NCBI RefSeq assembly: GCF_900880625.1
Contig: NZ_CAAHFB010000004.1
Coordinates: 124,001-188,000, forward strand
Direction of reading: 5' to 3'
DNA from: Halorhabdus rudnickae
Lineage (GTDB): Archaea > Halobacteriota > Halobacteria > Halobacteriales > Haloarculaceae
Length of the DNA stretch: 64,000 bases
In this document: positions 1 through 64,000 of the stretch, in pieces
Layout of the letters: each line of letters opens with the position of its first letter
Numbering within the stretch: position 1 is the stretch's first letter
Position numbers and translations under genes: made by a program
The notes under the pieces: model-generated
Database searches by the model: none
What the model was told of the DNA's origin: nothing
What the model saw: only the letters and a program-made list of their open reading frames with translations

Positions 1-1
1 A

Positions 2-1816
2 CAGTTCGCCCGGGCGATTGCGTCGGTAACATGAGCGCCTCGGAGATCGTCGAAATCGAATCCGATCGCGCTTCGAGTCGTCGACCTCGTCACTCTCGTC
101 CGCCATCCCGTAGATTCCGCGAATCAGATGGCAGCAATGGCCGGATACGTGACGGACAATCCCGGAGTGGTGGGGAAGATCCCGAGCATGATGGCCGAGC
201 AGGTCACACAGAAACAGCAAACACGTAACCCGTTTCTCGAGGACGACCACGAGTACGCGACGTTCCGGAATAGCTGGTATCTGGGATACGCGACTGGCTC
301 GGGCATCTCGATGGTTATCGGAGACAAGGGATCAAGTGCCATCGTCGGTCGCCTTTCCTCGTCGAGCACGCGCATCGGACGTGCGATGCGGGCGCTGAAG
401 GCCGCGAAAACGGGGCTGAAGGCAAGCGTCTCGACGAAGACGATGGCGCTCGTGGGTCGAGTCACGAAGAAAGCCCCCGACGTGGATATCGACACGGGCC
501 AGATAGCCAACCGCTTGAGTGAGGTGTCTCAGCCCGTCCGCCATCGGACGACCAAGCAGTTGCGCGAGATGGATGCGGACACGTTGCGGTGGGTCTCTGA
601 CAACGGGATCGTCTACAAATCCGCGTCGAAAGCCACACGCGTCGTGCGGGCGACCGGCAAGACCGGGCAACGAGCCCTCGAACAACTCGATGTGGATAGT
701 CGCGCGGCGCTGTTGGAACTCTCCGAGCAGATCAAAACCGAGCGGGTGATCCTGCGCGCTTGGGAACGGGGCGAGATCGATACCAAGCAACTCGGGTCGC
801 TGTTGCGCCGGTTCGATGGAATGAGCGGCGACGAACTGTCGATTTCGAAGGGGATCATCAGACGGAGTGACGACGAGGGAATTCAGCTCCTCTGCCGCGG
901 TTCGGTCTGCAATAGCCCGTGTCGGCCCTTCGAGGAAGTGCTGGACGACATCGACAGCGCATCGCTGACGATCAGTGAGGACGATGTCACAGAATTGGGG
1001 ACGGTCCTCGCTAAGGAAAGCGAGGATGTCGATTACTCGGTTGACAATGCAGAAGCGCTGATCTCGGATATCGATTCGTTCGATCAGCTGGACCGGGCCG
1101 TCCGGAAGATCGACGACCTTGATGGCGCGGCCAGTCGCCAGGCATGAGACTTGGTCGAAGAGACGGGCGATGACAGGGTACACTTGCTCAATAAGGTGGC
1201 CGATGCCTCCCTGCAGAAGCTCTTAGACTGTGACGAAATCGAGACGGACGACTTCGTCGAAGCGACACGGAAGTACGCCGATATGGACTCGGTCAAACGG
1301 TCGCAGTTCCGGGAGTTGCTTGCGGATGATGACCTTCGGGACTCGTAGGTGAGTGACATAGGAAATACAAGTATCTCATTAGATAGCATTGAAGACGCTC
1401 TTGATAGGATCTGCCGTGTGGATATCCTGGAACGGCAATTACAACGTAAGTTCAAGCATACGGATGATTTCGGGGTGGCCGGGAACTGGAATAGTAATAA
1501 CAAAGAAGTATTCCAAAATCCCCTCACACGTCATATTGCAGATACAGCAACTCGATCAATCGACGGTACGTATCGTGGTAGGAATGTGACCTATCCTGAT
1601 AACTCTCAGACGGGTAATACCGTGATTGTCTCGACCGACGGTTGGAAATATAGATATTCTTACAATAATGCACAGGCAGTTGTCGATGCCAATTCCATCG
1701 GAATCGTCGGGGCGAGCCGATTTCGACTCATTCGCGGATTCTTTTCCTCGTTTAACTGGGGAATGGGCTCGGCTTGTACAATCGAAGGCGAGGTTCATCG
1801 CGTCTCAAGGTTGTAA
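2..1816 (+). pseudogene. Degraded polymorphic-toxin-like protein with C-terminal colicin D-like nuclease domain (5' end outside window)
   Basis: One reading frame stays protein-like from base 2 to 1816 but is cut by TGA at 32-34, TGA at 1145-1147 and TAG at 1346-1348. The longest piece, from ATG 128, has 339 residues. It is helical and resembles the core of large haloarchaeal secreted proteins. The second piece (1148-1348) repeats a 'VEETGDD' type motif seen in such proteins. The last piece (1349-1816) is clearly AT-richer and has GVAGNW at its residues 42-47, RH at 61-62, GTYRG at 73-77 and a TVIVSTDGWK strand at 91-100. This order resembles colicin D-type tRNase domains at the tips of polymorphic toxins; that assignment is from memory of the family. 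No immunity gene is seen before 1936. Bases 1-34 also read in other frames, so the 5' part may carry frameshifts too. Three separate small genes would be an unlikely alternative. Confidence 0.6.
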
Positions 1817-1898
1817 ACGAATGTCACTTCGGCCCTCAAATCCTGCCGGTAAATGCCCTACAATCGGGCACCTACCGCTACCAATCTGAAAGACTCGC

Positions 1899-1908
1899 CA
1901 ATAAATAC
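1899..1908 (+). promoter_or_regulatory. Candidate TATA box of the dmsR-like gene
   Basis: CAATAAATAC lies 28-37 bases before ATG 1936, the spacing expected for a haloarchaeal leaderless or short-leader transcript. The region 1817-1935 holds no gene. Confidence 0.4.
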
Positions 1909-1935
1909 AGGAGGATTCGGCACGAACTAACACGT

Positions 1936-2580
1936 ATGAATCACCAATCGAGTCCTGGGGTCGATACAGTCGACGAAGACGAGAGACCGGGATTCGATTC
2001 CCGACGCCCACTAACTGCCGTACTGGTCGTCGAAGGGGCCGACTGTATCTGTCCCGCGGCGGGCGCTGGTGATGATACTTCGCCCATCGATCATCACTTG
2101 ATCGATAATACCTGTCACGTCACCACGTGTGCCAGCACCGAAGACGCCACAGTCCACTACCGACGGACGACGACCCACGGGGAGTGCGTCTGTCGCATCG
2201 TCGCATCCCACGGCTGTAATCCTTCTCTCCAGGCGATTAGCGGACGGTCGGTAGTCGTTAGAACGAACCCCCCCGACAGAGAGACGTTACGGGACGTCGT
2301 TATGGACCTCAGAGAGAGCGCGGGGAGCGTCCACCTCAAGCAACTGGTCAAAGGGGGGTCCGATGAACGTCGATCGGAACTTGTCGACCTCGAGAACCTG
2401 ACCGACATCGAGCGTGAGACGATCGACTGGGCGATCATCGCCGGCTACTACGATCGACCGCGGACAGTCGAATTCGAGGAGTTAGCCGACGAGATTGGTA
2501 TCTCGAAGTCGGCCCTCTCGAAACGACTGTCCTCAGCGGAGGCAAAAGTCATGCAGGACCTGTTCAGCGACGGAGCCTAG
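1936..2580 (+). CDS. dmsR: DmsR-like transcriptional regulator (Bat/HTH_10 family)
   Basis: A 214-residue protein. The last ~55 residues form the archaeal Bat-type helix-turn-helix: 'LTDIERETIDWAI' followed by 'FEELADEIGISKSALSKRL'. The N-terminal half has seven cysteines (37, 39, 60, 65, 84, 86, 94) that could sense redox state or bind metal; that role is inference. Haloarchaeal dms operons carry a Bat-type activator, DmsR, next to them, and this gene lies 82 bases upstream of such an operon on the same strand. I chose ATG 1936 because the upstream part of the open frame (from 1774) overlaps the toxin relic and is not protein-like. Cys-rich variants exist in this family, so the exact signal is unknown. 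Confidence 0.8.
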   Translation: MNHQSSPGVDTVDEDERPGFDSRRPLTAVLVVEGADCICPAAGAGDDTSPIDHHLIDNTCHVTTCASTEDATVHYRRTTTHGECVCRIVASHGCNPSLQAISGRSVVVRTNPPDRETLRDVVMDLRESAGSVHLKQLVKGGSDERRSELVDLENLTDIERETIDWAIIAGYYDRPRTVEFEELADEIGISKSALSKRLSSAEAKVMQDLFSDGA

Positions 2581-2588
2581 GGCGTTAG

Positions 2589-2609
2589 TATATAAAGAGC
2601 ACAATTGTG
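2589..2609 (+). promoter_or_regulatory. Candidate promoter and operator of the dms operon
   Basis: TATATAAAG at 2589-2597 is a good TATA box. It is followed directly by the perfect 10-base palindrome CACAATTGTG (2600-2609), placed between the TATA box and the expected start site, where a bound regulator would act. The first gene starts at GTG 2663. Which protein binds is not known. Confidence 0.45.
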
Positions 2610-2662
2610 TCCGGCTAACGGGTTGGGGTGGGAGCGTGTAGATAGAGCCACGGTGGCTCGAA

Positions 2663-2917
2663 GTGACTGATACTACCGACACACACGACGGGATGGCGCG
2701 TCGGCTAGACGACGAGGATTGGGAACAGTCGGCCGAGGAGATCCTTGCGGAAAGCACCCACAGTACGGAGTTGGGGAAACAGATGGGTCGGGACGCAGTC
2801 CGGGTCAGTATCGGAGAGATGTCCGAGGCAGATTTCCACGAGAAGTATCACGACGTCGTCCTTGAGGAGTTCGGCGTCGACGACCGACCGACGAAACCGG
2901 AGGGGTTCGATGAGTGA
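2663..2917 (+). CDS. Small acidic protein heading the molybdoenzyme operon
   Basis: An 84-residue soluble, acidic protein with GTG start 2663 and no cysteines. It has a conserved-looking 'ELGKQMGRDAVRVSIGEMSEADFHEKYHDVVLEEFGV' region (residues ~36-72), stated here from positions 36 onward. Similar short proteins precede haloarchaeal molybdopterin subunits, where databases call them ferredoxin N-terminal-domain proteins; I recall this rather than having checked it. Its stop overlaps the start of the catalytic subunit by 8 bases, so the two are translationally coupled. It could be an assembly or leader-binding factor; function unknown. Confidence 0.65.
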   Translation: MTDTTDTHDGMARRLDDEDWEQSAEEILAESTHSTELGKQMGRDAVRVSIGEMSEADFHEKYHDVVLEEFGVDDRPTKPEGFDE

Positions 2918-5381
2918 GCAAGATGGCGTCACGCGCCGGAACGTCCTGCTCAGTGCCGGGGCGGCCGCGGGGGTCCTCGGTGTCGGCGGATCGAACGTGC
3001 TCCAGTCGTTGAGCGACGATTCGGGTGTCAACGACGTCGAGCGATTCTTACAGGAGAACACGGTCGTCCATGGCTACTGTTCGCCGAACTGTCGGGGGCA
3101 CTGCCCGCTCGACATCCATGTTCGGGACGGACAGATCCGGAAAGTCGAACCCGCGATCCCCGACCGGGAAGAGTTTCGACGGGCCTGTACGCTGGGACAG
3201 ACCCACCTCCACCGGACGTACAACCCCAACCGGCTGAAGTACCCGATGAAGCGAAGCGACTGGTCGCCCGAGAATCCGAATCCACAGGGGCGGGGACCAG
3301 ACGCCGAGTTCGAGCGAATCGAGTGGGCCGAAGCGCTCGATTACGTTGCCGATGAGATGGACCGTATCCGGAACGAATACAGCCCCGAGAGTGTCTACTT
3401 CGAACTCGGGTCCGGCGGCAGCGGTATCAACGGCACGGTGTACAGCCGGCTGGCGAACCTCTTTGGCGGGACGATGATGTCCTGGTCGATCGACATCAAC
3501 GTCGGCCTCGGCTTCCGACGGATCACCGGTGCAGGGTACTTCAATACCCCCACCAACATGCGGACTGACATCAAGAACGCCGATACGATCCTGATTTGGG
3601 GCGGTAACGTGTTCAGAAGCCGCCTCAATCCAGACGCGCGTTTCCTGCTGGATGCTATCGAGGGCGGGACGAAAATCGTCGGGATCGACCCAGTGTACAA
3701 CCAGACGACAGCCAAGTCCGACCTTTGGTTGCCTGTCAAGCCTGGTAAGGACATTCACCTCGTGATGGGCATGATCCATACCGTGCTTGATGAGGACCTG
3801 GAGGACACCGAGTTCCTCAGAGAACGGACGCTCGCGCCGGCGCTCGTCAGAACCGACAACGGCAATCTTCTGAAGACCGGGGACGTCCTCCCCGAAGGCG
3901 ACGACGAAACGCCGGTCGCCTACGACGCGGACGCCGGCCAAGCGGTGGCACTCGAACCGGAGACGTACGGCGAGTACGCGCTGCGAGGGACTTTCGATAT
4001 CGACGGCTACGAAGTTCGGACGGCACTGACGGAACTTGAGGAATCCGTCGCCGCCTACGCGCCGGAGGACATCGAGGAAACCATCGGCGTCGATGCCGAT
4101 AACGTCCGACAAGCAGTCCGCTGGCTCGCAACGCGCGGGCCTGGCGGCGTCATGACGGGGCTCGGTGTCGATCGGTACGTCTACGGCCATGTCTTCGGTC
4201 AGGCGTACGCGATTCTCCTGGCACTCACCGGTGATTACGGACGCAGCGGTTGTGTCACTGGCGGCCGGTTCGCCGGTTCCGGATACAAGAGCGATTACGG
4301 AACCGTCGATGGAAGTCCAGGGACGAGAACGCTCCAGCAGAAGGGAATCCTCTCGGCATTGCAGGGCGACGCTGACCCGCCGCTGAAGATGATGTACACC
4401 CAGTCCTCGAACTTCGTCGCTAACCAACTCCCTGACCGTCAGCAGTGGATCGACTCGCTGTCGAACCTGGACCTCGTCGCAGTGGCCGACATCCATCACA
4501 CACCCACTGTCCAGCATGCAGATATCGTTCTTCCGGCCTCGCACTGGACCGAGCGCGAGGACGTCACAGGGGCCGGCGAACATCCTCACGCGATGTACCG
4601 CGAACCGGTCCACGATCCGCTGTGGGAGTCCAAATCGGACCACTGGATGATCGCGGAACTGGCCGACCGGTTGGGATACGGCGAGCACTTCGAACGCGAT
4701 CGGACAGCATTACTCCGGAAGATCCTGGAGGCGGAAGACCGGTTCACCTTCGAGGAGATCCGCGAGAAGGGGACTATCCACCTCGAAACCGACGAGGTCA
4801 TCTTCAAAGACGAGTTCAATACCCCCACCGGTCGCCTCGAGATCTACGACGAGGACGCGCCCAGTGAGAAGGGAGTCTCCCTCGAACTCCCGGTTCCTCT
4901 GGAGGATCGAACGGCCGACGATCACGAACTGGCCGACGAATACCCGCTGTTGTTCATGCAGGGACACTCGAAATGGCGGATCCACTCACAGTGGGCCGAG
5001 AACCCCTTGATGCGGGAGATCAACCCGGAGCCACGGATCGATATCAACCCACAGGACGCCAGAGACCGCGGGATTGAGGACGGCGAGTACGTCCGGGTTT
5101 ACAACGACCGCGGCGAGATGGTCGTCAAGGCCAAGTACAACGACGCTTATCGCCCCGGCCACGTCAATACCGACCAGGGGTGGTGGGAAGAGCACTACAT
5201 CGCCGGCCACCATAACGACTTGACCCACACCGACGTCAGCGAGACAATCGAGAACTTTGCGTTCTACGATACTCGCGTCGAGATTGAACCAGCCCCGGAC
5301 GACCTTGATACGAGCAAGTACGACGATCCGGCTGAGACAGATTGGATCGGAGACTTCCAACACGGCGGTGATACAGCATGA
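2910..5381 (+). CDS. dmsA: Molybdopterin-dependent oxidoreductase catalytic subunit (DMSO reductase family, DmsA-like)
   Basis: An 823-residue protein starting at ATG 2910. R9-R10 followed by a hydrophobic, alanine-rich stretch is a Tat signal, so the enzyme works outside the membrane. Cysteines 57, 61, 65 and 93 (C-x3-C-x3-C-x27-C) form the N-terminal [4Fe-4S] site. Typical bis-MGD binding segments follow, including 'ADIVLPASHWTE' and the C-terminal 'MQGHSKWRIHSQW' region. The molybdenum ligand could be Ser or Asp in the 'SWSIDIN' segment (around residues 193-199), and I cannot decide which. The iron-sulfur subunit, membrane anchor and chaperone follow in overlapping reading frames. DMSO/TMAO reduction is the likely role by gene order, but thiosulfate, polysulfide or another oxyanion is possible. 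Confidence 0.85.
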   Translation: MSEQDGVTRRNVLLSAGAAAGVLGVGGSNVLQSLSDDSGVNDVERFLQENTVVHGYCSPNCRGHCPLDIHVRDGQIRKVEPAIPDREEFRRACTLGQTHLHRTYNPNRLKYPMKRSDWSPENPNPQGRGPDAEFERIEWAEALDYVADEMDRIRNEYSPESVYFELGSGGSGINGTVYSRLANLFGGTMMSWSIDINVGLGFRRITGAGYFNTPTNMRTDIKNADTILIWGGNVFRSRLNPDARFLLDAIEGGTKIVGIDPVYNQTTAKSDLWLPVKPGKDIHLVMGMIHTVLDEDLEDTEFLRERTLAPALVRTDNGNLLKTGDVLPEGDDETPVAYDADAGQAVALEPETYGEYALRGTFDIDGYEVRTALTELEESVAAYAPEDIEETIGVDADNVRQAVRWLATRGPGGVMTGLGVDRYVYGHVFGQAYAILLALTGDYGRSGCVTGGRFAGSGYKSDYGTVDGSPGTRTLQQKGILSALQGDADPPLKMMYTQSSNFVANQLPDRQQWIDSLSNLDLVAVADIHHTPTVQHADIVLPASHWTEREDVTGAGEHPHAMYREPVHDPLWESKSDHWMIAELADRLGYGEHFERDRTALLRKILEAEDRFTFEEIREKGTIHLETDEVIFKDEFNTPTGRLEIYDEDAPSEKGVSLELPVPLEDRTADDHELADEYPLLFMQGHSKWRIHSQWAENPLMREINPEPRIDINPQDARDRGIEDGEYVRVYNDRGEMVVKAKYNDAYRPGHVNTDQGWWEEHYIAGHHNDLTHTDVSETIENFAFYDTRVEIEPAPDDLDTSKYDDPAETDWIGDFQHGGDTA

Positions 5382-6127
5382 CCAACTACGGAATGGTAAT
5401 CGACCAAGAGCGGTGTATCGGTTGTCACTCTTGCGCAGTGGCGTGTAAGGATGAGAACAACGTCAGTATGGGACAGGCCTGGAACCGGATCCTCACTGCT
5501 GGTGGCGAAAATATAGACACGCCGACAGGAAAGTATCCCGTGGACGGGGGCGACGGAACGCTGTCAATGCAGTACCAGCCGACGGCCTGCCAGCATTGTT
5601 CGAACGCCCCGTGCGTGAAGGTCTGTCCAGTTAACGCCACGTACGAGCGCGAGGACGGGATCGTCGAGATAGACTACGAGAAGTGCATGGGCTGTCGATA
5701 CTGTATGGCTGCTTGCCCGTACAACGCTCGGGTGTTCAACTACGACGAACCCGAAACGACCGCGCCCGACGGGACCGGCAACGTCGAGCAGCGCGAACGC
5801 GGTGTCGTCGAGAAGTGTACGTTCTGTAGCCACCGACTTGACGAGGGACTCGACCCGGCGTGTACGATTGCTTGCCCGTCCAGCGCACGAATCTTCGGGG
5901 ACTTAGACGATCCTGACAGTGCCGTTTCACGGTATGTCAAGCAGTACGAAACCACGCAACTGCTCGATGATCTGGAAACCGACCCGAGTACCTATTACAT
6001 CCGTGGGGAGATGTCTCCCGGCCGCAATCACCTCGGTAACGAAATGGAGTCCGAACTCGACGATCCGCCTAAACGTCGCAACGCCGACCCTGGCGTTCCG
6101 GCGACGGACGGAGGTGCGGAGCGATGA
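5378..6127 (+). CDS. dmsB: Four-cluster ferredoxin subunit of the molybdoenzyme (DmsB-like)
   Basis: A 249-residue electron-transfer subunit. Sixteen cysteines fall in four groups: 13/16/19/23, 71/74/79/83, 103/106/109/113 and 147/150/162/166, giving four [4Fe-4S] clusters as in DmsB/PsrB/NrfC. It has no Tat signal of its own and is presumably carried across the membrane with the catalytic subunit. Its start overlaps the catalytic subunit's stop (ATGA), and its end overlaps the membrane anchor gene in the same way. Confidence 0.9.
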   Translation: MTNYGMVIDQERCIGCHSCAVACKDENNVSMGQAWNRILTAGGENIDTPTGKYPVDGGDGTLSMQYQPTACQHCSNAPCVKVCPVNATYEREDGIVEIDYEKCMGCRYCMAACPYNARVFNYDEPETTAPDGTGNVEQRERGVVEKCTFCSHRLDEGLDPACTIACPSSARIFGDLDDPDSAVSRYVKQYETTQLLDDLETDPSTYYIRGEMSPGRNHLGNEMESELDDPPKRRNADPGVPATDGGAER

Positions 6128-7464
6128 GCGACCCAGTCGCGTCTCCTGGTAAGTTCGGGACGCGTGGCAAGGCCTGGATCGCCGGCTTAAGCGTGCTCGT
6201 CCTCGCCGGGTTGGTGGCCTGGGCCTACCAGCTCAGCCAGGGGCTGATCGTCACGGGGATGGACAACGTCTTCTCTTGGGGGCTGTACATCATGCTGTTC
6301 GTCTTCTTTGTCGGACTCTCGGCCGGCGGGCTAATCATTTCCAGCGTGCCGAAGTTCTTTCACTCCAACCGGTACGACTCCATCGCAGCGCTTGGCGTGC
6401 TGATCAGCTTTGCCTGCATCGTAGTCGCGGGCCTACTGATCCTCCCGGATCTGGGCCGACCCAGCCGCGTAGTCGGATTCTTTCTCTCGCCGGACTTCCG
6501 GTCGCCGATGGTGTGGGACTTCGCGATCGTGGTGCTGTACGGTCTGTTCTGTGCGGTGTACTTCTGGCTGTTGACCCGGCGTGACCTGGCCGCCCGCGGC
6601 TCGCGGTTCGCCTTCGGAGTCCGTGATACGGAGGCTGGCCGGAAACGGGATCGAAAACTCTCGTTCTGGGCTGCGTCGATCGCAATCCCGCTGGCTGTCG
6701 CGCTCCACTCAGTCACCGGCTGGATCTTCGCGCTACAGATCGGCCGCGGCAGCTGGTTCAGCCCGCTGGTCGCACCCATGTTCATCATGAAGGCACTGGT
6801 TTCAGGGCTAGCGCTGGTGCTCGTAGTCGCGATACTCGCCACCCAGTTCACTCGGTTTGAACTCTCCAAGGAACTGGTCCCGGAACTCGGGAAAGTGCTC
6901 GGCGTGTTTGTCGCAGTCCACATCGTCTATCTCGTCGGTGCTGAACGGCTGCCACACGCCTGGGCCGCGAACTTTGACTTCTGGGCAATCACCAGTGGCT
7001 TTCTCGTGGGCAATACGGTGTCGTTCTGGTTGTGGACCGTCGTCGGCGGAGTGATCCCGCTGGCATTGCTGGTCGTCCCGGCTCTGCGGACACGTACCTG
7101 GGCAGTATTCACCGCTAGCGTGTTCGCGATTTTCGGTATTCTCTTCGAGGGCGTCAACCTCATCTTCACCGGCTACAACGATCTCAATATCGCAGCCGCG
7201 CCCGGTGTCACGACCGGGACCGGGTACAGTGGGATTGGATCGAACGTCTGGGCGACGGTCGGGACCTACACGCCGACGGTGATCGAGTTGCTGGTTTCGA
7301 TCGGGCTTATCGCACTCGGCGCCTTGATCCTCACCCTCGGCCTGCGGTACTTCCCGGTATTCCCGGGATCAGCAGTCGAAAGCGGACCTCGACGCGAATC
7401 AACTGGTGACGCCGCGGCCGCGGACGGTGGCGCAGTCCGAGCGGACGGTGGCAACGATGAGTGA
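6124..7464 (+). CDS. dmsC: NrfD/PsrC/DmsC-type membrane anchor subunit
   Basis: A 446-residue protein with about nine or ten hydrophobic segments, beginning around residues 18-38. It carries NrfD-family features such as 'GLSAGGLIISSV' near residues 62-73. It anchors the molybdoenzyme and passes electrons from menaquinol to the iron-sulfur subunit. The C-terminal ~30 residues are acidic and low-complexity. It overlaps its neighbours on both sides (ATGA with dmsB; 8 bases with the chaperone gene). Confidence 0.88.
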   Translation: MSDPVASPGKFGTRGKAWIAGLSVLVLAGLVAWAYQLSQGLIVTGMDNVFSWGLYIMLFVFFVGLSAGGLIISSVPKFFHSNRYDSIAALGVLISFACIVVAGLLILPDLGRPSRVVGFFLSPDFRSPMVWDFAIVVLYGLFCAVYFWLLTRRDLAARGSRFAFGVRDTEAGRKRDRKLSFWAASIAIPLAVALHSVTGWIFALQIGRGSWFSPLVAPMFIMKALVSGLALVLVVAILATQFTRFELSKELVPELGKVLGVFVAVHIVYLVGAERLPHAWAANFDFWAITSGFLVGNTVSFWLWTVVGGVIPLALLVVPALRTRTWAVFTASVFAIFGILFEGVNLIFTGYNDLNIAAAPGVTTGTGYSGIGSNVWATVGTYTPTVIELLVSIGLIALGALILTLGLRYFPVFPGSAVESGPRRESTGDAAAADGGAVRADGGNDE

Positions 7465-7987
7465 CGCCGCTCCCGCCGGGGAGACAGAGGTTGCCGAGGG
7501 CTACGCAGTGCTGGCACAGTGCTGGCGGCAACCGACCGAACGGCTCCTTGCGGCTATCGAGTCGGGGAAGCTCGCGGGCGTCGTCTCCGAGTCGACGACA
7601 ACCGATCTGTCGACGTTACGGACCGAACATACCCGGCTGTTCGTCGGGCCTGAGGGCCCGCCATGTCCGCCCTACGAGAGTAGCTACCGCGATGGTGGCG
7701 ACGACGCCGGCAACGTTCTCGGCCCGTCTACGCGAGCGGTTGTCGAGTGGTACGACGAGTACGGCCTCGGGCTCGATCCTGAGTGGTCTGATCTCCCCGA
7801 TCACGTCGCGACCGAAATCGAATTCGCCGGCCATCTGTCGGTGGTCGCCTCGTCGGAAACTCGGGAACGATTCCTCGACGACCATCCTCGGCAGTGGTTC
7901 GAGACGTTTTTTGAGACGGTCCGTGCAGAGACGCGCGAGCCGTTCTACGTTGAAATCGCGGACGCGACCGCCGCTGTCGTGCTGTAA
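7457..7987 (+). CDS. dmsD: TorD/DmsD-family molybdoenzyme chaperone
   Basis: A 176-residue helical cytoplasmic protein. 'TRLFVGPEGPPCPPYESSY' (residues ~57-75) and the later 'LPDHVATEIEFAGHLS' segment are family hallmarks. It should bind the Tat leader of the catalytic subunit and hold it until the molybdenum cofactor and partner subunit are in place. I chose ATG 7457, which overlaps the preceding gene by 8 bases; the open frame to 7406 belongs to the shadow of dmsC. Confidence 0.85.
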   Translation: MSDAAPAGETEVAEGYAVLAQCWRQPTERLLAAIESGKLAGVVSESTTTDLSTLRTEHTRLFVGPEGPPCPPYESSYRDGGDDAGNVLGPSTRAVVEWYDEYGLGLDPEWSDLPDHVATEIEFAGHLSVVASSETRERFLDDHPRQWFETFFETVRAETREPFYVEIADATAAVVL

Positions 7988-8185
7988 TGTTGCCGCCTCC
8001 TCTTTCGTATCGCGTTGACGTTCAGCACTGACATGGCACCAAAATGGACAAGATACCCATACTTCTCTCTGCGTTTCCAGGAGCGTTTGTCGAGTCAAAC
8101 CCGATTTGAACGCGTCCGGGTCAAGTGAGCGTCTTTCAAGCAGTCAGCACCCAACAGTTAACCTCCTCTCGTCTGAAATGCCACC

Positions 8186-8515
8186 ATGGCGGACAAAATC
8201 GACTCTCCAGACGACTTACCGGCAGCAGCCGGCGGACTAGCCGACGACTATCCCGATATCTGGGACGCCTATGCCGATCTCGGTAAGGCGTGTTCACAAG
8301 CGGGCGAGGTCGACGGCAAGACGAAGCGGCTCGTAAAACTCGCCCTGGCGGTGGGTGCCCAGTCCGAAGGCGCCGTCCACTCACATGCGCGACGCGGACT
8401 CGAAGAGGATATCGACCCCGAAACGCTCCGGCACGTGGCATTGCTTGCGATCCCAACGCTCGGCTTCCCGGAGGCCATGGCTGCGCTGACCTGGATCGAC
8501 GACCTAGCAAAGTGA
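8186..8515 (+). CDS. Carboxymuconolactone decarboxylase/AhpD-like protein without redox cysteines
   Basis: A 109-residue helical protein of the CMD fold with 'KLALAVGAQSEGAVHSHARRG' around residues 50-70. Peroxidase-type members have ExxCxxCH here; this one has E-G-A-V-H-S-H, so a disulfide-based peroxidase role is unlikely. It lies 198 bases after the dms operon on the same strand, with no obvious link to it. Start ATG 8186 is preceded by AT-richer DNA. Confidence 0.8.
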   Translation: MADKIDSPDDLPAAAGGLADDYPDIWDAYADLGKACSQAGEVDGKTKRLVKLALAVGAQSEGAVHSHARRGLEEDIDPETLRHVALLAIPTLGFPEAMAALTWIDDLAK

Positions 8516-8517
8516 GA

Positions 8518-9036
8518 TCCGACGGATATTATGAAGTTTCGACGAGTGGACTCACAGTTCTCGGTGTGGTCGGCACCGCAGTTCTCTCGCCAGTCGCGTA
8601 CGTCGGCATCATCGGGTTCGTCGGACGCGTCGTTCCCCACGTCGTTCAGAAACTGCTCGGACCGAACGGTTCGGGAAAGTCTTCGCTCGTCCGAGCGATC
8701 GGTGGTTTGCTCGAACCCACAACGGGGACAGTGACTGCTGATGGGATCGTTGTCCAGATGCTCTCCTGCGAAGAGACTGCCCAGCTGATCGGCCATCTCC
8801 TACAAGTCGAAGGGACGACGCCGTCCGCGACCGTCTTCGATACCGTATTACTTGGCCCGAATCCACACTTCGGGTGGCGACCCGGCAGGTCGAACCGATG
8901 TGCCGTCGAGAGCGTTCTCGCCGGGCTTGGGATCGATGACCTGACAATGCAGGAAGTGCCGACACTCAGCGGTGAGCAACGTCGGACAGCCCAATTCAGC
9001 CACCAGGCAGCAGGAAAATCAACCGATCTGTGGTAG
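8518..9036 (+). pseudogene. Relic of a FecCD/FecE-type ABC importer (permease end fused to ATPase by deletion)
   Basis: In one frame, a FecCD permease tail ('YVGIIGFVGRVVPHVV', the conserved GFVGLVVPH region) runs straight into a FecE/BtuD-type ATPase beginning at its Walker A box (LGPNGSGKSS). The permease start, the ATPase N-terminus and everything after a damaged signature motif (LSGEQRR in place of LSGGQ) are missing, so Walker B and the switch His are lost. The join at about base 8660 looks like one internal deletion, followed by 3' truncation. The intact ancestor would have imported cobalamin or an iron siderophore. Confidence 0.75.
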
Positions 9037-9408
9037 AGGTGCCCGCCCAACGTTCAGTTCGCGGCCACCACGACCGAGGTGCCAGGCCACAGGCCAAGCG
9101 AGATCGGAGTGTCACCCGGACGATGGCGTGGGGCGTGGAGAGTGTAAGCAGCTGTTAGAACGGACGTTCCCAAACAGGCTGGAGGAAGCTGTTTGTAGCG
9201 CCCCCAGAATGGGTGTGGGGGCAGGTCGTGTCCTGCCTTTGAATGTATATGTCTAGGCCAGATGTCCACCACGATACGGCAGACGATCACGAACGCTTCG
9301 AGCAAGAACTACTCGCACAGGATCGGGATGCCTGGCGAGTGTCGACACAAATTGATATTTCATCGACACACCTGGGATACACGATGGGGGCATCTTCTAT
9401 TATTTCAC
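9037..9408. other. Intergenic stretch with gene debris
   Basis: This region has no convincing gene. From about 9252 a short frame reads 'SRPDVHHDTADDHERFEQE' and 'LLAQDRDAWR', which looks like the acidic N-terminus of a haloarchaeal protein, but it is not continued. It may be further debris from the broken importer locus. Confidence 0.3.
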
Positions 9409-10332
9409 TCACAAGAACAACGCTGGGATCGTCTGCCGGAAGATGTTCAACGAGATCACGAACAGCAGCGCTATCACGAACCAGTTGAATCGCTGTTCGT
9501 CAATCTCCAGTCGCCGGAGGTACGTCCCGACGAACAGCCCCACGAGGGTGACGACGGCGATGACCGAACCCAGCCACAGCCGATAAGGGGTCATCAGGTC
9601 GGTGAACAGCGCCATCTGGACGATTCGGACGGTAAAGATCGCACCCAGGACCATCGAGAGGCCGCCGATGTACCGCTCCGTGTCGCGCTCGAAGGTGTGG
9701 AAGTAGGCGGGCAGGAGTGGACCGAGATTCGCCACCGCGAGCAGGAACCCCTCAAGAGCACCGGCGATGCTCATCGCGATCGGGTGGTGGGCTTTCTCGA
9801 CCGTCACGAACCCCTGCCCGAGCTGGAAGAGAACGTAGCCGAAGACGATCACGCCGATCAGAAACGGCACCAGCGGACCGGTTTCGACGGCGTCGAGGAC
9901 TGCTACACCGACGATAGCGCCAGAGATTGCCAGCGCGAGCAAGAGCCATTCCTCGCGGACGAACGCTAGTCCGGTGTCGGTCTCGCCGACCTGAAACATG
10001 TTGAGCATCCACGGCGGGATCGCCAGGACGACCACCGCCAGTGTCGGGTCGATCACCGACGCGAAGATCGGTGTCGCGATCAGTGCGTAGCCAAAGCCGA
10101 TCATGCCCTTGATCGCCCCGGCGAGAATCGCGACACCGACGAAGACGACCATGATTTCCGTCGAGACGTCTGACTGCAAGCCGCTGGTCATCTCGTTGAC
10201 GCCGGGGAAGAAGACGATCGAGCCGGCGATCACCGACAGCGTCGCCAGGGCCATGGTCACCTCCCGGTACCGGAAGGCCTGGAGGTGTTTGAGGAATGCT
10301 CTTGGGTCGACGTGTGACTCGTCGGTCGCCAT
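9409..10332 (-). CDS. TauE/SafE-family membrane transporter
   Basis: A 307-residue protein with about eight or nine membrane segments. 'GVAILAGAIKGMIGFGYALI' and a second related half match the TauE/SafE family, which exports sulfite, sulfoacetate or other small anions. The ~25 N-terminal residues are polar and cytoplasmic. It stands alone on the minus strand. Near a DMSO-reductase-type operon a sulfur substrate would be attractive, but this is inference only. Confidence 0.85.
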   Translation of the reverse strand: MATDESHVDPRAFLKHLQAFRYREVTMALATLSVIAGSIVFFPGVNEMTSGLQSDVSTEIMVVFVGVAILAGAIKGMIGFGYALIATPIFASVIDPTLAVVVLAIPPWMLNMFQVGETDTGLAFVREEWLLLALAISGAIVGVAVLDAVETGPLVPFLIGVIVFGYVLFQLGQGFVTVEKAHHPIAMSIAGALEGFLLAVANLGPLLPAYFHTFERDTERYIGGLSMVLGAIFTVRIVQMALFTDLMTPYRLWLGSVIAVVTLVGLFVGTYLRRLEIDEQRFNWFVIALLFVISLNIFRQTIPALFL

Positions 10333-10572
10333 GATATCTGCAAGGTGGGTCTCCGTCCCGTTGGGGCTTGAGACAACGGTAAGAGCCGCGCCGTCGTCGG
10401 TCGGCCTGCATCGGGGAAGATCCGCACAATCACGGGCTAAACGCGCTATGTTCGATCACCACTCTTTTGTATAACTCGTCATAGATACAAGCAATTTTTA
10501 CTGTGTTCTCGGCTGATAACCACAAACCGCGGATTCGGGGGCGTTTTAGTCGTCGGCGTCGAAACAGTGAGT

Positions 10573-10776
10573 ATGACTGCCGACGAGCCCGATGTCCCGA
10601 TCGTCTGTGTGGAGTGTGAGACGACTGCGGAAATCCCGCTATCGGACCTGGCTGACCAACTCGAGGCGCACAACGAGCGGATGCACGACGGTGAGTCGGT
10701 TGCGGAGGTTGATCCTGACGTCGCCGATCAACTCGCCGACCTGATCGCCGACGAACTCGGCTTGCTCGGCGGTTAA
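10573..10776 (+). CDS. Small zinc-finger-like protein
   Basis: A 67-residue acidic protein. C-x2-C near residues 12-15 and H-x4-H (HNERMH) about 24 residues later could bind one zinc ion, and the C-terminal half is helical. Homologous small proteins are common in Halobacteria, with no known function. ATG 10573 is preferred over GTG 10567. Its 3' end overlaps the 3' end of nadC by 4 bases, in convergent orientation. Confidence 0.6.
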   Translation: MTADEPDVPIVCVECETTAEIPLSDLADQLEAHNERMHDGESVAEVDPDVADQLADLIADELGLLGG

Positions 10777-11600
10777 TCCGCCGTACCTGTCCGAAACGAC
10801 AGGTCCAGTGCGTCGGCTGAGTGGGTGAGTGATCCGATCGAAATGACATCGACGCCAGTCCGGGCATAGGCTGGGACTGTCTCGGTGGTGATCCCGCCGC
10901 TGGCTTCTGTACGCACGCTGTCGTGACCCGCCTCCGCCAGCAAATCGACCGCACGCACGCACTCCGTGGGCGACATATTATCCAGCAGGACGATGTCGGC
11001 CCCGGCGTCGGCGGCCCGGGGCGCGTCTTCCGGTTTCTCGACTTCGACCTCGATCTGCGTCGCGAAAGAGGTCCGTTCGTCGATGTGTTCGACGGCGCCT
11101 TCTAGTCCCATCTCGGCGATGTGGTTGTCCTTGACCATCGCCATGTGCGAGAGGTCGAGTCGGTGGGTGTCTCCCCCGCCCGCCACGACGGCGCGCTTCT
11201 CGACACCCCGGAGTCCGGGTGTCGTCTTGCGGGTGCCAGCAATAGCCACGTCGTCGCTGTTTTCCCGCGCAGCCTGGACCGCTTCTCGGGTTTTCGTGGC
11301 GATTCCGGAGGCGTGTGCGGCGACGTTGACAGCCGGTCGCTCGCCCCGGAGGACGTCACGCGTTGGTCCAGCGACCGAAAGCAGGGCGTCGCCTGACTCG
11401 ACGCTCGTTCCGTCGTCGACGGTAAACTCGACCGTACAGTCGAGGTACTCGAAGACGGCCGCGGCGGCATCGGTCCCGGCCACGACCCCGCTTTCCTTCG
11501 CGATCAGTCGCCCGTCGGTTGTCCCTGGCAGATGATTGGTCACGTCGTGGTGGCCGACGTCCTCCCGAAGCCAGCGTTCGACATCACCGTCGGTGATCAT
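10773..11600 (-). CDS. nadC: Nicotinate-nucleotide pyrophosphorylase (carboxylating)
   Basis: A 275-residue protein that converts quinolinate plus PRPP to nicotinate mononucleotide, the third step of de novo NAD synthesis. 'GTRKTTPGLR' (around residues 130-140) and 'HRLDLSHMAMVKDNH' form the substrate-binding signature. It is the last gene of the nadA-nadB-nadC operon; its ATG overlaps the nadB stop (ATGA). Confidence 0.95.
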   Translation of the reverse strand: MITDGDVERWLREDVGHHDVTNHLPGTTDGRLIAKESGVVAGTDAAAAVFEYLDCTVEFTVDDGTSVESGDALLSVAGPTRDVLRGERPAVNVAAHASGIATKTREAVQAARENSDDVAIAGTRKTTPGLRGVEKRAVVAGGGDTHRLDLSHMAMVKDNHIAEMGLEGAVEHIDERTSFATQIEVEVEKPEDAPRAADAGADIVLLDNMSPTECVRAVDLLAEAGHDSVRTEASGGITTETVPAYARTGVDVISIGSLTHSADALDLSFRTGTAD

Positions 11601-13108
11601 GGCGACTCGACAGCTGCCGGGTCGGTCTCGGTCACGAGATTGTGCGTCCCGATGCTCTCGTCGTTGTCGGCCGCGGCGCGGGCGATCAGCAGCGCAACCA
11701 CGCTCGCGTTCCGGAGTTCGTACAGCGATCGAGAGGTGCGCGTCCGGACGTAGGCGTCGACTTCGCCTTTGAGCCGTCGCAGGACACCGAGTGCGCGATT
11801 CAGCTCGTCCGGCTCGCGCTCGATGCCGACGTACTCGTCCATCACCCGCCGGAGGCGAGTAAATTTCTCGCGGGCGAAGGAGTCGGGCAGTGCCGGATCG
11901 CGGTCGTCTAAGTTGGGTACGTCCATCGGCTGGGGACTACGGCCGACTGCGTCCTCGCCGGCCCGAAGTCCCCAGACCAGCCCCTCCAGCAGGCTCGTAC
12001 TCGCCAGGCGATTGGCCCCGTGGACGCCGGTGTGGGCACATTCACCGACGGCATAGAGTCCATCGAGTGAGGTTCGCCCGCGGTCGTCGACGTCAATCCC
12101 GCCACACAGGAAGTGCTGGGCAGGCGTGACGGGGATGCCCGACTCCCAGTCGATCCCGCGCTGCTCGCACTGTTCGACAAGGTCTGGGAACCGACCGTCG
12201 AAGTCGATTTCCGAGACGTCGAGGAAGACCTCGCCACTTATCTCGCGTTCATTTTTGACCGCTCGTGCGACCACATCCCGGGGCGCGAGGTCGGCGTCCT
12301 CGTCGTAGGCGGGCATGAATCGCTCGCCGTACGCGTTCCGGAGAACGGCCCCCTCACCGCGGACAGCTTCGCTGATCAGCAGCGTCCCTTCCTCGTCGAC
12401 GTACACCGTCGGGTGAAACTGGACGAACTCCATGTTCGTGACGTCCGCGCCGGCCAGTGCCGCCATCGCGATGCCGTCACCGGTCGAGCCACTGGGGTTC
12501 GTCGAGTCGGGATAGAGGTCCCCGACGCCGCCGGTCGCCAGTACGGTCGCCCCGGCGAAGACCGGCCAGACATCCCCCTCGGATGCGAGGTAGGCGCCGC
12601 GAACCTGTCCCTCGTGGGTGATGAGATCGAGGGCAGCCGTGTCGTCGAGCACGCGAATGTTTGGGTGGTCGTCGACGAACGCGAGGAAGCGTTCGAGGAC
12701 GTAGGATCCGGTCGAGGCGTCGACGTGCAGGATCCGTTCCTCGTCGTGAGCGGCCTCGCGGCCGAAGTCGAAGTCCTCGTCGTTCCCGTCTGCCGTGTCG
12801 AATGGCACGTCGAGCGTCTCGACGAGAACGTCCCGGACGGCCTCGTCTGCGTTTTCGACGAGGGTCTCGACGGCAGCAGGGTCGGCAGTCCCCGCGGACG
12901 CCTCGATGACGTCCTGTTTGAACTGTTCCGGGTCGCCACGGGCGATCGCGATCCCACCCTGTGCCCACCACGTCGAGGCGTCTTCGGGCCGGCGAGCTTT
13001 CGTCGCGAGGGTGACGTCCGCGTTCTGGCGTGCTGCTGTGAGTGCGGCTGCACACCCCGCGATGCCGCCACCGACGATCAGGACTTCGGTGGATTCCTGT
13101 CCGGTCAT
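11597..13108 (-). CDS. nadB: L-aspartate oxidase
   Basis: A 503-residue FAD enzyme of the succinate dehydrogenase/fumarate reductase flavoprotein family that makes iminoaspartate for NadA. The N-terminal dinucleotide fold reads 'VLIVGGGIAGCAAALTA', followed by 'STWWAQGGIA' and the 'HPTVY' and 'HTGVHGANRLASTSLLEGLV' motifs. ATG 13108 lies 2 bases after the nadA stop; the longer open frame to 13219 only runs back into nadA. The C-terminal helical domain is present, so the length is normal. Confidence 0.95.
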   Translation of the reverse strand: MTGQESTEVLIVGGGIAGCAAALTAARQNADVTLATKARRPEDASTWWAQGGIAIARGDPEQFKQDVIEASAGTADPAAVETLVENADEAVRDVLVETLDVPFDTADGNDEDFDFGREAAHDEERILHVDASTGSYVLERFLAFVDDHPNIRVLDDTAALDLITHEGQVRGAYLASEGDVWPVFAGATVLATGGVGDLYPDSTNPSGSTGDGIAMAALAGADVTNMEFVQFHPTVYVDEEGTLLISEAVRGEGAVLRNAYGERFMPAYDEDADLAPRDVVARAVKNEREISGEVFLDVSEIDFDGRFPDLVEQCEQRGIDWESGIPVTPAQHFLCGGIDVDDRGRTSLDGLYAVGECAHTGVHGANRLASTSLLEGLVWGLRAGEDAVGRSPQPMDVPNLDDRDPALPDSFAREKFTRLRRVMDEYVGIEREPDELNRALGVLRRLKGEVDAYVRTRTSRSLYELRNASVVALLIARAAADNDESIGTHNLVTETDPAAVESP

Positions 13109-13110
13109 GG

Positions 13111-14238
13111 TTACAGCTCCAGCATGCGATCGAGAGCAGTTCCCGCGCGATCCGCCGTTGCGGGATCGACGCTGATGACGTTCTGCTCGCGTCCTTCGAC
13201 CAACTCTTCGAGCACCCACAACAGGTAGTTGGGGTCGATCTGGCGCATCGCGTTGCAGTCCATGCAGGCGTCACCGCACAGTGGGACGACTTCGACGTCG
13301 GGGTGCCAGCGGTCGAGGTGGTTCGCGAGGTGGATCTCGGTCCCGATTGCCCAGGTCTCGCCCGGATCTGCGTTCTCGACTGCCTGGGTGATGTCGGCTG
13401 TCGAACCGACATGGTCTGCAGCCTCGACGACTTCGCGGCGACACTCCGGATGGACGATCACGTTCGCGTCGGAGTGTTCCTTGCGCACGTCTTCGACGTG
13501 CTCGGCCCGGAAGCGTTCGTGGACCTGGCAGTACCCTTCCCAGAGGATCACGTCGTGGGCTTCGATTGCCGCCGGATCCGTGTCGTCAGCCCAGGGATCC
13601 CACACGAGGATGTCGTCCTCCATGCCGAGGTCGTGGGCCGTGTTCGTTCCGAGGTGCTTGTCGGGCAGAAAGAGGACTTTCTCCCCACGCTCGAAGGCCC
13701 ACTCGAAGGCGTCGACGGCGTTCGAGGAGGTACAGACCAGCCCACCGTGCTCGGCACAGAAGGCCTTGAGGTCGGCGTAGGAGTTCATATAACAGATCGG
13801 GATGACGTCCTCGTCGGTGGCGGCCGTGAGTTTCTCCCACGCCGAATCGACCTGTAGCGCCTCGGCCATCCCGGCCATCGGACACGAGGCTTCCATGCTC
13901 GGAAGGATGACCTGCTGGTCGTCGTCCGTGATGATGTCTGCCGACTCGGCCATGAACGTCACGCCACCGAAAATCACGTATTCGGCGTCGGACTCGGCGG
14001 CCTCCTTGCTCAACTGATAGGAGTCACCGATGAAGTCGGCGTGTTCGACGATCTCCCGGCGCTGATAGTTGTGGCCCAGGATGACGACATCGTCGCCGAG
14101 ATCCTCGAGGGCCGTCTCGATCCGCTGCTTCCGTGTCTTGGCATCGAGATCTCGATAGGCTGGGGGTAGCTGTGACAAGTTGTCGTATTTGAACAGACTG
14201 AGATCCGTGTCCAGGTTCGCTGTTTGCATGTCGGGCAC
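13111..14238 (-). CDS. nadA: Quinolinate synthase
   Basis: A 375-residue [4Fe-4S] enzyme that condenses iminoaspartate and dihydroxyacetone phosphate to quinolinate. It has 'ILGHNYQRREI' near residue 53, the cluster cysteines in 'VCTSSN', 'HPECRREV' and 'CGDACMDCNAM', and three-fold repeated sandwich domains. It is the first gene of the nadABC operon. ATG 14238 or the second Met (14229) could be the start. It diverges from dpsA across 286 bases of AT-rich DNA. Confidence 0.95.
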   Translation of the reverse strand: MPDMQTANLDTDLSLFKYDNLSQLPPAYRDLDAKTRKQRIETALEDLGDDVVILGHNYQRREIVEHADFIGDSYQLSKEAAESDAEYVIFGGVTFMAESADIITDDDQQVILPSMEASCPMAGMAEALQVDSAWEKLTAATDEDVIPICYMNSYADLKAFCAEHGGLVCTSSNAVDAFEWAFERGEKVLFLPDKHLGTNTAHDLGMEDDILVWDPWADDTDPAAIEAHDVILWEGYCQVHERFRAEHVEDVRKEHSDANVIVHPECRREVVEAADHVGSTADITQAVENADPGETWAIGTEIHLANHLDRWHPDVEVVPLCGDACMDCNAMRQIDPNYLLWVLEELVEGREQNVISVDPATADRAGTALDRMLEL

Positions 14239-14484
14239 AGTGTGTCACCGTGTGTATCCTGTGCTTTCAGTTCTCTTGATTGAAAAAGATTAGTATTCAA
14301 TACCTCGATATGGAGGGAGTATTATAGAGGAATTGCCCTATTTCTTGAATCAATCGAACACATCCAATCAGATACACGAACACCAGTTCGTATTCGAAAT
14401 TTAATACTACTTGATAGTATGGGAAAATATACTCGGTAGTCATTGAAGCTAATCTTGTTCGAAGAAGAAATATTGTTTCCTGCT

Positions 14485-14498
14485 CGAAAAGCTTTAAG
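14485..14498 (+). promoter_or_regulatory. Candidate BRE/TATA of dpsA
   Basis: CGAAAAGCTTTAAG lies 27-40 bases before ATG 14525. The A-rich BRE-like start followed by TTTAAG is typical for a strong haloarchaeal promoter. The rest of the 14239-14524 gap is AT-rich and must also hold the nadA promoter on the minus strand. Confidence 0.5.
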
Positions 14499-14524
14499 TG
14501 CTCTCCCGGTATACATTACTATGT

Positions 14525-15073
14525 ATGAGTTCCCACGAACGCGTACTCAAGACGGAAGGCGAAGTCGAGGGCTCGGAAGGGCTGCGAATGGACCCAGAGC
14601 GCGCCCAAGAGATCGTCGACGCGCTGAACACGGACCTGGCGGCGACGTACGTCCTCTATCATCAGCTGAAGAAACACCACTGGAACGTCGAGGGTGCGGA
14701 GTTCCGCGATCTGCACCTGTTCCTCGGCGATGCGGCCGGTAATGCCGAGGATTTCGCCGACGAACTTGCCGAGCGCGTCCAGGCTCTCGGCGGGGTTCCC
14801 CACGCCAGCGGTGCGACGCTAGAGGCCGAAGCTCCCGTCGAACCGGAAGACGAGGACGTCTATGACATCCGGACGTCCCTTGAGCACGACCTCGAGATAT
14901 ACGGTGACATTATCGAAACGCTCCGGGAACACGTCGAGTTGTTCGACAGCCTCGGTGACCCCACCTCCGCGGAGATCATCCGTGAGCACATCGTCGAAGT
15001 CGAGGACGACGCCCACCACATCGAGCACTACCTGGAGGGCGACACGCTGGTCACCGCCGACGCGATGGAATAA
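14525..15073 (+). CDS. dpsA: DNA-protection/ferritin-like protein DpsA
   Basis: A 182-residue Dps-type four-helix protein that oxidises and stores iron and protects DNA from peroxide. 'LYHQLKKHHWNVEGAEF' (residues ~47-63), the later 'LHLFLGD' and 'DDAHHIEHYLEG' carry the ferroxidase-type His/Asp/Glu residues. ATG 14525 gives the usual length; the upstream extension to 14498 covers promoter DNA. It is monocistronic and is expected to respond to iron and oxidative stress. Confidence 0.95.
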   Translation: MSSHERVLKTEGEVEGSEGLRMDPERAQEIVDALNTDLAATYVLYHQLKKHHWNVEGAEFRDLHLFLGDAAGNAEDFADELAERVQALGGVPHASGATLEAEAPVEPEDEDVYDIRTSLEHDLEIYGDIIETLREHVELFDSLGDPTSAEIIREHIVEVEDDAHHIEHYLEGDTLVTADAME

Positions 15074-15082
15074 GCGGCCCCG

Positions 15083-15916
15083 TCATTTTCCCTGGTCGAT
15101 CCCGTCGGCGATCGTCGACGCAACCCGGGCGTTCGCCCGGTGGTCGATCGCCTTCGTTTCGAAGATTTCTCTCGCACTCGCGAGTGCTGCGTGCTCGCCC
15201 TCGAAAGAGAGATCCGGGTAGTCAACAGCAGTCAAAACCAGTGGTTCTGGGGGGGCCGGCGCAATTCCCGCCGGCCCCTCGACCGGCTCCTCACCGAGTA
15301 GGCGGTCGATCCGGTCGAGCCCGGCCGCTCCCGTTGCGACAGCTTCTATAACGGTCACAGCCCGCCGGACGAACTGGCGAGGGAATCCGTCTGCGCGGAA
15401 TTGCACGACCAGGAACTCACCGTTTCGCATCACGTTCCCGGACAGATCGCGGACGGTACCGGTGTCGTCCGGCGTGAAGTTGTGAAAGTCATGCTTGCCA
15501 CCGAGGACTCCGAGGGCGTCGCGCGCCCGTGTCAACGAGGAGTCGGGGGCATGGAGGTGATAGGTGTACTCGCGTGCAGTGGCATCGTGAGTCGCGTGGA
15601 AGGCGGCGGGAACGTCGTCACTCGCCCAGGCTCGGATGTCGGCCGGTAACTCGCTGTTGAGCGCTGCGGCGGTCAGCCAGTGGGGACAGTCGAACGCGAC
15701 GGTCTGTGCGAGTGCAGAGACGCCGGCGTCGGTTCGTCCGGCGGCAGCGTAGCCCGGTGGGACGTCGTCGGTTTCGAGGGCGTCCAGATCCCGGAGGGCG
15801 TCGAGAATCGCATTCGAGACGGTCGCCACGTCGGGCTGGCGCTGGAAGCCATGGAAGGGACGGCCGTCGTATGCGATCCGGAAGGCCCGTCGTGAGCGAT
15901 CGGTCACGGACTGCAT
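15083..15916 (-). CDS. truA: tRNA pseudouridine synthase A
   Basis: A 277-residue enzyme that makes pseudouridine in the anticodon stem-loop (positions 38-40). The catalytic Asp lies in 'AAGRTDAGVSALAQ' near residue 60. 'FRIAYDGRPFHGFQRQP' opens the domain and 'GFPRQFVRRAV' belongs to the active site. I used ATG 15916; an in-frame ATG at 15946 would add ten Lys/Arg-rich residues. It is convergent with dpsA, 9 bases away. Confidence 0.93.
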   Translation of the reverse strand: MQSVTDRSRRAFRIAYDGRPFHGFQRQPDVATVSNAILDALRDLDALETDDVPPGYAAAGRTDAGVSALAQTVAFDCPHWLTAAALNSELPADIRAWASDDVPAAFHATHDATAREYTYHLHAPDSSLTRARDALGVLGGKHDFHNFTPDDTGTVRDLSGNVMRNGEFLVVQFRADGFPRQFVRRAVTVIEAVATGAAGLDRIDRLLGEEPVEGPAGIAPAPPEPLVLTAVDYPDLSFEGEHAALASAREIFETKAIDHRANARVASTIADGIDQGK

Positions 15917-15955
15917 TCGACGGAGTGGGCCTTTGGACTTTCGCACGGGATCTAT

Positions 15956-16807
15956 TTACCGGATCGGTGCCCGATACAGGAGATCGTACTGGTGGGCGAC
16001 GTAGGTTAGCTCTCTGGCAGCTAGTTGCTTCCGACGGGCCGCGACCCAGTCCTCACCCTGGGCGACTGTTCCATCCCTCAGGGCTGTCTCGACGAACCCG
16101 AGAATACACTCCAAGAAGTACGCTTCGTCGGCGGGATAGATCCCCTTACTGGGGCGGAGGATCCAGTCGGAAGCGGCCATCGCGAGCAACTCGCCGTCCG
16201 CGCGTCGGCATGCGTCTATCAGGTGACGACCGGCGTGGACGTCCCGGCCGGGTTCGGCGTCGATCGCTTCGTGATAAGCTGTTTCGACGGCGTCGTCTCC
16301 CGGATGGTCGGGCTGGAATATCGTGGCTCCGTCGAAGGTAATCGGGAGGTACGCGAGCCCGCCCGGAGCCAGTGCCGATTCGATCCCGGCCAGCAACTCG
16401 GAAATCGGAACGAGATCGGCGAACGCCTGAGCGACGATCAAATCGACATCCTCGGCGCGTTCGAGTGTCGCGAGCGCGTCCCCGGTCTCGTAGGTGACCG
16501 AAAGGTCTTCGACAGTACCGCCACGGTCGTGGGTTGTGACATTGTAGCCGGCTCGCCGGAGTTCGGCTGGCCGCACGTCACGGGCGAACTCGATGACGCC
16601 GGCGTCGCCGTCGACACCACGATACGTGCCGGTATCGATCCCCCATTCGAGCAGCCGTGGCACTGTTGTTCCCGTGCCACAACCGACATCGAGGATCCGT
16701 GGCTCGGCGGAGAGTGCCGAGAGTAACCGATCGCGAACGCGAGGCGAGCGGGCCCGTTCGTCCAGCGACCGCTTGGCCTCCAGATAACGGGTCTCGGTGT
16801 GATTCAT
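15956..16807 (-). CDS. Class I SAM-dependent methyltransferase
   Basis: A 283-residue Rossmann methyltransferase. Motif I is 'ILDVGCGTGTTVPRL' (around residues 38-52), and 'VDGDAGVIEFAR' and 'DLIVAQAFADLVPI' follow. The substrate is unknown. It overlaps the start of the PTPS-like gene's 3' end by 4 bases and is last in a run of four same-strand genes (GTP cyclohydrolase III-like, dehydrogenase, PTPS-like, methyltransferase). A pterin, flavin or small-molecule substrate is possible but unproven. Confidence 0.8.
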   Translation of the reverse strand: MNHTETRYLEAKRSLDERARSPRVRDRLLSALSAEPRILDVGCGTGTTVPRLLEWGIDTGTYRGVDGDAGVIEFARDVRPAELRRAGYNVTTHDRGGTVEDLSVTYETGDALATLERAEDVDLIVAQAFADLVPISELLAGIESALAPGGLAYLPITFDGATIFQPDHPGDDAVETAYHEAIDAEPGRDVHAGRHLIDACRRADGELLAMAASDWILRPSKGIYPADEAYFLECILGFVETALRDGTVAQGEDWVAARRKQLAARELTYVAHQYDLLYRAPIR

Positions 16808-17199
16808 CCGTCGAGACGACGCGAGTGACTCGCCCAGGAGACGTCGTCTTCCCACATACGGATCCGGAGGTGTTCGGGATTTGGATCCGTCAGCGCGTCC
16901 GCGACGCGGTCGCCGAACAGGCGGGCAAAGTGTTCGATACTCGGGTTCAGCCCATCGAACTCGTCGAGATCGTTAAGCAGGGTATCGCGATAACGTTCTT
17001 CGAGGTCCTCGAGGATCGCCTCGACGTCGTCGATGTCTACGAGATACCCGTACTCACCGAGTTCGGGACCGGCGAATCGAATCTCGACGGTGAAGTGGTG
17101 GCTGTGGGGAACTCCTTCCGGACCTGGATCGGGAACGGTGAGAAAGTGCTGTGCGATGAACTCGCGGGTCACTGTCAGTTCGTACGTATCAGTTGTCAT
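16804..17199 (-). CDS. 6-pyruvoyltetrahydropterin synthase (PTPS/QueD) family protein lacking cysteine
   Basis: A 131-residue T-fold protein. Zinc ligands are probably H18, H32 and H34, and a 'NPSIEHFARLFGDRV' helix and 'RIRMWEDDVSWASH' strand complete the family pattern. There is no cysteine in the whole protein, so the catalytic Cys of QueD/PTPS is absent. Glu28 sits at its place in an E-x3-H-x-H arrangement. PTPS-III enzymes, which release 6-hydroxymethyl-dihydropterin, have Glu there, so a PTPS-III-like role is an inference. It lies 49 bases after the dehydrogenase gene. Confidence 0.75.
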   Translation of the reverse strand: MTTDTYELTVTREFIAQHFLTVPDPGPEGVPHSHHFTVEIRFAGPELGEYGYLVDIDDVEAILEDLEERYRDTLLNDLDEFDGLNPSIEHFARLFGDRVADALTDPNPEHLRIRMWEDDVSWASHSRRLDG

Positions 17200-17248
17200 G
17201 GTTCTATCTCTGTGTCGGTGGTGCTGGCGTCTCGGCGGCTATGTACCG

Positions 17249-18259
17249 TCATGGGTACGTGAGCAGGATCTGGAGTGCGTTCTCGGACTGCTCGTCGAGG
17301 AGGCGGTACGCGGAAGGTGCGTCTTCGAACGGGATCCGGTGCGTGACGAGCGAGTCAATCGGAAGTGACCGCAGATTTTCGAGTGTGGTCTCAGTGCGCC
17401 GATCGAACGACCAGCGACCCCGGAGTTCAGGTGCGATCGTGCTGACCTGACTGGACTCGATCGAGACGCGATCGCGGTGGAAGTCCCCGCCGAGATCGGG
17501 CGTCAGTGATTTCGTCCCGTACCAGGAACCGACGATGATCCGGCTATCGTAGCCAGCGACAGCCAGGGCGTCGTCCAGAGCCGATGGCGAACCCGATAAT
17601 TCGTAGATCAGATCGGCCCCTTCTGGCCCGGCCGCGTCGTTCCAGCGAGTCTCCGCGAACTCCTTCGGTGCCACCGCCGTATCGGCACCCAGTTGTCTGG
17701 CACGTTCCCGACGCCCCGCCAGTGGATCGACGACGACCAGTTCCGACAGCGGGAACGACGCCAGCAACCCGATCGTACACAGGCCGATAACACCCGCGCC
17801 CAAAACCACTATCCGTTCGCCGATCCGCGGTGCTCCGTCGAGGACGAGTGTCGTCGCCGTCTCGACCGTCGGGTACATGACCATCTCCTCGAGATCAGTC
17901 CCGTCGGGAACCGGGACGAGGGCCGACGGCGCAGCGCTGAACACCGTCTCGTGGGGATTGAACGCGAAGACGGTTCGACCGAGCCACGCCTCGTCGACGG
18001 CCGAACCGGTGTCGATCACGTCCCCGACTGCCGCGTAGCCGTAGCGTAGCGGGTAGGAGAGATCACCATCCAGCGCGTCAAGCGTCTCGTCGGCCGGGAG
18101 GTCGCTGGGCGCATCGCCGTGATAGATGAGTAGTTCCGTTCCGGGACTAATCGCCGTGACGCGCGTTTCGATGAGTACCTCCTCGGCCGAGTACTCGACC
18201 GACCGCTCGCGAAGGTTGATCGTCTCCGGGCCAGTGAAGTAGAGCGAATCCCCCTCCAT
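17249..18259 (-). CDS. Zinc-type alcohol dehydrogenase-like oxidoreductase (MDR family)
   Basis: A 336-residue medium-chain dehydrogenase. The NAD(P) fold reads 'IVVLGAGVIGLCTIGLLA' (around residues 165-182). The N-terminal catalytic domain has no structural-zinc cysteine cluster, as in BchC-like members, so metal dependence is doubtful. ATG 18259 overlaps the stop of the upstream half-length GTP cyclohydrolase gene by one base (TAATG), so I preferred it over the upstream ATG at 18316. The gene context suggests a pterin or related heterocycle pathway; the substrate is unknown. Confidence 0.78.
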   Translation of the reverse strand: MEGDSLYFTGPETINLRERSVEYSAEEVLIETRVTAISPGTELLIYHGDAPSDLPADETLDALDGDLSYPLRYGYAAVGDVIDTGSAVDEAWLGRTVFAFNPHETVFSAAPSALVPVPDGTDLEEMVMYPTVETATTLVLDGAPRIGERIVVLGAGVIGLCTIGLLASFPLSELVVVDPLAGRRERARQLGADTAVAPKEFAETRWNDAAGPEGADLIYELSGSPSALDDALAVAGYDSRIIVGSWYGTKSLTPDLGGDFHRDRVSIESSQVSTIAPELRGRWSFDRRTETTLENLRSLPIDSLVTHRIPFEDAPSAYRLLDEQSENALQILLTYP

Positions 18260-18645
18260 TAGTCGTCCGCCGAGAGCTGGTCGGCGCCTTGGATCCGTGT
18301 GCCGGTCGCCCGACACTGTTCGAGGTTGTCCTTTGCCTTGGTACCGGCGGCGGGAGCGATCAGGCCGCGACCGATTCCGGCCTGCAGTTCGATCCTGGTC
18401 TCGGGACGGACGTGTTCGATAGCGTTGTCGAACACCGTCGCGCCAAGGTCGGGATAGTCTCCGATGACGTCGTCGCCACCGACGACGGTGGCGAAGTCAG
18501 CGAACGGCAACGCCTGCAGAGATTTGGTAATCGTTTTGCGCCGTAGCTCGGGTTTGTCCGTCCTGAGTCCGTAGTCGTCGATCTGTACCAGCCCAACCCG
18601 GGTTGCTCTCGACACTGGATCACATACGGGCGGCTCGATAATCAT
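18259..18645 (-). CDS. Half-length GTP cyclohydrolase III (ArfA)-like protein
   Basis: A 128-residue protein. 'VGLVQIDDYG' and, after only ~25 residues, 'FATVVGGDDVIG' plus 'RIELQAGIGRG' match the C-terminal palm-like half of GTP cyclohydrolase III, which is normally about 230-260 residues with two such halves. The N-terminal half is absent, and only 167 bases separate this gene from the next one upstream, so it is not a simple frameshift. It may be a single-domain regulator or nucleotide-binding protein, or a decaying ArfA. ATG 18645 was used; ATG 18684 is possible. It is coupled to the dehydrogenase downstream. Confidence 0.65.
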   Translation of the reverse strand: MIIEPPVCDPVSRATRVGLVQIDDYGLRTDKPELRRKTITKSLQALPFADFATVVGGDDVIGDYPDLGATVFDNAIEHVRPETRIELQAGIGRGLIAPAAGTKAKDNLEQCRATGTRIQGADQLSADD

Positions 18646-18812
18646 TGTTCGGACTGCTGTGAACTCTTCCTGTGGGCCACCCACTGCTGGCGCTGCCAGT
18701 CAGAACGACGATAGATGCTCGGCATCGGAGGATTGGGTACCCTTCCAGTAGCGCGGCAACCACAATGTTTGACGGACTGAGTCCGTCTCGAAGGAGGCTG
18801 CCTGGACGTGCT

Positions 18813-19583
18813 TCAGCGCTTCCGGCCGAGACGGCCGGTGACGATCAAGAAATCACGGACGAATACTCCGAGCGATGGGGCGAGGACGAATGGGGCCCCA
18901 GTCCGGACGAGAGGGGCCGGGACGGCCGGTGTCAGCGCCACGGTGAGAAACACCATCTGCATCCCGGCCAGGTACTTTCCGAGGTTGCTGTCAGGCGGAT
19001 CGAACACTGGCCGATCCTGATGCTGTCGCCAGGCAAGGCCGCCGCGATAGACGTACCTGGCTGCCGAAAGCGAGAGGTACCAGACCGGGAGTCGCCCCCA
19101 CAGGACAGCGACTAGCGGCGCGGCGACGAAGCCGAACGTGTCTACGGCCATGTCGAGTCGTTCTCCCAGCGAGGTCTCCTGGCCGAGCGTGCGGGCGACG
19201 GTTCCGTCGAGTTTGTCGAGAACGACCCCAACTCCGTAGGCCATCGCCGGTACCCACGCGAGACGCGTCGTGGGCGGGACGACGATGAATCCAGCCACGA
19301 CTGCGTACAGCGCGCCCCGGAGTAGGGTCAATGAGTTCGCCAGGCCAAACAGCCGGGCAAGCGGTTCCCTGGACATCCGAGACGGGACGAGACGATGACT
19401 GGCGTACCACAGCTGGCCGCCCAGACAGACTCCGGCAACCGCTGCGGGGTCGAAGATCCAGGTATCGAGCTCGCGAGGGGGATACAGGCCCCGGAGGACG
19501 ACGGCGAGTGCGAGCGCACCCGAAAGCGCGAGTACCACTGCCATCCCGACAGACATCGGTTGTTCGGGGCTTCGCTCAGTCAT
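18813..19583 (-). CDS. CDP-alcohol phosphatidyltransferase family membrane protein
   Basis: A 256-residue protein with about five or six membrane segments. The catalytic motif D-G-x2-A-R-x8-G-x3-D-x3-D is complete in 'LDGTVARTLGQETSLGERLD' and the following MAVD. It transfers a phospho-alcohol from a CDP-activated donor to a lipid or polar alcohol (archaetidyl-type lipid synthesis). The polar acceptor cannot be told from the sequence. The preceding 135 bases to the next gene are not coding. Confidence 0.85.
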   Translation of the reverse strand: MTERSPEQPMSVGMAVVLALSGALALAVVLRGLYPPRELDTWIFDPAAVAGVCLGGQLWYASHRLVPSRMSREPLARLFGLANSLTLLRGALYAVVAGFIVVPPTTRLAWVPAMAYGVGVVLDKLDGTVARTLGQETSLGERLDMAVDTFGFVAAPLVAVLWGRLPVWYLSLSAARYVYRGGLAWRQHQDRPVFDPPDSNLGKYLAGMQMVFLTVALTPAVPAPLVRTGAPFVLAPSLGVFVRDFLIVTGRLGRKR

Positions 19584-19721
19584 TCACACGTCCTGTCCCA
19601 CAAAAGCACCGCTGAGGGCCTGTCACAACGAGTGCGCGCGTCACCTGGTGTCCGTTCGACGCATTCATTCCGGAATCGTCTCGACAGTTGGGCCTTGAGG
19701 AACCTAAACCTGTGACTCGCG

Positions 19722-20108
19722 TCAGGAACGCAACAGCGCGACGAGGACGCCAAGAAGGACAAGCTGTGCGATCTTGTCGACCGCCCCGATCGTCCCGATG
19801 TCTGTCGGGAACGTCTTTGGACCGTTGATGAAATTGAGCATGAACCACAGGATGATCTGGACGAGAACGAACGGGACCCCGACAGCGTAGACCGTCCGAC
19901 GGCGATAGTCGATTAGGACGAGAACGATCGCTCCGAGGAACCCCAATCCCGCCAGGACGAAGCTTATTCCTATCCCAGAGGAGAGCAGCCGAACCCCGAG
20001 CAGGAGATGGATCGCGGCGCTAACGAGGGCCGCAAGGATCCCGACCCAGTGGAGTCCACCCAGCGATTCCGTTCGGATCGTCGGCCCCGTCGTTTCGGTT
20101 GTTGCCAT
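19722..20108 (-). CDS. Small four-helix membrane protein of unknown function
   Basis: A 128-residue haloarchaeal membrane protein with four hydrophobic segments (from residue ~22). ATG 20108 starts 'MATTETTG'; the open frame to 20222 would add a low-quality N-terminus. It belongs to a conserved uncharacterised family typical of Halobacteria, and nothing around it suggests a role. Confidence 0.65.
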   Translation of the reverse strand: MATTETTGPTIRTESLGGLHWVGILAALVSAAIHLLLGVRLLSSGIGISFVLAGLGFLGAIVLVLIDYRRRTVYAVGVPFVLVQIILWFMLNFINGPKTFPTDIGTIGAVDKIAQLVLLGVLVALLRS

Positions 20109-20257
20109 ATCGCACACCTCGGTGACCGTGTACATAATCGTGGTGTCGGCGGATTGACTTACCGCATCGTCGGCTCGATCGGGTCCTTCAGCAACATCTT
20201 CTGGGGGCCGTTCGACAGTCACTACTCCCGTCGGACTCCCTACGCTGTCGGGGCCGT

Positions 20258-22231
20258 CTACCGCTCGAATCCAGGGTCGCAGAGCGAATCGATACGATCA
20301 ATCTCGCCGGGAGAAAGTCGTTGCGCGCTCGCGGCCAGGTCCGAAACGATGTGTGCCGGCGTCGTACTCGATGGGATCGGTACGACGTTATGGGTGACAT
20401 TCCAGGCGATGACGACCTCGGCCGGCGAGAGATCGCGCTTCCCTCCGATCTCGGCTAAGACGGGCTCGTCCAGCAAGCCCGGCGCGGACAGCGGCGAGTG
20501 AGCAATCACTCTGATTCCGCGCTCGTGACAGAACGAGACGAGATCAGTTCGCGGCTGGTAGGGATGACGCTCGACCTGGACGATCGCCGGCCGAACACGC
20601 CCGGTATCGAGGATCGTCTCCAGCTGCGATCGGGTCACGTTCGAGACCCCGATGGTCCGGGACAGCCCTCGGTCGTACACCGCTTCGAGGTTCTTCCAGG
20701 CCGTTTCGAGCGATATGTCGGCCGTCTCGATCTCTCCGTCGGCAGTTTCGGGGAACGTGACCCCTTCTTGCTCCTCGATCGGTAATTCGGCTAGCCGGTC
20801 GAGCGATCCACGGTGTGCCCAGGCGTCGGGCCAGTGGAGAGCGTAGCTATCGAAAGCGTCGATGCCTAGTTCTGTGAGACTTCCCTCGGCGGCGGCGATC
20901 ATGTGCTTGCGACGGTGATTCGTCCGCCAAACCTTCCCGAGGATGAAGACCGCCTCCCGGTCCGGCGCCCCCGGGGCGGCCAGCAACTCGCCGATCCGGT
21001 GTTCGTTGCCGTACAGTTCGGCGCTGTCGAGGAAGCGATAGCCCGCGTCAAGCGCCGTCGCGATAGATTCCTGTCGGTCGACGTACTCGCCGTCACGGTA
21101 CCGCGAACAGCCAAAGCCGACCGCCGGCAGTCGAATGGCGTCTCGGCCAGTCGAACTCGTATCGACAGTTTCCGGCCGAACGTTTGTTTCGGGTAGCGGA
21201 TCGGCCTTGGCGCCGTAGGACGGGACGTCAATCGGCCCACCGTTCGCGGCGGCGTCCTCGATGGCGTTGCAGATGGCGACGACGTGAGCACCCCGCCGAG
21301 CACTCGCCCATACGGGCGCCCCGTCAGTGACGCTCTCGGCGAGTCGTTGGACCGCATTGGCGTACTCGATGGACGAGGTTGGCGACTGTGGTGGTACCGC
21401 GGTGTACTCGTGGCCGACGCGACCGAACTGGACGTGATCGATGTCGGTCTCCATCGCGCCGGTTCCATTCAGGTACAACGACCCGTCGTCGCCGTGAAGT
21501 TCGAGGCCGTAGAACTCCCGACTTCGGTGGGGCGCATAGAAACTGGCCGTCAGCCGGACAGTGGGTCCCGACTCGAAAGCGAGCGTCGCCTCGATGTGGC
21601 TGGCTGTGGAGGGCCGTTTCGATTCACGGGCCGGCCAGATATCGAGTGCGTCGGCGACCCGGACCGTCTCGACGGGACCGAACCACGAGACGAGCAGCGT
21701 CAGCGGATAGACGCCACCGTCGTACAGCGGCCCGATTTCCAGAAACGAGTCCGGCCGGTCGTGCCAGTCGGTCACGCGGCCAACGTGGGCGTGGGCATAG
21801 CCCAGTTGCACCGACCCCGGCCGATCGCTCGCCAGAACGTGCGCCGCCCGGAGCTGTGACGGTCCCCGGGGGTTCTCCGGGGCCACGCCGAGGGCGAGAT
21901 CACGATCCTGAGCCATCGCCAGCAGTTCCTCGCCGATAGTAGCGTCGAGTGCGAGCGGTTTCTGGGTGTAGACGTGTCGACCCGCCGCGAGTGCACGCCG
22001 GGTTACTTCGGCGTGGGCGGCGTGACTCGTCAGGTTCACCACCAGCGGGGCGTCGACGGCCGCCAGGGCAGTTTCCAGATCGGTGAACGCCGGACAGTCG
22101 TACTCCGTGGCGAGGGTCGCCGCGCGCTCGCCGTCGAGATCACAGACGCCGGCCAGCGAGAGCGAGGCCGTCTCCAGGCCGGACGCGTACTCGGCGGCGA
22201 TCGCGCCGGCTCCCACGAACAGACAGTCCAT
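20258..22231 (-). CDS. Fusion of Gfo/Idh/MocA oxidoreductase and aldo/keto reductase
   Basis: A 657-residue protein. Residues 1-~345 are a Gfo/Idh/MocA dehydrogenase: dinucleotide fold 'FVGAGAIAAEYA' near residue 5, and QKP in place of the usual EKP at the catalytic lysine. Residues ~360-657 are an aldo/keto reductase with 'FLDSAELYGNE' (Asp, Tyr), the Lys in 'ILGKVW', 'ALHWPDAW' (His) and 'IPSSTTPAHI' for NADP binding. Both halves look intact, so the enzyme could run two linked redox steps on a sugar or polyol. ATG 22231 was chosen because the frame beyond it covers the 34-base tandem repeats. Confidence 0.85.
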   Translation of the reverse strand: MDCLFVGAGAIAAEYASGLETASLSLAGVCDLDGERAATLATEYDCPAFTDLETALAAVDAPLVVNLTSHAAHAEVTRRALAAGRHVYTQKPLALDATIGEELLAMAQDRDLALGVAPENPRGPSQLRAAHVLASDRPGSVQLGYAHAHVGRVTDWHDRPDSFLEIGPLYDGGVYPLTLLVSWFGPVETVRVADALDIWPARESKRPSTASHIEATLAFESGPTVRLTASFYAPHRSREFYGLELHGDDGSLYLNGTGAMETDIDHVQFGRVGHEYTAVPPQSPTSSIEYANAVQRLAESVTDGAPVWASARRGAHVVAICNAIEDAAANGGPIDVPSYGAKADPLPETNVRPETVDTSSTGRDAIRLPAVGFGCSRYRDGEYVDRQESIATALDAGYRFLDSAELYGNEHRIGELLAAPGAPDREAVFILGKVWRTNHRRKHMIAAAEGSLTELGIDAFDSYALHWPDAWAHRGSLDRLAELPIEEQEGVTFPETADGEIETADISLETAWKNLEAVYDRGLSRTIGVSNVTRSQLETILDTGRVRPAIVQVERHPYQPRTDLVSFCHERGIRVIAHSPLSAPGLLDEPVLAEIGGKRDLSPAEVVIAWNVTHNVVPIPSSTTPAHIVSDLAASAQRLSPGEIDRIDSLCDPGFER

Positions 22232-22272
22232 GGGCCTACCCCGGGCGGGACGTACAAATGCGTCCCGCCGGA

Positions 22273-22408
22273 GACGAAACAGCCCGAGAATCGCGTGGGC
22301 ACCGGGGACGAAGCAGCCCGAGAATCGCGTGGGCACCGGGGACGAAATGGACCGGGAACCACGTGGACGCCAGGGACGAGGCTGCTTTGGAATGACGTGG
22401 ACACCGGG
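22273..22408. repeat. Tandem repeat, four 34-base units
   Basis: Units are at 22273-22306, 22307-22340, 22341-22374 and 22375-22408. Units 1 and 2 differ by one base; 3 and 4 are degenerate but keep the GACGA start, a GAA(T/C) core and the end (G/A)CGTGG(G/A)CxCC(G/A)GG. 34 is not a multiple of three, so this is not a coding repeat. It fills the gap between two divergent genes. Confidence 0.85.
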
Positions 22409-22490
22409 ACGGGGATTCTCGGGAACCTACAGCCGGGGGCGATGCCGTTTTGTCCGACTGGCACGAACGGCGACCGTGACAGAACCGGGA

Positions 22491-23360
22491 ATGAGCCGGC
22501 TCGGTACCGCCTATCTCCGGGCGCTGCAGGCGATCGGCAAACGGCTCGATACCGGGACGAACGTTTTTGAACGCGATTGGGATGTTCTGGTCGTGCTCGA
22601 CGCCTGTCGAGCCGATGCCCTCCGGTCGGTCGCCCCCGACACCGACCTGATCGGGACCGTCGAGTCGATGCGATCGGTCGGGAGTTCTTCCTCGGAGTGG
22701 CTCGAAAACACGTTTCCGGGCCACCCGGAGACGTCCCGGACGGTGATGGTGACGGGCAACACCTGGACCGACCGCTACGTCGACGCCGAGTCCTTCGCCG
22801 CCCTCGACGAGGTCTGGAAATACGCCTGGGACGAGGACCTGGGAACCGTCCCCGCCCGGGCCGTTACTGATCGCGCGATTTCGATGGCCCGGGAACGCGA
22901 CCCAGACAGGCTGGTCGTCCACTACATGCAGCCCCACCATCCGTTCGTCCCGGACCCGCTTGCCGAAGACGACGGCATGGTTCGCAACAGCGACCATAGC
23001 AACCCGACGAACCCCTGGGTCGCCCTCCGGCGCGGCGAGATCACGACCGACCGGGTCTGGGACGCCTACGAGGCCACTCTCAGACACGTCCTCGAAGCCG
23101 TCGGAACGCTGGTGGACAATGTGACGGGCCGGGTTGCGATCACCGCGGATCACGGTAATCTGTTCGGCGAGTGGGGGCTGTACGGCCACCCCATGCACCT
23201 CCCGCTGGCGGCAGTGTTGACTGTCCCGTGGGCCGAGACGAGGGGCAACGGGCGAACGACCTACTCTCCGGAGTTAGTGCCACCGGAACCGCTCCCCGTG
23301 AGCCGCGTCTACGGAGCGGACGACGATCAGTCACGTCTCGATGCACTCGGCTACCGCTGA
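22491..23360 (+). CDS. Sulfatase-like protein of the alkaline phosphatase superfamily
   Basis: A 289-residue protein. 'WDVLVVLDACRADALR' near residue 30 (metal Asp and the Cys/Arg of the sulfatase nucleophile region), 'HYMQPHHPFVP' and 'ITADHGNLFGEW...YGHP' carry the metal-binding residues. There is no signal peptide, so it may act in the cytoplasm on a phospho- or sulfo-glycan intermediate. ATG 22491 is the first Met after the repeats. A paralogue lies at 31116-32081. A glycosyltransferase and a phosphatase follow on the same strand. Confidence 0.75.
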   Translation: MSRLGTAYLRALQAIGKRLDTGTNVFERDWDVLVVLDACRADALRSVAPDTDLIGTVESMRSVGSSSSEWLENTFPGHPETSRTVMVTGNTWTDRYVDAESFAALDEVWKYAWDEDLGTVPARAVTDRAISMARERDPDRLVVHYMQPHHPFVPDPLAEDDGMVRNSDHSNPTNPWVALRRGEITTDRVWDAYEATLRHVLEAVGTLVDNVTGRVAITADHGNLFGEWGLYGHPMHLPLAAVLTVPWAETRGNGRTTYSPELVPPEPLPVSRVYGADDDQSRLDALGYR

Positions 23361-23406
23361 TAGCGGGGAGCCGACAGTATATTTTGTTCCGGCCCGAACG
23401 CCGTTC

Positions 23407-24516
23407 ATGGCGCAGGTCGCCGTGGTCCACAACACGCTCGATTTCCAGGGCGGTGCGGATGCGGTGTGTCTGGCGACCTGTGAGGCACTATCGAGCGACC
23501 ACGAGGTCACGCTGTTCACGCTCAGTGAGACCGATCTCGCTGTACTGGCGGATCGCTTCGACGCAGACGTCGATGGGATTGCCGTACGGACGCCACCAGC
23601 CAATGGGTCGATTGCGAAGACGCTCGGGCGCCTCGCTCCGTGGATCGGGCCGCAACTAGCCGTCCGGAGCGTGCTCGTGGCCCGGTACTTCCGCCAGCAC
23701 GCCGACGCGTTCGATCTGGCGGTGAGTACGGCAAACGAGTTTTCGTTCCCGGGGCCGTCCGTCCAGTACGTCCACTATCCACAGTTTCACCTCTATGATC
23801 TCGAAGACGGCGATCCCGGCCGGTTGAACCCGCTATGGAGCCGCATCGCTGCTCCCGACCGACCGGATCTGCAGCGGGCGACGCTACTCGCGAACTCGGC
23901 GTGGACCGCTGAGGTGGTCGCGGAACTCTATGGCGTCCGCCCTGCTGTCGTGGCTCCTCCGGTCGATCCGATCGAGGAGGGTCTCGACTGGGACGACCGC
24001 CAGCAGGGGATCGTCGTTGTCGGACGGATCGCGCCTGACAAACGGGTTCTGGATGCTATATCCCTCATCGACCGTCTCCGTGACCGTGGACACGATGTCC
24101 ACCTCCACGTCGTTGGATCGACGCCACGCTCCTATCGGCAGTATGCCGACCGCGTGGCGGCGGCCGTCGATCAGCGATCGTACGTCGATCTCGAACGTGA
24201 CGTCTCCCGCGACCGACTCGAAACGCTGCTTCGAACCCACCGATACGGATTGAATCTCAAACCGGACGAACACTTCGGCATGTCCGTCGCCGAGTACGTC
24301 TCGGCTGGGATGATCGCCTTTGCACCCGATGGCGGCGGACAGCGGGATATCCTCGATGGGCGGCCGGACCGACTGTTCGACTCGCTGGCGGCAGCTGTCG
24401 ACCGTATCGATACAGCGATCACGACGGATGACCGGCCGTCACTTCGCCGCGATCGATTTACCCGCGACCAGTTCAAAGCCGCGATCAGCACGTACGTGAA
24501 TCAGACCCTCGAGTAA
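23407..24516 (+). CDS. GT4-type glycosyltransferase
   Basis: A 369-residue retaining glycosyltransferase (GT-B fold). The N-terminus 'MAQVAVVHNTLDFQGGADAV' is the acceptor domain opening, 'GIVVVGRIAPDKRV' near residue 200 starts the donor-binding half, and 'EHFGMSVAEYVSAG' is the nucleotide-sugar E-x7-E region. ATG 23407 is chosen; the frame from 23341 overlaps the end of the previous gene. It probably works on surface glycans with its sulfatase-like neighbour. Confidence 0.85.
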   Translation: MAQVAVVHNTLDFQGGADAVCLATCEALSSDHEVTLFTLSETDLAVLADRFDADVDGIAVRTPPANGSIAKTLGRLAPWIGPQLAVRSVLVARYFRQHADAFDLAVSTANEFSFPGPSVQYVHYPQFHLYDLEDGDPGRLNPLWSRIAAPDRPDLQRATLLANSAWTAEVVAELYGVRPAVVAPPVDPIEEGLDWDDRQQGIVVVGRIAPDKRVLDAISLIDRLRDRGHDVHLHVVGSTPRSYRQYADRVAAAVDQRSYVDLERDVSRDRLETLLRTHRYGLNLKPDEHFGMSVAEYVSAGMIAFAPDGGGQRDILDGRPDRLFDSLAAAVDRIDTAITTDDRPSLRRDRFTRDQFKAAISTYVNQTLE

Positions 24517-24583
24517 CGGTTCGCCGTGGAATCCGAGATGCGGAACGTGACGCTTTTCGCCGTGACGGTCAGACTATCGGACG

Positions 24584-25234
24584 ATGCACGTCGGCTTCGA
24601 CCTGGATGGTGTCCTCCTTGACTCAGCAGCTGATCTGTCCTGGCTCGACCGAGGGCTCGACGACGCGCTGACGGAACTGGGTATCGAGCGATGCGAAGCG
24701 AATCGACGGAAGCTCTATCCCGACGCGCTCGCGGATCTCGAAGCCGTCGCCGACGAGTTCGGCGTCGATCCGGATACTCTCTGGGCGGCGCGGACGCGCA
24801 ACTACACTGGTGGGAAGGTAGAAGCCATCCGCTCCGGTGAACTCCAGCCGTACGAGGACATCGACGCCATCGGCCGACTACTCGATGAGACGCTGTTCTG
24901 CGTGAGCAACTCTCCACAGGAGGTCGTCGAGGCGTTCCTGGACGAAACCGGGCTTGACGAGGAGTTCGCCGTCGGGGTCGGTCGGGGCCACTCGCGCGCG
25001 GCACTCGACCGTCTCAAGCCCGATCCTGCACTGTTCGAGCCAGTCTCCCAGACCCTGGGGGACGGCGAGTACGTCTACGTCGGCGATCGCGACAGCGACC
25101 GTGCGTTCGCGGCCCGGACCGACATGAACTACGTCCATCTCGACCGTCGGGAACGAACGCTGTACGACGCGGTCGAGGACGTCATGAACGGGGACTGGGA
25201 GACACCGGAAACCAGTCAGTCAAAGTCGTCGTAG
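24584..25234 (+). CDS. HAD-superfamily hydrolase
   Basis: A 216-residue phosphatase of the HAD family. 'GFDLDGVLLDS' (residues 4-14) holds the nucleophile Asp, 'FCVSNSPQEVVEA' motif II, and 'YVYVGDRDSDRAFA' the metal-binding Asp pair, so all motifs are intact. The last 19 bases overlap the 3' end of hisS in convergent orientation. The substrate is unknown. Confidence 0.85.
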   Translation: MHVGFDLDGVLLDSAADLSWLDRGLDDALTELGIERCEANRRKLYPDALADLEAVADEFGVDPDTLWAARTRNYTGGKVEAIRSGELQPYEDIDAIGRLLDETLFCVSNSPQEVVEAFLDETGLDEEFAVGVGRGHSRAALDRLKPDPALFEPVSQTLGDGEYVYVGDRDSDRAFAARTDMNYVHLDRRERTLYDAVEDVMNGDWETPETSQSKSS

Positions 25235-26520
25235 GTCGGTCGAACGTGGTCGCCGGGGAACGAGTCGACGGGCACCTGCACCTGATCGCCGCTTGCCATG
25301 TCTTTGATCGTAATCTCATCGTTTTCGAGGTCGCGCTCGCCGACGATAATCGCCGTCTCGGCGTTGATCGAGTCGGCGTAATCAAGTTGCCCGCCGAACG
25401 AGCGCCCGGAGACGTCGGTCTCGACGATGTGGCCCGCCTCGCGCAACTCGCGGGCGATCCGCGCCGCCACTGGTCGTGTCTCACCGACCTGGAGGACGTA
25501 GTAGTCCGTCGAGAGTTCTTCTTCGGGCCAGACGCCTGCGCGCTGGAGCAGGAGGGGCAGCGTCGAGTTCATCACGCCCGGCGCGACGCCGACCGCTGGC
25601 GTGGGCTGGCCGCCGAAACTCTCGATGAGGTCGTCGTACCGACCGCCGCCGAAGACCGCCCGCGAGACATCGCCGACGGAGTCGAAACACTCGAAGACGA
25701 CGCCCGTATAGTAATCCAACCCGCGTGCGGTCTCGAGTGAGATCGTCGTGTACTCCCGGACGCCGAAGTCCTCGGCGGCCGCTAGGACTGCCTGCAGGTT
25801 GTCGACGGCGTAAGCGACACGATCGGTCTCCGCGAAGTCGGTCAGTTCCTCGAGATCGTCGGTCGCGAGCAGGGCGTCGAAGTGCTCGGCCTGGTCGTAC
25901 GAGAGTCCCGCTTCGGTCAGCAAGTCGTAGTACTCCGCCTGTTCGATCTTTGCGCTCTTGTCGACGGCCCGGATCGCGGCTCGCTGATCCACGTCGGCGT
26001 CGAAGGCTTCGAGAAGCCCCCCAAGAATGTCCCGATGGGAGACACGGAAGTCGAAATCGTCGGCGTCGAGCCCCAGATTCGTCAGCGCGTCGGCGGCGAA
26101 GGCGAGGATCTCGGCGTCGGCCTCGGGTTCCTCGCTGCCGAAGATGTCGACGTTGGTCTGGTAGAACTCCCGGAACCGACCCTGCTGGGGCTCCTCGTAG
26201 CGCCAGAAGGGTCGGGTAGAGTACCACTTGATCGGTTTCGAGAGGGCCTGCTGTTTCTCGACGACCATCCGGGCGACGGTCGGCGTGAGTTCGGGCGTTA
26301 GCGCCACGTCCCGGCCGCCCTGATCCTCGAAGCTGTAGAGGTCCTCGACGATCTCTTCGCCACTCTTCTCGACGTACATCTTCGTCTCTTCGAGTGCCGG
26401 GGTCGCAATCTCACGGAAGCCATAGCGGGCGGCGGTGTCCTCGACCGTGTCGATGACGTCACGGTGGGCCGCCATCTCCGCGGGATAGAAGTCCCGAAAC
26501 CCCTTGATACCGTCGTACAT
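25216..26520 (-). CDS. hisS: Histidine-tRNA ligase
   Basis: A 434-residue class II aminoacyl-tRNA synthetase. Motif 2 region 'STRPFWRYEEPQQGRFREFY', the histidine-A loop 'ISLETARGLDYYTG' and 'AVFGGGRYDDLI' are all present, and the C-terminal anticodon-binding domain is complete. ATG 26520 ('MYDGIKGFRDFYP') matches family N-termini; the frame to 26577 is a non-conserved extension. Confidence 0.95.
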   Translation of the reverse strand: MYDGIKGFRDFYPAEMAAHRDVIDTVEDTAARYGFREIATPALEETKMYVEKSGEEIVEDLYSFEDQGGRDVALTPELTPTVARMVVEKQQALSKPIKWYSTRPFWRYEEPQQGRFREFYQTNVDIFGSEEPEADAEILAFAADALTNLGLDADDFDFRVSHRDILGGLLEAFDADVDQRAAIRAVDKSAKIEQAEYYDLLTEAGLSYDQAEHFDALLATDDLEELTDFAETDRVAYAVDNLQAVLAAAEDFGVREYTTISLETARGLDYYTGVVFECFDSVGDVSRAVFGGGRYDDLIESFGGQPTPAVGVAPGVMNSTLPLLLQRAGVWPEEELSTDYYVLQVGETRPVAARIARELREAGHIVETDVSGRSFGGQLDYADSINAETAIIVGERDLENDEITIKDMASGDQVQVPVDSFPGDHVRPTYDDFD

Positions 26521-26604
26521 ACACCCGCGTTCGGCCAGCGGGCGTTTGAACCCTTCCTTCCGGCCCCGTCGGTACAAGTAAGGTGTAGAAACATTCCCTT
26601 TCGG

Positions 26605-26958
26605 TCAGTCATTCTCCACTTGCGTACCGCTCACATAGGCAGCTGTGGCTGTCGTGACCCTGTCGGTGAACGACTCGGTCACGGAGCCCTGTACGCCAAC
26701 GATGTGGAGATTCTCTTTCAGTGTAGCAACCGTCCATGGGAGAACATAGCTTTGCTGCCCTGGTTCGCCACGAATCCAAGCTCCACTCGGGACAGCAAAG
26801 CTGCCCGAGTGATGCGTTTGCGTCGTGAACGCGACGGTGATAGCTTCTTCGTCAGGATACGGAAGCCGTTCGCCCGAGATAACTAGCCACGGCCGGGGGT
26901 TCCCGGTATCCGATTTGAACGGATCCGGTGCCCACACGACGTCTTTCCGCTCTACCAT
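26605..26958 (-). CDS. PemK/MazF-family protein (putative mRNA interferase toxin)
   Basis: A 117-residue protein. 'RKDVVWAPDPF' and 'RPWLVISGERL' match the first strands of the MazF/PemK barrel, with the Arg in 'NPRPWLV' and a later 'SYVLPWTVATLKE' region. MazF toxins cut mRNA. It starts 5 bases after a winged-helix gene that could act as antitoxin or repressor. Some family members are regulators with no proven toxicity. Confidence 0.75.
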   Translation of the reverse strand: MVERKDVVWAPDPFKSDTGNPRPWLVISGERLPYPDEEAITVAFTTQTHHSGSFAVPSGAWIRGEPGQQSYVLPWTVATLKENLHIVGVQGSVTESFTDRVTTATAAYVSGTQVEND

Positions 26959-26963
26959 TGAAC

Positions 26964-27356
26964 TCAGTTCTCCTCGTTGTCAGCACGTTTTTCGATTGGA
27001 TCGACTGCGGTTTCCATCCACGTCTCGACGTCTTGGTCGGAGAATCCACCGTCGATAGTGTCAGCTGTGGCAGTGCCGAGTAGACCTGCGGAGGCGATTG
27101 CGTGTTCGTCGTCAGCGATCGCCCAAAAGCGGTCGCGATGCTCGACCAGACCGTGTTCTTCGAGTCGTTTCAACGTCGGCCCGACACTTCCGGCTGGGAC
27201 GTCGACGTTCTCGACGATTTCGCGCTGACGGAACGCCTGATCGGCGTGTTCGAGAAGGAAACGGTATACCGCCCCTTGCGTGGTATTAGCTCCAAGATCG
27301 GGGAGCGACGGCCCACCCTCGTCAATCGTCTGAAATTCGTCCTTTGAAATCGGCAT
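26964..27356 (-). CDS. Winged-helix DNA-binding protein paired with the MazF-like gene
   Basis: A 130-residue protein. Residues ~28-75 form a MarR-type winged helix ('AFRQREIVENVDVPAGSVGP', then 'RLEEHGLVEHRD'). The acidic C-terminal ~50 residues may bind the partner. It is first in a two-gene unit with the MazF-like gene (5-base gap), the layout of a toxin-antitoxin operon. An AT-rich TAATAAA-type element lies about 25 bases upstream of its ATG. Confidence 0.7.
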   Translation of the reverse strand: MPISKDEFQTIDEGGPSLPDLGANTTQGAVYRFLLEHADQAFRQREIVENVDVPAGSVGPTLKRLEEHGLVEHRDRFWAIADDEHAIASAGLLGTATADTIDGGFSDQDVETWMETAVDPIEKRADNEEN

Positions 27357-27469
27357 TGTACGTATCCGTTTGTATTAGGATTTATTAAGCCTTATCTCCA
27401 TTTGCTTGTTCTACGGACTCCACGGATTATGTCTGTACGAAGGGTATCTGACTAACACCGGTCCCGGTT

Positions 27470-28060
27470 TTACTGCCGCCCACGCACCACCGACTGGACG
27501 TGTTCGGGAAAGATCTCGTCGATCACGCTATCGCCGTGCTCGTCCCGAAGCACCGCGCGGAGTTCGTGCTCGTAGTCACCTTTCGCCAGTCGCTCGCTCG
27601 GCCCCGTTTCGATCCGAAGTCGCTCGGCGGCCAGCTTGTCGATCGTCGCCCGCCCGTAGCCCGCGAGTGGCACAACGTATTCGACGCCATGGCGGTCTTC
27701 GAGACTTTGCGCGAAGGGTCGTGAGACCGTCGGCGCGCGGTCGTCCCGGCGCGTCCCGTCGCCGACGGCATCGAACCCTTCGCTGGCGAGAGCTTCGAGT
27801 GCGGCTTCGTGGACCTGCTGGATGCCGTTGCGGGGATAGCCATCGTCGAGCATCCGCTCGACCGCATCGTCGGCAACCGCGCGGTCGAGTTCGATCGTCT
27901 CGTGTGAGAATCCGAGCGACGCCGCAACTTCGCGGGCATGCTCGGCGGCATCAGTCACGCTGAACGTGGCCGTCACGAGCGTCACGTCGAAGAACGGGTC
28001 GGCGAGCAACGCCGCCAGCGCCGAGTCTTTACCCCCACTGAAACACAGCGCGAGCTCCAT
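27470..28060 (-). CDS. PP-loop ATP pyrophosphatase family protein
   Basis: A 196-residue protein whose N-terminus 'LALCFSGGKDSALAALL' is a complete SGGKDS PP-loop. 'GDGTRRDDRAPTV' follows near residue 100. Members adenylate a substrate (tRNA thiolation, diphthine amidation, asparagine synthase-like). The archaeal subfamily with this short length has no firm function. It ends a run with the PDCD5 and S19e genes; its start is directly after the PDCD5 stop. Confidence 0.8.
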   Translation of the reverse strand: MELALCFSGGKDSALAALLADPFFDVTLVTATFSVTDAAEHAREVAASLGFSHETIELDRAVADDAVERMLDDGYPRNGIQQVHEAALEALASEGFDAVGDGTRRDDRAPTVSRPFAQSLEDRHGVEYVVPLAGYGRATIDKLAAERLRIETGPSERLAKGDYEHELRAVLRDEHGDSVIDEIFPEHVQSVVRGRQ

Positions 28061-28414
28061 CTACCGGCGTTTGATGTCGAAGCTCTTGGAGTCGGGCGTC
28101 AACTCACGGAGGAGCTCGGCCATCTTCTCGTCGTCGATTTTGCCCTGGATGCGCCCGCTTTGGGCAATCGCGACGAGTTGGCTCTCGACTTGCTCTGCCA
28201 CCTCGGGTTTGGACATCTTGAGGGTATTCAGGCGCTTGCGGGCGTCGTCGGTCAGGTGCTTGCGGAGGACGGCTTTCTTCTGGGCCTCGGCGCGTTGCTG
28301 GGCGGCCTCGCGTCCGCCGCCTTCTCCCTCTTGCTGTTCGGCCTGCTCGCGCAACTGCTCCATTCGCTCCTCGCGGAGGCGCTGCATTTCCTCGTCAGAT
28401 GGCTCTCCACTCAT
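28061..28414 (-). CDS. PDCD5-family DNA-binding protein
   Basis: A 117-residue, highly charged helical protein. A Glu/Arg/Gln-rich N-terminal helix (residues ~5-50) precedes the conserved core '[20 protein letters not shown]'. It is found in archaea and eukaryotes, commonly beside S19e as here. ATG 28414 was chosen; the frame to 28444 adds ten residues. It is abutted by the PP-loop gene (stop/start contact). Confidence 0.9.
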
Positions 28415-28498
28415 GCTATTCGGTACTATTCGAGTCCCGGGCAAAACGATTTCGCTACGAACCGTCGTGATCGTGGGGCACGAACGAGAACGCGACGA

Positions 28499-28960
28499 TC
28501 AGGCGTAGCGTTCGAGTTCCGGATCGTCGAGGTCCTCGAGGACGTCCGTCGCGACCTCGTCGAGCAGTGCTCGCCCGTCCGGAGTGATCCGTCGGCCCTC
28601 GCCCTCGGCGGTCTGGACGTAGCCGATCGTCTCTAGTTGCTGGAGGGCCGTCCGGATGATGTTGCGGCTCCCATCGGCCTGCTTTGCGGGACTGACACGG
28701 TAGCGGTTCGAGCCGTCCGTGGTCTCGCCGTAGGCCGTCGCGAGGCTGCCGACGCCGACCGGGCCGTCGACGGCGACCTTCCGGAGGAGACTCGCGGCCC
28801 GCGTCTCCCAGAAATCCTCCTGTTCGGGGGCCAGTTCCTTCCCGACGCCCGTCTTGGCGAACGTGATCCACTCGGGTGCTTCTATCGCGTCCTCGCTTGC
28901 GAGTTTGTCGGCCACGGCCTCGATGAGGTCCTCGGCCGGAACGTCGTAGAGTGTTGCCAT
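28499..28960 (-). CDS. rps19e: 30S ribosomal protein S19e
   Basis: A 153-residue ribosomal protein. 'TLYDVPAEDLIEAVADKL' at the start, 'RAASLLRKVAVDGPVGVGSL' in the middle and 'LQQLETIGYV' near the end are family hallmarks, and the length is normal. ATG 28960 is supported by the family N-terminus. It is co-directional with the PDCD5 gene 84 bases downstream. Confidence 0.95.
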   Translation of the reverse strand: MATLYDVPAEDLIEAVADKLASEDAIEAPEWITFAKTGVGKELAPEQEDFWETRAASLLRKVAVDGPVGVGSLATAYGETTDGSNRYRVSPAKQADGSRNIIRTALQQLETIGYVQTAEGEGRRITPDGRALLDEVATDVLEDLDDPELERYA

Positions 28961-29034
28961 TGGTGGTTCCTTCCCCGTGACGTCATTTAAGCGCATCGTC
29001 TTGGGGAAGTCCCCAACACGTCCCAGTGGCCAGG

Positions 29035-30063
29035 TTAATCAGGCCGGCGACGGCGTGATCCCAGGACAGCAGCTGTACTGCCGCCGACGATCAGTGGTAA
29101 CCAGTAGGTCGCTATCCGGTAGATCACGACCGCGGCACCGGCTACTGACGCGGCGACACCCGTCGTCGAGACCACTAGTCCGATGAAAGCGGCTTCGATT
29201 CCCCCTAAGCCGCCCGGTAAGGGCGTCACGGCTGCGATACTGCCGACGGGAACGACGATTAGTGCAGCCACGAAGGGTACGGAGTACCCGATCGCCATGA
29301 GCGAGAGCCATAGCGCCCCTGAGAGCGATAACCACCCGGCCAGCGAATACAGCGACGCTAACAGAACTGTCCGCCGACTCCTTGCGACCCGGTCGATCGC
29401 CGCGAAAAACCCCTCGATACTTTCTTCGACTGCACTTTTCTCGGGTGGTTCGAGTCGCGGAAGCGCTCCGGCAAGCCGGCGGAGTGTCGGTGTGAACACG
29501 CGCACGACGAACCGCTCTATCTCCGCTCTGTAGAACCAGCCGAGTAACGCCCCGCCCAGAAAGGCGCCCGAAAGCAGTGCCACGGCGACGCTGGCCAGGT
29601 AGATGTTCCGCGTCAACGAAACCGACTCGACGAAGAGCGTACCCAGCCCGACAGTCGCAAGTCCGATCGACGGGAGGAAGTGAAGCGTGTCGACGCTGGC
29701 GATCGCGGCCAGTCCGGTCTCGTAGTCACTGTCGGCGGCCTCGGAGATGAGCATCGCGGCGACCGGTTCACCCCCTGCTTGTCCAAATGGCGTGATCGCG
29801 TTTGTGAACATTGAGGCGCTGAAGGCAAGAACAGCTGTCAATGCCCCCACGGGTGAGCCGATTGCTCCCAGCACCGTATGCAGTACCAGCCCCCAACAGA
29901 CCATCCAGCAGGCCGAAAACGCGACGACGCCGAGGAGAATAGACGGTTCCGCTCGTGAGATCGTCGCCACGATTCCGTCGATCCCGATGAGCCAGAACAG
30001 GATCACCAGGACCATACCGGCCCCCGCGAACCCGGCGACCGTGGTCCGGAAGTCGGCATCCAT
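29035..30063 (-). CDS. Lysylphosphatidylglycerol synthase-like/UPF0104 membrane protein
   Basis: A 342-residue protein with about eight membrane segments, 'NAITPFGQAGGEPVAAML' near residues 88-105 and 'VTPLPGGLGGIEAAFIGL' near the end, the hallmarks of the flippase-like domain family that includes AglD and the LPG synthase membrane part. It may move or modify a lipid-linked glycan. The N-terminal segment begins within 10 residues of the start. It diverges from thiL. Confidence 0.82.
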   Translation of the reverse strand: MDADFRTTVAGFAGAGMVLVILFWLIGIDGIVATISRAEPSILLGVVAFSACWMVCWGLVLHTVLGAIGSPVGALTAVLAFSASMFTNAITPFGQAGGEPVAAMLISEAADSDYETGLAAIASVDTLHFLPSIGLATVGLGTLFVESVSLTRNIYLASVAVALLSGAFLGGALLGWFYRAEIERFVVRVFTPTLRRLAGALPRLEPPEKSAVEESIEGFFAAIDRVARSRRTVLLASLYSLAGWLSLSGALWLSLMAIGYSVPFVAALIVVPVGSIAAVTPLPGGLGGIEAAFIGLVVSTTGVAASVAGAAVVIYRIATYWLPLIVGGSTAAVLGSRRRRPD

Positions 30064-30206
30064 ACGCGCCGGAGACGGTCGCCGTCCGTTTGAACCCTCC
30101 GAAACCCGACCCGCCAGTCGATTCCGATGGCCTGTTTCGGGGCGTCGACGGCGTCGCGTCGATCCCGACCGCCGGGTGTTAGTACCGTGAAGTCAAAGCC
30201 CGCCCT

Positions 30207-31088
30207 ATGGACGAACGGACAGCCCTGTCCGTGCTTGCCGATCGGCTCGGTCCCGCCGGGGACGACGCTGCAGTCGTCGAGGATCTCGTCGTGACCATCG
30301 ACATGCTCCACGCGTCGACGGACTTTCCGGACGAGACGACGCGGTATACGGCCGGCTGGCGCGCGGTCGGTGCGTCGCTGTCGGACATCGCCGCGATGGG
30401 TGCCGACCCGGTCGCCGCGGTCGCCGTTTACGCTGCCCCGTCCTTCGAGAGCGAGCAATTGCTCGCATTCGTCGACGGCGCGATCGCGGTCTGTGAAGCG
30501 GTCGGCGGCGAGTACGTCGGTGGCGATCTCGACGAAAATCCGGAGTTCTCGGCGGTGACGGCAGCGATCGGCCGGACCGACGATCCAGTCTTCCGATCGG
30601 GTACCGATCCGGGTGATGTGGTCTGTGTGACTGGCACGCTCGGCCGTAGTGCCGCTGCCCTTGCGTTGTTCGCTGACGGACAAACTGACCGCGCCAACGA
30701 CCTCTTCCGGTTCGACCCCCGCGTCGCCTCGGGCAGGACGCTAGCTCCCTTCGCGACGGCGATGATGGATTCGAGTGACGGTCTCGCCCGCTCGCTCCAC
30801 CAGCTCGCCGAGGCCAGTGATGTCGGAATCGCTGTGGAGTCGCCGCTGCCGATCGACGAGACGGTCGAAGCAGTGGCATCGAACGAGGACGACCGGCGCG
30901 AGATGGGCGTATTCTTCGGTGAGGACTTCGAACTCGTCTGTACGATCGACCCCGATGACCTCGCGGCCGCCAGGCGGGCCGTGCCGATCTCCCTGTCCCC
31001 GATCGGTCGGGTCGTCGACGGGGACGCGGTCACGCTCGACGGCGAGGCACTCGCCGATCGGGGATTCACCCATGGCGGTTCGGACTGA
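30207..31088 (+). CDS. thiL: Thiamine-monophosphate kinase
   Basis: A 293-residue ATP-dependent kinase that makes thiamine diphosphate. It has the PurM-like fold with 'GDDAAVV' near residue 18, 'SLSDIAAMGADPVAA', 'YVGGDLDENPEFS' (in place of the more usual GGDT) and 'AMMDSSDGLARSL', plus 'GEDFELV' late. It is slightly shorter at the N-terminus than bacterial ThiL. Confidence 0.93.
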   Translation: MDERTALSVLADRLGPAGDDAAVVEDLVVTIDMLHASTDFPDETTRYTAGWRAVGASLSDIAAMGADPVAAVAVYAAPSFESEQLLAFVDGAIAVCEAVGGEYVGGDLDENPEFSAVTAAIGRTDDPVFRSGTDPGDVVCVTGTLGRSAAALALFADGQTDRANDLFRFDPRVASGRTLAPFATAMMDSSDGLARSLHQLAEASDVGIAVESPLPIDETVEAVASNEDDRREMGVFFGEDFELVCTIDPDDLAAARRAVPISLSPIGRVVDGDAVTLDGEALADRGFTHGGSD

Positions 31089-31115
31089 TCGGCTGATGAT
31101 AAATAGCGGGAGAAA

Positions 31116-32081
31116 TCAGACGTATCCGAGCGCTTCCAGGCGTTCGCGTTTCGGTCCCCCGTCGGTTTCTGCAGTCTGAGTGTCCGCGCTGGTGATCTCA
31201 CGGCGTGAGTCGAAGGGCAGTTCCACCCACGGGACCGCCGTCAGTTCGCGGTCGGCGATCCCAGGCGGGTGTCCGTAGATCCTGATCGGCAGGGGTGAGA
31301 CGCGCTTGCCGAAGAGGTTGCCGTGATCGCTCGTAACTACCGTCTTCCCGTCCAGCCTGTCGATCAGCCGTTCGACGGCGGGCAGTGCGACCTGGAGGTT
31401 TTCCTCGTAGGCCTCCCTGACGAGTCTCTCGTCGGCGTTTCCGGCGTCTAAGCGTTCCCAGACCGAGGGGTAAATCCGGTTGCGACGACCGTCCAGATAC
31501 GATCCCTGGGCGGCAAGTTGCCCGCCTGTCGGGCCAATGAACGGGAAGTGTGGTTGCATGTAGTGAACGACGAGCCGCTTTCGGGGATAGCGCTCGGCGA
31601 GGGCGAGAGCACGTTCGGTGACCGCTTCGGGTGGCACGGTCCCACTGTCGTCGTCCCATTCGGTCCGCCAGGCGTGTTCGACATGTGCGAACTCGCCGCC
31701 GTGGCTCGCGATCTGTGGACTCGCCGCCACGTAGACGGTATCGGGGTGTCTGCCGGCGAAGTTCCGCCGGAGGAACTCCCGCGTGTGGCTCGCGTTTGAG
31801 TGGACACGCTCTGCGGCGACCGGGAACGGGTTGTTCGTCGCGAAGATGTCGTATCGGCACGCGTCGAGGACTACCAGCGTGTCCCAGTCCCGGTCGGGAA
31901 AGGAGATCGGCTCGTACTTTCTGCGTGTGAACGGTCGGACCAGCCTGGCTTTGGCCTCCCGTTTGATGACACTCAAGGTGGAGAACTCCTCGGGTATCCA
32001 CCGGGAGACCGACGCAACCGTCTCTGAGAGATGCGACACGATACTCAGGCGATGGTATCGGGAACGGGAAGAAAAATCCAT
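31116..32081 (-). CDS. Sulfatase-like protein of the alkaline phosphatase superfamily
   Basis: A 321-residue paralogue of the protein at 22491-23360. It shares 'WDTLVVLDACRYDIF', 'VVHYMQPHFPFIGP' and 'VVTSDHGNLFG', followed by a 'YGHPPGI' region, and the same 'L-G-Y' C-terminal end. An extra ~60-residue N-terminus precedes the domain. Substrate and site are unknown. It stands alone between thiL and a site-2 protease gene. Confidence 0.75.
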   Translation of the reverse strand: MDFSSRSRYHRLSIVSHLSETVASVSRWIPEEFSTLSVIKREAKARLVRPFTRRKYEPISFPDRDWDTLVVLDACRYDIFATNNPFPVAAERVHSNASHTREFLRRNFAGRHPDTVYVAASPQIASHGGEFAHVEHAWRTEWDDDSGTVPPEAVTERALALAERYPRKRLVVHYMQPHFPFIGPTGGQLAAQGSYLDGRRNRIYPSVWERLDAGNADERLVREAYEENLQVALPAVERLIDRLDGKTVVTSDHGNLFGKRVSPLPIRIYGHPPGIADRELTAVPWVELPFDSRREITSADTQTAETDGGPKRERLEALGYV

Positions 32082-32142
32082 CGAGATCCATCGGAGGGGA
32101 ACCCGACTCGACAGTCCGATGCTTGCGATACCCTGGAACCGA

Positions 32143-33291
32143 TCACCCCATCATGATCTCGACGGGGACAGGCATGAAGCACAGCGCCCCCAACGCGAAC
32201 GTGATTGCGGCGACGCCCCACCGCCACGGCCCGATTGCCCCTTCCCGCAGGGGCGTCGCCGAGCCGGCCCGGACCATGACGAGGGCGATCACGCCCCAGA
32301 TTGCCCACAGGATGACCGACTGGGTGTAGTCCGTCAGGAAGTACAGCCCGGCTGACAGCGAGAACAGCACGCCGGGGACCGCTGCAGCGACCGTCTCCTG
32401 GCGCCGCCCCAGGGCTGCCCGCAGGATGTGCCCCCCGTCGAGTTGCCCGACGGGGATCAGGTTCAGAAAGGTCACGAACATCCCGACCCAGCCGCCAAAG
32501 ACAACCGGATTGACGGCCAGTCCCTCGCCATAGCCGGCCGGCTGCCCCGAGAGGTCGGCGAGCAAGGTGAGCAACAGCGGATCGTTGAACCGGATGTATC
32601 CGCTTCCTTCGGATGCCGCCTCGGCGGCCCCCTGAGGAACGGCGATGGGATCCAGATGGAGGCCGATCACCGTGACTACGATCGTCGCCGCGAGACCTGC
32701 AAGCGGGCCGGCGACGCCGATGTCGAACAGTGCCTTTCGGCTGGGGATCCGCCCGCGCATGCGGATGATGGCTCCCATCGTCCCGATCGGCGGCGGGACC
32801 GGGATGAAGTACGGCAGGCTCGCATCGACGTCGTAGTAGCGACTGGCGACGTAGTGACCCAGTTCGTGGGTCGCGAGGACGCCCAAAACAGCGGCCGTAA
32901 AGGGCCACGCCCGGAGTAGGTTCAGCGGGTCATCCGCGAGGTCGATGTAATACCACCACGTCCCCGCGTAGAGGGTCGTCGCGACGGTGAGAACGAACAT
33001 GGCGATGTTTCCCCACGGGATCCCGTCGATACCGGCCGATTGAGGTTCGGCGACGACTGCGTACGGGCCCGGGGCGCCGCGTTGATCGCGATCGTGGCGT
33101 TTCGTCAGTGAAACGTCGTAGCCGCGTTCGGCAAACGCTGGGGCGATCTCGTCGGCGACGTTTCCGGGGGCGATCAACGGTTCTCCGATGTACCGGATCG
33201 CCTCGCCGTCGCGTTCGACGCGGTAGACGTGAAACACCGACGACAACGCCGCGGGTCCTGGGGGCTGACTCGACGGCTCGTCTCCGGCCAT
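32143..33291 (-). CDS. Site-2-type membrane metalloprotease (M50)
   Basis: A 382-residue protein with an N-terminal soluble domain (~residues 1-95) and six or so membrane segments. The zinc motif HELGH (in 'ATHELGHYVASR') and the distal 'LNLIPVGQLDGGHI' carry the His/Glu/Asp ligands. It is expected to cut membrane-bound regulators or signal-peptide remnants. ATG 33291 was chosen over the upstream ATG at 33354. Confidence 0.88.
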   Translation of the reverse strand: MAGDEPSSQPPGPAALSSVFHVYRVERDGEAIRYIGEPLIAPGNVADEIAPAFAERGYDVSLTKRHDRDQRGAPGPYAVVAEPQSAGIDGIPWGNIAMFVLTVATTLYAGTWWYYIDLADDPLNLLRAWPFTAAVLGVLATHELGHYVASRYYDVDASLPYFIPVPPPIGTMGAIIRMRGRIPSRKALFDIGVAGPLAGLAATIVVTVIGLHLDPIAVPQGAAEAASEGSGYIRFNDPLLLTLLADLSGQPAGYGEGLAVNPVVFGGWVGMFVTFLNLIPVGQLDGGHILRAALGRRQETVAAAVPGVLFSLSAGLYFLTDYTQSVILWAIWGVIALVMVRAGSATPLREGAIGPWRWGVAAITFALGALCFMPVPVEIMMG

Positions 33292-33417
33292 TCGTGATGG
33301 GACCCAGGGGATTGGGACGTAAAATACCGACGCCCTGGTGATCCAGGGCGACACGGGTGCGGTCCCGGCGGGAGGACCAACCGGGCGACGCGGATACTGG
33401 GAATTAGTGGAGGGCTC

Positions 33418-33678
33418 TTAGGCGTGCTCGACGCGCCAGGTTGTCGCGCTCGTGTACGACCACTTCTCGACGTTCAGCTCGCTGGCCGAATCGCGAAGTT
33501 TCACCATGAGCGCACCGATCTCCTTGGGTGAGAGTTCGACCTCTTCGGCGATGAACTTGCTCTTGAAGTACATCTCCCCATCCTGGGCCTTCTGTTTGAG
33601 GAACGATCGCAGCCGCTCTTCTTTGCTAGTGGTGGACTCTTCGACGCGTTCCCCGGAGGGCTGGGTTTTTGCGCTCAT
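33418..33678 (-). CDS. Small haloarchaeal winged-helix-like protein (DUF7123-type)
   Basis: An 86-residue protein with a polar N-terminus and 'YFKSKFIAEEVELSPKEIGA' around residues 37-56, which resembles a helix-turn-helix in small conserved haloarchaeal proteins. The family number is from memory. A good TATA box for this gene lies at 33714-33723. Confidence 0.6.
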   Translation of the reverse strand: MSAKTQPSGERVEESTTSKEERLRSFLKQKAQDGEMYFKSKFIAEEVELSPKEIGALMVKLRDSASELNVEKWSYTSATTWRVEHA

Positions 33679-33713
33679 CTGTGATACCTCGCTCTGACGT
33701 ATAGACCGGATGG

Positions 33714-33723
33714 GTATATATAG
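33714..33723 (-). promoter_or_regulatory. Candidate TATA box of the small winged-helix-like gene
   Basis: The minus-strand CTATATATAC lies 36-45 bases from the ATG at 33678. Confidence 0.45.
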
Positions 33724-34003
33724 GGGAGAAGCTTCGGGCGACTTCGTGACGTTTTAGCGATTAGAGAGGGTTTCGACTGACATTTTATAACGTTTCCAAT
33801 GCTGCTAAGACATTTTATAGCTCTATCTGGGAATTTTTTTCTTTATCTTTTTGTAGAATAAATACCGGCGTAATTCGGCGGTACTACGTCGTTCACGGGG
33901 TGTCGATCGTCGTGAAACGCTGGTTATTGTCTGACGCGGGTCCGACGGCGCCCGCGGTGTCGCTTGACAACCCTTAAGACCGAATCGGGGTTACGCCGGG
34001 GCA
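33724..34003. other. AT-rich intergenic region with a ~30-base periodic motif
   Basis: GACGTTTTAGC at 33748 is followed by GACATTTTATA at 33779 and again at 33809, spaced 31 and 30 bases. A T-rich tract (33834-33853) follows. pyrH has its own TATA-like CCTTAAG at 33972-33978, so the periodic part is not needed for it. It could be tandem promoters, a regulator-binding array or a small RNA with a T-rich terminator. No ORF is present. Confidence 0.45.
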
Positions 34004-34693
34004 ATGAGAGTCGTCGTCTCTATCGGTGGCAGCGTGCTCGCTCCGGATCTCGACGCTGATCGCGTCGCCGATCACGCCGACGCCCTGGCAACACTTCTCG
34101 ACGCCGGACATGCGGTCGGCGTCGTCACGGGCGGCGGGACAGTCGCTCGTGAGTATATCGGCGCCGCACGGGACTTGGGCGCAAACGAGATGGAACTCGA
34201 CCACGTGGGAATCGCCGCGACGCGGTTGAACGCCCGCCTGCTGATCGCGGCGCTGGGCGAACGGGCGGCACCCGAACCGGTCGAAACCTACGAGGAAGGC
34301 CGTAATGCGCTCCGGCGCGGCGAGGTCCCCGTGCTCGGCGGCGTCGTCGCCGGCCAGACCACCGATGCCGTCAGTGCGGCTTTCGCCGAGTACGTCGACG
34401 CAGATTTGTTGGTGTACGCGACGAGCGTCCCGGGTGTGTTCAGCGCCGACCCCGACACTGACCCCGACGCCTCGAAGTTCGCGGAACTGGGTGTCTCGAA
34501 CCTCGTGGATGTCATCGCCGGTATCGAGATGAACGCCGGCAGCAACGCCCCTGTCGACTTGCTTGCTGCGAAACTCATCGAGCGATCCGGCATCCGGGCG
34601 ATCGTCCTCGACGGCAACGATCCCGAGCGCGTCGTCCGCGCCGTCGAGAACGACGATCACGAGGGGACCGAAATCGTCCCGAACGACGACTGA
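34004..34693 (+). CDS. pyrH: UMP kinase
   Basis: A 229-residue archaeal-type amino-acid kinase fold enzyme that phosphorylates UMP. 'VVSIGGSVLAPDL' opens the protein, 'VTGGGTVAREYI' and 'LGGVVAGQTTDAVSA' form the nucleotide sites, and 'SVPGVFSADPDTDPDA' is typical. Start ATG 34004 lies 26-32 bases after a TATA-like element. lysS follows after 83 bases. Confidence 0.95.
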   Translation: MRVVVSIGGSVLAPDLDADRVADHADALATLLDAGHAVGVVTGGGTVAREYIGAARDLGANEMELDHVGIAATRLNARLLIAALGERAAPEPVETYEEGRNALRRGEVPVLGGVVAGQTTDAVSAAFAEYVDADLLVYATSVPGVFSADPDTDPDASKFAELGVSNLVDVIAGIEMNAGSNAPVDLLAAKLIERSGIRAIVLDGNDPERVVRAVENDDHEGTEIVPNDD

Positions 34694-34776
34694 CGATCGG
34701 GGAAACCGTTCTGTGTTTACTATGTATCACAACGAAGACGCACGCTTTCGGACGTATCGACCTCGGGTGTTTGACT

Positions 34777-36417
34777 ATGAGTGACGACGATCCCTACGCG
34801 ACGATCGACGATAGCGATCGCGCGTTCTGGGGAGAGGCCGTTGCTGATGCCATCGAAGCAGGCGATCCCGACGAACCGATCGTGATCAAGGGTGGGGTCT
34901 CGCCTTCGGGCGTGCCACACATCGGCCACCTCAACGAGATTGTCCGCGGGTACGTCGTCGCCGAAGTGTTGCGCGACCGTGGTCACGAGGTCCGGCAGAT
35001 ATTCACGGCAGACGACAAGGACCGTCTCCGGAAGGTCCCCCGACAACTTGCCGATCTGGAGTGGAACGTCGTCGGTCTCGGCGAAGTCGACGCGGGCGCA
35101 CTCGGCCGGAACCTCGGCAAGCCATACACATCGATCCCCGATCCCTTCGGCTGCTGTGACTCCTACGGTGCGCACTTTACGACGCTTCTGGCGGAGAGTG
35201 CCGAAATGCTTGGTATCCCGATCGAGGTCGTCTCGAACACGAAACTGTACGCCGAGGGCGACTTCGAAGACGTCACACAACACGTCCTGACGAACCGCGA
35301 TCAAGCACGTGCAGTCCTGGCCGACTATCAGGACAGCGTCGACGACGAGTACGTTCCCTTTCAGGCTGAGTGTCAATCCTGCGGGATCTTGACCGACGGG
35401 ATCGTCGACGTGGATCCCGAGGCCGGCACCGTCGCCTACGAGTGCCGGGACGTGACCGTCGGTGATGAGACCATCGAGGGCTGTGGTCACGAGGGCGAAG
35501 TGACCTTCCGAGAGGGCAAACTCCCATGGCGCTTCGAGTGGCCAGCCCAGTGGAACACGTTGGATGTAGATTTCGAGCCGTTCGGGAAGGACCACGCCGA
35601 GGGATCCTGGCCGTCGGGCGTCGCCATCGCCAAAGAGGTATTCGACGTTGAGCCGCCGGTTCCGATGGTCTACGAGTGGTTCACGCTCAACGGCGAGGCT
35701 CTCTCCTCGTCGTCGGGTAACGTCATCACGGCCGAGGAGGTGCTTTCGATGCTCGAACCGGCCGTCCTCCGGTACTTCTTCCTGAAGGATCCGCGCAAGC
35801 AGCGGGACTTCGATGTGGCCCACCTCGATCAGCTTGTCGACGAGTTCGACCGCTTCGAACGGGTCTACTTCGAGGAGGCCGACGCGAGCGACGACGATCG
35901 ACAGCGTGCCGACGCAGCTTATCCGATCGTCGTCGAGGAGTCTCGTGAGGAACGCGTCCGAATTCCCTACACCTTCGGGGCCGTACTCGGCATGACCGAC
36001 GACCCCGACCTCCGCGAGGAGATCGCCCGTCGCGAGGGCCACATTCCGGACGACGCCCCGGAGTGGGCTGTCGAAGAAGCGCTCGGTCGGGTCGAGGGTG
36101 CTCGCGCGTGGGCGCGGCGCACAGACAACGAGTTCAACTACGATCTCAAGCGGGCGGAACTTCCGGATGTGGCCTTCGGCGACGACACCGCGGCCGCTCT
36201 GGACGAACTCGCGGACTTCGTCGCCGAGGGCGCCGATGGCGAGGCGATCCAGGGGCGGATCTACGAACTGGCCGAGGCCTACGACCTGGATGTCGGCGAC
36301 TTCTTCGCCGCCGGGTATCGACTCCTGTTCGACTTAGAGGAGGGGCCGAAGCTCGGGCCGTTTCTCGCGAAACTCGATCGGGAGTTCGTGGTCGACCGGT
36401 TGCGTCGCGAGCGGTAA
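34777..36417 (+). CDS. lysS: Lysine-tRNA ligase, class I
   Basis: A 546-residue class I (archaeal) LysRS. 'SGVPHIGHLNE' is the HIGH motif and 'GEALSSSSGNVIT' stands for KMSKS. A zinc-binding segment with 'CQSCGI' near residue 196 and a later 'CGHEG' is present. ATG 34777 is used; TTG 34771 is possible. It follows pyrH co-directionally. Confidence 0.93.
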   Translation: MSDDDPYATIDDSDRAFWGEAVADAIEAGDPDEPIVIKGGVSPSGVPHIGHLNEIVRGYVVAEVLRDRGHEVRQIFTADDKDRLRKVPRQLADLEWNVVGLGEVDAGALGRNLGKPYTSIPDPFGCCDSYGAHFTTLLAESAEMLGIPIEVVSNTKLYAEGDFEDVTQHVLTNRDQARAVLADYQDSVDDEYVPFQAECQSCGILTDGIVDVDPEAGTVAYECRDVTVGDETIEGCGHEGEVTFREGKLPWRFEWPAQWNTLDVDFEPFGKDHAEGSWPSGVAIAKEVFDVEPPVPMVYEWFTLNGEALSSSSGNVITAEEVLSMLEPAVLRYFFLKDPRKQRDFDVAHLDQLVDEFDRFERVYFEEADASDDDRQRADAAYPIVVEESREERVRIPYTFGAVLGMTDDPDLREEIARREGHIPDDAPEWAVEEALGRVEGARAWARRTDNEFNYDLKRAELPDVAFGDDTAAALDELADFVAEGADGEAIQGRIYELAEAYDLDVGDFFAAGYRLLFDLEEGPKLGPFLAKLDREFVVDRLRRER

Positions 36418-36460
36418 TTTTCGGCCGTTTCCAAGGCAGCGATCGACGTGTCAAACGGAA

Positions 36461-36468
36461 TTTTCATA
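36461..36468 (+). promoter_or_regulatory. Candidate TATA box of the first tandem site-2 protease gene
   Basis: TTTTCATA lies 27-34 bases before ATG 36495, a fit for a leaderless haloarchaeal transcript. Confidence 0.35.
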
Positions 36469-36494
36469 GGGGAATGAGCCATCCGGCCTGATAG

Positions 36495-38201
36495 ATGGTC
36501 GACACGCTAACGCTCGTCCTGATCGGGGTCCTCGCCTATGCCGTCGCCGCGATGGCTGCCCAGCGGTGGGGGTATCTGCCGTCTTCGCTGCACGTCTCAG
36601 GTCCGATCACCACCGTCCACACTCAGCGCGGCAAGGCGCTGCTCAATCGGTTGGCCCGCCACCGTCGCTTCTGGCGCGCCTGGGCGAACGTGGGGTTGGG
36701 GTTCTCCCTGCTCGTGATGGTCGGGATGTTCCTGACAATCATCTTCTCCGGGATCTCGGGGTTCCGTCGTCCGGAGGCGAACCCGATCCGGACGCCGACG
36801 GATGCGCTGGTGTTACCGGGCGTCAACGAGTTTTTGCCTCTCTCTGCGGCCCCGGAAATCGTCTTCGGACTGGCGGTTGCGATGATAATTCACGAGGGGG
36901 GCCACGGGTTGCTCTGTCGGGTCGAAGACATCGAGATCGAGTCGATGGGGCTGGCGCTGTTCACTGTCCTGCCGATCGGTGCGTTCGTCGAACCGGACGA
37001 ACAGAGCCAGCGGGCGGCCGATCGCGGATCGAAGACTCGGATGTTCGTCGCTGGCGTGACCAACAACTTCGCGTTGACTGTGCTGGCGCTGTTACTTCTG
37101 TTTGGACCGGTAGCAGGCTCGATCACGGCGGCAAACGGCGTCGCCGTCGGCGGCGTGCTCGCGGGATCGCCGGCCGAGCGAGCCGGACTGGGACAGGGCG
37201 ACGTTATCACGTCGATCAACGAGTCGACAGTGACGCTGCAGGATGGTGAGATCGTCCCCATCGACCGGTCGGTGACGGTCACGGCGGCGGTGGTTGACGG
37301 GCCGTTCGATCTCGCCGCCAACGACACGATCACCGCGCTCGACGGGACAGCCGTCGAAACAGTAGAGGACTTCGAGCAAGCGCTCCGGAACCGCAGCGTT
37401 GTGACCTTGCGGACGGGAGACGGCACCGAAACGACGGCCCCGGTCGGCGCCTACGCGAGTAGCATCCTGGCGGACACCCCGCTGTCGAATGCGAGCGCAC
37501 CGGTCGGCGAGCCGGTGGTCGTCACCCGGATCGGCAACCGTCGGATCCTCGACAGCGACGCGCTCGTTGAGACGCTGGACGGGATGGCGCCGGGCGACCG
37601 GGTGACCGTCGAGGCGTCCGTCAATGGGACACGGGCGACCTACAACGTCACGCTCGGCCGACAGGGCCCGGACGACGCGTTCCTCGGGGTCAGTGGGGTG
37701 CAGCGTGGCTACTCGGGTGTTACCGTCGAGGACTTCGGGTTCGGCATCCGTGGCTATCCGGCCGAACGGATGCTCGCCGTTTTGGGCGGCGACGGGAGCA
37801 GTGACATCGACTTCGGGCTGGGCGAACAGCTCCTGTGGTTCCTGACGTTGCCGTTCCTGACGCTTTTGGATCCCAGCGCCTTCGGGTTCGCCGGATTCAC
37901 CGGCTACGTCACGGAGTTCTACACGATCGGTGGGCCGCTGGGCTTTCTCGGCGGCGGCGTGTTCGCGCTGGCGAACCTGCTGTTCTGGACCGCCTGGATC
38001 AACTTCAACGTCGGGCTGTTCAATCTCATTCCCCTCTTTCCCCTGGACGGGGGACACATTCTCCGGACGAGCGCGGAGGCCGTCGTCGCCCGGACGCCGC
38101 TGAACAGCCGCTGGGCGGTGAAGGTCGTGACTGTTTCGGTGGGACTGGTCATGTTCGCGAGCCTGCTGGTGATGATGTTCGGTCCGATGCTCCTCGCCTG
38201 A
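36495..38201 (+). CDS. Site-2 protease with PDZ-like insert, tandem copy 1
   Basis: A 568-residue membrane metalloprotease. HEGGH at residues 133-137 sits in a membrane segment, and 'FNLIPLFPLDGGHIL' near residue 510 gives the distal Asp. Between them lies a large extracytoplasmic part (~residues 210-450) with PDZ-like 'ERAGLGQGDVITSINE' and a second PDZ-like unit. Many N-x-T/S sites suggest surface exposure and N-glycosylation. It is a tandem paralogue of the next gene; part of the sequence is almost identical in DNA (see repeats). Confidence 0.85.
   Translation: MVDTLTLVLIGVLAYAVAAMAAQRWGYLPSSLHVSGPITTVHTQRGKALLNRLARHRRFWRAWANVGLGFSLLVMVGMFLTIIFSGISGFRRPEANPIRTPTDALVLPGVNEFLPLSAAPEIVFGLAVAMIIHEGGHGLLCRVEDIEIESMGLALFTVLPIGAFVEPDEQSQRAADRGSKTRMFVAGVTNNFALTVLALLLLFGPVAGSITAANGVAVGGVLAGSPAERAGLGQGDVITSINESTVTLQDGEIVPIDRSVTVTAAVVDGPFDLAANDTITALDGTAVETVEDFEQALRNRSVVTLRTGDGTETTAPVGAYASSILADTPLSNASAPVGEPVVVTRIGNRRILDSDALVETLDGMAPGDRVTVEASVNGTRATYNVTLGRQGPDDAFLGVSGVQRGYSGVTVEDFGFGIRGYPAERMLAVLGGDGSSDIDFGLGEQLLWFLTLPFLTLLDPSAFGFAGFTGYVTEFYTIGGPLGFLGGGVFALANLLFWTAWINFNVGLFNLIPLFPLDGGHILRTSAEAVVARTPLNSRWAVKVVTVSVGLVMFASLLVMMFGPMLLA
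36891..37150 (+). repeat. Gene-conversion tract shared with 38704-38963 (copy 1)
   Basis: These 260 bases match 38704-38963 with only three substitutions, although the two genes differ widely downstream of the tract. The tract covers HEGGH and the following membrane segment. Confidence 0.85.
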
Positions 38202-38307
38202 GAGGGATGTTGTCGGGCCGGAGCGCCGTTTCGAAGCGATCAGTCCCGCGACGGCCACGGACGAAGGACGCAATTCTCTTCCCGTACCGGACCGTCCGAT
38301 CAGATAG

Positions 38308-40077
38308 ATGGTCGACACGCTGACGCTGGTCGCTGCCGGCGTTCTTGCCTACATGGTCGCGACGACGGTGCTCCGCCGCCGGGGGTATCTCCCGTCGTTC
38401 GTGCGCGTCTCGGGTCCGATTACGACGATCCGTACCGCTCGCGGGCGTGCCCTGCTGAACCGACTGGCCAGCCACCGTCGCTTCTGGCGCGCTTGGGCGA
38501 ACGTGGGCGTGGGATTTGCCCTGCTCGTGATGGTTGGGATGTTCCTGACAATCATCTTCTCGGGGATCGCGAGCCTCCAGCAGCCGGGGGCGAACCCGAT
38601 ACAGGAACCCAAAAACGCCCTGGTGATCCCGGGACTCAACGACTTTCTCCCGCTCGCCGCAGCCCCGGAGATCATCTTCGGGCTGGCGGTTGCGATGATC
38701 GTCCACGAAGGGGGCCACGGGTTGCTCTGTCGGGTCGAGGACATCGAGATCGAGTCGATGGGGCTGGCGCTGTTCACTGTCCTGCCGATCGGTGCGTTCG
38801 TCGAACCGGACGAACAGAGCCAGCGGGCGGCTGATCGCGGATCGAAGACTCGGATGTTCGTCGCTGGCGTGACCAACAACTTCGCGTTGACTGTGCTGGC
38901 GCTGTTACTTCTGTTTGGACCGGTAGCAGGCTCGATCACGGCGGCAAACGGCGTCGCCGTCGGTGGTTCGCTTCCGGGGTCACCCGCCGACGAGGTGGGG
39001 ATCGAACAGGGTGAGGTCATCACCGGGGTGAACGGTACCGCCGTCACGAACCAGTCGACGCTCACCGACGCGCTGGAGGGGGCAACGGGCCGGACTGTCG
39101 ACGTATCCTTGCGCGAGGGTGAGACCAGGCGGATCGAGCGCTCGGTGTTCGTCACGACGGCAATCGAGAACGGGCCACTCGGCGTGACCAGCGGCGACAC
39201 GATTGCCCGCGTCAACGGGACTGCCGTCCACACGGCCGGAGCGTTCCACGCTGCACTCCATAATCGGACAGTCGCAACCCTCACGACGACCAACGGCACT
39301 GAGACGACTGGGCCGATCGGGGCCTACGTGAGTAGGGTCGCGGCGGACGGGCCGCTGGCCAACGCGCCCGGTGGGCCTCCCACAGACGCTTCGATCGTCG
39401 TCACTCGCGTCGACGGCGAACGCATCGTAACCGGCGGGGACCTCTCGGCCGCACTGGACCGGACAGTTCCCGGTCAAGAAGTGCAGGTCGAAGCGATCCT
39501 CGACGGCCGCAGACATACGTACGACGTCACGCTCGGTGAGCATCCGCGCACGGACGTCGGGTTTCTCGGCGTTTCGGGCGTCCAGCCTGGCGTTAGCGGC
39601 GTGGCGGTCAACGACTTCGGTATCCGTGCCTACCCCGCCGACGCCTATTTGAGCCTCTTGGGCGGGGGCGGACAGGACTTGGGGCTGTCGATGGCTGAAC
39701 GGCTGTTCTCGATCATCACGCTCCCGTTCGCCACGATCGCCAGCCCACTGGTCCCGTTCAACTTTGCGGGGTTCGTCGGCCCGATCACGTCGTTTTATGC
39801 GGTCGGCGGGTCGTTGGGCTTTCTCGGTGGCGGCGTATTCGTGCTGGCGAACCTGCTGTTTTGGACCGCCTGGATCAACCTCAATCTCGCCGTCTTCAAT
39901 CTGATCCCGTTGTTCCCCTTGGACGGTGGTCACATCCTCCGGACGAGCACGGAAGCGATCGTCGCAAGGACGCCGCTGAACAGCCGCTGGGCCGTGCGGG
40001 CGGTGACAGTCTCGGTGGGTCTGGTGATGTTCGCCAGCCTCATGCTCATGCTGTTCGGTCCGGCGCTGCTTGCCTGA
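38308..40077 (+). CDS. Site-2 protease with PDZ-like insert, tandem copy 2
   Basis: A 589-residue paralogue of the previous gene with the same layout: HEGGH at residues 133-137, PDZ-like 'ADEVGIEQGEVITGVNG' and 'FNLIPLFPLDGGHIL' near the end. Its surface-exposed insert is longer by about 20 residues and strongly diverged, with different N-glycosylation sites, so the pair may recognise different substrates. It starts 106 bases after copy 1 in the same direction, with a matching AGATAGATGGTCGACACGCT start context. Confidence 0.85.
   Translation: MVDTLTLVAAGVLAYMVATTVLRRRGYLPSFVRVSGPITTIRTARGRALLNRLASHRRFWRAWANVGVGFALLVMVGMFLTIIFSGIASLQQPGANPIQEPKNALVIPGLNDFLPLAAAPEIIFGLAVAMIVHEGGHGLLCRVEDIEIESMGLALFTVLPIGAFVEPDEQSQRAADRGSKTRMFVAGVTNNFALTVLALLLLFGPVAGSITAANGVAVGGSLPGSPADEVGIEQGEVITGVNGTAVTNQSTLTDALEGATGRTVDVSLREGETRRIERSVFVTTAIENGPLGVTSGDTIARVNGTAVHTAGAFHAALHNRTVATLTTTNGTETTGPIGAYVSRVAADGPLANAPGGPPTDASIVVTRVDGERIVTGGDLSAALDRTVPGQEVQVEAILDGRRHTYDVTLGEHPRTDVGFLGVSGVQPGVSGVAVNDFGIRAYPADAYLSLLGGGGQDLGLSMAERLFSIITLPFATIASPLVPFNFAGFVGPITSFYAVGGSLGFLGGGVFVLANLLFWTAWINLNLAVFNLIPLFPLDGGHILRTSTEAIVARTPLNSRWAVRAVTVSVGLVMFASLMLMLFGPALLA
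38704..38963 (+). repeat. Gene-conversion tract shared with 36891-37150 (copy 2)
   Basis: Same 260-base segment as in copy 1, three substitutions, offset 1813 bases. Silent sites are identical too, which shows recent homogenisation rather than protein-level constraint. Confidence 0.85.
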
Positions 40078-40522
40078 CCTAATTTAAATCTTTCTCTGCC
40101 CTGCCGGATCCGAAGGCCTGCGTCGGTTCATAAGTGTGTCCGTGGCGTAGGGACTTTTGCATGGTTCCCCGACGACTTCGGCCCTCCACCCTTGCGTTCT
40201 TGCTGACTGCGATGGCCCTTCCGACTGTACGTTCGACGGATTTCGGTCGCCCTGGATTCCGTCACGCCCGCTCGTATCGATCCGACAGCGTTGCGGACCA
40301 TGCACACTAACGGTCACCCGCCGGTTCGTAACCACCCACCGACAACCAGTTTGTCACAGCCCTTGCCACAGGACCGTCGCTCCAATCGTTCACCAGCGTG
40401 TCGGCTCGGTCGATTCCCGTCGCGTTCGTTCGGGTCGCTAACACGCAGGCGTGTGATCGGCGACAGTGGACAGAAACTCGGCGGAACGTTTTTGATAGCA
40501 TGCGCGACAACCCATAATCTAC
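40078..40522. other. Intergenic stretch, possible 49-residue ORF
   Basis: A short frame 40161-40310 (+) starts 'MVPRRLRPSTLAFLLTAMAL', which resembles a signal peptide, but the rest is Arg/Ser-rich and not clearly protein-like. Antisense and other frames look like shadows. No RNA gene is recognised. Confidence 0.2.
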
Positions 40523-41701
40523 ATGCAGGTCCCCCAATCGTCGCGGCGGATACTGTTTGCCCTCTCGGTCGTTGGGTGCGTCGGAGCCCTCGCTGGCTGT
40601 GGGATGCTCGTGGGGGGAGCCAATTCGATCCCGGACGGCGAGACAGTCAGTAACCAACTGGACTCCTTGGAGACCATCGAAAGTACGGTCGTCACGGAGT
40701 TCGACAACGGGACGACCGTCGATCCATCGCGTACCCGGGCGATCCGGAACCTCCGGACGGGTGAGTCACGTGCGACGGTCGTCACTGGTCGACAGGAAGG
40801 CGTGACTATCGGATCGAACGGCACGGCGATATGGATGTACAACCGTTCGGCCGACCGGGTCGACGTCCTCCGGACGAATCTTTCGTTGTCGAATCGCAGT
40901 CGGTCCTTCGAGACTGTCGAAACGATTTTCGATCGACTTCAAAAGGCCGAGCGGGGAGAACCGACCGAAGCCTCGATCTCGCAACTTCCCGTCGTTCCGC
41001 GAGCCAGTGACCCGATAACAACTGATGCGAGTTCCGTTTCTATCTACGGGAACGTGAGGCTTACCTACGCCGGCACCGAATCGGTCGCCGGTCGGGAGTC
41101 CTACGTCGTACAGATTCGGCCGATCGACGACGAACAACTCGTCGGGAACACGACGATGTGGTTCGATACAGAGTGGTACTATCCAATCAAGACGACCACG
41201 ACGGTCTCGATCGGCGAGGAGTCGACGACCACGACGGTCACCTACCGGAACGTGACCTTCAACGCGAACGTTCCCGAGGGAACGTTCGCGTTCGATCCGC
41301 CCGAGAACGCCACGGTCGTTACGCGATCAGTACCTGAGACCGAGGCCTACGACTCGCGGGACGCACTCGCGGCTGCCGCCGAGACCTCGCTCCCGGACCC
41401 AGCGGTGCCAACTGGGTTCGAGTTTGCCGAGGGGCGTCGATCGGTCTTCGAGGGTAACACGACGGTCACCCTCGAGTACACCAACGGGACGGCGAACGTC
41501 TCGGTCCTGACGAGTCCAGGGACGGCGAGTACGTCCGGCACTGGTGAATCGGTTGATATCTCGGGACAGGAGGGTCGGCTCCTCGATATCGGAGAGAGAA
41601 GCTACGTGACGTGGGACTGCGACGGACGGCCCTACACCGTGAGCGGATCGGTCGGGGAGGAGACGTTGTTGTCGGTCGCCCGGTCAATCGAGTGCGGGTA
41701 A
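40523..41701 (+). CDS. LolA-like envelope lipoprotein
   Basis: A 392-residue exported protein. The N-terminal hydrophobic stretch ends in a lipobox 'ALAGC' (Cys at ~26), so the mature protein is lipid-anchored. Repeated beta-strand segments ('TTMWFDTEWYYPIKTTTTV', 'YRNVTFNANVPEGTFAFDPP') match haloarchaeal proteins of the LolA/LppX-like lipoprotein-sorting family. Several N-x-T/S sites are present. The role in haloarchaea is unknown; sensing or carrying lipids is inference. Confidence 0.75.
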   Translation: MQVPQSSRRILFALSVVGCVGALAGCGMLVGGANSIPDGETVSNQLDSLETIESTVVTEFDNGTTVDPSRTRAIRNLRTGESRATVVTGRQEGVTIGSNGTAIWMYNRSADRVDVLRTNLSLSNRSRSFETVETIFDRLQKAERGEPTEASISQLPVVPRASDPITTDASSVSIYGNVRLTYAGTESVAGRESYVVQIRPIDDEQLVGNTTMWFDTEWYYPIKTTTTVSIGEESTTTTVTYRNVTFNANVPEGTFAFDPPENATVVTRSVPETEAYDSRDALAAAAETSLPDPAVPTGFEFAEGRRSVFEGNTTVTLEYTNGTANVSVLTSPGTASTSGTGESVDISGQEGRLLDIGERSYVTWDCDGRPYTVSGSVGEETLLSVARSIECG

Positions 41702-41777
41702 TCGTTGGGCGTTCGGTCACGAGTGGCGGCATCGACAGTACCGACGGCAAAAACGAGTTTCGAGTGCCCGTGTCCCG

Positions 41778-42089
41778 TCAGGGACGGCGATACAGCGAGT
41801 AGGTGATGAACGCGAGCCCGACGAACTGGGATATCCGCGCCACGAGTCGTATCGGCGTTTCGAACGCCAGCGGAATGACCTCCCAGCGAAGCAACAGCGT
41901 CCCGAAGGCTGCAAGCGAGAACGATACTGCCGTGAGGAGGATCAGCCCTACCGAGAGGTACCGCATGGAAGCGTTGTCGTGGCGGCGAAAACCCCGGTAA
42001 GCCTGATAGCCGATCACCAGGCCAAGTACCGCCGAGGCTAGCGGAATCGAAACATTTGCCGTCTGGATAAGGTCGGCGCTTCCGATCAT
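41778..42089 (-). CDS. Small membrane protein paired with a winged-helix regulator
   Basis: A 103-residue protein with three hydrophobic segments (around residues 15-30, 45-70 and 78-95). ATG 42089 overlaps the stop of the winged-helix gene (ATGA), so they are co-translated. This regulator/membrane pair recurs in haloarchaea (DUF7521-type, from memory). Its role may be sensing a membrane signal. Confidence 0.65.
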   Translation of the reverse strand: MIGSADLIQTANVSIPLASAVLGLVIGYQAYRGFRRHDNASMRYLSVGLILLTAVSFSLAAFGTLLLRWEVIPLAFETPIRLVARISQFVGLAFITYSLYRRP

Positions 42090-42439
42090 AGGTCCTGCCA
42101 CATCCTCGTAAAGCGATCGGCCGGGTCTTCTTCGGCCGGCGGCTGTCGTTGCAGTTCGACCCGGCACTGCTCGTCCTCGAAGGTCACGTTCACTGACTCC
42201 AGCCGGGAGACGTAGACGCTGTAGTGGTGACCGTCCGGATCGAACTGTGTCTGTTCCGCGAGCAGATCGTGTTCTTTCAGGCGATCGACGCGGCGGTAGA
42301 TCGTCGAGTCCGACGCGTCACACCGTTCGGTGAGCTGGTCTGCTGACATAGGTTGGGCACTCGTGGCTGTGAGGATCTCGCGGGCGTATTCGTCGTCGAG
42401 AAGGGCGAGTATCGCCGCCTCGTCGAGGTCCTCGCTCAC
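42086..42439 (-). CDS. Winged-helix transcriptional regulator
   Basis: A 117-residue ArsR-like protein. 'ILTATSAQPMSADQLTERC' and 'SDSTIYRRVDRLKEHDLLAE' form the winged helix in the first ~65 residues, followed by a beta-rich C-terminus. It is first gene of a two-gene operon with a small membrane protein, and diverges from pitA. Confidence 0.8.
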   Translation of the reverse strand: MSEDLDEAAILALLDDEYAREILTATSAQPMSADQLTERCDASDSTIYRRVDRLKEHDLLAEQTQFDPDGHHYSVYVSRLESVNVTFEDEQCRVELQRQPPAEEDPADRFTRMWQDL

Positions 42440-42568
42440 GGTCGTCCCTGGACGCGGCAGGGGTTAAAAACCCCCTTTTCGACTGCCGGGTCGGCAGCCG
42501 TCGAAAAGGGGACGACGATGGGGGGAAGGGTAAGGTTCCTTACCGCGAGGACCGAACTGATTTCTATC

Positions 42569-44599
42569 ATGGTCAGACGCGAAGCTCCGCTCACGACCGA
42601 AGGGTGGTATGCGCTGCACGACTTCCGGACGATCGACTGGGACGCCTGGAGCGAGGCTCCCCGGCGGAGAAAGGACGCCGCCGTCGAGGAAGGGCGTGAT
42701 TTTCTGGAGGCGGCCACGGCGGTAGGTGACGCCGAAAACGGTGACTCCGCCGTATACGCGATGCTTGGACACGAAGCGGACCTGCTCGTCGTCCACCTCC
42801 GGCCGACGACGGCCGATCTCGACGCGCTCGAACGGCGCTTCGAGCGAACGGCACTCGCTCGGTTCACCGAACGGACCGAGTCGTTCGTCTCCGTGACGGA
42901 GGCCTCGGGATATTCCGAGCGCGCCCGCGAATTCCTGAAAGGCGAACTCGACGAGAACTCCGGGCTGGCGAAGTACATGCGTTCGCGCATCGAACCGGAG
43001 ATCCCCGACGCCGAACACGTCAGTTTTTACCCGATGGACAAGCGCCGCGATCCGGAGTACAACTGGTACGATCTCCCCTTCGAGGAACGGGCCGAACACA
43101 TGGACGCCCACGGCGAGATCGGCCGGGAGTACGCCGGGAAAGTCACCCAGATGATCACTGGTGCGATCGGGATCGACGACTGGGAGTGGGGAGTGACGCT
43201 GTGGGCCGACGATCTGACGGACGTGAAGGAACTCCTCTACGAGATGCGTTTTGATCCCTCCAGTTCGAAGTACGCCGAGTTCGGCCCCTTCTGGGTCGGC
43301 CGCCGGATGGCACCCGACGACCTGGGGGCGTACCTCGCTGGCGACCCGATCGCTGTAGAAGGTGGGGACGAAAGCGGTGTCGGGACAGATCGCGCGCCGA
43401 CGCCGGAGGCGGCGGCCGAACGTGAGGCAGATAGCGCGGACGCGGCGGGACACCCACACGAGGAGACGACCGAGCACAGCGATGACACCCCTGCGGGCCA
43501 TCCGCCTGCGGAGACGGGACACGGCGGGACCGACGAGGGAGCCGAGACCGACGGGCATCCAGATAGCGCTGGCGGCCGTCCTGATCCGGGCGATGGGACC
43601 TTCTCGACGATCGAGAACCTCGACGAACGGCTATTCCAGCTCGGGATCCGCGAAGGTGGGGACTACGAGGGCGGCGAGTTCGGGCTCCTCTTTTATTCGG
43701 ACGCCGACGCCGAGGAACTGTCCGAGGATGTGGCCGGTCTCAGGGAGAACTTCGAGCACTACGATCGCCACGTCACGACAGTTGTCCGCGCCTCTGGCGG
43801 CCGATCGGCGGTCGCGTCTGTCTGGACTGCCGAGGACGCTGCCGAGACTGCTGCCGGCTTCCTCGGTGATTTGCCGGGCGTCGGCGAGCGCTACGGTGGC
43901 GTTCTCGGCGAGGAAGGATCGGCTGGCGGTGGCTCGGCCGACGCGAGCCACGAAGGATCGACGACTGAGGCGAGTACGGACGAGCAGACAGCTCCGTCCG
44001 TCCGTGACGAACTCGCCGAGGCGGGCGTCTACGCCGGCCAGCCACACGGCGAGGACGTCTCCGCCCTGGTGGTATACTCCGAAGCCGCGGCCGAGGAACT
44101 CGCCGAGCCTGTCGCAGCCCTCCGAGATCGGTTCGCGGATGCCGAGGGACACGTCAGGACGTCCGTTTACGAACCGGCGGTCGGCGAAGTGACTGCAGTC
44201 GGCGATAGCGAGGCGACCGCGGTCGTCAGCCTCTGGGAGCACGAAGACGACGCCGAGTCGGCGGCCGACGCTTTGACGGCATTGCCGGGCGTCCTCGGCC
44301 GCGCCGGCGAGGGTGACGGATTCGGCACGATGGGGATGTTCTATCGGGTCAAGCCCGACTATCGCGAGGAGTTCGTCGAGACCTTCGGGACGGTCGGCGA
44401 GTTGCTTGCGGACATGGACGGTCACCGAGGGACGGCGCTGCTGGTCAACGACGACGAGGAGACAGACATGTTCATCGCCTCGAACTGGGACGATCGCGAG
44501 GATGCTATGGCCTTCTTCCGATCGGATGCATTCCGGGAGACTGTCGAGTGGGGCCGTGAAGTGCTGGCTGACCAGCCCCGGCACGTCTTCCTGGCGTGA
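42569..44599 (+). CDS. pitA: PitA-type fusion: chlorite dismutase/HemQ domain, His-rich linker, tail repeats and monooxygenase domain
   Basis: A 676-residue protein. Residues 1-~255 are a Cld/HemQ-like heme domain ('NWYDLPFEERAEHMDAHGEI', 'DDWEWGVTLWADDLTDVKEL', 'YAEFGPFWVGRRM'). About 90 residues of acidic, His-rich, low-complexity linker follow. Two ~95-residue repeats (from ~350 and ~475) precede a C-terminal ABM-type domain ('GMFYRVKPDYREEFVE'). Haloarchaeal PitA joins the Cld and ABM domains; the extra pair of repeats looks like degenerate ABM units. A heme-synthesis (decarboxylase) or heme-stress role is likely. ATG 42569 is used. Confidence 0.85.
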   Translation: MVRREAPLTTEGWYALHDFRTIDWDAWSEAPRRRKDAAVEEGRDFLEAATAVGDAENGDSAVYAMLGHEADLLVVHLRPTTADLDALERRFERTALARFTERTESFVSVTEASGYSERAREFLKGELDENSGLAKYMRSRIEPEIPDAEHVSFYPMDKRRDPEYNWYDLPFEERAEHMDAHGEIGREYAGKVTQMITGAIGIDDWEWGVTLWADDLTDVKELLYEMRFDPSSSKYAEFGPFWVGRRMAPDDLGAYLAGDPIAVEGGDESGVGTDRAPTPEAAAEREADSADAAGHPHEETTEHSDDTPAGHPPAETGHGGTDEGAETDGHPDSAGGRPDPGDGTFSTIENLDERLFQLGIREGGDYEGGEFGLLFYSDADAEELSEDVAGLRENFEHYDRHVTTVVRASGGRSAVASVWTAEDAAETAAGFLGDLPGVGERYGGVLGEEGSAGGGSADASHEGSTTEASTDEQTAPSVRDELAEAGVYAGQPHGEDVSALVVYSEAAAEELAEPVAALRDRFADAEGHVRTSVYEPAVGEVTAVGDSEATAVVSLWEHEDDAESAADALTALPGVLGRAGEGDGFGTMGMFYRVKPDYREEFVETFGTVGELLADMDGHRGTALLVNDDEETDMFIASNWDDREDAMAFFRSDAFRETVEWGREVLADQPRHVFLA

Positions 44600-44817
44600 C
44601 CTCTCGATACGGCGCGTCTCTTTGATTGGAGAACCGTTCAGCCATTGCTTACCCCGATAGGTGTCGCCTTCGCTTTGCCACCGCTGTGCCGTCACCAATC
44701 CCGTTGTATCGTCCACCAGTGGGTTCAGGCCCGTGTGTGACCGACTCACTTCGGACATGTCCGAGTGCGGAGTGAGCCGACGACAGCCCTCAAGTAGATC
44801 GACACCCAGAACCCGGT

Positions 44818-45177
44818 ATGTCCAACGACAGCGACGAGGAGCCACACCGATCACCAGACTCCGAGAACGTCGAGGACCTCCCGACGGTCAGTTGCGAGCG
44901 CTGTGGCCGCGAGTGGGACCTCGCCTACGAACTCGAAGAAGTCGCCGTGGGCAACCAGGCGTTCGAGCAGTTCGCGTTGGATCACCAGCGACACACCGGC
45001 CACTTCCCAGACGGGATCTCGACGTGGCAGGCCGACTGCCGTCAGTGTCCCGAGGCGGTTCAGCGCCTGGACGAACGGGCGGCGCGACGGTGGGCCGAGA
45101 TCCACGCCAGGCATACCGCTCACGCGGTTGCACTCGAGCACGCCGACCACGAGGAGCCAACGCTGATCGAATTTTGA
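44818..45177 (+). CDS. Small Cys/His-rich haloarchaeal protein
   Basis: A 119-residue acidic protein. C-x2-C (CERCG, ~residues 26-29) and a later C-x2-C (CRQC), with clusters of His ('HQRHTGH', 'HARHTAHAVALEH'), suggest zinc binding. No known function. ATG 44818 is used. Confidence 0.6.
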   Translation: MSNDSDEEPHRSPDSENVEDLPTVSCERCGREWDLAYELEEVAVGNQAFEQFALDHQRHTGHFPDGISTWQADCRQCPEAVQRLDERAARRWAEIHARHTAHAVALEHADHEEPTLIEF

Positions 45178-45219
45178 GCGTATAATTGGGATGGACGAAC
45201 CGGAGAAAACGACCGGCGG

Positions 45220-45660
45220 CTACTCCTCGTGGACGTCGTCGTCCTCGGTTGTCGTCGCGTCGAGATCCTTCTCGCCGAAGTAAATCTCCGCGCCGTCTTG
45301 GGCAACCTTCTCCGCGAGGACAGCACACTTCACGCGCATCGGTGAGATGTCAACGCCGAGCATATCGATAACGTCGTCACGGTCCAGTGCTTCCAGTTCT
45401 TCGATCGTCATGCCTTCGAGCCGTTCCGACAGCATCGACGCCGAGGCCTGGGAGATGGCACAGCCGTCACCACGGAACGCGACGGTCTCGATGACCTCCT
45501 CGTCGTCGTCCAGAACGATGTCCATCTCGATAGTATCGCCACACATCGGGTTCTCTCCGGTGTGGGAGAACGTCACATCCTCGATCTCGCCGTAGTTGCG
45601 TGGATTCTTGTAGTGATCGAGGATCTGCTGTCGGTACATGTCGCTCCCGCCGATTCCCAT
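45220..45660 (-). CDS. sufU: Iron-sulfur cluster scaffold protein (SufU/IscU type)
   Basis: A 146-residue scaffold. The ligand Cys residues lie in 'NPMCGDTIEMD', 'GDGCAISQASASM' and the late 'VKCAVLAEK', and the start 'MYRQQILDHYKNPRNYG' (second Met) is typical. It normally sits with SufS; here sufS lies 3.5 kb away because two other genes are inserted (see sufS). Confidence 0.93.
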   Translation of the reverse strand: MGIGGSDMYRQQILDHYKNPRNYGEIEDVTFSHTGENPMCGDTIEMDIVLDDDEEVIETVAFRGDGCAISQASASMLSERLEGMTIEELEALDRDDVIDMLGVDISPMRVKCAVLAEKVAQDGAEIYFGEKDLDATTTEDDDVHEE

Positions 45661-45944
45661 AGGTACTACGCGTTATGTGGTACCGTCCGAAAAACGTTCC
45701 GCGGGTGAAGTTGACACGCTCCGAGTCCCCTCGATCAGCCTATGAACACGGACACAATTCAACAAATTGATCTTATCCCGCGCCCGGGAGTTGCTCTCCA
45801 CTGCCCTGGCCTCGCGACGCCAATCTGACGCCTCAGTGTTTTTACTATTTGATGTGTATCTGGACTGTTAGGAGCCTGTAGAGTTAATACCCTACGATAG
45901 GATGGGGTGTGTAGAGTGAACCTTCACCCCGGGAGTTACCAGCA

Positions 45945-47255
45945 ATGTTCGACAGAGTAAACGAGTTATCGGCTTCGTTGATCGGTGGTTCAGGTGGGGA
46001 TACAGATCTCAGTGAGGACACGTTCATCGAGTTGTTACGCGACGACGAACACCCTTTGCACGTACTGATTGGTGGCAATGTAGAGCACGAAACGGGTGGA
46101 CGGACCACGACTGTCGAGCCTGACGGGGATCACGCGGTATATCTCATCGTGACGGACGAGCGGGTGATGATCGTCCTGGGGGTCCAACCGGATACGGTCG
46201 AAATCGAGTTCAAACTGAGTACAGTCAAGCGGTGTACCGCTCAGTCCGGTTTACTGAACAAGACCCTGGTCGTGGACGGCGACGAGGAGACGATCCGCTT
46301 TTCGCCCACTGGGGGTGACCTTGAAGCCGTCGAGGACTACGTCGAACAGGCGTCGGACATCCATCAGGACGTTGGCGACGCCCTCCAGACCGCCACGGAT
46401 CGATTCGACACGCTTGAATCGAAGATCCGAGACGAGGGAGCAGGGTCGAATCTGTGGTTGCGTATCCAGTCTTCACTCTCGGAAGCCCGGAGTTATACGA
46501 CCAACGTCGGTACACAGCATCCGCTCGAATCGGACGCGAACGAGGTCACGTTAGATCGGCTACTCCATCGCGTCGAAGACGTCCAACGTGATCTTCAGCG
46601 ACGATACGTCGAGGCCTGGCTCGAACGCGGTCGAGCGCAACTTGCACAGGCACGGGACGCCCGGGAGGCCGACGACCATGCCTCGTTCTGTGTCTCGTAC
46701 ACGAACGCGGTCGAAGCCGCCGCTACACTACGAAACGCGATCGACCGATTGGAGCAGCTCCCCCAGCAAGCGGCCGACGAGATCGAGGCGTTCACGGGGG
46801 AACTAGATGGTTTCGATCGCTCGTACGTCGGAGAGACACGTGACGTCCTCGACAGAGCGAGAGAAGAAGATGACCCGGAGACTACAGCAAAGTGCTGGTA
46901 CGAAGCATACCGCCGATACGATGCTGCCCGCGCGGCGGCGTGGGATCAAACGGATGGTCTCCCGAAACTTGAGGCCGAGAAGGAACTCGATTCGATCGCT
47001 CCGGCGACGGTCCAAGCTCTCGTCGAACACGCCGATGTGCTCGAAGAGATGGGTGAAGACCGTGAGGACGACGACGTTGAGGAGGCACGCAAGTACTACG
47101 AACGGGCGACTGAGCGATTACGTACTGCGGAGACGATCGTCGAGGGGCATGACGCTGATTTCGACGACCGATCTTTCGAGGGACGGATCGAAAGGCTCGA
47201 AGAACAGATCGGCCGCACCAAGTGGGAGTGGGGGTCCCCTGGCTCGAACTCCTGA
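45945..47255 (+). CDS. PH-like/helical protein of unknown function, copy 1
   Basis: A 436-residue soluble protein. Residues ~35-140 are beta-rich and PH-like ('HAVYLIVTDERVMIVLG', 'IEFKLSTVKRCTAQSGLLNK' segments). Residues ~145-425 are acidic and helical with repeated 'AREADDHASFCVSYTNAVEAA'-type hairpins that resemble TPR-like units. The C-terminus has a 'KWEWG' signature, also present in copy 2. I do not recognise the family. It lies between sufU and sufS and converges with sufS. The predicted PH-like fold is a pattern guess. Confidence 0.7.
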   Translation: MFDRVNELSASLIGGSGGDTDLSEDTFIELLRDDEHPLHVLIGGNVEHETGGRTTTVEPDGDHAVYLIVTDERVMIVLGVQPDTVEIEFKLSTVKRCTAQSGLLNKTLVVDGDEETIRFSPTGGDLEAVEDYVEQASDIHQDVGDALQTATDRFDTLESKIRDEGAGSNLWLRIQSSLSEARSYTTNVGTQHPLESDANEVTLDRLLHRVEDVQRDLQRRYVEAWLERGRAQLAQARDAREADDHASFCVSYTNAVEAAATLRNAIDRLEQLPQQAADEIEAFTGELDGFDRSYVGETRDVLDRAREEDDPETTAKCWYEAYRRYDAARAAAWDQTDGLPKLEAEKELDSIAPATVQALVEHADVLEEMGEDREDDDVEEARKYYERATERLRTAETIVEGHDADFDDRSFEGRIERLEEQIGRTKWEWGSPGSNS

Positions 47256-47464
47256 GTCGTTCCCATAGTCAACAGGCGAAGCACGCCGAGTGCCTCGGGA
47301 TCGTTCTGCAGCTCTTCGGTCTTCCGTAATGTGAGCTGGTCTCCGTTCAACGAACTTGCCAGCGGCAAACCCGCGAGCAGATGACGGGATGCCCCACGCC
47401 TCGAAGCACTTGACTTGCTGTGATCGCTTCGTCTCACGTGAATGGCTGTTGCGTTCGCCCCGGT

Positions 47465-47672
47465 CGCTTCGGTCAGCACGTCGATCGTCGTTTGGCAGGT
47501 GTCGTAGACGTGGTGCGATGCTCGCCTAGTCGCGACCCTGCCTCTCTTCTCGTCGGGGCTGCGTGCAGGGATCGCCGGTCCGGATCGCGACCGTGTAGTC
47601 GTTGGGAATCGACGCGAGAGCGTGGGCGTGGACGGACCCCAGGTTGAACGAAACCAGATCGCCGCGTTCCCG
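47465..47672 (-). pseudogene. Decayed copy of the sufS 3' end
   Basis: About 208 bases match 49170-49375, the C-terminal part of sufS, for example the 20-base string CGTGGGCGTGGACGGACSCC (S = G or C) in both. The copy contains frame-breaking changes and reads no SufS protein. It follows the first PH-like gene as the real sufS end follows the second. Confidence 0.8.
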
Positions 47673-47782
47673 TCCGTGAGCGTCCAGAAGCCGAGCACAC
47701 CCTCGATAGCCGATAGATTCCGGCGGAAGACCGTTCCGCGGCAGGCGTGATGATTATAATTTTATTTGTATGCGTTCGAAAC

Positions 47783-47792
47783 CATATAAATG
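47783..47792 (+). promoter_or_regulatory. Candidate TATA box of PH-like gene copy 2
   Basis: CATATAAATG lies 64-73 bases before ATG 47856, leaving a leader of roughly 40 bases. Confidence 0.3.
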
Positions 47793-47855
47793 ATTAGTAC
47801 TTTATGCCACATGTACGTTAGTAAGGGTTGTTGTCTCCAGTGAGATGATACAGTA

Positions 47856-49112
47856 ATGTTTGACAGTATACAGGAGTTGCCGGATACCGCGCTTGGGAAC
47901 GTCGTCACGGCTGATTCCCCCAGCGGTCCGGTCGCAGAACTGCTGGAAGGAGACGAGCAACCCAGACACGTCCTGGCGGGCGACAGCGTCGAGTATGAGA
48001 CAGCGGAGCGAACGACGACACTCGAACCCGACAGCGAGCACCACGCCTATTTGATCGTAACTGACGACCGGGTGTTGGTTGTTCTTGGAGAACGACCGTC
48101 CGACAGCGAGATCGAATTCGAATTACGGTCAGTATCACGAGCAGCAGTCGAAGTCGGTTTGTTGAGTTCGACACTGGTGGTCGAAGATGGGGCAGAAGCG
48201 ATCCGGTTGTCGCCTACCCACGGCGATCCGGACGCGGTCGCGGAATACATTACGGTCATGGCAGAGGCGTACGCGGATGTCGAAGACGCCATCACGTCCG
48301 CCACGGAGATGACCGAGGAACTCGAAGACCAGGTCCGCGAAGGCGAGACGATCGGGTATCTCCGTCTCCAGATCCAGTCGGAGCTATCGGACGCTCGCTA
48401 CTCGGCCACACACGAGAAAATCCATACTGATCGGCTGCTGGAGAAGATCGAATCCACGGAAGAGGCCCTTAACCGGCGGTACGTCGATGCTTGGGTCGAC
48501 CAAGCCCGCGATGCATTGGAGCGTGCCGAGAGGGCGCTCGACGCGGATGAGTACACTCCGTTCTGTGAGGCGTACGTTACGGCTGCGGACGCATTGACGT
48601 CGCTCCGGGACGTACTTTCCAATCTCGACGATCCGCCTGAAGAGGTCTCCGATGAAGTCGAGGAGACGGCCGACGCCGTCGAGGGGGTGGCTGAGGCGTA
48701 CGTCGAGTCCACCCGGAACGTCTACGAGCGAGCGACAGACGCTGACGCCGCCGCGGTAACCGCCACGTGCTGGCTCGAAACCTACCGACGGGTGATGGCC
48801 GCTCGCGAGGCTGGTTGGGAGACGACAACCGACTCGACCGATCTCCCAATCTCGGAGATCGAATCGATCGCCGAGGCGACAGTCGATGCATTGCAACGGC
48901 ACGCTGATGCCCTCATGCGAGCCGGTGAGCGAGCACTGGACGACGATGTTTCGGAGGCACGGGAATACTTCGAGCGGGCGGTAACACAGATCCGTCAGGC
49001 ACAGGAAATCGTCGAGACGCAGGCAGTGGGCGATAGTGCAACCTACGACGAGCAACTGGCGGAACTCCAAGAAAAGATCGAAGTCACGGAGTGGGAGTGG
49101 GGAGGGACGTGA
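47856..49112 (+). CDS. PH-like/helical protein of unknown function, copy 2
   Basis: A 418-residue paralogue of the protein at 45945-47255 with the same layout: PH-like N-terminal part ('HHAYLIVTDDRVLVVLGE', then a GLLSSTLVVEDG strand), TPR-like helical hairpins and the C-terminal 'EWEWG' end. The two copies are clearly diverged in DNA. It converges with sufS at 28 bases. Duplication plus the sufS fragment shows it arose as part of a segmental duplication. Confidence 0.72.
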   Translation: MFDSIQELPDTALGNVVTADSPSGPVAELLEGDEQPRHVLAGDSVEYETAERTTTLEPDSEHHAYLIVTDDRVLVVLGERPSDSEIEFELRSVSRAAVEVGLLSSTLVVEDGAEAIRLSPTHGDPDAVAEYITVMAEAYADVEDAITSATEMTEELEDQVREGETIGYLRLQIQSELSDARYSATHEKIHTDRLLEKIESTEEALNRRYVDAWVDQARDALERAERALDADEYTPFCEAYVTAADALTSLRDVLSNLDDPPEEVSDEVEETADAVEGVAEAYVESTRNVYERATDADAAAVTATCWLETYRRVMAAREAGWETTTDSTDLPISEIESIAEATVDALQRHADALMRAGERALDDDVSEAREYFERAVTQIRQAQEIVETQAVGDSATYDEQLAELQEKIEVTEWEWGGT

Positions 49113-49139
49113 GTGTCGCCGAGACGACAGTGTGGCCGC

Positions 49140-50387
49140 TTATGCGAACAGTTCTCTGGCGTCGTCGATCGCTTCGATCAGCACGTCGATCTCTTCAGGC
49201 GTGTTGTACACGTAAAAGGAAGCGCGCGCTGTCGCAGCTACACCTAACTTGTCGTGGAGCGGTTGCGTACAGTGATCACCGGCCCGGATCGCGACCGCGT
49301 AGTCGTTGAGGATCGACGCGAGATCGTGGGCGTGGACGGACGCCAAGTTGAACGAAACCAGACCGCCGCGTTCCTCACCCGCAGGCGGCCCATACGTCTC
49401 CACATCGTCGAACTCCCCCAGGCGATCGAGGGCGTACTGGGCGAGTTCGTTCTCGTGACGGGCGATCGCCTCCATGCCGATGTCCTCGAGATACTCGACA
49501 GCCTCCGCGAGCGCTATTCCCTGGGCGATCCGGGGCGTCCCGGCCTCGAACTTCCAGGGCAACTCGTTCCAGGTGGCGTCCTCGAAGGTGACCTTCGTGA
49601 TCATGTCACCGCCGTAGTTGAACGGTTCCATGTCTTCTAAGATCGCTTTCTTGCCGTACAGTGCGCCGATCCCAGTCGGGCCAGCCATCTTGTGTCCCGA
49701 GAAGGCATAGAAATCCGCGTCGATCGCCTCGACGTCGACCGGCCGGTTGGGAACGGCCTGGGCACCGTCGACAAAGATCATGGCGTCCTCGGCGTGCGCC
49801 ATTTCGGCGAGTTCATCGACAGGATTGATCGTCCCGAGCGTGTTCGAGACGTGGACCACCGACACCATCGCCGTATCCGGGCCGATCACCTCTTTTGCGT
49901 GTTCCATGTCGAGATGGCCATCGTCGGTGACCCGGATGTACCGGACTGTCGCGCCAGTCTGCTTGGCGATCTGTTGCCAGGTGACCAGCGAGGCGTGGTG
50001 CTCCATCTCCGTCAGGACGACCTCGTCGCCAGGACCCAGTTCGTTCAACCCCCAGGCGTAGGCGACGAGGTTCTCGGACTCAGTCGTATTCGAGGTGAAG
50101 ACCAGTTCTTCGCGACCGCCCCCAGCGCCGATAAACTCGGCGACGCGGTCGTGGGCGTCCTCGTAGGCCACCGACGCCTCCTGACTGAGGTGATGGAGAC
50201 CACGGTGGACATTGGCGTTGTAGCGCTCGTAGTACTCGGTGATGGCGTCGATCACCTGCTGGGGCGTCTGGGTCGTCGCTGCGTTGTCGAGGTAGACCAG
50301 CGGTGTTCCGTCGAACTCCCGCTCGAGGACGGGAAAGTCCTCGCGGATGGCGGGGACGGCGAGGTCCCCGGATTCGCGTACTGTCAT
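49140..50387 (-). CDS. sufS: Cysteine desulfurase SufS
   Basis: A 415-residue PLP enzyme that supplies sulfur for Fe-S assembly. 'VYLDNAATTQTPQQVIDAI' at the start, the PLP Lys in 'YAFSGHKMAGPTGIGALYG', 'RAGDHCTQPLHDKLG' with the reactive Cys region near the C-terminus, and normal length support it. Its partner sufU is at 45220-45660. Confidence 0.95.
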   Translation of the reverse strand: MTVRESGDLAVPAIREDFPVLEREFDGTPLVYLDNAATTQTPQQVIDAITEYYERYNANVHRGLHHLSQEASVAYEDAHDRVAEFIGAGGGREELVFTSNTTESENLVAYAWGLNELGPGDEVVLTEMEHHASLVTWQQIAKQTGATVRYIRVTDDGHLDMEHAKEVIGPDTAMVSVVHVSNTLGTINPVDELAEMAHAEDAMIFVDGAQAVPNRPVDVEAIDADFYAFSGHKMAGPTGIGALYGKKAILEDMEPFNYGGDMITKVTFEDATWNELPWKFEAGTPRIAQGIALAEAVEYLEDIGMEAIARHENELAQYALDRLGEFDDVETYGPPAGEERGGLVSFNLASVHAHDLASILNDYAVAIRAGDHCTQPLHDKLGVAATARASFYVYNTPEEIDVLIEAIDDARELFA

Positions 50388-50473
50388 TACCTGACAGTGG
50401 GGGACCGAGACTGAACTTTCCTTCGGTCCGCCTAGAAACAGGAGGTGATTACGGAACGGGAAAGACGGCTGCG

Positions 50474-50740
50474 TTACTCGCCGAGGTGCTGCTGGATCGC
50501 GAACGTGTAGATCGCGTACACCAGCAGCACGATGACGCCGACGAGGATGAGTCCCGCCCGGATGGACGGGTCAATCAGGACCGCGTCGGGGATAGCGCCG
50601 TCTTCCGTCACGGGACCGGCTGACCGGCCGGCGATCGATTCGAGCAGTCCCAGCACGACGACTCCAAGGATGATCAGTCCGCCGCCGAGTGCCATTGCGA
50701 CCTTGTCCGCCATCGTCTCCGTGGTAGTGTTGGTTGCCAT
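50474..50740 (-). CDS. Small membrane protein downstream of the DoxX gene
   Basis: An 88-residue protein with two hydrophobic segments. ATG 50740 ('MATNTTTET') is the start. It ends a two-gene unit, 13 bases after the DoxX-family gene. Function unknown; it may be a partner of the DoxX protein. Confidence 0.65.
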   Translation of the reverse strand: MATNTTTETMADKVAMALGGGLIILGVVVLGLLESIAGRSAGPVTEDGAIPDAVLIDPSIRAGLILVGVIVLLVYAIYTFAIQQHLGE

Positions 50741-50753
50741 GTTTGTCACCTCC

Positions 50754-51275
50754 TTAACCGAGTATGTACCGCAGCCATTGGTTGTTCTGGACGAGGGAGG
50801 TCCGCTCGATGTACGCATCGAGCCCCCAAACGCGACCGGCGCCGAGGATGATCAGCGCGATGAACAACACCAGCCCCATCAGGTCGCCGTTGACCATGCC
50901 GTGGGCCCATTCTTGGTTGGCCGTCGTGAAGAAAACCATCAGAAAGGTCCCGAAGAACGCGGCCAGCCTGAGCAGGCAACCGACGATCAGGCCAAGCCCG
51001 ATCAGCGTCTGCCCGACTGGAACCATGACGTTCACGATTTCGAGCCCGATTCCGCTGCTGAACGCTGTCATGATCGGTGAGACTATTGTTCCTTCCGAAC
51101 CCACGAACCAACTTGCGTCGAAGGGCCAGTTCAGGATCTTGTCCAATCCGGCATGGAGGAACCACCACCCGACTATCAACCGCAGCAGCAGCGTCCAGTA
51201 GGCCAGCCATCTACCGTCTATCTCGTACGATACGTCCGTCCCGAACAGGGTCGTATCCACCTCGGTGTTTGCCAT
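50754..51275 (-). CDS. DoxX-family membrane protein
   Basis: A 173-residue protein with four membrane segments and the family core 'RLIVGWWFLHAGLDKIL' near residue 32. DoxX relatives take part in quinone- or sulfide-linked redox steps, but the family is broad. It leads a two-gene unit with the small membrane protein. Confidence 0.85.
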   Translation of the reverse strand: MANTEVDTTLFGTDVSYEIDGRWLAYWTLLLRLIVGWWFLHAGLDKILNWPFDASWFVGSEGTIVSPIMTAFSSGIGLEIVNVMVPVGQTLIGLGLIVGCLLRLAAFFGTFLMVFFTTANQEWAHGMVNGDLMGLVLFIALIILGAGRVWGLDAYIERTSLVQNNQWLRYILG

Positions 51276-51530
51276 TACTATCTACCTCACATCCAGTCTT
51301 CTCCGGAGAGGTATATTAAAGCGGGTGGTATTTTCAGCTCCTGATAAACAATGTAGGGGATATTAGCTCATCCAAATACTCCGACAGTCGGTGAATAGTA
51401 GTCAACAAAGTCTTGATATCTGATTTCGATATCCAAGTCACCTCATACATCGAATAATATATTTTGATTGCCAGTTTCCGGATTCGGGCGTCGGCCAAGT
51501 CGGGCGGGCCACGAAGCCGGGACAGTTTCA
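51276..51530. other. Intergenic stretch, no gene seen
   Basis: AT-rich around 51330-51460. No coding or RNA gene is recognised; the DoxX promoter must lie at its left end. Confidence 0.4.
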
Positions 51531-51539
51531 TGCAACGAG

Positions 51540-52048
51540 GTCGGTTCGATGGTAAGTCAGAGGGCACTCTCGACTGGGAAACACTCGCCATAGAGACGCT
51601 CTATACCTGCGACGGGTTCTGTGTACGCATCGAGACGGGCCGGCTGCCAGACGGAACTGGGACGATTTCGACTATCTCGAAGCGGACGAGAACGTCGTTG
51701 ACCTTCCGTTTACCCGGGATGGCGAGATGGCCGTTATCAAGGAGTGGCGACAGGCCGTCGGACGAGTCAACCACGGCCTTCCGGCGGGGGTTCTGGAACC
51801 CTATGGCGACGATCCCGCGACGGCTGTCGACCGAGAACCCTCCGAGGAGACGGGCTACGAGCCTGGTAGCGTCGAGCACCTGAGACGGTGGAACCCGCAA
51901 ACGGTTTCTCCCATACCGTTTTCCACTACTATCTCGCGACGGAGTGTACGCAGACAGCCGACCGCGATCTGGCTGACAACGAGTCCACCGCCGTCGAGAC
52001 AACAACGTTCGACGCGATCGTTGAGGCAGCCCGCGAGGACGAGTTCTG
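51540..52048 (+). pseudogene. Broken NUDIX hydrolase (ADP-ribose pyrophosphatase type)
   Basis: Protein-like pieces follow in three frames: 'LDWETLAIETLYTCDGFCV', then 'EMAVIKEWRQAVGRVNHGLP' running into a Nudix box 'LEPYGDDPATAVDREPSEET' (REL changed to REP), then 'HTVFHYYLATECTQ' to 'TTTFDAIVEAAREDEF' and a stop. At least two frameshifts and a short 3' end mark it as dead. It resembles haloarchaeal ADP-ribose pyrophosphatases. Confidence 0.8.
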
Positions 52049-52142
52049 AGACAGGCGGACACTGCTTGGGCACTCTCGATTGCGGTGACTGGGGGCGACT
52101 TGGAACGGAATCCTTAGGCCCGCGGATACTCCAGGAAGGAGC

Positions 52143-53618
52143 ATGCGCGAGCACTTCGAACTCCAGGGGTACGACGCCGCGGGACGACTCGGCGAGTTGA
52201 CCGTTCCGCGAGCGGACGTCACCGTCGAGACTCCTGCACTCCTGCCGGTCATCAACCCACATCACGAGACGATCGAACCCCGCCGACTCGAGATGGAGTT
52301 CGGAGCCGAGATGCTCATCACCAACAGCTACGTCATCTACGGGAGCGACGAGGTTCGCGAACCCGCCCTCGAAGACGGTCTGCACGACCTGCTTGACTTT
52401 TCGGGGGCGATCATGACCGATTCGGGGTCGTTCCAGCTGGCCGAGTACGGCGAGATCGACGTGACCAACGAGGAGATCCTGGCGTTCCAACACGAGATCG
52501 GGACGGACATCGGCACGCCCGTGGACATCCCGACGCCCCCCGATGTCTCACGCGAGCGCGCCGTCGACGAACTGGCGACGACCCAACAGCGCTTGGAGGT
52601 GGCCGCCGACCTCGACTTCGGGGAGATGCTCGTCAACGCCCCCATCCAGGGGTCAACGTATCCCGACCTTCGGGAACGTGCCGCCGGGGATGCCTACGGC
52701 ACGGGATTGGACGTGTTCCCGGTCGGCGCGATGGTGCCCCTGATGAACGACTACCGCTACGGCGACATGATCGAGGCAGTCATGGCAGCCAAGCGAGGTC
52801 TCGGCGAGGACGCCCCAGTGCACCTCTTTGGGGCGGGTCATCCGATGATGTTCGCCCTCGCAGTGGCGGCGGGCTGTGACCTCTTCGATTCGGCCGCCTA
52901 CGCGCTGTACGCCCGTGACGATCGCTATCTCACGGTGCGGGGCACCCGCCATCTCGAAGACCTCGAGTACTTCCCGTGTGAGTGCCCTATCTGTACGGCA
53001 CACAGCCCGGCGGATCTCCGTGATCGCTCCGGAGACGAGCGGATGCGTCTGCTCGCCGAGCACAACCTTCACGTCTCGTTCGGCGAGATGCGTCGCATCA
53101 AGCAGGCAATCCGGCGAGGCAATCTGCTGGAACTCGTCGAGACGCGTGCGCGGGCACACCCGACAGTGATCGACGGTTACCGGGCGTTACTAGCGTACGT
53201 CGACCAGCTTGAGGCGACCGATCCCGCTTCCAAGGACGCGTTCTTCTACCTCTCGGGGGAGAGTGCCGACCGACCGGAAGTCCAGCGACATCACGATCGG
53301 TTGCATCGAATCGAACTGACAGGCGAGCTGTTGGTTCGTTCTGACGGTGTGAGTGCGACTGCGGGGGAGTACGACGATGTCTGGACAGTGATTCCGCCGT
53401 TCGGACCGATCCCCGGCGGCCTCGAACAGACGTATCCGGTCACCGCCGAGGTGCCGGATCGAATCGACGACCGGGCATACCGTTCGGCCATCCGGGGGAT
53501 CACCGCTCTCACGGAGCACAGTGACGCTTCGATCACGTTCGTCCACGACGGCTGGCCGACGAGCGCGCTCGATCGTCTTCCGGACAGCGTGGATGTATCG
53601 ACGGTACCATCGGAGTGA
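52143..53618 (+). CDS. tgtA: Archaeosine tRNA-guanine transglycosylase
   Basis: A 491-residue enzyme that swaps guanine 15 in tRNA for preQ0. '[19 protein letters not shown]' carries the catalytic Asp, '[20 protein letters not shown]' the substrate site, and '[16 protein letters not shown]' with a later His the zinc site. The other pathway genes arcS (57271) and raSEA (60407) lie nearby on the same strand. The stop codon abuts a 78-base hairpin. Confidence 0.95.
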
Positions 53619-53696
53619 TACTGGTGGCTATAAGTTCGTAAAGATATCCGGCACACCGTCGTGCCGGATCATTTCGAAATGTTATAGCCACCAGTA
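53619..53696. repeat. 78-base inverted repeat/hairpin directly after tgtA
   Basis: Outer arms TACTGGTGGCTATAA (53619-53633) and its complement (53682-53696) are a perfect 15-base pair, and inner arms ATCCGGCAC (53646-53654) and GTGCCGGAT (53661-53669) share the same centre. The middle pairs only partly. It starts at the base after the tgtA stop. It could be a MITE-like element, an RNA structure or a terminator. Confidence 0.8.
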
Positions 53697-53852
53697 TGAG
53701 GGCCCAGTCACGGTCGACTGCTCGATGGCAGCGGGCGTTTCCGTCGTGGCGACCCGCCCTGGATCGCACACTATCGCGAAGATCGTTCGGTCGATCCCGG
53801 TAAGCACTGACAGCACCCGTGGGCTTTCCCGTCCGGTCGTCGTTGCCCCGAT

Positions 53853-54800
53853 ATGAGTCAGTTCGACCGGACGAACGATTCCGGGAACGAATCGGGGGTC
53901 GGGACCGAGACGGCCCCGGACCCGGCGCGGACCGAATCTCGCATCCCCCCGGCGGAGGTCTTCTCCATTCTCGGCAACGACACGCGGGTGGCCATCCTCC
54001 AGGCCATGCTGGAACTCGGTGCCGACGAGCAGCCGGTCAGTTTCACGGCCATCTTCGAGCAGGTTGAGGTGGCCGACAGCGCAAACTTCAGCTACCACCT
54101 CGAGCAGTTGACGGGCCATTTCGTCGCCCACCGCGAGGACGGCTACGTGTTCCGCTATCCCGGACGGAAAGTCGTCAGTTCGATCTTCACCGGCACGCTC
54201 ACGGAGCGCGCCCAGCTTGGCTTTTTCCCCGTCGGGGGCACGTGTTACGCGTGTGAGGGACCGCTGCACGGCTGGTACGTCGACGACGAACTCACCATCG
54301 GCTGTACCGACTGTGGGACGATTCAGGTCAGCTATCCCTTCCCTGCCGGCGGACTCGACGACCGCACGACCGAGGACGTTCTCGAGGCGTTCCAGCATTA
54401 CGTCCGCCACCACTACTGTCTGGCCGCCGACGGCGTTTGTCCGGAGTGTACTGGCTCGATCGAGTCCGACCTCGTGGTCGATCCGGACGAGGACGACCTG
54501 GACGTCGCCGTTGGGCACGTCTGTCAGCGCTGCGGGTACCGTCTGCAGTCGACCGTCGGTATCACGCTGCTCGATGTCGCCGACGTCCTGGTGTTCTTCT
54601 CGAAGCGCGGCGTCGATCTGAACGCGACGCCGTTCTGGCACTTCGATTGGTGCGTCAGCGACCAGCGCACGGAGGTCGTCTCGACTGATCCGCTCCGTGT
54701 CAGGTTGACCCTCCCCTGTGAGGGCGACGAACTCCGCGTCCTTCTCGACGAAGCCGTCTCTGTGATCGATACCGCTGTCGTCGAACGACTCCCGGAGTAG
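53853..54800 (+). CDS. Winged-helix protein with zinc ribbon
   Basis: A 315-residue protein. Residues ~30-110 form an ArsR-type winged helix ('AEVFSILGNDTRVAILQAML', 'NFSYHLEQLTGHFVAHR'). A zinc ribbon follows with C-x2-C pairs in 'CYACEG', 'CTDCGT', 'CPECTG' and 'CQRCGY'. The helical/beta C-terminus is haloarchaeal-specific. It is probably a transcriptional regulator; no target is visible. Confidence 0.8.
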   Translation: MSQFDRTNDSGNESGVGTETAPDPARTESRIPPAEVFSILGNDTRVAILQAMLELGADEQPVSFTAIFEQVEVADSANFSYHLEQLTGHFVAHREDGYVFRYPGRKVVSSIFTGTLTERAQLGFFPVGGTCYACEGPLHGWYVDDELTIGCTDCGTIQVSYPFPAGGLDDRTTEDVLEAFQHYVRHHYCLAADGVCPECTGSIESDLVVDPDEDDLDVAVGHVCQRCGYRLQSTVGITLLDVADVLVFFSKRGVDLNATPFWHFDWCVSDQRTEVVSTDPLRVRLTLPCEGDELRVLLDEAVSVIDTAVVERLPE

Positions 54801-54949
54801 CCGACGATGTATGTGTCAAATCTTCAACTGTATTCGGATCAAGCAAGGGCTCATGTCGATCGAACCCCTTGCGCGGAGTGTATGACCCAGTCACCGACTG
54901 GACGGATCGCATCGACGACTCGGACGAACGCAGGGAGTGATCGGTAAGC

Positions 54950-55447
54950 ATGGTCGACGGAGAGCAGTTCCGGGCCGTCCTCGGGCAGTTTGCGACCGGC
55001 GTGACCGTCGTGACGCTACCGGGTGACCCGCCTCACGGCATCACCGTCAGCGCGTTCGCCAGTCTGTCGGTCGACCCGCCGCTCGTACTCGTCTCGCTCG
55101 ACCACGATACCGATGCCCATCGGCGACTCGCCGACGGCGACGACGACGGGTTTGCCGTCAACATCCTCGCTCGTGGACAGCGCCACCTTGGTGAATTCTT
55201 CGCAGGAATGACCGACGACGGCGACCCGTTCGCCGAAGCGAGCGACGCTCCTGCCACGGGTGCGCCCGTCTTCGAGGACGACCTCGCGTACGTCGACTGT
55301 ACGCTGTACGATAGCTTCCAAGCGGGCGATCACACGGTGTACGTGGGGCACGTCGAGGCGGCCGAACTCTTCAATCCCGACGCCGAACCGCTCACGTATC
55401 ACCGTGGGGAGTGGGGGACGACCGCAGCGTCAGCGGACGACGCCTGA
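54950..55447 (+). CDS. Flavin reductase-like domain protein
   Basis: A 165-residue FMN-binding split-barrel protein. 'RAVLGQFATGVTVVTL' opens it, followed by 'ITVSAFASLSVDPPLVLVSL' and 'FAVNILARGQRHLGEFF', the flavin-binding core. It may supply reduced flavin to a monooxygenase or act as an oxidoreductase itself. Confidence 0.9.
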   Translation: MVDGEQFRAVLGQFATGVTVVTLPGDPPHGITVSAFASLSVDPPLVLVSLDHDTDAHRRLADGDDDGFAVNILARGQRHLGEFFAGMTDDGDPFAEASDAPATGAPVFEDDLAYVDCTLYDSFQAGDHTVYVGHVEAAELFNPDAEPLTYHRGEWGTTAASADDA

Positions 55448-55600
55448 TCGCTGGCAGTGCTCTGTCTCGGAGTCCTGTGCTGATAGTGCGAGGCACAGCC
55501 ACATGACTGCTGCCGTGATCGGGTGACTCACGGCTGCGGTGATGGGTATTCTCTGTCGCAAAAATGCCCACTGCAGTGTGTCGGCCGGGTGGCCGCGCAG

Positions 55601-56203
55601 CTATTCGAACTGTTCGACAGCCTGTTCGTAGCGAGCGGCAGGCTCTTCCCAGTCGACGACCTCGAAGAAGTTCTCGACGAACTCGCCGCGGGCGGGACCG
55701 TAATCGTGGTAGTAGGAGTGTTCCCAGACGTCCAGAGCGAGGATGGGATGGCTTCCCCAGAGTGCACCCTGGTCGTGCTTGTCGACGACGATGTTGCGAA
55801 GCTGGTTGCTGTGGGAGTCATAGACCAGCAGTGCCCAGCCACCGGCGGCGGAAGCGGCGGCCTCGAATTCGCCTTTCCAGGCCGCGTAGGAGCCGAAGTC
55901 TTCCTCGATTCGTTCCCGGAGGTCGCCCTCGGGTTCCTCGCCACCGTCGGGACTCATCGACTGCCAGAAGAGGTCGTGTAGAACGTGGCCGGATCCGTTG
56001 TGCGTGACGTTACGGATCGCGCCCGCCGAGGAGTCGAATTCCTCGGCCTCGCGGTTCTCGGCGAGGGTCTCCTCGGCGGCGTTCCAGCCGTTGACGTACC
56101 CCTGGTGGTGGGTGTCGTGATGCCAGCGGAGTACCTGCTCGGAGATGTGCGGTTCCAGTGCGTCGTAGTCGTACGGTAGCGGCGGTAGTTCGTAGTCGCT
56201 CAT
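55601..56203 (-). CDS. sod: Fe/Mn superoxide dismutase
   Basis: A 200-residue enzyme that removes superoxide. Metal ligands fall in 'LRWHHDTHHQGYVNGWN' (His), 'GSGHVLHDLFW' (His) and 'ILALDVWEHSYYHDYG' (Asp and His). ATG 56203 gives the usual haloarchaeal N-terminus; the frame to 56308 is a non-conserved extension. Confidence 0.95.
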   Translation of the reverse strand: MSDYELPPLPYDYDALEPHISEQVLRWHHDTHHQGYVNGWNAAEETLAENREAEEFDSSAGAIRNVTHNGSGHVLHDLFWQSMSPDGGEEPEGDLRERIEEDFGSYAAWKGEFEAAASAAGGWALLVYDSHSNQLRNIVVDKHDQGALWGSHPILALDVWEHSYYHDYGPARGEFVENFFEVVDWEEPAARYEQAVEQFE

Positions 56204-56406
56204 ATTACGCATTTCCGACTGATGGGCGATGGGAATATGAACGTTCTCTGTAGGACTTTTTAGAAAGATAGTTTTCAAGTCCAAATATGGCCTTGATGGG
56301 TTTTTCAAGCTTTTTCGAATGGTTTTTGGAGAAAAAATATGTATTCTGACTATATTCGATTACCGGCTGCACATGGCTTATCAGCCCCAATCAACTCAAT
56401 CAGCGT

Positions 56407-57150
56407 ATGAATCGAACAGCACCGGATGCAGGGGAGCTGATCGCGGGACAGACGGTCCGTCACGGCACCGGAATCACCGCGAATCGGGCGTTCCCGACGG
56501 AGACTTATCCCGGACATCTGGACCCGTTCGTGCTCTTCGAGCAGTTCTACATCGACCCCGAGACGGGATTCCCGATGCACTCCCATCGCGGGTTCGAGAT
56601 CGTCTCGTACATGATCGAGGGTGGGATGGAACACGAGGACTCTCTGGGCGTTTCTCACACCGCCCGCGAGAACACGGCCATGCACATTACCGCCGGGAGC
56701 GGCATCCGTCACTCGGAGTTCCCGGCCCACGGGGCGGCCTGCAGCGGCCTCCAGCTGTGGGTGAATCTCCCGCGAGCGAACAAGGACATCGAACCTGAGT
56801 ACACTGACGCGTCCGCCGCGGCGTTGCCGACCGATCATCACGACGGTGCGACTGTAACGACCGTCGTCGGCGAGGGGTCGCCACTCCAGACCCATACCAC
56901 CATGGAGTACCGCGACGTCACCGTCACGGGAGAGTGGACGTGGCCGGTTCCGGACGGCTGGTCGGGATTTCTCTATGGCGTCGCCGATAGCGGATCCATC
57001 GAGGGCGACGAATTTAGTACCGGTGACGTCGTTCCGGTCCCCGAGGGTCGTGACGTGACTGTCCGAAGTGCGGAGTCGTTGCGCCTCGTCGCGGTCGCCG
57101 GCCGTCCGCACGGCGACCCGATCGAACTGCGCGGGCCCGTCGTTCTGTGA
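56407..57150 (+). CDS. Pirin-family cupin protein
   Basis: A 247-residue double cupin. 'FPMHSHRGFEIVSYMIEGGM' and 'HITAGSGIRHSEF' carry the metal-binding His and Glu residues. Pirins have quercetinase-like or regulatory roles. It lies opposite sod and may belong to the oxidative stress response, but this is inference. Confidence 0.9.
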   Translation: MNRTAPDAGELIAGQTVRHGTGITANRAFPTETYPGHLDPFVLFEQFYIDPETGFPMHSHRGFEIVSYMIEGGMEHEDSLGVSHTARENTAMHITAGSGIRHSEFPAHGAACSGLQLWVNLPRANKDIEPEYTDASAAALPTDHHDGATVTTVVGEGSPLQTHTTMEYRDVTVTGEWTWPVPDGWSGFLYGVADSGSIEGDEFSTGDVVPVPEGRDVTVRSAESLRLVAVAGRPHGDPIELRGPVVL

Positions 57151-57270
57151 AGTCGCGGCGACACGCCGGCTGAGTCCTGATTTGAGACGGCTTTTCGTCT
57201 CCGAAGTATCGTTGCCGTCGATCGTCCGGGACTGAAAAGATAGTTGTGAGCGGGTCTCCGAATGGATTCT

Positions 57271-59019
57271 ATGACCGAGTACTTCGAAGTGATCGACCGG
57301 GATGGGGCCGCCAGAATCGGCGACCTCCGGCTGGCGGAGTCGATCACGACGCCCGCCCTCGTCGACGACGTTCTCAGTGATGCCGGCAGTCTCTGGACGG
57401 CGGATCGGCAGGTCCCAGAGGGAAGCGAGGACGAAGTGACTGTCCTCCCTCACCGCGGATTCCCGGCCGGAACGCCCGAGGAAGTCCAGACAGCGTTCGA
57501 CCCCAGTGTCCCCGACATCGAGTATCCAAGCGCCGCTGTCGTCTCTCCGGAGACGGCCACAGATCACGGCACCGATGTCTACGTTCTCTCGGGTGGTTCT
57601 GGACTGGTCGGCCATAGCGCGGCGTTCGTCGAGGCCGTTCTTGCCACGCGGGACTCGATCCCACCGGATGCTGGCCTCTACCTCCCGGGTGTCGCCACGC
57701 CCGGCAACGTTGCGCTTCTCGTCTACGCCGGGATCGATCTCTTCGACCGTGATCGAGCCGTGATCCGCGGGACACAAGGCTGGTATCTCACTCGCGACGG
57801 CGAGCACCGGCTCAAGGACCTCGAGGAACTCCCGTGTTCGTGCCCGGCGTGCCAGGGCGGGATCGAAGAGTTCGACCGCGAGGACTGCGTTTCCCACAAC
57901 GTCGCGGCCCTGGAGGCCGAACTCCGGACTGTCCGCAACCGCGTCCGCGGCGGGCGACTCCGGGACTACATCGAAGGCCAGGCCCGCCACGATCAGTGGC
58001 TGACGGCGACGATGCGTCGACTCGACGATCAGTACACCTACCTCGAACAGCGCACGCCGCTGGTGCGGAACGCCGAGATCACGGCCGCAACCGACGATAC
58101 GCTCCGGCGAGTCGAGATCCAGCGCTTCGCCGAGCGCGTCACCGAACGCTACCGCAACCGTTTCGACGCGCCACTGGTACTCCTCCCGTGTTCGGCGACA
58201 AAACCCTACAGCGACTCCCAGAGCCACGGCCAGTTCCGCGAGGCGATCAACTACCGCGGCCACGTCGCCTCGATGACCTCGCCGATCGGCGTCGTCCCCC
58301 AGGAACTCGAACTCACCTATCCGGCCCAGCACTACGATACCGTCGTGACCGGGCAGTGGTCCGAAACGGAGATCGAATTCGTCGCAGATATCCTCGAAGC
58401 CTACATCGAGGCGAACGACTACTCGCGGGTGATCGCTCACGTCCCCACGGATTATCAGGTAATCACCGAGCGCGTCGAGGGACGTCTCGATCGCGACTTC
58501 GAGTACACCGTCGCTGATCACCCGACGACCGACGACTCGCTCTCGAACCTCTCGGAGGCACTCGCGGGCGAGCCCAAATACCGCAAGCGCGAACGCCAAC
58601 ACAACGTGATCCGGGCCATCGCTGACTACCAGTTCGGGGCCGGCGCTGGCGACGCGCTATTCGGGGACTTTCAGGTCGAAAGCCGCTATCCGAAGCTCAG
58701 AGTCCGAGACGGGGACAGAGAGCAACTCGCCGCGATGGTGCCCGAGTACGGCGTCCTCGCACTGACTCTGGCGGGCGCGCGGCGGTGGGTCGCATCGTCA
58801 GTGCCCACAAAGCGCGTCGAGATCGACGACTTCGTCCCGCACGGTAGCGTCCTCGCGCCGGGTATCGTCGACGCCGACGAGTCGATCCGGGTCGGCGACG
58901 AGGTGATCTTCGAGGGGCCTTCGGCGTTCGCGATCGGCCGGGCGAACATGAGCGGCCCGGCGATGGTCGATAGTTCCCGCGGGATCGCCAGCGAGATACG
59001 TCACGTCGAAGAGAAATGA
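57271..59019 (+). CDS. arcS: Archaeosine synthase subunit alpha (ArcS/TgtA2)
   Basis: A 582-residue enzyme that adds lysine to preQ0 in tRNA; the RaSEA radical-SAM partner converts the lysine adduct to archaeosine. The N-terminal TGT-like part retains 'CSCPACQG' zinc cysteines. The ArcS-specific 'LLPCSATKPYSDSQSHGQF' lies near residue 305, and a PUA domain ends the protein. ATG 57271 is used; ATG 57262 is possible. It overlaps the VanZ gene by 4 bases. Confidence 0.93.
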   Translation: MTEYFEVIDRDGAARIGDLRLAESITTPALVDDVLSDAGSLWTADRQVPEGSEDEVTVLPHRGFPAGTPEEVQTAFDPSVPDIEYPSAAVVSPETATDHGTDVYVLSGGSGLVGHSAAFVEAVLATRDSIPPDAGLYLPGVATPGNVALLVYAGIDLFDRDRAVIRGTQGWYLTRDGEHRLKDLEELPCSCPACQGGIEEFDREDCVSHNVAALEAELRTVRNRVRGGRLRDYIEGQARHDQWLTATMRRLDDQYTYLEQRTPLVRNAEITAATDDTLRRVEIQRFAERVTERYRNRFDAPLVLLPCSATKPYSDSQSHGQFREAINYRGHVASMTSPIGVVPQELELTYPAQHYDTVVTGQWSETEIEFVADILEAYIEANDYSRVIAHVPTDYQVITERVEGRLDRDFEYTVADHPTTDDSLSNLSEALAGEPKYRKRERQHNVIRAIADYQFGAGAGDALFGDFQVESRYPKLRVRDGDREQLAAMVPEYGVLALTLAGARRWVASSVPTKRVEIDDFVPHGSVLAPGIVDADESIRVGDEVIFEGPSAFAIGRANMSGPAMVDSSRGIASEIRHVEEK

Positions 59020-59432
59020 GCGGGGTGGCCCGGCAGATCGATCGACCGCGACGGTGGCTGGTCGTCCTCGTTGTCGCGGTGATTCTGTTCGCCGGGGCGG
59101 TTGTCGCACCCTCGACGGGGATCACCCGTATGGGGCCGTTCGGACTGTTCGCGTGGGCAAGTTGGCTGCACGTCTTCGGATATGCCTTTCTGAGCTTGAC
59201 ACTGGTGTACGCACTGTTGGTCTCGCCCGACGGACCGGCACTCTCTGCGGCCATCGTGCCGATTATCGTCGTGGCTTACGGCACCTCGCTCGAACTGCTC
59301 CAGCTGTTGATTCCCTACCGATCGTTTGCTGTCGGAGACATTTTCGCGGACGGTCTGGGGACCGTCGTGGTCGTCGGCGTGTGGACGTACGGTCAGGCTG
59401 CGTTCGCGGCACTGGGTTTTCGTGGGTCGTGA
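59016..59432 (+). CDS. VanZ-like membrane protein
   Basis: A 138-residue protein with four hydrophobic segments and the conserved 'ELLQLLIPYRSFAVGDIFADG' end region of VanZ-like proteins. It is translationally coupled to arcS (ATGA). Function unknown. Confidence 0.85.
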   Translation: MSGVARQIDRPRRWLVVLVVAVILFAGAVVAPSTGITRMGPFGLFAWASWLHVFGYAFLSLTLVYALLVSPDGPALSAAIVPIIVVAYGTSLELLQLLIPYRSFAVGDIFADGLGTVVVVGVWTYGQAAFAALGFRGS

Positions 59433-59533
59433 GGAGGTATCGTTGTTACAGAGCAAACGTTGTCCGCCGACAGATCTGCGATCACCGACGGCAGGAGCGG
59501 TTTTTTGTAGCTACGGATGGGAGTTCATCACCA

Positions 59534-60130
59534 ATGAGCGGTATCGAACTCCGTGATGACGTCTTATTCGTCGATCGAGATCCGACGACACTCGATCGAC
59601 TGGCGATCGACGTCTCGTCTATCCTTTCTGATCTCGACATCGATCATGTACTCGTGGCTGGATACGTCGCTATCCTCGCCGGGCGTGCCCGGAGTACGGA
59701 AGACATCGATCTGATTCTGGAACCGCTTGATCGCGTCCAGTCACGGGATCTCATCGCCGCGCTCGAAGATGCAGGGTTCTGGGGAGCCACGACGCCGCTG
59801 TCGGAATTGTCCACGACGCTATCGAGTGGCGGTAACGTCCGTGTCGCACCCGACGGTGAAGTCGTCCCGAACATCGAACTCTCGTACGCCACTGACCGGT
59901 TCGATCGGGCGTCAGTCGAAGACGCTATCACTGCCTCGATAGATGGACACGAACTCTCTATCGGTCCGCTCGAACTCCAGATCGCGTACAAACTGTACCT
60001 CGGATCCCAGAAGGATTTCGAAGATGCAGTCCATCTCTACACGATGTTCGGAGAAAGCCTTAGTGAGCGCGAACTCGAACGATGGGTCGAAGCACTCGAC
60101 GTCGAGGACGAGTATGAACGACTCGACTGA
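59534..60130 (+). CDS. Nucleotidyltransferase-fold protein (AbiEii/MNT-like)
   Basis: A 198-residue protein. 'LVAGYVAILAGRARSTEDID' (near residues 40-59), then LILE, has the G/A-x-R-x-T-x-D-x-D pattern of minimal nucleotidyltransferases used by toxin or antitoxin pairs. It overlaps a small charged protein gene by 17 bases. Such pairs often form toxin-antitoxin modules; which part is toxic is unclear. Confidence 0.75.
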   Translation: MSGIELRDDVLFVDRDPTTLDRLAIDVSSILSDLDIDHVLVAGYVAILAGRARSTEDIDLILEPLDRVQSRDLIAALEDAGFWGATTPLSELSTTLSSGGNVRVAPDGEVVPNIELSYATDRFDRASVEDAITASIDGHELSIGPLELQIAYKLYLGSQKDFEDAVHLYTMFGESLSERELERWVEALDVEDEYERLD

Positions 60131-60356
60131 TCCACTGGCCGAGAAACACGAGCGCAACCGGGAGCAGCGCCGCGCGGAGATCGAGCGGTGGGTCACATAC
60201 ATTCAGGAAAACCCGTCGGACGTGTGGGGCCCACAACTCAATACACTCATTGAGTCCCAACTGGAGGCGGCACGCGAATCAGGCGTCTCCCTAGCGCAGC
60301 GCGAGCGGGTTGAAGAAGCAGGGCGGGAGTGGGCGAAAGAAGAGCGCGAGAAGTAG
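60114..60356 (+). CDS. Small charged helical protein paired with the nucleotidyltransferase
   Basis: An 80-residue acidic/basic helical protein with no known domain; residues ~45-80 form one charged helix. ATG 60114 lies inside the preceding gene. The overlap and order suggest a partner (antitoxin or toxin) of the nucleotidyltransferase. Confidence 0.6.
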   Translation: MNDSTDPLAEKHERNREQRRAEIERWVTYIQENPSDVWGPQLNTLIESQLEAARESGVSLAQRERVEEAGREWAKEEREK

Positions 60357-60406
60357 GCCCGGTCGTCCCGCAGGGGCTTTAGGCACTGACCGGCTATCGA
60401 TGTCCA

Positions 60407-61483
60407 ATGAGCCAGCCGAGTCCAGACGTCTACGAGCGCGGGAAGGGCATGGACGCCCACAACCAGGTGATGCGGGAGATCCGTGCCCGTAACGACGCCT
60501 CTTACGAACCCGACGAGCCGACCCGGGTGTGGATCGACCGGGACAACACGCCCGACGGCGTCGTCGATTCGCTGACGATCGTCCTCAACACCGGCGGGTG
60601 TCGCTGGGCGCGGGCGGGCGGCTGCACCATGTGTGGCTACGTCGCCGAGAGCGTCGACGGCGGGACAGTCGCCCACGAGGACCTGCTCGCCCAGATCGAC
60701 GCCGCTCTGGAACAGGAACGCGAGACCCACGACGGAACCTGCCGACAGGTCAAGATCTACACCTCAGGAAGTTTCCTCGACGAGCGAGAGGTCCCCGCCG
60801 AGACCCGCCGGGCCATCGCCAAGCGCTTTGGCGACCGCGATCGCATTGTTGTCGAGTCGTTGCCGGATTTCGTCGATCGCGAGAAGATCGACGACTTCCG
60901 CGAGCAGGGGCTGGAAACCGACGTTGCCATCGGACTGGAAACGGCAACTGACCGCGTTCGTCACGACTGTGTGAACAAGTACTTCGACTTTGCCGACTTC
61001 GAAAACGCTTGCACGGAGGCCGTCGCAGCCGACGCCGGCGTGAAGGCATACCTGCTGATGAAGCCCCCCTTCCTCAGTGAATCCGAGACGATCGAAGACA
61101 TGATCACCTCGATCGAGCGATGTGGTGATGTCGAGGGCTGTCACACTGTCTCGATGAATCCGACGAACGTCCAGCGCTATACGATGGTCGAACAGCTGTA
61201 TTTCGACGGTGGCTACCGGCCACCGTGGCTCTGGAGCGTCGTCGAGGTGCTTCGGGAGACGGCCGACGAAGACGTTACGGTCGTCTCAGATCCTGTTGGG
61301 CACGGCAGCGACCGTGGGCCCCACAACTGCGGTGAGTGCGACGATCGTGTTCAGACGGCCATCAAGGACTTCAACCTCCGGCAGGACGAGAGCGTCTTCG
61401 CGCAGGTCGAGTGTGACTGTGAAGGGACCTGGGAGGCAGTCTGCCAGCGAGAGAAAAGCTATTCGATGCCGCTTGCCCAGTAG
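60407..61483 (+). CDS. raSEA: Archaeosine biosynthesis radical SAM protein RaSEA
   Basis: A 358-residue radical SAM enzyme. 'CRWARAGGCTMCGY' (around residues 65-78) has the cluster cysteines in a C-x7-C-x2-C pattern, and the later 'VIVESLPDFV' and 'GLETATDRVRHDCVNK' form the barrel. It completes archaeosine made by ArcS. Cys pairs near the end (CGECDD, CDCEG) may bind a second metal site. Confidence 0.88.
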   Translation: MSQPSPDVYERGKGMDAHNQVMREIRARNDASYEPDEPTRVWIDRDNTPDGVVDSLTIVLNTGGCRWARAGGCTMCGYVAESVDGGTVAHEDLLAQIDAALEQERETHDGTCRQVKIYTSGSFLDEREVPAETRRAIAKRFGDRDRIVVESLPDFVDREKIDDFREQGLETDVAIGLETATDRVRHDCVNKYFDFADFENACTEAVAADAGVKAYLLMKPPFLSESETIEDMITSIERCGDVEGCHTVSMNPTNVQRYTMVEQLYFDGGYRPPWLWSVVEVLRETADEDVTVVSDPVGHGSDRGPHNCGECDDRVQTAIKDFNLRQDESVFAQVECDCEGTWEAVCQREKSYSMPLAQ

Positions 61484-61530
61484 CATCTTTACCCGTGACC
61501 GGGGCGCCATCCGGTCGTATCCGGCTCGTG

Positions 61531-62205
61531 TCAGGCGAACGCTTCTAGTATGCCGCGTCCATCAGTCTCGCCGATGTCGGGCAGGGACATCCGTTCGGGG
61601 TGGGGCATTAGTACGGCGACGTGATCGTCCTTGCTCGTGACGCCGGCAACGGCGTGTTTCGAACCGTTCGGATTGGCTTCGGGCGTGACGTTCCCCTCGT
61701 CGTCACAGTACCGAAAGAGGACCCGATCGTTGCCCTCCAGCGTTTCGAGGCGTTCGTCGCTGATCTCGAAGCGACCTTCGCCGTGGGCAATGGGTAGTTC
61801 GATGACCTCGCCTTCTTCGTAGTGGTCCGTCCAGGGTGTCTCGGCGTTCTCGACGCGCAGGTGGACGTGTTCACACTGGAAGCGCGCGCTCTCGTTGGTC
61901 GTGAACGCCCCGGGGGTCAGCGAGGCTTCACAGCCGATCTGGGCGCCGTTACAGATCCCCAGTACTGGGGTTCCCTCGCGAGCACGTTCGTGCACCTCGT
62001 CCATGATCGGTGACTGGGCGGCCATCGCGCCCGCCCGGAGGAAGTCACCGTAGGAGAAGCCGCCGGGCAGGACGATGCCGTCGGTCCCAGCCGGGAGGCC
62101 GTCCTCGTGCCAGACGAGTTCAGCCTCGACGCCGATCGACTGCAGCGCCCGGACTGTGTCCCGATCACAGTTGCTCCCGCCGAACTGAATAACTGTGACA
62201 CTCAT
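61531..62205 (-). CDS. purQ: Phosphoribosylformylglycinamidine synthase, glutaminase subunit
   Basis: A 224-residue class I glutamine amidotransferase that feeds ammonia to PurL. 'VLGICNGAQIGCE' holds the nucleophile Cys, and the end 'VLMPHPERM' the catalytic His/Glu. ATG 62205 ('MSVTVIQFGGSNCDRD') is typical; the frame to 62622 is a shadow. It overlaps purS by 4 bases. Confidence 0.95.
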   Translation of the reverse strand: MSVTVIQFGGSNCDRDTVRALQSIGVEAELVWHEDGLPAGTDGIVLPGGFSYGDFLRAGAMAAQSPIMDEVHERAREGTPVLGICNGAQIGCEASLTPGAFTTNESARFQCEHVHLRVENAETPWTDHYEEGEVIELPIAHGEGRFEISDERLETLEGNDRVLFRYCDDEGNVTPEANPNGSKHAVAGVTSKDDHVAVLMPHPERMSLPDIGETDGRGILEAFA

Positions 62206-62453
62206 CGTTTCTCGATGTCTACCTCGTAGTCGTGGATCGTCGGATTGGCCAGCAGGCGTTCGGTCATTTCCTCGGCACGCTCGAAGGCTGCCGACTCGTC
62301 GTCGGCCGCCAGGTCGATCTCGAATTGCTCGGCCGAGCGCAAGGCCTGTAACTCGAACCCGAGACGCTCTAGAGCCTGCCGGGTCGTTTCGGCCTCCGGA
62401 TCGAGCACCCCTTCCTTGAGTCGAACAGTTACGGTCGCTGTGTAGTCGATCAT
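62202..62453 (-). CDS. purS: Phosphoribosylformylglycinamidine synthase, PurS subunit
   Basis: An 83-residue subunit bridging PurQ and PurL. 'TATVTVRLKEGVLDPEAETT' opens it and 'RLLANPTIHDYEVDIE' closes it, both typical. ATG 62453 is used; the frame to 62534 is not conserved. It starts the purS-purQ operon. Confidence 0.93.
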   Translation of the reverse strand: MIDYTATVTVRLKEGVLDPEAETTRQALERLGFELQALRSAEQFEIDLAADDESAAFERAEEMTERLLANPTIHDYEVDIEKR

Positions 62454-62657
62454 TGCCCCAAGGGGTGTGGCGACCAGCGAAAACTCTTGTGAATCCACGC
62501 CGAACAAGTCGTGATATATGGCTGAACACACCACGTTCAGTAACGTTACGGATATGCGAGCGATTGCGGATAGTATTGCCTATTATCCTTTGTAGGAAAC
62601 TAAAAGTCTGCAATCGAAGCAAGCTTTATCTGGGACAGTCGAATATTTTTAAGCAGT

Positions 62658-63008
62658 ATGGTGACTGATCTGCTTCTTGTGCCGCCTGTTGCGTTCGGTG
62701 TCTTCCTTTTGATGTCTTTGATTATTGATCGTGTAGGAGACAGAATATCGAACGACAGGGACGCGACCGGTGGATCGTTTCGGACGGCCTGGGCCAGTGG
62801 GGAGGACCCGCCAGCGCAGTCGGCCCGGCCGAACTATCGACTCTATCACGTCGGGATCGGGTTCACGATCGTCCACGTCGCCGTCCTACTCGTGGCGACG
62901 ATGCCGACTGATCTCGGCGGGGCAGTGGTGGGTCTGCCGCTGCTGGCGGTCGTAGGTCTCTCGCTGTTCGCGCTGCTCGACTCCGGACGACCATCACCAG
63001 GGAGGTAA
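62658..63008 (+). CDS. NuoA-like membrane subunit
   Basis: A 116-residue protein with three membrane segments. The 'WASGEDPPAQSARPNYRLYH' loop lies where complex I NuoA has its conserved Cys loop; here the Cys is Ser. It leads a cluster with a hydrogenase small-subunit-like and a NuoC-like gene, 5 bases ahead of the next start. Role: membrane link of an electron-transfer/ion-pumping complex. Confidence 0.7.
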   Translation: MVTDLLLVPPVAFGVFLLMSLIIDRVGDRISNDRDATGGSFRTAWASGEDPPAQSARPNYRLYHVGIGFTIVHVAVLLVATMPTDLGGAVVGLPLLAVVGLSLFALLDSGRPSPGR

Positions 63009-63013
63009 CACAA

Positions 63014-63592
63014 ATGGGACGCATCATCGACTGGGCACGGAACCGTTCGCCGTGGATACTCCACCTGAACTGCGGGAGTTGCAACGGCTGTGATATCGAG
63101 ACGCTGGACGCGCTGATGCCCCGGTACGACATCGAGCGCTTTGGCATCCAGAAGAAGGATACGCCACGCCATGCTGACATCCTCGTCGCGACCGGTCCGG
63201 TGACCAAGCAGATGGCTCCTCGACTGGAGCGCATCTACGAACAGATGCCCGAGCCAAAACTCGTGATCGCGGCCGGGTCGTGTGCCTCGACCGGCGGCGT
63301 CTTCTATGACTGCTACAACTGCCACGAGGGCGTCGACGACGTGATCCCGGTCGATATGTACATCCCGGGCTGTCCGATCTCGCCGGAGGCGTTGATCGAC
63401 GGGATCGTCGAACTCTTGGCAGAATCCGGCCAGCAAGCCCGGGCCGAGCGTTTGGCGGCGAAGAAGCCGGAGATCGTCGAAGGGGAAACGCAGATCGACG
63501 AGGCCGTTCCGGCAGAGACGGACGCCGATCGATCCGAAACCGATGATACGACACAGGAGGGAACGGATGACCCCGAGCCAGTTGAAGCGTGA
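63014..63592 (+). CDS. Group 4 hydrogenase small subunit/NuoB-like protein
   Basis: A 192-residue protein. 'LNCGSCNGCDIETLDALMP', 'AAGSCASTGGVFYDCYNC' and 'MYIPGCPISPEALIDGI' give the proximal [4Fe-4S] cysteines, in the arrangement of energy-converting group 4 [NiFe]-hydrogenases rather than the Cys-Cys of NuoB. An acidic tail of ~40 residues is extra. Whether the complex is a hydrogenase or a hydrogenase-derived dehydrogenase depends on the large subunit, outside the window. Confidence 0.82.
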   Translation: MGRIIDWARNRSPWILHLNCGSCNGCDIETLDALMPRYDIERFGIQKKDTPRHADILVATGPVTKQMAPRLERIYEQMPEPKLVIAAGSCASTGGVFYDCYNCHEGVDDVIPVDMYIPGCPISPEALIDGIVELLAESGQQARAERLAAKKPEIVEGETQIDEAVPAETDADRSETDDTTQEGTDDPEPVEA

Positions 63593-64000
63593 CCTTGACG
63601 ACAGGCTCGAAGACGTGATCGCGGAATCGAGCGAACGCGATGACGGCCGTCTGGAATTCGTCCTCGAGGACAGGACGAACCTCCAGGATGCTGTCTCGCG
63701 GTTGCGAACGGCCGGTATCAAACATCTCGTTACCATCACGGGTGTCGACGGCGGCGAGGAGATCGAGGTCCTGTATCACTTCCTCAAGTACGGCGAGTAC
63801 GATGACGGCGATCTGAGCGAGGGGGTCGAACTCACCCTTCGGGTGATCGTCCCCGACGCGGATCCGACGATCGGGACGGTCACCGATCAGATACCCGCTG
63901 CGGGGCTCTACGAGCGCGAACTGATGGACATGCTCGGCGTCGAGGTACCGGACCATCCCAACCCCGAGAAACTCTTGTTGCCCGACGACTACGACGGCGG
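63567..64000 (+). CDS. NuoC-like subunit, 3' end outside window
   Basis: At least 144 residues, open to the window edge. ATG 63567 overlaps the previous gene by 26 bases. 'YERELMDMLGVEVPDHPNPEK' followed by 'LLLPDDY' is the NuoC/30-kDa signature. It supports the quinone- or hydrogenase-type complex begun at 62658. Confidence 0.8.
   Translation, partial: MTPSQLKRDLDDRLEDVIAESSERDDGRLEFVLEDRTNLQDAVSRLRTAGIKHLVTITGVDGGEEIEVLYHFLKYGEYDDGDLSEGVELTLRVIVPDADPTIGTVTDQIPAAGLYERELMDMLGVEVPDHPNPEKLLLPDDYDG

Follow-up and report, generated by a model that had tools for sequence, protein, structure and literature searches.

Relation to described systems

RseP and related PDZ site-2 proteases (PDB 7w6x, 7w6z, 9j82; PMC4597795, excerpted text) possess the motifs HExxH and LDG, which are also present in the two Halorhabdus proteins analyzed here, termed copies A and B. 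As in RseP, the PDZ domains of A and B lie amid the catalytic membrane segments. For A and B, a hairpin is predicted behind HExxH. The excerpted text of PMC4597795 ascribes a substrate-presenting function to the membrane-reentrant (MRE) beta-loop of RseP. A and B differ from RseP in that they are haloarchaeal, score below the cut-off of the NCBIfam RseP equivalog TIGR00054 and, according to the predicted models, carry approximately 115 residues with two long helices ahead of the part that aligns with RseP. For Haloferax volcanii, four site-2 proteases are recorded in the excerpt of PMC9263693, where their function is listed as unknown; HVO_1870 is, like A and B, a haloarchaeal PDZ-bearing M50 site-2 protease and has the same entry for function.

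Regarding the evolution of the pair, the nearest case is the conversion between RF1 and RF2 in bacteria (PMC4530459). In the excerpted text, these are old, functionally diverged paralogues whose exchange is limited to the segment serving a common task (RF domain 3), as it is in A and B, and the conversion arose independently in two lineages. The Halorhabdus case is different in that A and B are tandem archaeal membrane proteases and that every one of the four two-copy species found in the genus shows an event. A large survey (PMC6053082) describes paralogues that are closer to each other within a species than orthologues are between species, silent sites included, which holds for A and B as well. 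It includes tandem archaeal genes (mtrA) and the membrane protease ftsH. However, as far as its excerpted text goes, the survey deals with full-length concerted evolution only, while the A/B conversion is partial; all seven archaeal genes in it belong to methanogens, and partial cases are named as future work. Recurrent conversion of parts of genes has thus been little surveyed in prokaryotes. A literature search for gene conversion and site-2 proteases together returned no report. The copying process is already known. The Halorhabdus pair provides a new and clean case, compact, natural and structurally easy to interpret: in four species, the two copies have the catalytic motif and the probable substrate-presenting hairpin in common while their PDZ parts stand apart.

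The protease pair

The analyzed window is a stretch of 64,000 nucleotides of Halorhabdus rudnickae (contig NZ_CAAHFB010000004.1, positions 124,001 to 188,000). It contains A and B as adjacent genes on the same strand, sited downstream of lysS:

36495..38201, + strand: copy A, RseP-like PDZ site-2 protease (Peptidase_M50), 568 aa (ORF, Pfam, Foldseek)
38308..40077, + strand: copy B, RseP-like PDZ site-2 protease (Peptidase_M50), 589 aa (ORF, Pfam, VIA-align)
36891..36905, + strand: HEGGH zinc motif of A (sequence; H133, E134 and H137 invariant in 24 sequences)
38704..38718, + strand: HEGGH zinc motif of B (sequence)
38043..38057, + strand: LDGGH of A, second catalytic motif (sequence and 24-sequence alignment)
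39919..39933, + strand: LDGGH of B (sequence)
36936..36995, + strand: residues 148-167 of A, predicted beta hairpin that probably corresponds to the RseP MRE beta-loop (AlphaFold2 strands 148-156 and 159-167)
38749..38808, + strand: residues 148-167 of B, same predicted hairpin (AlphaFold2 strands 148-156 and 162-167)

The two proteins are 69% identical overall. Both passed the gathering cut-off of PF02163 (27.2 bits) with 89.3 bits (E 3e-25) for A and 82.8 bits (E 3e-23) for B, and matches to PDZ_2 and PDZ_6 were obtained between the catalytic membrane segments. In the second motif, L517, D518, G519 and G520 are invariant and H521 is present in at least 90% of the 24 aligned sequences. Judged by family match and motifs, A and B are PDZ-bearing M50 (site-2) proteases. 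Their scores against TIGR00054 (30.9 bits for A, 43 bits for B) remained under the cut-off of 147.55, and they are classed by sequence as RseP-like, not as RseP proper.

For the structure alignments, 15 of 35 loci were used; L056 and L060 were dropped due to a stop in the translation, others for brevity, and the A copy of G001 as well as G005 were left aside. The best Foldseek matches of A were RseP chains (E 1.9e-13), at TM-scores by query length of 0.22-0.24 and an rmsd above 20. With VIA-align, B was superimposed on the PDZ tandem of A. aeolicus RseP with Z 12.2 and an rmsd of 11.7 over 155 residues, while the rmsd to whole RseP chains was 18-20. The hairpin stretch of B aligned weakly in sequence with A. 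aeolicus RseP (9.8 bits, i-Evalue 2.5). From the predicted models, the hairpin behind HEGGH is probably the counterpart of the substrate-presenting MRE beta-loop.

A homogenised catalytic segment

In the window genome (G000), one segment of A and B is almost identical:

36891..37150, + strand: homogenised tract of A, 260 bases with three differences from B (sequence comparison, dS)
38704..38963, + strand: homogenised tract of B (sequence comparison, dS)

The first-pass annotation had described 260 bases around HEGGH differing at three positions. The length and the number of differences were confirmed (36896, 36926 and 37019 in A numbering, all third codon positions), but the tract does not surround the motif: HEGGH sits on its 5' edge and the tract runs downstream from there. 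Its limits are sharp, as mismatches return at 36890 and 37151. Between A and B, dS (NG86) was 0.71 for codons 1-133, 0.05 for codons 134-218, 0.97 for codons 219-455 and 0.79 for codons 456-568; the corresponding dN values were 0.18, 0, 0.46 and 0.17. Among the silent-variable codons, up to 26 in a row agreed (codons 176-218), a length that none of 10000 shuffles reached, so that the identity of the tract is not due to chance.

The A/B pair was found in four of seven Halorhabdus genomes (G000, G001, G002 and G003), and these four two-copy species are the whole sample found. A shorter stretch of the core is homogenised in each of them:

36900..36989, + strand: codons 136-165 of A, homogenised with B in all four two-copy species (synonymous counts, trees, AU tests)
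38713..38802, + strand: codons 136-165 of B, counterpart stretch (synonymous counts, trees, AU tests)

Within species, the four pairs revealed only 1/29, 1/27, 2/29 and 2/29 synonymous differences in codons 136-165, a stretch chosen post hoc after the data had been seen. Since synonymous differences are also somewhat reduced there in deep comparisons (8/24), a slight constraint at the DNA level or on codon usage may add to this signal. Over the whole core the extents are unlike. In G001 the core dS between A and B was reduced only moderately (0.32), and in G002 (0.63) it was not reduced. The silent run of G003 was matched by seven of 10000 shuffles, that of G001 was not significant (4214/10000), and in G002 the longest silent run lay at the C-terminus and not in the core (363/10000).

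The distribution of individual codons favours homogenisation of the core. Codons shared by the paralogues and differing between sister species fell into the core in 22 of 32 cases for G000/G001 and in 11 of 17 for G002/G003, compared to 0/91 and 6/105 of the codons shared by orthologues (p 5.6e-17 and 8e-8, Fisher test). For the catalytic parts at the N- and C-terminus, the same test gave no enrichment of paralogue-shared codons (G000/G001: p 0.23 and 1.0; G002/G003: p 0.23 and 0.71). Amino-acid changes common to both copies were likewise located mostly in the core (five of seven sites for G000/G001, three of four for G002/G003). A search of 146 genomes of the family (E <= 1e-30) detected no tandem site-2 protease pair outside Halorhabdus. 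A match was obtained in 145 of them and two or more matches in 16, four of which are the Halorhabdus pairs. In the 12 others, the copies were distant or on separate contigs, fragments at contig ends (G016) or a single split gene (G101).

Conflicting segment trees

Trees were calculated with 11 Halorhabdus and 13 outgroup sequences hand-picked from many matches, the sub-tract trees without five of the 13. In the PDZ tree, the four A copies form one clade (100/99) and the B copies join the single copies (98/97); in this part, A and B form separate lineages of long standing. By contrast, the core tree (codons 122-219) unites both copies of G000 with both copies of G001 (100/98), with the A and B copies of G000 next to each other (100/99.9). 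The separate phylogenies of core and PDZ parts are thus in conflict, as paralogues join in the former and orthologues in the latter. In the AU test of the core, a grouping of the G000 and G001 A copies was rejected (p 3.7e-8), while that of the G002 and G003 A copies was not (p 0.47). With codons 136-165, all four pairs clustered by species (bootstrap 83-93, SH-aLRT 66-97, none starred) and grouping by orthology was rejected in all four cases (AU p 2.4e-4, 9.2e-4, 8.6e-6 and 3.2e-4). The best tree of codons 166-219 contained the G000 pair only; the pairs of G001, G002 and G003 were absent yet not rejected (p 0.10-0.12), and the A copies of G002 and G003 grouped together (92/93). In the C-terminal catalytic part of G002/G003, conversion is suggested by the segment tree but unproven.

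The age of the duplication is less clear-cut. The PDZ tree places A outside B and the single copies (98/97 for DNA, 90/88 for protein), but a grouping of A with B was not rejected (AU p 0.14 for DNA, 0.09 for protein). The lysS tree, from which G003 was omitted because of a split frame, along with two rows carrying an incomplete lysS and six loci where no lysS was found, left the relations of G002, G000/G001 and G004-G006 unresolved. Either A may have been lost in G004-G006 or the duplication may have occurred later.

Divergence of the PDZ parts

The PDZ-like parts had been noted as strongly diverged, and this holds true: in the window genome their nucleotide identity is 60% and the longest exact match in any register measures 13 nt. 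Exact matches do not exceed 16 nt in any of the four A/B pairs. PDZ1 of A is shortened:

37226..37236, + strand: site in A without 20 PDZ1 codons, after codon 244 (24-row alignment) or 247 (smaller alignments), in all four A copies
39040..39108, + strand: the 20 PDZ1 codons of B missing from A, numbered 245-264 or 248-267 in B according to where the gap is set, with a predicted helix at 249-258

These 20 residues are absent from all four A copies and present in the 20 other sequences, and two conserved PDZ1 positions are spaced by 21 residues in the A copies versus 40-41 in the others. The AlphaFold2 model of B includes the PDZ1 helix (249-258), that of A has no helix there. A lost PDZ1 strand in A was also considered and dropped, since a short strand at 245-248 of A can match that of B; only the helix is clearly gone. 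The deletion in all A copies favours functional divergence of A and B, and we infer that the two enzymes have different substrates or are regulated differently.

A relative-rate comparison revealed no significant acceleration of the PDZ parts in A. The PDZ dN to 11 outgroups was 0.550 for A, 0.525 for B and 0.500 for the single copies, and all three bootstrap intervals of the differences include zero. Between orthologues, the PDZ dN/dS was approximately 0.16-0.18 in A as well as in B, and approximately 0.27 for the single copies G004 versus G006. The age of the duplication accounts for the divergence of the PDZ parts. The core was the sole segment with an interval excluding zero (0.007 to 0.080 for the excess of A relative to the single copies), and a rate excess there is at odds with an account driven by the PDZ domains.

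Probable conversion and rival explanations

The data are best explained by recurrent, partial, non-allelic gene conversion of the core segment between the old tandem paralogues A and B, to which we assign a probability of approximately 0.88. Gene conversion at the active site had been proposed from the window alone; it is now strongly supported by dS, silent runs, trees and AU tests, and recurs in the other two-copy species. A and B would be an old tandem pair of Halorhabdus whose catalytic segment has repeatedly been overwritten between the copies. The last event in G000 would have covered approximately 260 bp, from the HEGGH codons across the hairpin that probably presents substrates and the membrane helix behind it to the start of PDZ1; in G001, G002 and G003, separate events would each have affected some of these codons. 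Purifying selection may maintain sufficient similarity in the core for recombination, whereas the PDZ parts may have drifted under the homology it requires; conversion would thereby be confined mainly to the core. Because the exact matches in the PDZ parts are so short, lack of homology alone can bar conversion there. The outcome would be two proteases with one active-site region and unlike PDZ equipment, the PDZ1 helix being lost in A. For this pair, we infer both the recombination mechanism and the role of homology length.

A recent tandem duplication followed by fast PDZ divergence is suggested by the neighbouring position, common strand and 69% protein identity of the genes, but its probability is negligible: the A copies of four species form a single PDZ clade, and the dS of 0.71-0.97 outside the core excludes a recent duplication of the whole gene, which settles the check on synonymous divergence proposed in the first-pass annotation. 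Purifying selection or a constraint on DNA or RNA might hold the core identical without recombination. The core is indeed the most conserved part of the protein, its dN to 11 outgroups being below that of the three other segments, and codons 136-165 exhibit somewhat fewer synonymous changes in every comparison. However, orthologues of the two-copy species differ normally in codons 134-218 (dS 0.70 for the A and 0.62 for the B copies of G000/G001; 0.73 and 0.47, respectively, for G002/G003) and the paralogues have species-specific core codons in common (22 in G000/G001, 11 in G002/G003). Constraint at the DNA level is therefore not the main cause of the A-B identity, and on its own it is extremely improbable as an explanation. 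Only slightly more credible, and still very improbable, is an assembly artefact in which reads of one copy filled the other. A placeholder of 10 N inside this stretch of copy A in the H. amylolytica (G001) assembly suggests a disturbance of that assembly by the repeat; against this, A and B still differ at three tract positions in the window genome and the pattern in codons 136-165 is present in four assemblies with unlike extents, one of which (G003) is a one-contig genome.

It is conceivable that the conversion itself is selected, A and B needing an identical active site and hairpin, for example due to common substrates, mixed dimers or mutual interference, while their PDZ parts are selected to differ. 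The recurrence over the same codons in each two-copy species, the joint amino-acid changes mostly in the core (5/7 and 3/4) and the truncated PDZ1 of A in all four species would be in line with this, and a role of selection in prokaryotic full-length concerted evolution has been put forward (PMC6053082, excerpted text). On the other hand, homology limits alone (PDZ matches of at most 16 nt) predict the same map, PDZ change in A is without significant excess, orthologues have a PDZ dN/dS far below 1, and the RF1/RF2 case was deemed neutral by its authors in the excerpt of PMC4530459. This explanation is unlikely. Equally doubtful is the related notion that selection maintains the conversion, with core variants being tried in both enzymes and the crippled PDZ1 of A and the intact one of B acting as two gates. 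The earlier suggestion of selection for new substrate specificity is, as worded, unsupported, given the short PDZ matches and the lack of a significant PDZ rate difference.

Trees based on the core of this protease would mislead on orthology. The natural pair, with the same core and an unlike PDZ1, is a ready tool for the analysis of PDZ function. Assemblies may break at the A/B tract, as in H. amylolytica, where the A copy appears as two ORFs; this frameshift is due to the assembly placeholder and is no real lesion.

Tandem protease genes and homogenised tract

Copies A and B, tandem genes for RseP-like M50 (site-2) proteases, follow lysS in the window:

34771-36417, upstream of A and B: lysS (archaeal lysine-tRNA ligase model)
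36495-38201, + strand: copy A, ORF of 568 aa
38308-40077, + strand: copy B, ORF of 589 aa

Both match the Pfam Peptidase_M50 and PDZ models and contain HExxH (as HEGGH) and a second motif, LDGGH; the RseP equivalog cut-off is reached by neither. A third M50 gene (32143-33354, - strand, 403 aa; Peptidase_M50 E 1e-22), with no PDZ match among its listed models, is located upstream of lysS, and three site-2 protease genes lie inside 8 kb. The gene next after B (40523-41701, + strand) revealed a weak LolA match under the cut-off.

A stretch of 260 bases (A, 36891-37150; B, 38704-38963) differs at three positions, all third-codon positions. This near-identity, reported by the first-pass annotation, was confirmed, but it does not lie around HEGGH: the HEGGH codons open the tract and form its upstream edge, and the usual divergence returns immediately at either end. 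Synonymous divergence (dS) between A and B drops to 0.05 in codons 134-218 (catalytic core), compared with 0.71 in codons 1-133, 0.97 in codons 219-455 (PDZ part) and 0.79 in codons 456-568. The longest run of silent agreement covers 26 variable codons (176-218), a length reached by none of 10000 shuffles.

Probable recurrence of conversion in Halorhabdus

The tandem pair was detected in four of seven Halorhabdus genomes searched: the window's (G000), its sister H. amylolytica (G001) and the sister pair G002/G003. The other three (G004-G006) possess one B-like copy, adjoining lysS in G004 and G006 and on one stretch with lysS in G005. No other tandem pair was seen among 146 family genomes, in which 12 other genomes with at least two matches were inspected. 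An ORF resembling the 40523-41701 gene comes after B in G001; the single copies of G004 and G006 are followed by a different gene (426 aa). Copy A of G001 looks like two ORFs because of a 10-N placeholder within the homogenised stretch (locus L082, 3014-3023). In the one-contig genome G003, lysS (locus L084, 6006-7645) occupies two overlapping frames of 303 and 296 aa, due to a frameshift or sequence error, and in the family genome G101 the single homologue (C44:20829-22524) is divided between two neighbouring matches whose open frames differ (query 1-195 and 213-588), a broken gene or an assembly error.

Since core dS between A and B is 0.32 in G001, 0.63 in G002 and 0.25 in G003, the long recent tract is confined to the window's genome among the four two-copy genomes. 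A shorter segment, codons 136-165, chosen post hoc after data inspection, is homogenised in all four. Here A and B show 1/29, 1/27, 2/29 and 2/29 synonymous differences within species, orthologues 6/26, 6/28, 9/28 and 9/28. A tree built from these 90 bases clusters each of the four pairs by species (bootstrap 83-93, SH-aLRT 66-97, none starred), and orthologue grouping was rejected in four of four tests (AU p 0.00024, 0.00092, 0.0000086 and 0.00032). From this we infer at least one conversion event per two-copy species since the split from its sister. Codon counts point the same way. Of the codons that paralogues share within a species and that differ between sisters, 22/32 in G000/G001 and 11/17 in G002/G003 lie in codons 122-219, against 0/91 and 6/105 of the orthologue-shared ones (Fisher p 5.6e-17 and 8e-8). 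The PDZ part is reversed (paralogue-shared 0/32 and 1/17, orthologue-shared 52/91 and 56/105), and in the N- and C-terminal parts the two classes do not differ (p 0.23 to 1.0). As the two A and two B copies of G002 and G003 cluster together in the C-terminal tree (codons 456-568; bootstrap/SH-aLRT 99/97), an older conversion may have occurred at the LDGGH end.

Other results were weaker or unfavourable. The run test was significant in G003 (7/10000) and not in G001 (4214/10000); in G002 the longest run lies at codons 523-551 (363/10000). For codons 166-219 the best tree recovers only the G000 pair; the other three pairs are absent from it, yet not rejected (p 0.10-0.12), and G002A clusters with G003A (92/93). 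In this segment, grouping of G000A with G001A and of G000B with G001B was rejected (p 0.00025 and 0.0016).

Nucleotide constraint is excluded as the main cause, since the core dS of sister-species orthologues (codons 134-218; 0.70 and 0.62 in G000-G001, 0.73 and 0.47 in G002-G003) falls in the range seen in the rest of the gene (0.27-0.71 and 0.41-0.63), although deep comparisons, too, revealed a slight shortage of synonymous change in codons 136-165. A recent duplication of A and B is ruled out as well, because the pair is old outside the tract: the PDZ tree unites the four A copies in one clade (100/99) and places the B copies with the single copies of G004-G006 (98/97). Thus, gene conversion that recurs and affects part of the gene is well supported for this old tandem protease pair, a further example of a known process.

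Predicted structure of the homogenised and diverged parts

In the AlphaFold2 models (mean pLDDT 80.2 for A and 79.4 for B; pTM 0.65 and 0.69), the HEGGH helix spans residues 120-143 and is followed by a beta hairpin (148-167) and a long helix (177-208); PDZ1 begins at about 210. Codons 136-165 comprise the last HEGGH residues, the linker and most of the predicted hairpin. Its position, predicted shape and a common pattern of proline followed by small residues suggest that the hairpin is the positional counterpart of the RseP membrane-reentrant beta-loop, although B aligns only weakly with Aquifex RseP over this stretch (9.8 bits, i-Evalue 2.5). According to PMC4597795, this loop of E. coli RseP binds membrane segments of substrates, and beta-loop mutants alter substrate cleavage. 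RseP structures were the best Foldseek matches of the A model with low TM-scores (0.22-0.24), perhaps due to differing domain orientation. With VIA-align, the PDZ part of B matched the PDZ tandem of Aquifex RseP over 155 residues (Z 12.2, rmsd 11.7). The last PDZ-like part of B matched PDZ2 domains of MucP and RseP (Z 9.9-11.7, rmsd 2-3), and other PDZ domains, e.g. SdrC-like domains of Listeria (Z 11.7), tie with these.

In PDZ1, two conserved positions are separated by 21 residues in all four A copies and by 40-41 in all 20 non-A sequences (4 B, 3 single, 13 outgroup). This stretch forms a helix (249-258) and a strand (263-268) in the B model; in the A model it lacks the helix and retains a short strand (245-248). 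Since a PDZ helix of this kind lines the peptide groove, PDZ1 of A is probably unable to bind peptide in the usual manner. That A and B work differently is indicated concretely by this shortening rather than by overall PDZ divergence. Measured against 11 outgroup sequences, PDZ dN is 0.550 for A, 0.525 for B and 0.500 for single copies, and every bootstrap interval of the differences spans zero. Core dN of A slightly exceeds that of single copies (0.201 vs 0.161, interval 0.007 to 0.080).

Possible reason why conversion is seen mainly in the core

Homology-requiring recombination machinery would convert the core first. The longest exact matches between the PDZ parts of the four pairs, in any register, are 13, 16, 13 and 11 nt; in-register runs reach 54-131 nt in the core, up to 65 nt in the N-terminal and up to 32 nt in the C-terminal part. 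In haloarchaea, efficient conversion among genome copies is established (PMC11276520). The conversion map can be explained without selection, since homology-dependent recombination would favour the core anyway. Selection on conversion may still contribute, as amino-acid changes common to both copies of one species fall mostly in the core (5/7 sites in G000/G001, 3/4 in G002/G003). Selection for new specificity, as proposed by the first-pass annotation, is possible, but the data do not show it. A literature search yielded no paper combining 'gene conversion' with 'site-2 protease'. The closest precedent is the conversion between bacterial RF1 and RF2, which is limited to the domain with a task common to both and is considered neutral by its authors (PMC4530459).
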